Positions 1 to 40,608 of a stretch of 40,608 bases of DNA are shown one piece after another. The notes beneath the pieces are model-generated. The model worked only from the letters and a program-made list of their open reading frames with translations, was not told where the DNA came from and searched no databases. This stretch comes from Campylobacteraceae bacterium. GTDB taxonomy: Bacteria; Campylobacterota; Campylobacteria; Campylobacterales; Sulfurovaceae. The position numbers and the translations under genes are program-made. Location: the NCBI GenBank assembly GCA_027056485.1, contig JALUKQ010000026.1:1-40608 (forward strand), given 5' to 3'. The first letter of the stretch is position 1; each line of letters opens with the position of its first letter.

Positions 1-1
1 T

Positions 2-1654
2 TGGGATACTTTAAATAGTGTTGCTACATGGGATGGAGTGACTATTGAAGATGGTAAAGTTTCCTCTTTACTTCTCTACTCAAACAATTTAAAGGGGGAA
101 ATTCCTTCAGAACTAGGGGCATTAAGTAGTTTAAAGAGGTTGTCTTTAACGCATAATAAGTTATCTGGAGAAATTCCTGAATCAATAGGGGAGTTGTCTC
201 AACTGATTTACTTAGAGTTAAGTAATAATAATCTAAGTGGTTCTATACCTTCATCTTTAGGTTCACTTTCTCAGTTAAATGCATTGTATCTTAATAACAA
301 TAAATTAAGTGGAAAGATTCCAGACTCTTTAGGTGGCTTGAAGCGTTTGGAGATATTAAAACTTTATGAAAATAACCTTAGTGGGGAGATACCTCATACT
401 TTAGGAGCATTATCAAATTTAGATAGTCTCTCTTTATCAGAAAATAACTTAACAGGTTCTATCCCTGAAGAGTTAGGAGAGTTAACAAAATTAACCTATT
501 TAGATTTAAAATCAAATCAATTGACAGGTTCTATTCCTTCACAACTTGGTGACTTAGAGAGTTTAACAGGAGTCTATTTGCAAGATAATCAATTAGAAGG
601 AGCTATTCCAAGCCAACTAGGTAATTTGGTACGTTTAACAGATTTAGATTTATCAAATAATAAATTAGAAGGAGATATTCCCTCCTCATTAGGGAGTTTG
701 GCTATTTTAAGATATTTAAATGTAGCAAATAATCAATTGAGTGGGAATTTACCTTCTAGTTTACTCAATCTTACTATAATGGACTATTTGAATTTAGAAG
801 GAAACAGATTTGTTTTCTCAAATATAGAGGATATATATTCAGAGCTTGTATATATACCGACATTGATTCTCTCTCCAGAAGTTTTATTGGATAAAAACAG
901 TTCAATAGCAGTTGAAGATAAAATTTCAACGGATACTTTCGTAGCAACAAAAAGTTTAGTTGAAGAGGTAAAACCTACGACTATAACAATATTGAGTGAA
1001 GATGAACTGGCACTATTGGAAGTAGCAACGTTACAGATAGTAGGTACAGAAGAGGCAGGAGACTCTTTGGTGGTTGAAAATGAAGGAGAGTGGAGCATAG
1101 AGGATGATAAGATTATATTTACACCTTTGATTGCTTTTAAGGGGACACCTAAATCTATTTTCTATACTATAAAAGATAATAATGGTGTAGTATCAAATCC
1201 AATAGAAATCTCTATTAAGAAAAATAAAACAGAAGCATTAACCATTAATCTTTTAGAACAAAAGAATGGGGATGTTGAAGGATATTCAGTTAGCATACTC
1301 TTGCCTGAAAGTTTTAAAGATAAGTACCCTGAGTATATCTTGAGTGAAGATAGAAAAAAGTTAACGCTTGAGAAGCAAGGTGTTTGGCAGATAGAGGATA
1401 ATGGCACAGCTACTTTTACTCCTGAAGAAGGGTTTAACGGTGAACCTGATGATATAGAGTATTTAGTATTATCAAAAAGTGGAGATAAATCTGCTGTTGG
1501 TATGATTGATATAAAATATAAGTTAACTTCAGAAGAAAATATGAATACAACGGATAATGTAGGATTGTTTGGAATAAAAGAGTTACTACTTATGCTTCTT
1601 TTTGGTGGATTATTGGGAATGTTTTATATTGGAGAACTTGAAAATAAGAAATGA
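2..1654 (+). CDS. Leucine-rich-repeat protein (plant-type LxxLxLxxNxLxGxIPxxLGxL), two CshA-type fibril repeats, C-terminal TM helix; 5' truncated by window edge
   Basis: Ten consecutive 24-aa LRR units (about nt 53-775). The frame is open upstream of the track's GTG start (WDTLNSVATWDGVTIEDGKV, LRR N-cap-like). GVWQIEDNGTATFTPEEGFNGEPDDIEYLV is CshA-like. Hydrophobic C-terminus LLLMLLFGGLLGMFYIG. Confidence 0.85.
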   Translation, partial: WDTLNSVATWDGVTIEDGKVSSLLLYSNNLKGEIPSELGALSSLKRLSLTHNKLSGEIPESIGELSQLIYLELSNNNLSGSIPSSLGSLSQLNALYLNNNKLSGKIPDSLGGLKRLEILKLYENNLSGEIPHTLGALSNLDSLSLSENNLTGSIPEELGELTKLTYLDLKSNQLTGSIPSQLGDLESLTGVYLQDNQLEGAIPSQLGNLVRLTDLDLSNNKLEGDIPSSLGSLAILRYLNVANNQLSGNLPSSLLNLTIMDYLNLEGNRFVFSNIEDIYSELVYIPTLILSPEVLLDKNSSIAVEDKISTDTFVATKSLVEEVKPTTITILSEDELALLEVATLQIVGTEEAGDSLVVENEGEWSIEDDKIIFTPLIAFKGTPKSIFYTIKDNNGVVSNPIEISIKKNKTEALTINLLEQKNGDVEGYSVSILLPESFKDKYPEYILSEDRKKLTLEKQGVWQIEDNGTATFTPEEGFNGEPDDIEYLVLSKSGDKSAVGMIDIKYKLTSEENMNTTDNVGLFGIKELLLMLLFGGLLGMFYIGELENKK

Positions 1655-1744
1655 TAGAATGAAGTTTTAGTAAATATAAATTTGGTATAATACGAAAAAT
1701 AGAGGATAGCAATATAACTCTATATGTAAATAGGAGAAATCTTT

Positions 1745-2113
1745 ATGAATATTACTATGCTTTATAGTAAACTGCACAGAGCGACAGTGACCGAAGCAAA
1801 TTTACATTATGTGGGTTCCATTACCATTGACCAAAATTTACTAGATGCTGCAAATATGCGTGTTGGACAAAAGATAGATATTGTAAACATTAATAATGGT
1901 GAACGTTTTTCAACATATATTATACCAGGTGAAAGAGGTAAAAAAGATATCTGTTTAAATGGAGCAGCAGCACGAAAGGTGCATGTTGGTGATAAAATCA
2001 TTATTATCGCTTATGCAAGTATGAATGAAAAAGAGGCTGATGAATTTGAACCTAAAATTGTTATTTTAGAAGATGATAATAGTATAGCACAAGAGTTTAA
2101 AGGATTAAAATAA
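1745..2113 (+). CDS. panD: Aspartate 1-decarboxylase
   Basis: 122 aa, [29 protein letters not shown] with the Gly-Ser self-processing site; -10-like TATAAT at 1686-1691. Confidence 0.95.
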
Positions 2114-2427
2114 TGTTTGAAGGTCTAGACATGAGTAAAATGGGGCAGATGATGGAAGAACTTCAATCAAAAGCCAAAGAGATGGAAGAGCAACAAAAGT
2201 CTATAACCATGACAGCTAAAGCTGGTGGGGGAATGATAGAGGTAACAGCTAATGGGGTAGGAGAGATTATTGATATGACCATTGATGATTCTATTTTAGA
2301 TGATAAAGAGTCACTTCAAATTCTTCTTATCTCTGCTATGAATGATGTTTTAAAAATGGTAGAAGATAATAAAAAGTCTCAAGCAATGGGCATGATGGGT
2401 GGTATGAATCCATTTGGCATGTCATAA
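2113..2427 (+). CDS. YbaB/EbfC family nucleoid-associated protein
   Basis: 104 aa, Met-rich ends, KAGGGMIEVTANGVGEIIDMTIDDSIL; overlaps the panD stop by 1 nt. Confidence 0.9.
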   Translation: MFEGLDMSKMGQMMEELQSKAKEMEEQQKSITMTAKAGGGMIEVTANGVGEIIDMTIDDSILDDKESLQILLISAMNDVLKMVEDNKKSQAMGMMGGMNPFGMS

Positions 2428-2441
2428 GTACTAGTCTTTCA

Positions 2442-3806
2442 ATGAAACAACGTATATTATCATATTTTTCAGAAGGTCATAAAAGAAGTATTTTAGCAAA
2501 AAAGAATATTATTTTTTCTCTATTTATAAAGTTCTTCTCAATGGTTATTGTTTTTGTAATGGTTAGTAAGTCTATAGATTATTTGGGTAAAGAGGCTTAT
2601 GGATTATGGGTACTTTTATCAAGCGTATTAGTTTGGACAGCTCTGTTTGATTTTGGGCTGACGAATGGATTACGTAATAAACTTTCTGAATCTTTAGCAT
2701 CTGAAAATAGTTCTTTTAAGACCAATAAGAATATGATTTCTGCAACCTATGCAAGCATGTTTTTTATAGCATTGGTAACCTATGTTGTTATAGGTTTAAT
2801 AGTCTATTTTGTAGATTGGAAAACATTTTTTTCTGTTAATCTCTTTACAAATGGGGAGATTCAATCTATATTAATGGTTATATTTTTTGCTTTTTCATTT
2901 AATCTTCTTTTAAAACCTATTCATGCAATTTTAAAAGCACTTCAATGGCCATCAGTTATTATGGTTTTTTCATTAGTTGCTTCAATACTCTCTTTACTTT
3001 CTCTTTATTTACTCTCTGAATTACATCTAGAAAATAGACTTTTTGCTTATACAATAGTAATATCATTTATACCTGTTATAGTACTTTTTTTGGGTTCTAT
3101 ATATTTGTTTACAAATAAGCTAAAAAGGTTTAAACCAAGTTTTAAAAATATTGATTTTAAATTGGCTAAAAATGTAAGTGTTTTAGGATACTCATTTTTT
3201 GTAATTCAATTTGCAGGATTGGTTATTTCTCAAACTGACAATGTAATTATTGCTTACTTATTTGGAACAGAGAGTGTTACAGAGTATAGTGTTGCTTATC
3301 GATATTTTAGTCTTTTTTTAATTGGTACATCTATTGTTTTAACACCTTTTTGGAGTGCATTTACAGAGGCATATATAAAAAAAGAGTTTGATTGGATAAA
3401 AAAGTCTATTCGTAAGTTACTGTTTACTTTTACAGGAATGACTCTTTTAGTCGCTGTTTTTGTATGGTTTTCTGATGATGTTTATAAAATTTGGATTAAT
3501 AATGAGATGAATCTTCCATTATCTTTATCTATAGCAATGGGCTTTTATGTTGTTATTTATAGTTTTTCAAATATATTTGTTTACTTTGTCAATGGAACAG
3601 GATACATTAAAGTACAAATGTATGTGGGGGTAACAATGGCAATTCTCAACATACCTCTCTCTTATCTTTTTGCACATATTATGGGTTATGGGATAACAGG
3701 AGTCATTATAGCCACAACAATTTGTGCTGCAATACCTGGTATATTTTCATATATTCAATATAATAGAATTATCAGTGGTAAAGCTAAGGGAATTTGGATA
3801 AAATAA
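2442..3806 (+). CDS. Polysaccharide flippase / MATE-like Wzx family membrane protein
   Basis: 454 aa, about 12 hydrophobic helices, N-terminal pattern of oligosaccharide flippases (SKSIDYLGKEAYGLWVLLSSVLVW). Confidence 0.8.
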   Translation: MKQRILSYFSEGHKRSILAKKNIIFSLFIKFFSMVIVFVMVSKSIDYLGKEAYGLWVLLSSVLVWTALFDFGLTNGLRNKLSESLASENSSFKTNKNMISATYASMFFIALVTYVVIGLIVYFVDWKTFFSVNLFTNGEIQSILMVIFFAFSFNLLLKPIHAILKALQWPSVIMVFSLVASILSLLSLYLLSELHLENRLFAYTIVISFIPVIVLFLGSIYLFTNKLKRFKPSFKNIDFKLAKNVSVLGYSFFVIQFAGLVISQTDNVIIAYLFGTESVTEYSVAYRYFSLFLIGTSIVLTPFWSAFTEAYIKKEFDWIKKSIRKLLFTFTGMTLLVAVFVWFSDDVYKIWINNEMNLPLSLSIAMGFYVVIYSFSNIFVYFVNGTGYIKVQMYVGVTMAILNIPLSYLFAHIMGYGITGVIIATTICAAIPGIFSYIQYNRIISGKAKGIWIK

Positions 3807-3863
3807 TCAAAAATATAAAGTATTAATTATTTTTGTTGAAAAGAATAGTTAAAGGTAGTTAGA

Positions 3864-4679
3864 ATGAATAGTCACTTGGTTGTAGTTACACCTATTTATA
3901 AAAAAGATATCTCTAAAGATGAACATTTATCAATAAAATCTTCACTTCTCCATTTAAAAGCGTATGATAAAGTAATCATAGCACCTAATAAGTTTATGAA
4001 TGATGAAGAGTTTCTTATGATTTGGAAAAACTATGGATATAAAATAGTTTTTTTTAATGATAAGCATTTTGTGAGTGCTGAAGCTTATAATAAGTTTATG
4101 ATGAATAAAGAGTTTTATAAAGTGTTTGAAAAGTATGAGTATATGTTGATGTATCAACTTGATGTATTGGTTTTTTCAGATTCTTTAGATTATTGGATGT
4201 CCAAGCAGATAGATTATGTAGGTGCTCCATGGATTATTGAAGATGAAGATGGAAAGAGGTTCCAAGGTGCTGGAAATGGAGGGCTCTCTCTTCGAAATAT
4301 TCAAACATTTATAAAAGTACTTGAATCCAAAAAACTTTTTGATAAAAAAGATAAATTTACACGTTTACCTTTAAATTCAAAATTTAGAAATATTTGTATT
4401 CTTTGGATTCTGTTACGTTATAATTTGAGTAGAAATCTGGTGTCTCTATATAGAGTATTATATAATGGGCAAGAGGATCGTTTTTGGGCATTTTATGCAA
4501 CATTTTTTGTTAAAGATTTTAAAGTAGCAACGGTTAAAGAGTCACTATTATTTGCTTTTGAGCGTTACCCAGAATTTTGTTTTGAACAAAATGGGCATGT
4601 TTTACCTTTTGGTGTCCATGCTTGGGAACGATACAATCCTCTTTTTTGGGAGAAATATCAAGTAGTAGCATCTAAGTAG
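3864..4679 (+). CDS. DUF5672 family protein (putative glycosyltransferase-like)
   Basis: MLMYQLDVLVFSDSLDYWMSKQIDYVGAPW...GAGNGGLSLRNIQTF matches the DUF5672 signature. Confidence 0.8.
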   Translation: MNSHLVVVTPIYKKDISKDEHLSIKSSLLHLKAYDKVIIAPNKFMNDEEFLMIWKNYGYKIVFFNDKHFVSAEAYNKFMMNKEFYKVFEKYEYMLMYQLDVLVFSDSLDYWMSKQIDYVGAPWIIEDEDGKRFQGAGNGGLSLRNIQTFIKVLESKKLFDKKDKFTRLPLNSKFRNICILWILLRYNLSRNLVSLYRVLYNGQEDRFWAFYATFFVKDFKVATVKESLLFAFERYPEFCFEQNGHVLPFGVHAWERYNPLFWEKYQVVASK

Positions 4680-4691
4680 GGGGAAATAGTT

Positions 4692-5828
4692 ATGAAAAAT
4701 ATAGGTATCATTGGTACAGGTTTTATTGCAAAGGGATTGGTTAATTTAATAAGTGAGCATCATGAATATCAACTGAGTGCAATTCTGACCAGAACAGATC
4801 TCTCTACAAGAAGTGAGTTTCCTCGATCAGAACTTTTGACAAATTCACTTGAAAAACTAATTAAAAGCTCAGATTTAATTATTGAATGTAGTGGTGATGC
4901 AATATATGCTACAGAAAGCATATCGAAAATATTAGAAGCTTCTCTTCCTGTGGTAACGATGAACTCTGAATATCATGTTACAGCTGGTTCTTATTTTATA
5001 GATAAAGGTTTTGTCACTGAAGCAGAGGGTGATCAGCCTGGATCATTGGCTGTTCTTAATGAAGATGTTATTGCTATGGGCTTTAAACCGTTAGTATATG
5101 GGAATATAAAAGGCTTTTTAAATCATACTCCAACGGAAGAAGATATGAAATTTTGGGCTAATAAATCAGGAATTAGCCTCGATATGGTTACCTCTTTTAC
5201 AGATGGAACAAAAGTACAAATAGAACAAGCTTTTGTAGCCAATGGTTTAGGTGCCAATATTGCTCAAGATGGATTGATTGGACTAGAAGAAGATAATATT
5301 ATGCTTGGTGGTGCAGCACTGGCAGAGTATGCCAAAAAACTAAATGAACCAATTAGTGACTATCTACTTTCTCCTAAATTACCAGCTGGAGTTTTTATTG
5401 TAGCAGAGCATGATGGTGTACAAAAAGAGCATTTAAAGTACTATAAAATGGGAGATGGTCCCTATTATGTAATGGAGCGTACTTTTCATCTTTGTCATTT
5501 AGAGATTATGAAAACAGTTAAAAGGGTTTTATCTGGTGGAACAGTACTGCTTAATAATAGTAAAAACCCAAGAATTAGTGTAGGAGCTATTGCAAAAAAA
5601 GATATAAAAAAAGATACCTTTATAAAAAAAGGGATAGGCTCTTTTGAAGTTCGTGGTGAATGTATACGAATAGTTGAAAATAAGCAACATCTTCCTATAG
5701 GTCTTTGTTCAAATGTTATAATAAAGCGTGATATCAAAGAAGGAGAAGTCATAACTCTTGATGATGTTGAAATAGCCGATAGTATGGCACTAACAGCATG
5801 GAGTTCTATTATCTCCAATATGAATTAA
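4692..5828 (+). CDS. NAD(P)-binding homoserine-dehydrogenase-like protein with C-terminal SAF domain (COG4091-like)
   Basis: N-terminal GIIGTGFIAKGLVNLI Rossmann motif; C-terminal IAKKDIKKDTFIKKG...IKRDIKEGEVITLDDVEI SAF-like. Confidence 0.75.
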   Translation: MKNIGIIGTGFIAKGLVNLISEHHEYQLSAILTRTDLSTRSEFPRSELLTNSLEKLIKSSDLIIECSGDAIYATESISKILEASLPVVTMNSEYHVTAGSYFIDKGFVTEAEGDQPGSLAVLNEDVIAMGFKPLVYGNIKGFLNHTPTEEDMKFWANKSGISLDMVTSFTDGTKVQIEQAFVANGLGANIAQDGLIGLEEDNIMLGGAALAEYAKKLNEPISDYLLSPKLPAGVFIVAEHDGVQKEHLKYYKMGDGPYYVMERTFHLCHLEIMKTVKRVLSGGTVLLNNSKNPRISVGAIAKKDIKKDTFIKKGIGSFEVRGECIRIVENKQHLPIGLCSNVIIKRDIKEGEVITLDDVEIADSMALTAWSSIISNMN

Positions 5829-5959
5829 TCCTCTTAACTGTAACAAAATCTCATAATAATATTAAATCTATTAAAAATATAAGCAAATTGTAATAACCCT
5901 TTAGTTACAATTCGCGACCTAAATCTAGGTTTAGGTGAATTCTGCGTGAAGAATTTTTA

Positions 5960-5965
5960 TATAAT
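5960..5965 (+). promoter_or_regulatory. Candidate -10 element of the rpmJ/alpha operon promoter
   Basis: TATAAT in the 247-bp gap upstream of rpmJ; no clear -35. Confidence 0.45.
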
Positions 5966-6075
5966 TTGCACTGATTATATAAGAGTTGGTTGGATAGTAG
6001 TTATGATGTTTTTGTTACTACTTTCATCCAACCATGACGCAACGTAAGTGCAAAAAACACAGACAGGAGTAACCA

Positions 6076-6189
6076 ATGAAGGTTAGACCATCAGTAAAAA
6101 AAATGTGTGATGATTGTAAGATTATTAAGCGAAAAGGTATCGTAAGAATTATCTGCAAAAATCCAAAACATAAACAAAGACAAGGATAA
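6076..6189 (+). CDS. rpmJ: 50S ribosomal protein L36 (zinc-ligand C+ form)
   Basis: 37 aa [37 protein letters not shown]; below the track size cutoff; SD-like AGGAGT upstream. Confidence 0.97.
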
Positions 6190-6191
6190 GC

Positions 6192-6554
6192 ATGGCACGT
6201 ATATCAGGTGTTGATTTACCTAAGAAAAAGAGAATTGAGTACGGACTAACTTATATTTATGGTATAGGTCTTCATACTTCAAGAAAAATTCTTGATAAAA
6301 CAGGTATTGATTATAATACAAGAGTATTTGAGTTGACTGGTGCACAAGCTGCAGCAATCCGTAATGAGATTCAGGAAAATGTTATGGTTGAGGGTGATCT
6401 TCGTAAGAAAGTTACTTTAGATATTAAGGCACTTATGGATCTTGGTTCTTATAGAGGACTTAGACACAGACGTGGTCTTCCATGTAGAGGTCAGAAGACT
6501 AAAACAAATGCTAGAACTCGTAAGGGTAAAAGAAAAACTGTTGGTGCAGCATAA
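6192..6554 (+). CDS. rpsM: 30S ribosomal protein S13
   Basis: [26 protein letters not shown]...[27 protein letters not shown]. Confidence 0.99.
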
Positions 6555-6568
6555 GAAGGTAATGAATA

Positions 6569-6943
6569 ATGGCTAAGAAAAAAGCAAAAAAGAATATTGC
6601 TAAAGGTGTTGTTTACGTAGCAGCTACCTTTAACAATACAGTAATTACAGTTACTGATGAAATGGGTAACGTTCTTGCATGGAGTTCTGCTGGTGCTTTA
6701 GGATTTAAAGGTTCTAAAAAATCAACTCCTTTTGCAGCAACAGAAGCTGTAGCTGATGCAATGACAAAAGCAATGGAGCATGGAATTAAAGAAGTTGGTA
6801 TTAAAGTACAAGGACCTGGTTCTGGTAGAGATACAGCTGTTAAGTCAATTGGTGCAACTGAAGGTATTAGAGTAACGTGGTTAAAAGATATTACTCCACT
6901 TCCTCATAATGGTTGTCGTCCTCCTAAGCAGAGAAGAGTTTAA
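6569..6943 (+). CDS. rpsK: 30S ribosomal protein S11
   Basis: [17 protein letters not shown]...[17 protein letters not shown]. Confidence 0.99.
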
Positions 6944-6995
6944 TCACGCTAAGTGATTTAATTCATATTTAATAGAATAATTAAAGGTATTACAA

Positions 6996-7622
6996 ATGGC
7001 AAGATATAGAGGTCCAGTTGAAAAACTAGAGCGAAGACTTGGTGTTGATCTCGGCTTAAAAGGTGAGAGAAGACTTGCAGGTAAATCAGCTTTAGAAAAA
7101 AGACCATACCCACCAGGGCAACATGGTCAAAGAAGAACAAAGTTAAGTGAATATGGTGAACAACTTCAAGAGAAGCAAAAAGCTAAGTTTATGTACGGAG
7201 TATCTGAAAAGCAGTTTAGAGCATTATTTAAAGAGGCTAAAAGACAAGATGGAAATACAGGGGCAATCCTTATTCAACTTCTTGAGCAGAGACTTGATAA
7301 CGTAGTTTATAGAATGGGTTTTGCAACTACTAGAAGATTTGCAAGACAACTTACAAACCATGGACATATTCTTGTTGATGGTAAAAGAGTTGACATTCCA
7401 TCATTTAGAGTTAAAGCTGGTCAAAAAATTGAGATTAGAGAAAAATCTAAAGCTAATCCACAAGTTGTAAGAGCAATGGAATTAACTAACCAAACTGGTA
7501 TGGTTGAATGGGTAGATGTTGAGCAAGCAAAACTTTTTGGTATTTTTACAAGAATTCCAAATAGAGATGAAATTTCAATTCCAGTTGAAGAGAGATTGAT
7601 CGTTGAGCTTTACTCAAAATAG
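6996..7622 (+). CDS. rpsD: 30S ribosomal protein S4
   Basis: [16 protein letters not shown]...[37 protein letters not shown]. Confidence 0.99.
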
Positions 7623-7648
7623 TAAGTATTAGTTAAAAAAGGCAAAGA

Positions 7649-8650
7649 ATGAAAAAAATTAAAGTAGCTCCATCACTTCCAACTAATGTTGAAGTGAATG
7701 AACTTGGTGAAAATAGATCTGAAGTTATTGCCTACCCTTTTGAGAGTGGTTATGCTATTACTCTTGCTCATCCATTAAGAAGACTTATTTTAGGCTCTTC
7801 TGTTGGTTTCGCACCTATATCTATTAAGATAGACGGTGCAGCACATGAGTTTGATAGTGTACGTGGAATGCATGAAGATGTTGCTGTATTTATCATCAAC
7901 TTAAAAAATATTCGTTTCAAACTTCAAGAGGGTGTTGAAAAATTAGAAGTTTCTTATAGCTTTTCAGGACAACGTGAGATTACTGCAGCAGATTTAGTAA
8001 ATGATGATGTAGAAATTGTTAATCCTGAAGCATTTTTAGCAACACTTAACGAAGATGCAGTTCTTAACTTTTCTGTGGTTATCGCACAAGGTTTAGGATA
8101 TGTACAGAGTGAAGATCTTCGAGAGGATGTAGCAACTGATGCTATCGCATTAGATGCTTTCTTTACACCTGTAAAAAAAGCAAACTATGACATTCAAAAT
8201 GTTTTGGTTGAAGACAACCCTAATTATGAGAAGATTGTATTTGATATTGAAACAGATGGACAAGTATCACCTGTTGATGCATTTACTAATGCTTTAGAGA
8301 CAATGTATAAGCAACTTTCTGTATTTAATGGAGTGCTTGATGTAGAAATCAATGCAGCACCGATTAAAAGAAGTAACGATGATAGTGAAGTAAGAGCATA
8401 TTTAGAGCCTATTGAATCTTTAGGTTTATCTGCTCGTTCATTCAACTCACTTGACCGTGCTGGAATGAAAGTTGTAGGAGAGTTAGTACTCATGACGACA
8501 TCAGAGATTAAAAATATTAAAAATCTTGGTAAAAAATCATTAGATGAGATTGCTGAGTGTTTAGAAAATCTTGGTTATGGTGAAGACTTTGAATTAGCAG
8601 ACAATACAAGAGTTAATCTTGTTAAGAAAATTGAGCAACTTAAAGAGTAG
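7649..8650 (+). CDS. rpoA: DNA-directed RNA polymerase subunit alpha
   Basis: 333 aa, [23 protein letters not shown] and C-terminal domain [15 protein letters not shown]. Confidence 0.99.
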
Positions 8651-8670
8651 CTCCTAGAGAAGGAACATTT

Positions 8671-9018
8671 ATGAGACATAAGCACGGATATCGTAAGCTA
8701 AGCAGAACTTCTGCTCATAGAGCTGCGTTGTTAAAAAACCTTTCTATTGCTCTTATCAAATATGGAAAGATGGAAACAACACTTCCTAAAGCAAAAGAGC
8801 TTAGTAGATATTTTGAAAAACTTATTACAAAAGCTGCAAGTGGAGAAAATGCACATAGAGCAGTTTTTGCACTTTTACAAGATAAAGAGTGTACTAATAA
8901 ACTTGTAACAGAAATTGCACCAGAGTATGCTGAGCGTAATGGTGGTTATACAAGAATTATTAAGACACGTATGCGTCGTGGTGATGCTGCTCCAATGGCT
9001 ATTATCGAACTCGTATAG
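8671..9018 (+). CDS. rplQ: 50S ribosomal protein L17
   Basis: [29 protein letters not shown]. Confidence 0.99.
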
Positions 9019-9030
9019 TAGTTATAATTT

Positions 9031-9070
9031 AAGAGATCCTATTTTTAGGATTCTCTTCTCCTCCTTTTAA
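9031..9070 (+). terminator. Intrinsic-terminator-like hairpin after rplQ
   Basis: AAGAGA-TCCTA-loop-TAGGA-t-TCTCTT followed by a T/C-rich tract. Confidence 0.75.
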
Positions 9071-9172
9071 TCTTACTTATTCTAATTAAATTTACTTTAA
9101 ACAAGTTTTTTATATAATCATTAATATAAATTAACGATAAAAAATAAATTTAAATATAATAAAGGTGTTAAA

Positions 9173-9265
9173 ATGAAAAAAATACTCTCTAAAATCTTAT
9201 TATATATTTTCTATAAGCGAGAAGAAAAATTACCTGAAGTTCAAATTTCTATATTAAAACCATAA
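9173..9265 (+). CDS. Candidate 30-aa small protein
   Basis: MKKILSKILLYIFYKREEKLPEVQISILKP; AAGG SD 7-8 nt before ATG; TATAAT at 9113-9118; 3' overlap with the convergent DUF2062 gene. Confidence 0.4.
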   Translation: MKKILSKILLYIFYKREEKLPEVQISILKP

Positions 9266-9781
9266 TTTTTTATTAGAGAATTTTCTTTTAAATGTATGTG
9301 GTTTTTCTTTTTGAATAGAGTTAATCCATAGTTTATTGATAATAAAATAAATAAGTAGTGATACTACTGTAGAATAGGGTATTGTTCCTACATATAGAGG
9401 GATAAGTATACTGTCCCAATTATCACTGAACCAATCTAAGGTCAATTCAATATTATCGAGCCCTTCATTTCCTAAGATAAAGTTACCTGTTTGATACTCC
9501 ATATAATACATAAAAGGCATGGTGATAGGGTTACTAAGCCAGACCATTGAAATAGCGATAGGTACATTAAATTTAAAAAAAGGTGTCATCGCTAAAACGG
9601 CTAACATCTGCATGGGCATAGGTATGAATCCCCAAAAAAGACCAATAAGGACACCTCTTGATATAGACTTTCGGTTAATTGATAAATATTCACGAGGAAT
9701 TTTATATTTATGAATAAATTCATCAAGTTTATTGTTTCTTTTTTTTCTCTTAAAAATTTTACGAATCATATATTTGGCCAT
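9254..9781 (-). CDS. DUF2062 domain-containing membrane protein
   Basis: SRGVLIGLFWGFIPMPMQMLAVLAMTPFFKFNVPIAISMVWLSNPITMPFMYYMEYQTG. Confidence 0.85.
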   Translation of the reverse strand: MAKYMIRKIFKRKKRNNKLDEFIHKYKIPREYLSINRKSISRGVLIGLFWGFIPMPMQMLAVLAMTPFFKFNVPIAISMVWLSNPITMPFMYYMEYQTGNFILGNEGLDNIELTLDWFSDNWDSILIPLYVGTIPYSTVVSLLIYFIINKLWINSIQKEKPHTFKRKFSNKKLWF

Positions 9782-9957
9782 TGCTTAGTTTAATTTTGTA
9801 TTGTAATCTCTATATCTTTATAGACTATTGAATTATGAGGATAATAGATACAAGCAAAGGCTTTATGGTACTAAAAGTTAGCACATAATTATAAGACCTT
9901 GACAAAGTTTGAGATATAATGTATAAATAGAATAATAATTAAATAAAGGAGAAGCTA

Positions 9958-10236
9958 GTGCTTCCATTTACAGATGATGAATTAAGACCTATTGTAGAGT
10001 CATTATTAGAGAAATCCAAAGTTTGGATACAACAAGATGGTGGAGATGTTACACTTATAGATATAAAAAATGGTACAGTTTTCGTTCAGTTACAAGGTGC
10101 TTGTGTAGGTTGTGGTTCTTCAGGGACAACAATTAAGTTTGGAATAGAAAAAGAGATGAAAACAATGATTCATCCTGATATTACTGTGATGAATGTTCCT
10201 CATGGTTGGGAAGATAAATTGGATCAGTTAGGATAG
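9958..10236 (+). CDS. NifU/Nfu C-terminal-domain Fe-S cluster scaffold protein
   Basis: VWIQQDGGDVTLIDIKNGTVFVQLQGACVGCGSSGTTIKFGIE with CxxC; GTG start. Confidence 0.9.
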   Translation: MLPFTDDELRPIVESLLEKSKVWIQQDGGDVTLIDIKNGTVFVQLQGACVGCGSSGTTIKFGIEKEMKTMIHPDITVMNVPHGWEDKLDQLG

Positions 10237-10238
10237 TA

Positions 10239-10814
10239 ATGGCGAAGATAAGTCTTGATACATTTCTCGCTAGAGCAGAAGAGTTGTTTACTTTAGGAAA
10301 ATATGAAAATGCACTGACTACTTATGGATTGCTTTTGAAGGAGTACCCATCGCATTCAGATGCACAAATTGGTGTCTATCTTTGTGATATAGGTATGGAG
10401 AGTGCAGAAGAGGCTCAGGCTTTGTTCGACTATTATCAAATTATTAAAAGTGAACAAGAAGATGCTGGTGAAGTAATGGTTAAAATTCTTAGTTCTTTAG
10501 ATAGCGATAAAAATGAAATCACTAAACTATTAAAGTTAGATGGTGATAAATTAGAGTATAAAGATGGGATTGGCTATGAAGAGTTTCTAGAATTTATAGA
10601 AGAACGTGGAGATTTTAAACGTGCTTTTGAAGATGTAATGTTTTCAACAAAAGTAATTTTAAAGAATAAAGAAGAGTATATCTCATTTATAACAGCACTT
10701 ATAGAAAAAGGTCAGCAGGAGTTGGCGTTACAATTTTTAGATTCTGTAGGTAATGCTTTTGAAAATGATCAAGATATTTATGCTCTTTATCATAAACTAA
10801 AAGAAAAAAAGTGA
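10239..10814 (+). CDS. Hypothetical protein, TPR-like N-terminus
   Basis: 191 aa; FLARAEELFTLGKYENALTTYGLLLKEYPSHSDAQIGVYLC is TPR-like; overlaps murE by 4 nt. Confidence 0.6.
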   Translation: MAKISLDTFLARAEELFTLGKYENALTTYGLLLKEYPSHSDAQIGVYLCDIGMESAEEAQALFDYYQIIKSEQEDAGEVMVKILSSLDSDKNEITKLLKLDGDKLEYKDGIGYEEFLEFIEERGDFKRAFEDVMFSTKVILKNKEEYISFITALIEKGQQELALQFLDSVGNAFENDQDIYALYHKLKEKK

Positions 10815-12109
10815 AATTAGACTATAACATAGATAACTACAAATATATTACAGATGATACAACAGCTATTACAGATGATACACAGTTTTTATTAACAGCA
10901 CAAAATAAAAAATATTTTGATAGCTTAGATAATAAATCTTCTTTTATTACCCCTTTAGAGCTTATAGAAAAATGGGATATCAATAAATTAAAAGTTGTAG
11001 GTGTGACGGGGACAAATGGAAAAACAACTGTAACAGCTGCTATCTATTCCTTTCTATTAGATTTAGGAGAGAAGCCTGCACTTTTAGGAACACGTGGTTT
11101 TTTTGCTAATGATGAACGAATCGAAGATAAATCGATGACAACACCTTTTATTTTACATATTCTTAATAGTATGAGAGTTGCTAATGAAAAGGAGTGTAAC
11201 TACTTCATTATGGAAGTTAGTTCTCATGCTATTCATCAAAAAAGGATAGAAGGATTAACATTTGCATTAAAAGTACATACCAATGTAACATCTGACCATT
11301 TAGATTATCATGGAACAGTTGAAGAATATAAGAGAGTCAAAAGCTCTTTCTTTTCAGATGAGTCACTAAAACTTCTAAACAAAGATGATATTAAAAATAT
11401 AAAATATAATCCAATAGGAGCTCAAAGTTATGGAGTGGATGAACCTGCAACTTTCAAAGTTCAGGCTTTTTCACTACAACAAGGTATAACAACAGGTATA
11501 AAACACTTGAATACAGAGGCAACTTTTCACTCTCCAATGGTTGGTTTGTTTAATCTCTTTAATCTTATGGCAGCTATTGGAGCTTGTGTTATGTTAACAG
11601 GACGTAATGTTGCAGAGGTTTGTGAAGTGGTAGAAAACTTTGCTGGTGTGGCAGGTCGCATGGAAGTGGTTTCGCGTAAGCCATTGGTAATTGTAGATTT
11701 TGCTCATACTGATGATGGTATGATTCAAGTGTTAGATAGTATGAAAGATGTTGATATATCTGTAGTATTTGGAGCAGGTGGAGATAGAGACAAAGGAAAG
11801 CGACCACGCATGGGAGCCGTAGCAGCCAAGTTTGCACAGAAAGTTTATGTCACCTCCGATAATCCTCGTTCAGAAGAGCCTGAAGATATTATAAAAGATA
11901 TCCTCTCAGGAATAAAAGACCAAACTCATACTCGTGCTATGGTCGATAGAGCTTTTGCCATTCAAGAAGCACTTAAAGAGTTAAAAGAGAATGAAGTGCT
12001 TATGATACTTGGAAAAGGTGATGAAAATACCATGGAACTCAAAGGTGAAAAGATTCACTTTGATGACCGTGAGATAGTTCGAGCTTTATTAGCAGAAAAT
12101 ATTAAATAA
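10811..12109 (+). CDS. murE: UDP-N-acetylmuramoyl-tripeptide synthetase (meso-DAP-adding)
   Basis: GVTGTNGKTTVTAAI, LDYHGTVEEY, and the DNPRSEEP meso-DAP signature. Confidence 0.95.
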   Translation: MKLDYNIDNYKYITDDTTAITDDTQFLLTAQNKKYFDSLDNKSSFITPLELIEKWDINKLKVVGVTGTNGKTTVTAAIYSFLLDLGEKPALLGTRGFFANDERIEDKSMTTPFILHILNSMRVANEKECNYFIMEVSSHAIHQKRIEGLTFALKVHTNVTSDHLDYHGTVEEYKRVKSSFFSDESLKLLNKDDIKNIKYNPIGAQSYGVDEPATFKVQAFSLQQGITTGIKHLNTEATFHSPMVGLFNLFNLMAAIGACVMLTGRNVAEVCEVVENFAGVAGRMEVVSRKPLVIVDFAHTDDGMIQVLDSMKDVDISVVFGAGGDRDKGKRPRMGAVAAKFAQKVYVTSDNPRSEEPEDIIKDILSGIKDQTHTRAMVDRAFAIQEALKELKENEVLMILGKGDENTMELKGEKIHFDDREIVRALLAENIK

Positions 12110-12833
12110 TAGTATAAATAATTTCTGTCTTATTCTTTTTCGTTTGAATCTCATCTATAGATAGGTTTTCTATAGGGAGTTTCATGAAATCTTCTAAGTT
12201 ATCAATTTGAGCTTTAGCAATTTCACGTAGTACAATTCCACGATAGGCTTTTGCCCAATGGCTCACTACTTTTCCATCTTTTATAAATTTTAGAGTAGTG
12301 TAGTTTTTTGTGGGCTTGTAAAACTTGTCATAAAACCCAGCTCTTAAATCTAATATATCTTCATCTTTTAAATATGCTTCCATTAAATGGCTCTGCTCTT
12401 TATACAGTTTTTCAGGTTTTAATTCACCAATTGCTTCACTTTGTTTTAGACGATATTCAGGAATCATGTCATTAGCACGTAAAAATCCAAAGAGATTAGA
12501 GCATAGTATGACATTAGTATCTATATAACGTTGTTCATTAGAATCTAATTCACTATAAGAGAGATAGTCAAATGCAACACCAGTATATCTCTCTATTGCT
12601 TTCATCGTAAGCTCATGTACTATATCTTTAGTATGGTAAGAAACATCAGCTTCTTTTTTAAGACCAAACATTTTTGAGAGAGTATCAAAATTATTTTGTT
12701 GAATAATATTTATATATTGATGTAGAAGTTTTTGTCGTGTAGCTGTAAGTTCTGGAAAGAGTAGAGTATTTAAATAGAAGTTATCACAGCCACCATTTAT
12801 TTTTGTTTCACTTGGTGCAAGTAGAATTTTCAT
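12102..12833 (-). CDS. yaaA: YaaA family (peroxide stress) protein
   Basis: MKILLAPSETK N-terminus and KFIKDGKVVSHWAKAYRGIVLREIAK; convergent 8-nt overlap with murE. Confidence 0.85.
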   Translation of the reverse strand: MKILLAPSETKINGGCDNFYLNTLLFPELTATRQKLLHQYINIIQQNNFDTLSKMFGLKKEADVSYHTKDIVHELTMKAIERYTGVAFDYLSYSELDSNEQRYIDTNVILCSNLFGFLRANDMIPEYRLKQSEAIGELKPEKLYKEQSHLMEAYLKDEDILDLRAGFYDKFYKPTKNYTTLKFIKDGKVVSHWAKAYRGIVLREIAKAQIDNLEDFMKLPIENLSIDEIQTKKNKTEIIYTII

Positions 12834-12899
12834 GAAAAACCTTGTTTTTAAAGAATTATAGCAAATATCAAAGAATTTTCATTTTTTTTATAAAAATCC

Positions 12900-12928
12900 T
12901 TGACATGCTTTTTATTTTTGTCTATAAT
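12900..12928 (+). promoter_or_regulatory. Consensus sigma70 promoter of the tRNA-Thr/Tyr/Gly/Thr(-tuf) operon
   Basis: TTGACA (12900-12905), 17-nt spacer, TATAAT (12923-12928); T-rich upstream tract; GC-rich discriminator gcgactcc. Confidence 0.85.
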
Positions 12929-12964
12929 GCGACTCCATTTAAAGAATGACTTTAAATGAATGGT

Positions 12965-13041
12965 GCTGATGTAGCTCAGTTGGCTAGAGCAGCTGATTTG
13001 TAATCAGCAGGTCGGGGGTTCGAGTCCCTTCATCAGCTCCA
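12965..13041 (+). tRNA. tRNA-Thr(TGT)
   Basis: Acceptor GCTGATG/CATCAGC, anticodon loop TTTGTAA, GGTTCGAGTCC T-arm, encoded CCA. Confidence 0.97.
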
Positions 13042-13081
13042 TTAAAATTTTATCAGTGTTTGACCAGAAATATAAAAATAT

Positions 13082-13166
13082 GGTGAGTTACTCAAGTGGC
13101 CAACGAGGGCGGATTGTAAATCCGCTGACTACGTCTTCGAAGGTTCGAATCCTTCACTCACCACCA
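13082..13166 (+). tRNA. tRNA-Tyr(GTA)
   Basis: Acceptor GGTGAGT/ACTCACC, anticodon loop TTGTAAA, long variable arm, encoded CCA. Confidence 0.97.
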
Positions 13167-13186
13167 TTTATATATTTGATATAGAT

Positions 13187-13262
13187 GCGGGAATAGCTCA
13201 GTGGCTAGAGCCCCTGCCTTCCAAGCAGGATGTCGCGAGTTCGAATCTCGTTTCCCGCTCCA
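13187..13262 (+). tRNA. tRNA-Gly(TCC)
   Basis: Acceptor GCGGGAA/TTCCCGC, anticodon loop CTTCCAA, encoded CCA. Confidence 0.97.
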
Positions 13263-13369
13263 TAATATCAAAGTAATCTGGAAGCTGATGTGAAATTTTA
13301 TTACTACTTTCACATTAATACAAATCAATCACTTATATTATTTACAAAAAATATCATATAGATAAATAT

Positions 13370-13444
<75 letters not shown>

Positions 13445-13452
13445 CCATGATT

Positions 13453-13492
13453 ATGGACAAAAATGTATTTAGATAAATACATTTTTGTCCAT
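13453..13492 (+). repeat. Perfect 18-bp inverted repeat between tRNA-Thr(GGT) and tuf
   Basis: ATGGACAAAAATGTATTT-AGAT-AAATACATTTTTGTCCAT. Confidence 0.95.
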
Positions 13493-13529
13493 ATTGTTGG
13501 TAATTAAAGCAATATTGAGTTATGTCTGA

Positions 13530-13535
13530 TATAAT
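13530..13535 (+). promoter_or_regulatory. Candidate -10 element of a tuf-proximal promoter
   Basis: TATAAT downstream of the hairpin, about 39 nt before the tuf ATG. Confidence 0.5.
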
Positions 13536-13573
13536 GTCAGCAAATTTTTTAACAATTAACTTAGGAGAAACAG

Positions 13574-14782
13574 ATGGCTAAAGAAAAATTCGAACGAACA
13601 AAACCACATGTTAACATTGGTACAATTGGTCACGTTGACCACGGTAAAACTACATTAACAGCTGCAATCACAATGTGTTTAGGGCTTAAAAATGGTCAAG
13701 CAACTATGGATTATGATCAAATTGATAATGCTCCAGAAGAGAGAGAAAGAGGAATTACTATTGCTACTTCTCACGTAGAGTATGAAACTGAAACTAGACA
13801 CTATGCTCACGTAGACTGTCCAGGTCACGCCGATTACGTTAAAAATATGATTACTGGTGCTGCTCAAATGGATGGTGCTATTCTTGTTATCGCTGCTACT
13901 GACGGACCTATGGCACAAACTAGAGAGCATATTCTTCTTTCTAAACAAGTTGGTGTACCTTACATTGTTGTTTTCTTAAATAAAGAAGATCAACTTGATG
14001 CAGAAGATAAAGAAGAGATGTTAGAGCTTGTGGAGATGGAAGTTCGTGAACTTCTTGAAGAGTATGAGTTCCCAGGTGATGATACTCCAATCGTAGCTGG
14101 TTCTGCATTCCAAGCACTTGAAGAAGCTAAAGCTGGAACAGCTGGTGAGTGGTCAGAAAAAATTTATGCACTTATGGATGCTGTAGATGAGTATATTCCT
14201 GAGCCAGTAAGAGAAACTGATAAAGATTTCTTAATGCCTATCGAAGATATTTTTACAATTCAAGGTCGTGGTACTGTTGTAACTGGTAAAATTGATCGTG
14301 GTACTGTATGTGTTGGTAACGAAGTTGAAATTGTTGGTATTAAAGACAATCAAAAAACAACTGTAACAGGTGTTGAGATGTTCCGTAAAGAGATGGACTG
14401 TGGTGAAGCTGGAGACAACTGTGGTGTTCTTATCAGAGGTATTGAAAAGTCTGCAGTTGAAAGAGGTATGGTTCTTTGTAAGCCAGGTTCAATTACTCCT
14501 CACTCTAAGTTTACAGCTGAAGTATATATCCTTAAAAAAGAAGAGGGTGGTAGACACACTCCATTCTTTAATAACTATAGACCTCAGTTCTACGTAAGAA
14601 CGACTGATGTTACAGGTTCAATTACACTTGCTGATGGTGTTGAGATGGTTATGCCTGGTGATAATGTTACTATTACTGTTGAGCTTATCAACCCAGTTGC
14701 TCTTGAGCAAGGTACTAAGTTTGCTATCCGTGAAGGTGGTAGAACTGTTGGTGCTGGTGTTGTTGCTGAAATTATTGCGTAG
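13574..14782 (+). CDS. tuf: Elongation factor Tu
   Basis: 402 aa, [39 protein letters not shown]. Confidence 0.99.
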
Positions 14783-14787
14783 CAAAA

Positions 14788-14816
14788 ATTATAAGAGAGT
14801 TCAACTCTCTTATAAT
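14788..14816 (+). terminator. Hairpin between tuf and rpmG (attenuator/processing-type, no clean U-tract)
   Basis: ATTATAAGAGAG-TTCAA-CTCTCTTATAAT. Confidence 0.5.
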
Positions 14817-14836
14817 ACTTTTAGGAGAAACTAATA

Positions 14837-14989
14837 ATGAGAGAAACAATTCACTTAGGTTGTGAAAAGTGTACTAGACGTAACTATCACACTACTAAGA
14901 ATAAAAGAAACACTGCTGAAAAGCTTGCTTTAAAAAAGTATTGTAAGTGGTGTAAGTGTCATACTACACATAAAGAGATGAAACTGTAA
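14837..14989 (+). CDS. rpmG: 50S ribosomal protein L33 (four-Cys form)
   Basis: 50 aa MRETIHLGCEKCTRRNYHTTKNKRNTAEKLALKKYCKWCKCHTTHKEMKL; below the track size cutoff. Confidence 0.97.
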   Translation: MRETIHLGCEKCTRRNYHTTKNKRNTAEKLALKKYCKWCKCHTTHKEMKL

Positions 14990-15033
14990 TTCAGTTTTCG
15001 GGTATCCCATGGATACCCATACCAAATATTCTT

Positions 15034-15109
15034 AGGCCAATAGCTCAGTTGGTAGAGCACTGGTCTCCAAAACCAGGTGCCGGGGGTTCGAGTCCCTCTT
15101 GGCCTGCCA
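15034..15109 (+). tRNA. tRNA-Trp(CCA)
   Basis: Acceptor AGGCCAA/TTGGCCT, anticodon loop CTCCAAA, encoded CCA. Confidence 0.97.
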
Positions 15110-15128
15110 CAAATTAAAGGTAAACACA

Positions 15129-15311
15129 ATGGAAAAATTAACAACATATTTTACACACGTTAAAGAAGAGATTCAAAAAGTTATATTTCCGACAAAAGTA
15201 CAAATAAGACAAGCGTTTTTTGCTGTTTTTATCGTCGTAACCGTTATATCAATTTTTTTAGCACTTGTTGACCTGTTGATGTCATCTATCGTAACAGCAG
15301 TAGTTGGTTAA
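15129..15311 (+). CDS. secE: Preprotein translocase subunit SecE
   Basis: MEKLTTYFTHVKEEIQKVIFPTKVQIRQAFFAVFIVVTVISIFLALVDLLMSSIV; ATG at 15129 preceded by AAGG; the track's TTG start at 15099 lies inside tRNA-Trp. Confidence 0.95.
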   Translation: MEKLTTYFTHVKEEIQKVIFPTKVQIRQAFFAVFIVVTVISIFLALVDLLMSSIVTAVVG

Positions 15312-15312
15312 G

Positions 15313-15843
15313 ATGGCATTTCAATGGTATGCAATTCAGGTATATTCTGGATCAGAGCAAGCAGTTAAAAAGGGTATAGAGCTACTAGCTGTAGAGAACG
15401 GCATTGAAGATCAAATTGACTCAATTATTGTTCCTACAGAAGAAGTTATAGAGGTTAAGAATGGAGATAAAAAGATTACAGAACGTGTCCTTTACTCTGG
15501 TTATGTATTTGCATCAGTAGATTTAGATACAAGCCTTTGGCATAAAATTCAATCACTCCCTCGTGTTTCTCGTTTTATTGGAGAAGGTAAAACAGCAACA
15601 CCACTAAGTGATGCAGACATCAAAGTTATCTTAGAGAAAATGGAACAGAAAACTGCTCCACGACCTAAGGTTGATTTTGAAAATGGAGAGATGGTTCGTA
15701 TTATTGATGGTCCATTTTCTAACTTTACAGGTATGGTTGAAGAGTATGATCTTGACCATGGAAAGTTAAGATTAAATGTTTCTATTTTTGGTAGAAACAC
15801 ACCAGTGGAGATTCTTTATACTCAAGTAGAAAAGATTCTATAA
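15313..15843 (+). CDS. nusG: Transcription termination/antitermination protein NusG
   Basis: MAFQWYAIQVYSGSEQAVKKGIE; ATG at 15313 preferred over the track start at 15304. Confidence 0.97.
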   Translation: MAFQWYAIQVYSGSEQAVKKGIELLAVENGIEDQIDSIIVPTEEVIEVKNGDKKITERVLYSGYVFASVDLDTSLWHKIQSLPRVSRFIGEGKTATPLSDADIKVILEKMEQKTAPRPKVDFENGEMVRIIDGPFSNFTGMVEEYDLDHGKLRLNVSIFGRNTPVEILYTQVEKIL

Positions 15844-15892
15844 TTCTGCTGTAGGGGTAGAGCAATGTCTCAACCCTCTTAGTATTTAAAGT

Positions 15893-15940
15893 TTGAATAA
15901 TAAAAATATTTTATTTTTATTATTCAAGTTTTTATTTTTA
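15893..15940 (+). terminator. AT-rich intrinsic-terminator-like hairpin between nusG and rplK
   Basis: TTGAATAATAAAAATA-TTT-TATTTTTATTATTCAA then GTTTTTATTTTT. Confidence 0.7.
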
Positions 15941-15973
15941 AAATAAATGACTATTTAATCTAAGGAGATAACG

Positions 15974-16399
15974 ATGGCAAAAAAAGTAACTGAAAAGTTC
16001 AAAATGATGATTCCTGCTGGGTCTGCTAATCCATCACCACCAGTAGGACCAGCACTTGGTCAACGTGGTGTAAATATTATGGAATTTTGTAAAGCATTCA
16101 ATGAAAGAACAAAAGATAAAATGGGTTTCAAAATCCCTGTTGAAGTAACTGTTTATGCTGATAGATCTTTTACATTTGAAACTAAGCAACCACCTGCATC
16201 TGAGCTTATTATGAAGGCTGCGAATATTAAAAGTGGTTCAGATAATCCACTTAAAAATAAAGTAGCAACACTTTCAGCAGCTCAAATTGATGAGATTGTT
16301 GAAAAGAAAATCGCTGACTTAAATACAGATGATAAAGAGATGGCAGCTAAAATTATTGCTGGAACTTGTAGAAGTATGGGTGTAGAGATAGCTGGATAA
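15974..16399 (+). CDS. rplK: 50S ribosomal protein L11
   Basis: [34 protein letters not shown]. Confidence 0.99.
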
Positions 16400-16474
16400 T
16401 TTCAGTTTTGATACCACTAAGCATTTGTTTGTGAAAGTGGGAGATTATAGATAATATATATCGTGGAGAGATAA

Positions 16475-17188
16475 ATGGCAAAGAAAGTAAATAAAAAAAG
16501 AGCAGCGCTCTTAGAAAAAATAGAAGTAGAGAAAAAATATTCTGTTGAAGAAGCAACAAATCTTCTTCCTGAATTAAAATCAGCAAAGTTTGATGAAACT
16601 GTTGAGGTTGCACTAAATTTAAATGTTGATCCAAGACATGCAGACCAAATGCTTAGAGGTTCAGTTGTACTTCCAAATGGTACAGGTAAAGTTGTAAGAG
16701 TAGCAGTTTTTGCAAAAGATGATAAAGCTGATGAAGCAAAAGCAGCAGGTGCTGATTTAGTTGGTTCTGATGATTTAATTGATGCTATTAAGGATGGTAA
16801 CATTGATTTTGATACCGTAATTGCAACACCTAATATGATGGGAACATTAGGTAAAGTAGCAAGAATTTTAGGACCAAAAGGTTTAATGCCTAATCCTAAA
16901 ACTGGTACAGTAACTATGGATGTAGCTAAAGCTGTTACCGAAGCTAAAGGTGGGAAAGTTAACTTTAGAACAGACAAAAAAGGGAACATTCATGCTGGAA
17001 TAGGAAAAGTGAGTTTTGGTGCTGAAAAGATTAAAGAGAATTTTGAAACTTTTTTACAAACTATTAATAAAGCAAAACCAGCATCTGCTAAAGGTAGATA
17101 CATTCTTAATGGTGCATTATCATTAACTATGAGTCCAGCTGTAACACTTGATACAGCTGAACTTATGGATATCAAAGCAAAAGCGTAA
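16475..17188 (+). CDS. rplA: 50S ribosomal protein L1
   Basis: [30 protein letters not shown]. Confidence 0.99.
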
Positions 17189-17201
17189 GCTTAAAGCTTA
17201 G

Positions 17202-17230
17202 GGCATCATTCCTGATGCCTTTTCCTTTAT
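17202..17230 (+). terminator. Terminator/attenuator after rplA
   Basis: GGCATCA-TTCC-TGATGCC-TTTTCCTTT. Confidence 0.75.
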
Positions 17231-17238
17231 GCTTGGCA

Positions 17239-17374
17239 TATAATAATCTAGATTGAAGATAATTGGGGCGAAAGCTTAATAGATAACTTTGAAAAAAGTT
17301 TGTGAATAGAGAAGAAGTCAGGTTTAAACCTGATTCCTTCTCCATTACCCTTTTAGAGATCGAAAGGAGAAAAA
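17239..17374 (+). promoter_or_regulatory. rplJ promoter (-10 TATAAT 17239-17244) and L10-leader-type structured 5' UTR
   Basis: Stem GAGAAG(17309-17314)/CTTCTC(17337-17342) enclosing TCAGGTTTAAACCTGA (17318-17333), directly upstream of rplJ. Confidence 0.6.
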
Positions 17375-17857
17375 ATGACTAGAACTGAAAAAGAAGCTAT
17401 TGTTGCTGAACTATCAACATCTTTTGCTGATCAGGGTGCCGTAATTGTTTGTGATTACAAAGGTATGACTGTTGAAGCATTAGAGGGTGTTAGAGCATTA
17501 GCTAGAGAAAATGATGTTAATGTTAGAGTTGTGAAAAATACACTCGCAGGGATTGCACTTAAAAATGCAAACTGTGAAGAGTTAGAACTTCTTGAGAATA
17601 ACATCTTTATCTGGGGTGAAGATCAGATTGCTACATGTAAAGTGGCAGATAAATCTGCTATTGCTAACAAAGATAATTTTGCAATTAAAACTGGTGTAAT
17701 TGAGTCAAAAGTTGCTGAACTTACAACAATTGAAGCGATGGCTAAATTACCTGGTAGAGAAGAACTTCTTGGTATGTTACTTAATACTTGGAATGCTCCA
17801 GTACGTAACTTTACTATTGGTTTGCAAGCACTTGCAACTAAAAAAGAAGAAGAGTAG
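17375..17857 (+). CDS. rplJ: 50S ribosomal protein L10
   Basis: VRVVKNTLAGIAL, KLPGREELLGMLLNTWNAPVRNF. Confidence 0.98.
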   Translation: MTRTEKEAIVAELSTSFADQGAVIVCDYKGMTVEALEGVRALARENDVNVRVVKNTLAGIALKNANCEELELLENNIFIWGEDQIATCKVADKSAIANKDNFAIKTGVIESKVAELTTIEAMAKLPGREELLGMLLNTWNAPVRNFTIGLQALATKKEEE

Positions 17858-17939
17858 TTCAATATATTGAACAAAAAAAGAGTAACTATATGTTTACTCT
17901 TTATGAATAATAAAAATAGAATGATTAAAGGAATTAATT

Positions 17940-18308
17940 ATGGCAACAACTAAAGAAGACGTTTTAGAATTTATCTCAAATATGTCAGTACTTGAGCTTT
18001 CTGAGCTTGTAAAAGAATTTGAAGAGCATTTTGGTGTATCTGCACAAGCTACAGTAGTAGCAGGTGGTGGAGCAGTAGCAGAAGCAGCTGAGGAAAAAAC
18101 AGAATTTGACGTAGTACTTACAGATGCAGGTGCTAAGAAAATTAATGCTATTAAAGTAGTAAGAGCTATTACTGGTCTTGGGCTTAAAGAAGCTAAAGCA
18201 GCAGTTGAAGAAGCTCCAACAACTCTTAAAGAAGCTGTTTCAAAAGAAGAAGCTGAAGAGTTCAAAAAACAAATTGAAGAAGCTGGTGCTTCTTGTGAAC
18301 TTAAATAG
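17940..18308 (+). CDS. rplL: 50S ribosomal protein L7/L12
   Basis: [39 protein letters not shown]. Confidence 0.99.
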
Positions 18309-18326
18309 GTTTTATTTAAATCACAC

Positions 18327-18355
18327 ATTTCAAATGAGCTTTGCTCATTTGAAAT
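18327..18355 (+). terminator. 13-bp perfect hairpin in the rplL-rpoB gap (attenuator/processing candidate)
   Basis: ATTTCAAATGAGC-TTT-GCTCATTTGAAAT. Confidence 0.6.
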
Positions 18356-18378
18356 ATTAAAATATTTCAACTCTTTCT

Positions 18379-18435
18379 TCTACTGCATTAGTAACAGTAG
18401 ATTATAACTCTTGTGCTGCATTAGTAACAGTACAA
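18379..18435 (+). repeat. Two tandem 17-nt direct repeats (CTGCATTAGTAACAGTA), each inside a small hairpin, 33-bp period
   Basis: Copies at 18383-18399 and 18416-18432; hairpins 18379-18401 and 18411-18435. Confidence 0.9.
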
Positions 18436-18482
18436 AATCAAAAAACCATTATCAATTATAATTTATTTTAGATTTACTGATG

Positions 18483-18505
18483 AGCTATTGCGCAATAGTT
18501 TTTTT
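18483..18505 (+). terminator. Intrinsic-terminator/attenuator-like hairpin upstream of rpoB
   Basis: AGCTATT-GCGC-AATAGTT followed by TTTTT. Confidence 0.5.
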
Positions 18506-18547
18506 GTATATCTATACATTCATATTAACATAAACATACTATAATAA

Positions 18548-27255
<8,708 letters not shown>

Positions 27256-27265
27256 TCTTTCTCTT

Positions 27266-27287
27266 GTAGGGACATATTTGTCCCTAC
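27266..27287. terminator. Hairpin after rpoC
   Basis: GTAGGGACA-tatt-TGTCCCTAC. Confidence 0.55.
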
Positions 27288-27290
27288 CTT

Positions 27291-27473
27291 CTAAATTCCT
27301 TCCATCTTTTTAGCATTAAAACTTATAAGATTTTCTCCTAAAAATTTAAACTCTAACTCTATAGGTCTACAACAGACTTCGCAATCTTCTACATAATCAG
27401 AGCTCTCTTCTTGGCTATCAAGTATCATTGAGATTTGTTCCCAACAGTATGGACAGGTAAAAAAATGTTCCAT
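27291..27473 (-). CDS. CPXCG-motif-type cysteine-rich small protein
   Basis: 60 aa MEHFFTCPYCWEQISMILDSQEESSDYVEDCEVCCRPIELEF; paired CxxC. Confidence 0.75.
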   Translation of the reverse strand: MEHFFTCPYCWEQISMILDSQEESSDYVEDCEVCCRPIELEFKFLGENLISFNAKKMEGI

Positions 27474-27694
27474 TATTTTTCCTTCTTTTTTAACAAAGCT
27501 CCAAGCCAGTTAGTAACCTGACAGCCATTATAACATTGCCCGGCTCTTTGGGCTTTTGTTTGTCGTATGTTGTTTATGAGTAAGAGTACAAAGCCTAAGG
27601 CAATGATGATTTGAATACCTGCAGTCAGCCAGTTATGAGCCATAAGATTAGATACTCCTAACCCTAGCATAATAATAGTAATAATAAGACACAT
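27473..27694 (-). CDS. Small predicted membrane protein
   Basis: 73 aa with two hydrophobic segments; overlaps the next gene by 1 nt. Confidence 0.6.
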   Translation of the reverse strand: MCLIITIIMLGLGVSNLMAHNWLTAGIQIIIALGFVLLLINNIRQTKAQRAGQCYNGCQVTNWLGALLKKKEK

Positions 27695-27871
27695 GAGTAG
27701 CTCCTTTGATTTTTGATTTAGTATAGCAGGTTGTTTTTAAGGTTTGCTATCATGTATAGGGACAAGCACATGGGGATTATCCCTACAGCGTTTTAACATA
27801 TCATGAATATAATATTAAAAAATATAATCTCTAAAACACCCATTTTTATTAACCTCTTAAATTAACCCTTC

Positions 27872-27907
27872 CGAAATCATATTTCGTAAAGATTATTTGG
27901 GTATAAT
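27872..27907 (+). promoter_or_regulatory. rpsL promoter region: dyad CGAAAT-CAT-ATTTCG (27872-27886) and -10 TATAAT (27902-27907)
   Basis: Direct reading; dyad centred about 25 bp upstream of the -10. Confidence 0.5.
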
Positions 27908-27924
27908 ATGCACCATTTTCTATG

Positions 27925-27975
27925 CATGGAAGCCCCGAAAATACGTTTAAATGACGTTTTTTCGGGACTTTCATG
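27925..27975 (+). promoter_or_regulatory. Candidate structured leader of the rpsL-rpsG-fusA operon (about 20-bp imperfect stem)
   Basis: CATGGAAG-c-CCCGAAAA-t-ACGT-[ttaaatg]-ACGT-t-TTTTCGGG-a-CTTTCATG. Confidence 0.6.
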
Positions 27976-28006
27976 TCCAGATTTTAATTCAAATAAAGGA
28001 ATTGTA

Positions 28007-28378
28007 TTGCCTACAATTAATCAATTAGTTCGTAAAGAACGTAAAAAGCAAGTGAAAAAATCAAAATCACCTGCATTAGTAAACTGTCCTCAAAGAAGAG
28101 GTGTATGTACTAGAGTTTATACAACAACTCCAAAAAAACCTAACTCAGCTTTAAGAAAAGTTGCAAAAGTTAGATTGACAAGTGGATTTGAAGTTATTTC
28201 ATATATCGGTGGAGAGGGTCACAACCTTCAAGAGCACTCAATCGTACTTGTACGTGGTGGTAGAATCAAAGATTTACCTGGTGTAAAATATCATATCGTT
28301 CGTGGTGCATTGGATGCATCTGGTGTTAACGGTAGAAAAGTTGCTAGATCTAAATACGGTACTAAAAAACCTAAATAA
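28007..28378 (+). CDS. rpsL: 30S ribosomal protein S12
   Basis: [15 protein letters not shown]...; TTG start at 28007 with AAAGGA upstream gives the normal 123 aa; the track start at 27908 adds a spurious 33-aa extension. Confidence 0.95.
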
Positions 28379-28509
28379 TCGAAAGATTTTTTAAAACTTA
28401 GTTATATTTAAAAAGAGTGTGAGCTTTGAAATAGGCTTTAAACAGTTTTTATCAAAATATCTTTAAATAGATAACCTTAGGGGATAAAAATTGAGTAAAT
28501 CAATAGTAG

Positions 28510-29007
<498 letters not shown>

Positions 29008-29018
29008 GGGACTAAGTT

Positions 29019-31106
29019 ATGGCAAGAACACACAAACTCGAAGACGTTAGAAACATTGGTATTGCAGCACACATTGATGCTGGTAAAACAACAACAACTG
29101 AAAGAATTCTTTTCTACACAGGTGTTGAGCATAAAATTGGTGAAGTTCATGATGGTGCAGCAACAATGGACTGGATGGAGCAAGAGCAAGAGAGAGGTAT
29201 TACTATTACTTCTGCTGCTACTACTTGTGAGTGGTTAGGTAAGCAAATTAACATTATTGATACTCCAGGTCACGTTGACTTTACTATTGAAGTTGAGCGT
29301 TCTATGAGAGTTCTTGATGGTGCTGTTTCAGTATTTTGTGCTGTTGGTGGGGTCCAACCACAATCAGAAACAGTTTGGAGACAAAGAAATAGATATGGTG
29401 TACCATCTCTAGTATTTGTTAACAAAATGGACAGAACTGGTGCTGACTTTTTAGAAGTTGAGAGACAGATTAGAGACAGACTTAAAGGGAATCCACTTGT
29501 AATCCAACTTCCAATTGGAGCTGAAGAGAACTTCGAAGGTGTAGTTGACTTGGTAAAAATGAAAGAAGTGGTATGGGATCAAGATGCTGCAATGGGTTCT
29601 AACTACCACGTACAAGATATCCGTCCTGAGCTTCAAGATCAAGCTGATGAGTTTAGAGAAAAGCTTATTGAAGGTATTTCTGAAGTAGATGGTAATGAAG
29701 AGCTTATGGAAAAATACATGGAAGGTGAAGAGCTCACTGAGGATGAGATTGTAGCAGGTATTAAGTCTGCAACTATTGGTATGCATGTTGTACCAATGCT
29801 TCCAGGTACTGCATTTAAAAATAAAGGTGTTCAAACACTTCTTGATGCTGTTGTTGCTTACCTTCCTTCACCGGTTGAAGCACCTGCTATTAAGGGTACT
29901 GAAATGGATGATGAAGATGCTGAAGTTACTGTAGAGTCTACAGATGATGGTGCATTTGCTTCATTGGCATTTAAAATTATGACTGACCCATTTGTTGGTC
30001 AGTTGACATTTATTCGTGTTTATCGTGGTTCTTTAGAGTCAGGGTCTTATGTTCATAACTCAACAAAAGACAAAAAAGAGAGAATCGGTAGAATCATGAA
30101 AATGCATGCTATCAAAAGAGAAGAAGTTGCTGAAATTTATGCTGGTGAAATTGGTGCTGTTGTTGGTCTTAAGTCTACAACTACTGGTGATACACTATGT
30201 GATGCTTCAGATAAAGTTGTTCTTGAAAGAATGGATTTCCCAGATCCAGTTATCTCTGTTGCTGTTGAGCCAAAAACAAAAGCTGACCAAGAAAAAATGG
30301 GACTTGCTCTAGGTAAACTAGCAGCAGAAGATCCATCTTTCCGTGTTGCAACTGATGAAGAATCTGGTCAAACTATTATTTCAGGAATGGGTGAACTTCA
30401 CCTTGAGATTCTTGTAGATAGAATGAAGAGAGAATTCAAAGTTGAAGCTGAAGTTGGTGCTCCACAAGTTTCTTACCGTGAGACTATTAGAGATGCTGTA
30501 GAGCAAGAGTATAAATATGCTAAACAGTCTGGTGGACGTGGACAGTTTGGTCATGTTTACCTTAAAATTGAGCCACAAGAAGCTGGTTTTGGTTACGAAT
30601 TTGTTGACGAAGTTAAAGGTGGGGTGATTCCAAAAGAGTTTATTAAGCCTGTTGATAAGGGTATTCAAGAAGCAATGGCTAGAGGTATTCAAGCTGGTTA
30701 TCCTGTTGAAGATGTTAAGGTAACAGTATATGATGGTTCTTACCATGATGTCGATTCATCTGAAATGGCATTTAAACTTGCTGCATCAATGGGATTCAGA
30801 GAGGGTTGTAAAAAAGCTAACCCTGTTATTCTTGAGCCAATGATGAAGGTTGAAGTTGAAGTACCAGAAGACTTTATGGGAGATGTTATTGGTGATATCT
30901 CTAAAAGACGTGGTATTGTTCGTGGTATGGGTGATAGAGCTGGATCTAAGATTGTTGATGCATTTGTACCACTTTCAGAGATGTTTGGTTACTCAACAGA
31001 CCTACGTTCAATGACTCAAGGTCGTGCAACATATGCTATGGAGTTTGATCACTATGATGAAGTACCACAAAATGTTGCTAAAGAAATTATTGAGAAGAGA
31101 AACTAA
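29019..31106 (+). CDS. fusA: Elongation factor G
   Basis: 695 aa, [46 protein letters not shown]. Confidence 0.99.
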
Positions 31107-31128
31107 GGTTTTTCTCTCTACTCTTTTT

Positions 31129-31160
31129 ACTTTAGAAGGACTTTCCTTCTAAAGTTTTTC
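31129..31160 (+). terminator. Intrinsic terminator after fusA
   Basis: ACTTTAGAAGGA-CTT-TCCTTCTAAAGT-TTTT. Confidence 0.9.
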
Positions 31161-31431
31161 TTTTTAATTCCTCCTTTTCTTATTCAAAATAATTTATTTA
31201 CATTAAAAAAAATTCTACATTTGCTATAATATTAAAATTTTATTAAATTATATATATAATTACCATTATTAAATAAATAATAAGATAAAATATAATTTAA
31301 AATAAAAATTAGATAATTATTTTATATAATTAATAATATTTAAGAAAAATCATTAACTATAAATGTTAATATATGTTATAGCTAATAAAATATAACTATT
31401 TTTAGCATAATGTCAATATCAAGGAGAGAAA

Positions 31432-34400
31432 ATGGAAAAGATTAGAAATATAATATTACTTATAGTAACAATGACTTTAAATACCTTTGCTCAAGTAGGT
31501 TATGCTAATGTAGATATGTCTAATGCAGAAGCAAAAATAGACAAGTTAGCATCTAGTAAATATGCAAAATCTACAAAACCTAAAGTATCATTGGGAAATC
31601 ATATTTGGTTTGACCATAATGCGAATGGAGTGCAAGATTTAGGTGAACTAGGTATTTATGGAGTTGAGTTAAAACTTTATGATAATGCTAACTGTACAGG
31701 TAATGTTATATCAACTACACAGAGTTCAGATGTTGGGTATTATAGTTTTACTAATATTTCTGAGAGTACAGATAAGTACTGTATAGCAGTTGTTTATCCT
31801 GAACATTGGACACATACTATTTTACATAAAGGAGATGATAGAACTATAGACTCCGATGTAATTACTATGAATGATACAATGGGTAAAATAGAAAATATTG
31901 AATTGATGAAGAGTTATACAAGTTTAGATATTGGACTTCATCATAAAGATAAGAGTTGTCAGGTTCCTACTTTAAAGGTTGGTTCAACTGGAATCTATGA
32001 CAGTAGTAGTTCTTGGGCAAAAAGAGCTTCACTTGACGTAGAGTTTAAAAATGTTGTAGCAAGTGGATTTTGTCATGAGTATACAAATCCTGGACCAGAT
32101 AAGGGTGAAAGTTATTCTGTTCACTTAAAAGATAGATTAGGTTTCACTGATGCACAAAGAGACAAACTCTCAAGAACTTTTAGATTTATGAGTGACCCTG
32201 AAATTATAACATTGATTGAGCAGACTTTTAATCCAAGTGATAGAGATTATTGGTTTAATGTAGTGTCTGAATCATTTGTTTGGTATTACGCTGACTGGAA
32301 TAATGATTTTTCTAAAATAGAGAACTATATAGATAATAGCTGGTTCTCTGAAAACCTTACAGAAGCAGAAAATGCCTCTTTAAAAAGAATATCACAATTA
32401 ATTATTAATAAAATAGAAGGCTTAAACGGAGAAGTTAAATATGAACCTATGAAAGTTTACTACCTCTGGAATGAAGATAATGATACTCATCAAGATATTA
32501 TCGTTCCTGAGACATTGATAGTGCCAAAGCAGAGTGAGTGTACTGCTCCTGTTGCTACGGCAGAGTTAGGAAATTTTGTCTGGTTTGATGCAGATAGAAA
32601 TGGTAAGCAAAATAATGGAGAAGCTGGTTTAAAAGATATTAAAGTTGAACTTTATAGCAATGATACACTGATTAATAGTACAACTTCTGATGTAAATGGA
32701 GCTTATACTTTTTCTGCTTTAGAAGCTGGAGAGTATAGCTTGAAATTTTTTGCTAAAAATGGTTGGAGTATAACCACACAAAATGCAGATGGTGTATCTG
32801 CTTCATTAAATTCTGATGCTGATAAAACTACAGGAAAAACAGAAGCGTTAACACTCAATGATGGAGATAAAAACTTTGATATTGATGTAGGGATGTATAT
32901 AACACCTAAACCAGCTATTACAATTACCAAAGAGACCAATGGTGGTAAGGTAGATAATATTGTTGAAGGTGATATTGTCACTTGGACGTATGTTGTTACC
33001 AATACTGGGAATGAACCTCTTTCTAGTCTTGTCATTACGGATAACAAAGAGGGTACGGTTTCTGATTGTAAGGGTGATGGTTCACTAGAGACACTTAACC
33101 CTACAAAGAGTATCACTTGTACTAAAGTGGGAACGGCTATTTTAGGGGCATATGAAAACTCTGTGACCGTTGTAGCTTCTGCTGACAGTGTGGAAGTTCA
33201 TGACAGTGCTAAAAGCTCATATGTGGGTAAAGATGCTCCTGTCTTAACAGGTTCTATTGGTGATTATGTTTGGCTGGACTCTAATCATAATGGTATACAA
33301 GATGCTAATGAATTAGCATTAAGTGGTATAGTTGTTAAACTTTTTGATAAGAGTGGTAAAGAGAAAGCTGTTACTAAAACAGATGCTTTTGGTAAATATA
33401 ACTTTGCAGATGTTGTAGCAGGTAAGTATTACATAGAGTTTACACTTCCTAGTGGATATACCGTAACTACTCAAGATAAAGGTGATGACTCTTTAGATTC
33501 AGATGCAGATAGAAAAGGTAAAACAGCTCTTTTTTCTTTGAGTGCTGGAGAAAATAAAGAGAGTATTGATATGGGACTTACCCCAATGTTGGTTGAGTTA
33601 GGAAACCGTGTTTGGTATGATACAAATAGAAATGGTATACAAGATGCAGATGAAAAGAAGAGTATTGCTGATATAACGGTAAAGCTATATAAAGAGGGTG
33701 GGGAGTTTGTTAAAGAGACAAAAACTCGTGCTTCTGGATATTATGCTTTTAAAGATTTAATAGCAGGTGATTACTATGTTGTTTTTGAAGTGCCAAATAA
33801 TTATAAAGTAAGTCCTCAAAATATTGGTACCAATGAGAGTGATGACTCTGATGCCAACCCTACAACTGGAAAAACAGATATTATAAAACTTATCGCTGGA
33901 ATAGATAATAGAACAGTGGATATGGGTCTATATCAAGAGGCTGCAAAAGTTGGTGATAGAGTATGGTATGATGCTAACAAGAATGGTATTCAAGATGCTG
34001 GAGAGAACGGTGTAGGTGATGTAACTGTTCAGCTATATTTTGCAGGTGATTCAGAACCGACTGAAACTACGAAAACATCGGTAAATGGTATCTATCTGTT
34101 TGATGATTTAGTACCTGCTGATTATTATATTGTATTTACAGCTCCTGCTGGATATACGATTACAGAAGCAAATAGAGGAGATGATACAAAAGATTCAGAT
34201 GCTGATAGTAGTGGTAGAACAGATAACTTTACCCTACTTGCAGGGACACAAAACTCTACAATTGATATGGGTGTTTACCAAAATGTGGTAAGTCTTGGAG
34301 ATAAAGTTTGGTTGGATGCTAACCATGATGGACTACAAGATATAGGTGAAACAGGTGTAAGAGATGTAAAAGTTACGATTCATAGTGAGACTAATGATTT

Positions 34401-37062
34401 TGCTAAGTCTGTTTTAACTGATGAAAATGGTAACTACTTATTTACACACCTTTCAGCTGGTGAGTACTCTGTAGAGTTTGAAGATATTCCATATGGACAC
34501 CTTATTACTCAAAAAGATGTTAACTCTAATGCAAATGATTTGAATGATTCAGATGTATTTGTTAATGAAGATGAGAAGTTAGTAACAGAGGGAACACTTC
34601 TAACCCCTGGTGAAAATGATTTATCATGGGATATGGGAATCTATAAAACAGTTTGTCTTCCTGGAAAAGCAGTTCTTGGAAACTTGGTTTGGGAAGACTT
34701 TAACAAAAATGGTATTCAAGACATAGGTGAACGTGGTGTGGCAAATGTAAAAGCTGTACTGTTTAACAATGATACTGATGAAAAAATAGCAGAGACGTTA
34801 ACTGATGAAAATGGTCTTTATGAGTTTGCTCACTTAGATCCAGAGTTCAACTACTATATACAGTTTAGTATACCTGTTGGTTATGTGGTAAGTCCACAAG
34901 ATCAAGATGATGATATTATAGACTCAGACGTTGATCAAACGGGTAAGACAGATGTTATCTCTTTAACTGCTGATCAGATTAACTCTACCGTTGATATGGG
35001 TATTCATCATGAGGGGTCAACTATTGGTGATAGAGTTTGGTATGATGAAAAAGGTGGTGTAAGTAATGGTCTACAAGATGAGGGTGAAAATGGTGTTCAA
35101 AATGTAAAAGTTATACTTTACTCTGTAAATGGTGATGAGTTACAAACTACGTTAACCAATGCAAGTGGAGAGTATCATTTTACCAACGTACCAAAAGGAA
35201 ATTATACTATTGGTTTCTCTGAATTACCAGATGGTTATCTGTTTTCTATAAAAGATCAAGGTGCTAATGAAGAGAGTGATTCTGATGTAAATGTAAATGG
35301 TAAGACAGATATTATTACTGTAGATGGTATCAATAATCTTACCTATATTGATGCTGGTATAAAAACTATACGTGTAGGAGAATCAGGTAGTGATAGACAA
35401 GAGGGTCTCTCTGGTCAAAATGTTACTATTGATGTTCTTGCTAATGATACGGAAGGAACATACGCTTTTGATGCGTCAAGCGTAAGAATAACTTCAACTC
35501 TAGATGGTGCAATATTGAGTGAAGATGGTAAAACATTGACGGTTCCATCTGAAGGTGTATGGACTGTTGACCCAGTTAGTGGAGCTATTACATTTACACC
35601 AAATGATGGTTATGTAGGTGACCCTACAGCTATTAGTTACACAGTAGCTGATGCAGAAGGTAATGAGAGTGGAGCAGAGGTAGAAGTGAATTATCCTCCT
35701 GTGGCAATAGATGATTTTGTCAATGCTGAAGTTGGAAAGCAGATTATTATTTATGTGTTAGATAACGATAGTAACACTTCTAGTCCACTTGATAAGTCAA
35801 CGGTAAGAATTATAAATCCTGAAAATGGGGATGAAGTAGAGAGTATAACTGTTGCTGGTGAAGGAACATGGAGTGCTAACAGTGATGGTTCTATAACATT
35901 TACCCCTGAGTATGGACTTGAAAATAATCCAACACCAATAGAGTACACTGTAAAAGAGCTTTCAGGAGATGTAAGTAATAGAGCAAGAGTTACTATTGTC
36001 TATCCTGATGCTGTTGATGATGTCGTTATTGTACCTGTAGGACATAGTGGTGATATTACGGTTAAAGTAGTTGAAAATGATAGTAACAATACAGAGGCTT
36101 CAGAAGTATCTCTAAGCTGTATCGATGCAAATGTAAAAAGTTTAACTATAGATGGTGAGGGTGTTTGGAGTGTTGCAGATAATGGGACAGTAAGTTTTTC
36201 TTCTGTAGAAGGATTTATTAATGAGCCTACTGATATTAATTATAGTGTTGGTTTGCTCTCAGGTGAACGTTCTAACTGTGCAACTATTGATGTTCGTCTT
36301 GAACTTTTAGCAAAAGATGATAGCTCTCTTATGAATGTTGGTAGTGTAACTCTTATAGCTATTTTAAATAATGATTATGGTTCACTTAATCCTGAATCAG
36401 TACGATTAATACTTCCTGAGAATATACCAGCAGGTTCTAGAGTTTCTGAAGATGGAAAAACTTTAACAGTTCATGGTGAAGGAGTATGGAGTGTAAACAG
36501 TGAAGGTATTGTTAGTTTTAGAGCAGAAGAAGGTTTTATAACGACCCCAACACCGATTAATTATAGTGTAGAAAATAGTAATGCTCTTGTAAGTAATGTT
36601 GCTACTATAACTTTAACTCAAGGTGGAGATACAACTATTGTTGCTACTAACAACAGTGCCCAAGCAAATAATGGTGACCCTATAGTTATAGATGTATTGG
36701 GTGATGATAGAGGAGACCTTAACGGTTCAACAGTTTATATTTTAGATACAGATGGCAATAGAGTTCAGAGTCGTGTGGTTGCTGGTGAAGGTACTTGGCA
36801 GGTAAATGCTGACCAGACTGTAACTTTTACACCAGAAGAGGGTTATACAGGTACTCCAACTCCTATTGAATATGTGATTCAAGATCGTCATGGTGCTATT
36901 AGTAATGCAGCTACTATAACTATAAAAGGAGTATGTACTTGTACTCCATATGAGGAGAGTATTCCTGTTATGAGTGATACAGCAGGAATTTTAATGCTGT
37001 TGTTAACGCTTCTATTAACCGTTTTCTTCTTTGAAAGAGAAGAGAATATGAGGTACAGTTAA
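31432..37062 (+). CDS. Giant surface/secreted protein: signal peptide, eight SdrD-B-like modules, a TED-like segment, a DUF11-like domain, five CshA-type repeats, hydrophobic C-terminal tail
   Basis: Recurring GDRVWYDANKNGIQDAGENGV...DSDAD..G.TD...L.AG...STIDMG modules; recurring GEGTWSANSDGSITFTPEYG...PTPIEYTV...SN.A.VTI modules; N-terminal hydrophobic signal. Confidence 0.9.
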   Translation: MEKIRNIILLIVTMTLNTFAQVGYANVDMSNAEAKIDKLASSKYAKSTKPKVSLGNHIWFDHNANGVQDLGELGIYGVELKLYDNANCTGNVISTTQSSDVGYYSFTNISESTDKYCIAVVYPEHWTHTILHKGDDRTIDSDVITMNDTMGKIENIELMKSYTSLDIGLHHKDKSCQVPTLKVGSTGIYDSSSSWAKRASLDVEFKNVVASGFCHEYTNPGPDKGESYSVHLKDRLGFTDAQRDKLSRTFRFMSDPEIITLIEQTFNPSDRDYWFNVVSESFVWYYADWNNDFSKIENYIDNSWFSENLTEAENASLKRISQLIINKIEGLNGEVKYEPMKVYYLWNEDNDTHQDIIVPETLIVPKQSECTAPVATAELGNFVWFDADRNGKQNNGEAGLKDIKVELYSNDTLINSTTSDVNGAYTFSALEAGEYSLKFFAKNGWSITTQNADGVSASLNSDADKTTGKTEALTLNDGDKNFDIDVGMYITPKPAITITKETNGGKVDNIVEGDIVTWTYVVTNTGNEPLSSLVITDNKEGTVSDCKGDGSLETLNPTKSITCTKVGTAILGAYENSVTVVASADSVEVHDSAKSSYVGKDAPVLTGSIGDYVWLDSNHNGIQDANELALSGIVVKLFDKSGKEKAVTKTDAFGKYNFADVVAGKYYIEFTLPSGYTVTTQDKGDDSLDSDADRKGKTALFSLSAGENKESIDMGLTPMLVELGNRVWYDTNRNGIQDADEKKSIADITVKLYKEGGEFVKETKTRASGYYAFKDLIAGDYYVVFEVPNNYKVSPQNIGTNESDDSDANPTTGKTDIIKLIAGIDNRTVDMGLYQEAAKVGDRVWYDANKNGIQDAGENGVGDVTVQLYFAGDSEPTETTKTSVNGIYLFDDLVPADYYIVFTAPAGYTITEANRGDDTKDSDADSSGRTDNFTLLAGTQNSTIDMGVYQNVVSLGDKVWLDANHDGLQDIGETGVRDVKVTIHSETNDFAKSVLTDENGNYLFTHLSAGEYSVEFEDIPYGHLITQKDVNSNANDLNDSDVFVNEDEKLVTEGTLLTPGENDLSWDMGIYKTVCLPGKAVLGNLVWEDFNKNGIQDIGERGVANVKAVLFNNDTDEKIAETLTDENGLYEFAHLDPEFNYYIQFSIPVGYVVSPQDQDDDIIDSDVDQTGKTDVISLTADQINSTVDMGIHHEGSTIGDRVWYDEKGGVSNGLQDEGENGVQNVKVILYSVNGDELQTTLTNASGEYHFTNVPKGNYTIGFSELPDGYLFSIKDQGANEESDSDVNVNGKTDIITVDGINNLTYIDAGIKTIRVGESGSDRQEGLSGQNVTIDVLANDTEGTYAFDASSVRITSTLDGAILSEDGKTLTVPSEGVWTVDPVSGAITFTPNDGYVGDPTAISYTVADAEGNESGAEVEVNYPPVAIDDFVNAEVGKQIIIYVLDNDSNTSSPLDKSTVRIINPENGDEVESITVAGEGTWSANSDGSITFTPEYGLENNPTPIEYTVKELSGDVSNRARVTIVYPDAVDDVVIVPVGHSGDITVKVVENDSNNTEASEVSLSCIDANVKSLTIDGEGVWSVADNGTVSFSSVEGFINEPTDINYSVGLLSGERSNCATIDVRLELLAKDDSSLMNVGSVTLIAILNNDYGSLNPESVRLILPENIPAGSRVSEDGKTLTVHGEGVWSVNSEGIVSFRAEEGFITTPTPINYSVENSNALVSNVATITLTQGGDTTIVATNNSAQANNGDPIVIDVLGDDRGDLNGSTVYILDTDGNRVQSRVVAGEGTWQVNADQTVTFTPEEGYTGTPTPIEYVIQDRHGAISNAATITIKGVCTCTPYEESIPVMSDTAGILMLLLTLLLTVFFFEREENMRYS

Positions 37063-37088
37063 AATACTTAAATTTATTAGGTATTTTT
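37061..37088 (+). terminator. AT-rich terminator-like hairpin after the giant surface gene
   Basis: AAAATACTTAA-ATTTA-TTAGGTATTTT (one G.T wobble); overlaps the stop codon. Confidence 0.5.
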
Positions 37089-37149
37089 AGCTTAAAAAGT
37101 GTAGAATATAATTAAATATATTTCAATAATATAGAACAAAGGATTTAGA

Positions 37150-37872
37150 ATGAAAAATGTAAAACTATCAATAATTGCTCTTTTGGCAATGGGAAGTTTA
37201 GGGTATGCAGGTGGGGATATTATGCCCGTAACTGAGTTTGAAACAGAAGATATAACTCTTTCTGAAGAGGAGATTGTTGAACCTGTAATTGAGGAAGAGT
37301 ATGTGGCTCCAGTAGTAGAAGCTAAACCTGTTCCTGTGCCTGTACCAGTTAAAAATATCGCTGCAAATGGATTTTATGCAGGTCTTGGTATATCTGCTGC
37401 ACAATATAAAACAAACTGTAGTTCAGGATGTAGTAAGTCTGGAAAAGATAAAACAGCTGGTGTTATGGCAAGAGTAGGTTATGACTTTAATCAATATATA
37501 GGTTTAGAAGCTAGAGGTATTCGAACCAACTGGAAATCAGATGGTGGAAAAGTAAAGCATGCAGGTATTTTTGTTAAACCAATGCTTCCTGTCAGTGATG
37601 CTGTCAATGTTTATGGTTTGGTGGGTGTAGCAAAAACTACAACAGATGGTCATCTTCAAAAAACAAATGCTGAAACACTGGCTCTTGGTGCTGGTGTAGA
37701 GGTTGATTTAAGCGAAGATAGAGCTAAAGAAGGTCGTTATAATAGAGCCTTTGATGGAAAAGGTGATCAAGAGAAAGGTGTGGGAGTATTCCTTGACTAT
37801 GAAAGAATGGCAGTTAAATCAGGTGCTCCTGACTTAGATGCTGTTTCAGCTGGTGTTACTTACGATTTTTAA
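37150..37872 (+). CDS. Outer-membrane beta-barrel protein (opacity/OmpA-barrel-like)
   Basis: 240 aa; signal MKNVKLSIIALLAMGSLGYAGG; acidic/Pro-rich linker PVPVPVPV; NGFYAGLGISAAQY...ARVGYDFNQYIGLEARG...VSAGVTYDF ending in Phe. Confidence 0.8.
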   Translation: MKNVKLSIIALLAMGSLGYAGGDIMPVTEFETEDITLSEEEIVEPVIEEEYVAPVVEAKPVPVPVPVKNIAANGFYAGLGISAAQYKTNCSSGCSKSGKDKTAGVMARVGYDFNQYIGLEARGIRTNWKSDGGKVKHAGIFVKPMLPVSDAVNVYGLVGVAKTTTDGHLQKTNAETLALGAGVEVDLSEDRAKEGRYNRAFDGKGDQEKGVGVFLDYERMAVKSGAPDLDAVSAGVTYDF

Positions 37873-37903
37873 TTTCTTCTTCTTTTAGTCTTCTTTTCTC
37901 AAG

Positions 37904-37928
37904 CTTAGTGACCAAATTGGTCACTAAG
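37904..37928. terminator. Hairpin after the OMP gene
   Basis: CTTAGTGACC-AAATT-GGTCACTAAG. Confidence 0.5.
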
Positions 37929-38104
37929 TTAAAGTCAAATTCTTCTTTTTTATACTCCTTTTTTCTTTTACTATTTAAAATTGTTTTTCTCTAAATATTG
38001 GTGTTTAACTTTTATTAATATTTTATTTTATTTTTAGTATTTTAACTTAAGTTAAATTTAATATCAATTGAAATAAGTGTACAAAATTAATAAAGGATTT
38101 TTAT

Positions 38105-40608
38105 ATGAGATTTAAAAATATGGTATTTATGTTTTTTTTATTTGGCATTTTTCTTCAAGCGAGTAGTATTGATATTGTTACCAAATTTTCAAAAACAGGA
38201 GGAATCTATGGTGATTTGAACACTGTTGGAGATATAGTTAATGGTAGAGAAATCTGTTCTTCTGCAAATAACAATAACAATGATGTCCCTGGATGTGATA
38301 TGTCATCAGACCCAGGGTATAACAATAATGGAACGGATAATAACGTTACTGATGACTATTATACGGGTGATTTAATTGTACGAACCAATGATATTTTTAA
38401 AATTAAAGTTGGTTGGAATGCTACAGGTGTTACTAATCCTATTACATTAAGTTCAACCTTACCTTCATTTGGAGGAAATAACTATTTGCGTTGGGAGAAG
38501 TTACCTTCTAGTTGTAAAGAGGGTTCTTCTATTTCAGATGATGGTCTTATTTTAGTTTGTGTGAGAACAAATGATGCTTCTATCTCATACTCTGAAGATT
38601 CACCTTTTAAGGTTAAAGTAAAAGCAAATACTCCGAACAATACAAAAACGGGTGAGATCAGTTTTTCTATTTCAAGTGATGGGTTAGAGACAAAAACAGA
38701 CAGTACAGATGGCGAATTAACGGTTACAGCTAAACCGATGTGGAACATTCAAAAAAAGCATGTTGCAACCTTAGAGGGGCAAGTGAATGCTAATGGAGAT
38801 GAGGGATATATTGTTCGTTATGCTTATGTACTCGAAGCTGATGAGGTTGTAGGTGAAACGGAGACCAGTTCAGCTGTTTTAGGTAATGAGGCTTTAGGTA
38901 AAGATTTTTCTTTAAGTTTTACCGATGATGTTTCACAAATCTCTCCCAATGCTGAATATGTTTCTTGTTCAGTTACTGGTGCAGAGGGTAGCTATGAGCC
39001 TTATCCTTGGTATCATGCAGATGTTCCTCAACGTAGTGTTGGTTCTTTAGAGAGTGATTTGAGTGTAACTTGTAATCAAGATACTATAGGAGGAGATATT
39101 AGTATAAATTATACAGGAATTGATGCTTCATTGGAGCATGTTCCAACACGTTATGCTGATGGTGGGATTATACCACTTACTCGACTACCAATTGCTTCAG
39201 GGACTATAGATATATTTGTACCAATTGATGATATTAAAAATGCTAAATCTATTGGGAATGATAGCTATCAACTTGATACTAATAATACAATTACAAGCTT
39301 TGACCCAGTATCTATTTCTGGTCAATCTAACTTTGATGCATTAGCTGAAAGTACCAAGGATAATAGTGTTCTTGTGCCTCTTATTTATAGAGGACCTGGT
39401 TATACTGGTGGAACTTATCACAAATATTTTTCAAATAGTGTTGATGCTCTTGCTCCTCTTCCTGATACAACAAACGGTTTCTATAGTGCTGATGGAATTG
39501 TAACCCCTGATAAAGAGTTTGCTTCATGGGTCTATGTTGCCAATAGTGGAAATAAAGATTTTAACAATACCATACTTTGTGATGTTATTGATTCTAATCT
39601 TTATGATGTAATTGACATTGAACAAGATATTTCAGCTGTAAAGCTTTATGGTAACACAGCAGATTTAAATTACTCAATTGAGTATGCGACAGGTTATATT
39701 AATAGTTGGCCACCACAATTAGACCAAGATAATTCACAGAAGGTTATTGATGAGTGTAAAGACCCTTCTATTACATGGTATTCAACAACACAAGAGGCAA
39801 GAGCTAATGGGAAGATTACAAAAGTAAGATTACGGGTTCCAACAGGGATACCAGCTGGTTATTCAGCAGGGTTTATTACTAAGTTAAAAGCTAGAAGTGA
39901 AGATTTATCAGGAACAACAATTCCTAGTGGGACAAATTTAGTGAACTACTCAGCACTGCATGACTCTATACTTTTCTCTTCAGTAGAAGATAATTGGAGT
40001 GGTGCTACAAGAGTTTTAAATAGCTATCCAACTCCTGCATCAGGAGGTGACTATAGAGCTGATAGAGCTATTATGACCAGAGCAAAAGTTAGAACAACAA
40101 AAGAGCTTTCAACAACAATAGTAGAGCCATCAGATGAGGTAACGGTTACAATTCACTCAACGTTTACTACAGAGAGTCAAACACCTGAAAGTTCAGATGT
40201 TAAGATAACTGAAATGTTAGCTCCTGGGCTGAAATATGTTGTAGGGAGTGCAAGTATTGGTGACCCAACTATTGGAAGTTGTGATGATATTGAAGATTCT
40301 GACCCATTAAAAACTATCTGTACAGCAGATTATCAAGTACTTGTTTGGGATTTAGGTGTTAGACAAGCGAATAGTGCGTTAGAAGATATTGAATATAAAT
40401 TTGTTGTTTCAGCATTTACACAATCAGGTGAGAGTAGTACCTATACAGTTATCTCTTCTCCTACAGATACAAGTAATCCCAATATTAGAAAAGCAAATAA
40501 AAATATATCTGTAAGTATCCCAGCTTCTCTGTTTATCTCTAAAGAGGTCAACACTCCTTATAGAGATATTAACGAGTCGCCTATTGAATATACCTCTTAT
40601 GCTAGAAA
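38105..40608 (+). CDS. Large secreted/surface protein (DUF11-like, beta-rich), 3' truncated by window edge
   Basis: Continuous frame from ATG 38105 to the window end (>=834 codons, no stop found on manual reading); signal-like MRFKNMVFMFFLFGIFLQASS; C-terminal part VTVTIHSTFTTESQTPESSDVKITEMLAPGLKYVVGSAS is DUF11-like. Confidence 0.85.
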   Translation, partial: MRFKNMVFMFFLFGIFLQASSIDIVTKFSKTGGIYGDLNTVGDIVNGREICSSANNNNNDVPGCDMSSDPGYNNNGTDNNVTDDYYTGDLIVRTNDIFKIKVGWNATGVTNPITLSSTLPSFGGNNYLRWEKLPSSCKEGSSISDDGLILVCVRTNDASISYSEDSPFKVKVKANTPNNTKTGEISFSISSDGLETKTDSTDGELTVTAKPMWNIQKKHVATLEGQVNANGDEGYIVRYAYVLEADEVVGETETSSAVLGNEALGKDFSLSFTDDVSQISPNAEYVSCSVTGAEGSYEPYPWYHADVPQRSVGSLESDLSVTCNQDTIGGDISINYTGIDASLEHVPTRYADGGIIPLTRLPIASGTIDIFVPIDDIKNAKSIGNDSYQLDTNNTITSFDPVSISGQSNFDALAESTKDNSVLVPLIYRGPGYTGGTYHKYFSNSVDALAPLPDTTNGFYSADGIVTPDKEFASWVYVANSGNKDFNNTILCDVIDSNLYDVIDIEQDISAVKLYGNTADLNYSIEYATGYINSWPPQLDQDNSQKVIDECKDPSITWYSTTQEARANGKITKVRLRVPTGIPAGYSAGFITKLKARSEDLSGTTIPSGTNLVNYSALHDSILFSSVEDNWSGATRVLNSYPTPASGGDYRADRAIMTRAKVRTTKELSTTIVEPSDEVTVTIHSTFTTESQTPESSDVKITEMLAPGLKYVVGSASIGDPTIGSCDDIEDSDPLKTICTADYQVLVWDLGVRQANSALEDIEYKFVVSAFTQSGESSTYTVISSPTDTSNPNIRKANKNISVSIPASLFISKEVNTPYRDINESPIEYTSYAR

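Follow-up and report, generated by a model that had tools for sequence, protein, structure and literature searches.

Conserved structured RNAs preceding rpoB are known from other bacteria. The Lacto-rpoB motif (RF01709) of Lactobacillales is listed in a survey as a likely cis-regulatory element (PMC2864571); like it, the hairpins described here are structured RNA ahead of rpoB, though in an unrelated lineage. The RF01709 model at its gathering cut-off of 40 bits gave matches in 0 of 34 genomes of the genus studied here, while the best sub-threshold matches (E of at least 0.16) were off the rpoB contigs and a Lactococcus lactis control was positive; by model score, the hairpin is not homologous to Lacto-rpoB. 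In E. coli, rpoBC has its own autogenous control, separate from that of rplJL (PMC10931766). The gene order and the place of the junction are the same there, and expression of rpoBC is uncoupled from that of rplJL. To our knowledge, no hairpin with the loop considered below has been described at the E. coli junction, whereas here it is occupied by one or two loop-conserved hairpins and a family-wide helix. Finally, HK022 put and lambda nut boxB are, like the hairpins here, short nascent RNA hairpins, acting 5' of termination signals. The put RNA is about 70 nt long, with two long stem-loops and a triplex (PMC9378689), while the elements considered here are 23 nt each, may be single and have no phage context; the boxA core CTCTTT of lambda and rrn nut-type sites is not conserved here, the general part of the flank being only YCYU.

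The window, i.e. the whole analyzed stretch of 40,608 nucleotides, carries the genes rplK, rplA, rplJ, rplL 5' of the spacer and rpoB, rpoC, rpsL, rpsG 3' of it. The features of the locus are as follows.

17940..18308, forward strand: rplL (ribosomal protein L7/L12), the gene 5' of the element (TIGR00855 L12, E=2.5e-44).
18327..18355, forward strand: rplL-proximal perfect hairpin, 13 bp with a 3-nt loop and no U-run after it (inverted repeat; -15.2 kcal/mol, z -5.7), probably an rplL 3' end or attenuator structure.
18376..18379, forward strand: pyrimidine flank YCYU 5' of HP1, its last U pairing with A18401.
18379..18401, forward strand: HP1, 7-bp stem UCUACUG/CAGUAGA, loop CAUUAGUAA at 18386-18394; in 20 of 29 genomes, stem near-invariant in sequence.
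18402..18408, forward strand: TTATA core between HP1 and HP2 (TATAAC, -10-like), in two-copy genomes.
18412..18434, forward strand: HP2, 7-bp stem (8 with U18411-A18435), loop CAUUAGUAA at 18419-18427; fully paired in 29 of 29 genomes, stem covarying.
18471..18512, forward strand: imperfect helix GATTTACTGATGAGCTATT-GCGC-AATAGTTTTTTTGTATATC with its internal mismatches kept (model R2 match, E=4.3e-9; pair counts).
18557..22720, forward strand: rpoB (RNA polymerase beta), followed by rpoC (TIGR02013 rpoB, 1720.8 bits).

The two hairpins between rplL and rpoB had been reported in an earlier note, and the sequences and coordinates given there agree exactly with the window, as do the identity of the 9-nt loops (both CATTAGTAA) and the stem differences between HP1 and HP2, namely a C:G pair swapped to G:C and an A:U pair changed to G.U. 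The 33-base offset between the copies is exact in the window but is not conserved in relatives: among the 20 genomes with two hairpins, the start-to-start spacing is 33 in 13 genomes, 34 in five and 49 in two. The 15-base core CTGCATTAGTAACAG is found, with zero mismatches, only at these two sites of the 2.48 Mb assembly. The predicted folding energies are -7.2 kcal/mol for HP1 and -8.1 kcal/mol for HP2 (z about -2.6 relative to shuffles), and the whole rplL-rpoB spacer folds better than 200 of 200 shuffles (z -3.8). Given the two window copies alone, a chance duplication would be conceivable; it is excluded, as relatives keep paired hairpins, and thus the hairpin pair is not a chance occurrence.

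The rplL-rpoB spacers were retrieved, anchored on rpoB, from the window genome and 29 genomes of the same genus, and the spacer of G016 was fetched separately, making 31 readable spacers; the uninformative genomes were G012 and G018 (no rpoB match) and G005 (contig beginning inside rpoB). The genus is one group of sulfur-oxidising marine bacteria related to Sulfurovum. The alignment to relatives proposed in the earlier note bears the element out, with hairpins in 29 of the 31 spacers: two in 20 genomes, one in nine. In the remaining two, G016 and G030, rpoB still stands behind an rplL-rpoB spacer lacking the hairpins, which shows that some species can do without the element. One hairpin of a pair can also lose its loop, as HP1 in L029 and HP2 in L033, the partner hairpin being intact in each case. 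The TTATA between the hairpins is 90-100% conserved in the 20 two-copy genomes, while neither TATA nor TTATA was found in the spacers of the nine one-copy genomes.

Several spacers, not all of this genus, contain other repeats or structures. In that of G030 (L047) a GC-rich, MITE-like inverted repeat starting with GTAGGGTGGTGC occupies the place of the hairpins, and the L216 spacer has a repeat of the GTAGGGTG type resembling it. Spacers L029 and L230, from two different genera, share a repeat (CTACGCTAACGCTGAGTTAA...) right after rplL (the exact 20-mer was tested), which is probably a mobile repeat. In L032 and L041 a 16-base insertion (e.g. AAACCTATGCTCAGG) separates HP1 from HP2, breaking the spacing and leaving both hairpins intact. 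By inspection, most spacers of the genus have hairpins comparable to the one at 18327-18355, with the sequence changed and the hairpin kept.

The 49 hairpins from 29 genomes comprise 26 distinct ones, and in this distinct set 99.5% of stem cells are paired and six of the seven stem pairs are altered on both sides, as illustrated by ACAUAG-CAUUAGUAA-CUAUGU, GUGUUG-CAUUAGUAA-CAACAC and CUGUUA-UGUUAGUAA-UAACAG. The covariation score of the distinct hairpins is 0.653; with shuffled partners it is 0.286, and with slid partners it does not exceed 0.161. As shuffles ignore kinship, a tree-aware null was built, in which the parsimony changes of each column were redistributed on an rpoB tree in 2000 simulations (several deep branches of this tree are weakly supported), HP2 being treated as the orthologue of the single hairpin of one-copy species. 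The covariation proposed for checking in the earlier note is clear in HP2: the paired fraction is 1.000 (29 genomes, all seven pairs kept) against a null mean of 0.825 and maximum of 0.980, and the summed G is 104.8 against 9.9 +/- 6.3 (maximum 43), neither value being reached in any of the 2000 simulations. Six pairs of HP2 are individually significant (p<=0.01). The stem of HP1 is invariant except for three G.U cells and one mismatch in the outermost pair, and, hardly varying, it has no covariation of its own in this test; across 20 genomes it hardly changes in sequence, and neither does the following TTATA (18379-18408 together), in contrast to the drifting stem of HP2.

The wobble cells in the stems are 22 G.U on the rpoB-sense strand and zero A.C, with one other cell being a U.U mismatch. 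Since only G.U and never A.C is seen, the molecule is RNA, and its strand is fixed as rpoB-sense. Conservation over the 49 copies is 94-100% at loop positions 2 to 9; in the 5' flank, the 26 distinct hairpins all have C in column 2, which precedes the outermost U-A pair by two bases, and U in column 4. Taken as comparative evidence, the covariation and the wobble pattern show that the rpoB-sense transcript folds into HP1 and HP2, and the alignment shows selection on the fold and on the loop (Y)AUUAGUAA, with the sequence of the HP2 stem left free. The conserved loop, compensating stem and fixed gene context are those of protein-binding cis-regulatory mRNA hairpins in general. The initial suggestion of a repeated RNA hairpin with a recognition-type loop before rpoB is strongly supported.

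Two other explanations for the loop were tried and rejected. Mimicry of rRNA found no counterpart, as the 16S and 23S rRNA of one family member contain no CATTAGTAA hairpin (three genus assemblies gave no rRNA match, so this rejection is not final). The end of a leader peptide at tandem stops (the loop reads UAG-UAA) was discarded, as no conserved reading frame enters the loop.

Of the 34 genus genomes, 29 gave strong matches to a covariance model of the hairpin (R1, E<=1e-4), in every case in the rplL-rpoB spacer, and no convincing second site was seen in these 34 genomes (the next best match has E=0.0086). Nothing credible was found outside the genus in 175 family genomes, and no hairpin was found in plasmids. 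A scan of 84,980 species yielded 69 stretches, which upon rescoring with R1 separated into strong matches of 36 to 49 bits and a chance-like remainder; the contigs of the former are labelled Sulfurovum, Campylobacteraceae, Campylobacterales, Epsilonproteobacteria and one marine-biofilm MAG, the latter match being the same locus as in one of the genus genomes. Candidate targets elsewhere were rejected, being weak matches (E of at least 0.004) away from rpoB; of two checked for open reading frames, one is within a frame and one is intergenic in another genus. A lone intergenic hairpin-like GTATTAGTAAC at about 1505-1530 of L186 (G180), in another genus and not near rpoB (E=0.004), is probably due to chance. 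As far as the genome scans reach, the element is used at rpoB only and in one Sulfurovum-type genus only.

At the gathering threshold, Rfam 15 has no match in the window, nor in the window locus together with six relatives, and at a relaxed E-value nothing credible was found in the spacer. The earlier statement that no element of this form had been described therefore holds with respect to Rfam 15 and the searched literature, in which subscription journals were thinly covered. The hairpin belongs to a known kind of RNA and makes a new family within it, one whose composite architecture is unusual.

A second structure, beyond the hairpins of the earlier note, stands between HP2 and rpoB (18471-18512). 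Nineteen pairs make up this imperfect helix, whose 3' arm is rich in U. Its model R2 has matches in 33 of the 35 Sulfurovaceae sampled and in none of 294 Campylobacterales outside that family; the position of the helix before rpoB in the family comes from the spacers that were read. Three mismatched positions are retained in most sequences. As its covariation is modest, the helix is supported by conservation and pairing more than by compensation. Its apex in the genera g3, g4, g27, g28 and g30 bears a hairpin with ACAUUU(U)CAUACC, and in g26 and g31 a hairpin with YYAAUAUUUACG (AGAG-...-CUCU in both cases), while in the window genus it is mostly a bare GCGC or GUGC loop, and HP1 and HP2 stand 5' of the helix. 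We conjecture that HP1 and HP2 functionally replace the apical module of other genera. The undescribed helix is possibly a more important element than the hairpins.

In broad terms, the hairpins very probably act as a switch or docking site, new at the RNA level, through which the amount of RNA polymerase made by the cell is set. In our best reading, the rplL-rpoB spacer serves rpoBC as a structured cis-regulatory mRNA leader, with a hairpin loop that would dock a protein, possibly RNA polymerase itself. Feedback control of rpoBC through a protein bound to the hairpins is a serious possibility, if somewhat short of an even chance. A trans-acting RNA-binding protein would recognise the loop, with two copies providing avidity, and its binding would signal that beta/beta' or polymerase is sufficient, lowering the expression of rpoBC compared with that of the ribosomal protein genes 5' of it. 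The route could be an altered passage through the downstream helix, or processing at it; direct masking of the ribosome site is disfavoured, since the last loop ends 85-154 nt before the rpoB start codon across genomes. Control of beta/beta' synthesis is the natural reading, as the hairpin is restricted to rpoB, and the polymerase subunits or complex themselves are the most likely ligand (autogenous control), since no second genomic target was found. The compensatory stem with a fixed loop, sense-strand G.U, the constant place before rpoB as the sole target, the spare copy remaining intact and the adjoining independent, family-wide rpoB-linked structure all fit a leader, judging from sequence comparison. 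Against it count the restriction to one genus, not tied here to a polymerase feature, and the lack of hairpins in G016 and G030; moreover, recognition of the loop only would leave HP1 unexplained, because its stem is sequence-locked.

Other readings explain parts of the same evidence. In cis antitermination, the nascent hairpins would bind the transcribing polymerase (as HK022 put RNA) or load Nus factors (as boxA/boxB), with readthrough into rpoBC past the downstream helix. Agreeing with this are the position of two hairpins in tandem before a U-rich helix, the short conserved run of pyrimidines that flanks each hairpin on its 5' side, and the precedent of put, whose two stem-loops act on the zinc-binding domain of beta' (PMC9378689). 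We nevertheless consider it unlikely, as a single copy is enough in nine genomes, the flank does not conserve boxA-like CTCTTT (CCCTTT, CTCTTG and CTCCTTG occur), the put RNA differs in size and architecture, and the U-run of the downstream helix is preceded by no more than a weak AU-rich stem, with 20-30 nt inserted at the helix apex in relatives. Similarly doubtful is a role in RNA processing or stability, the hairpins serving as a mark for, or a block to, the ribonuclease (III, E, J or Y) that separates the rplJL and rpoBC parts of the transcript. In its favour, the spacer has conserved structures including the 19-pair imperfect helix, of RNase III-like size, and the title of Barry 1980 reportedly names processing, along with attenuation, for the rplJL-rpoBC transcript of E. 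coli; on the other side, a fixed 9-nt loop is not usually required at ribonuclease sites, and the 7-bp stems of the hairpins are short for RNase III.

Pairing of the loop with a small RNA or with the ribosome-binding region of rpoB (UACUAAU) seems very improbable. In eight of 29 genomes TACTAAT or TACTAA, complementary to 6-7 loop bases, is located close 5' of the ribosome site, but in the other 21 complementarity is no greater than in shuffled spacers. Tandem DNA operators three helical turns apart, the alternative raised in the earlier note, or an rpoB promoter, have hardly a better chance, despite the sequence conservation of HP1 and the following TTATA in 20 two-copy genomes and the spacing of 33-34 in most. 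Operators would have conserved arms and a fixed helical spacing; here the arms of HP2 drift with compensation around a fixed non-palindromic centre, the wobbles are solely G.U, and the variable spacing (33, 34 or 49) argues against phased sites. As for a promoter, the TTATA core of the -10-like TATAAC is indeed conserved in two-copy genomes but is absent from one-copy spacers, and a promoter scan gave no sigma-70-like site in the hairpin region.

Returning to the leader of rpoBC, its two structures might form a Sulfurovaceae-specific two-part regulator of RNA polymerase synthesis, a speculative scheme to which we assign a low probability. It would comprise the family-wide helix and an exchangeable sensing module that RNA polymerase or its beta/beta' subunits would read directly; depending on the genus, this module would be an apical hairpin with loop ACAUUUCAUACC or with YYAAUAUUUACG, or, in the window genus, one or two free-standing CAUUAGUAA hairpins moved out of the helix. 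The element adds an undescribed structured RNA, with a family-wide neighbour, to a lineage with little RNA annotation. How the synthesis of beta/beta' is matched to need is an old question in bacteria, and a hairpin with a fixed loop, at a single gene, with natural one-copy, two-copy and lost-copy relatives, may serve as a short RNA bait for finding the sensor.
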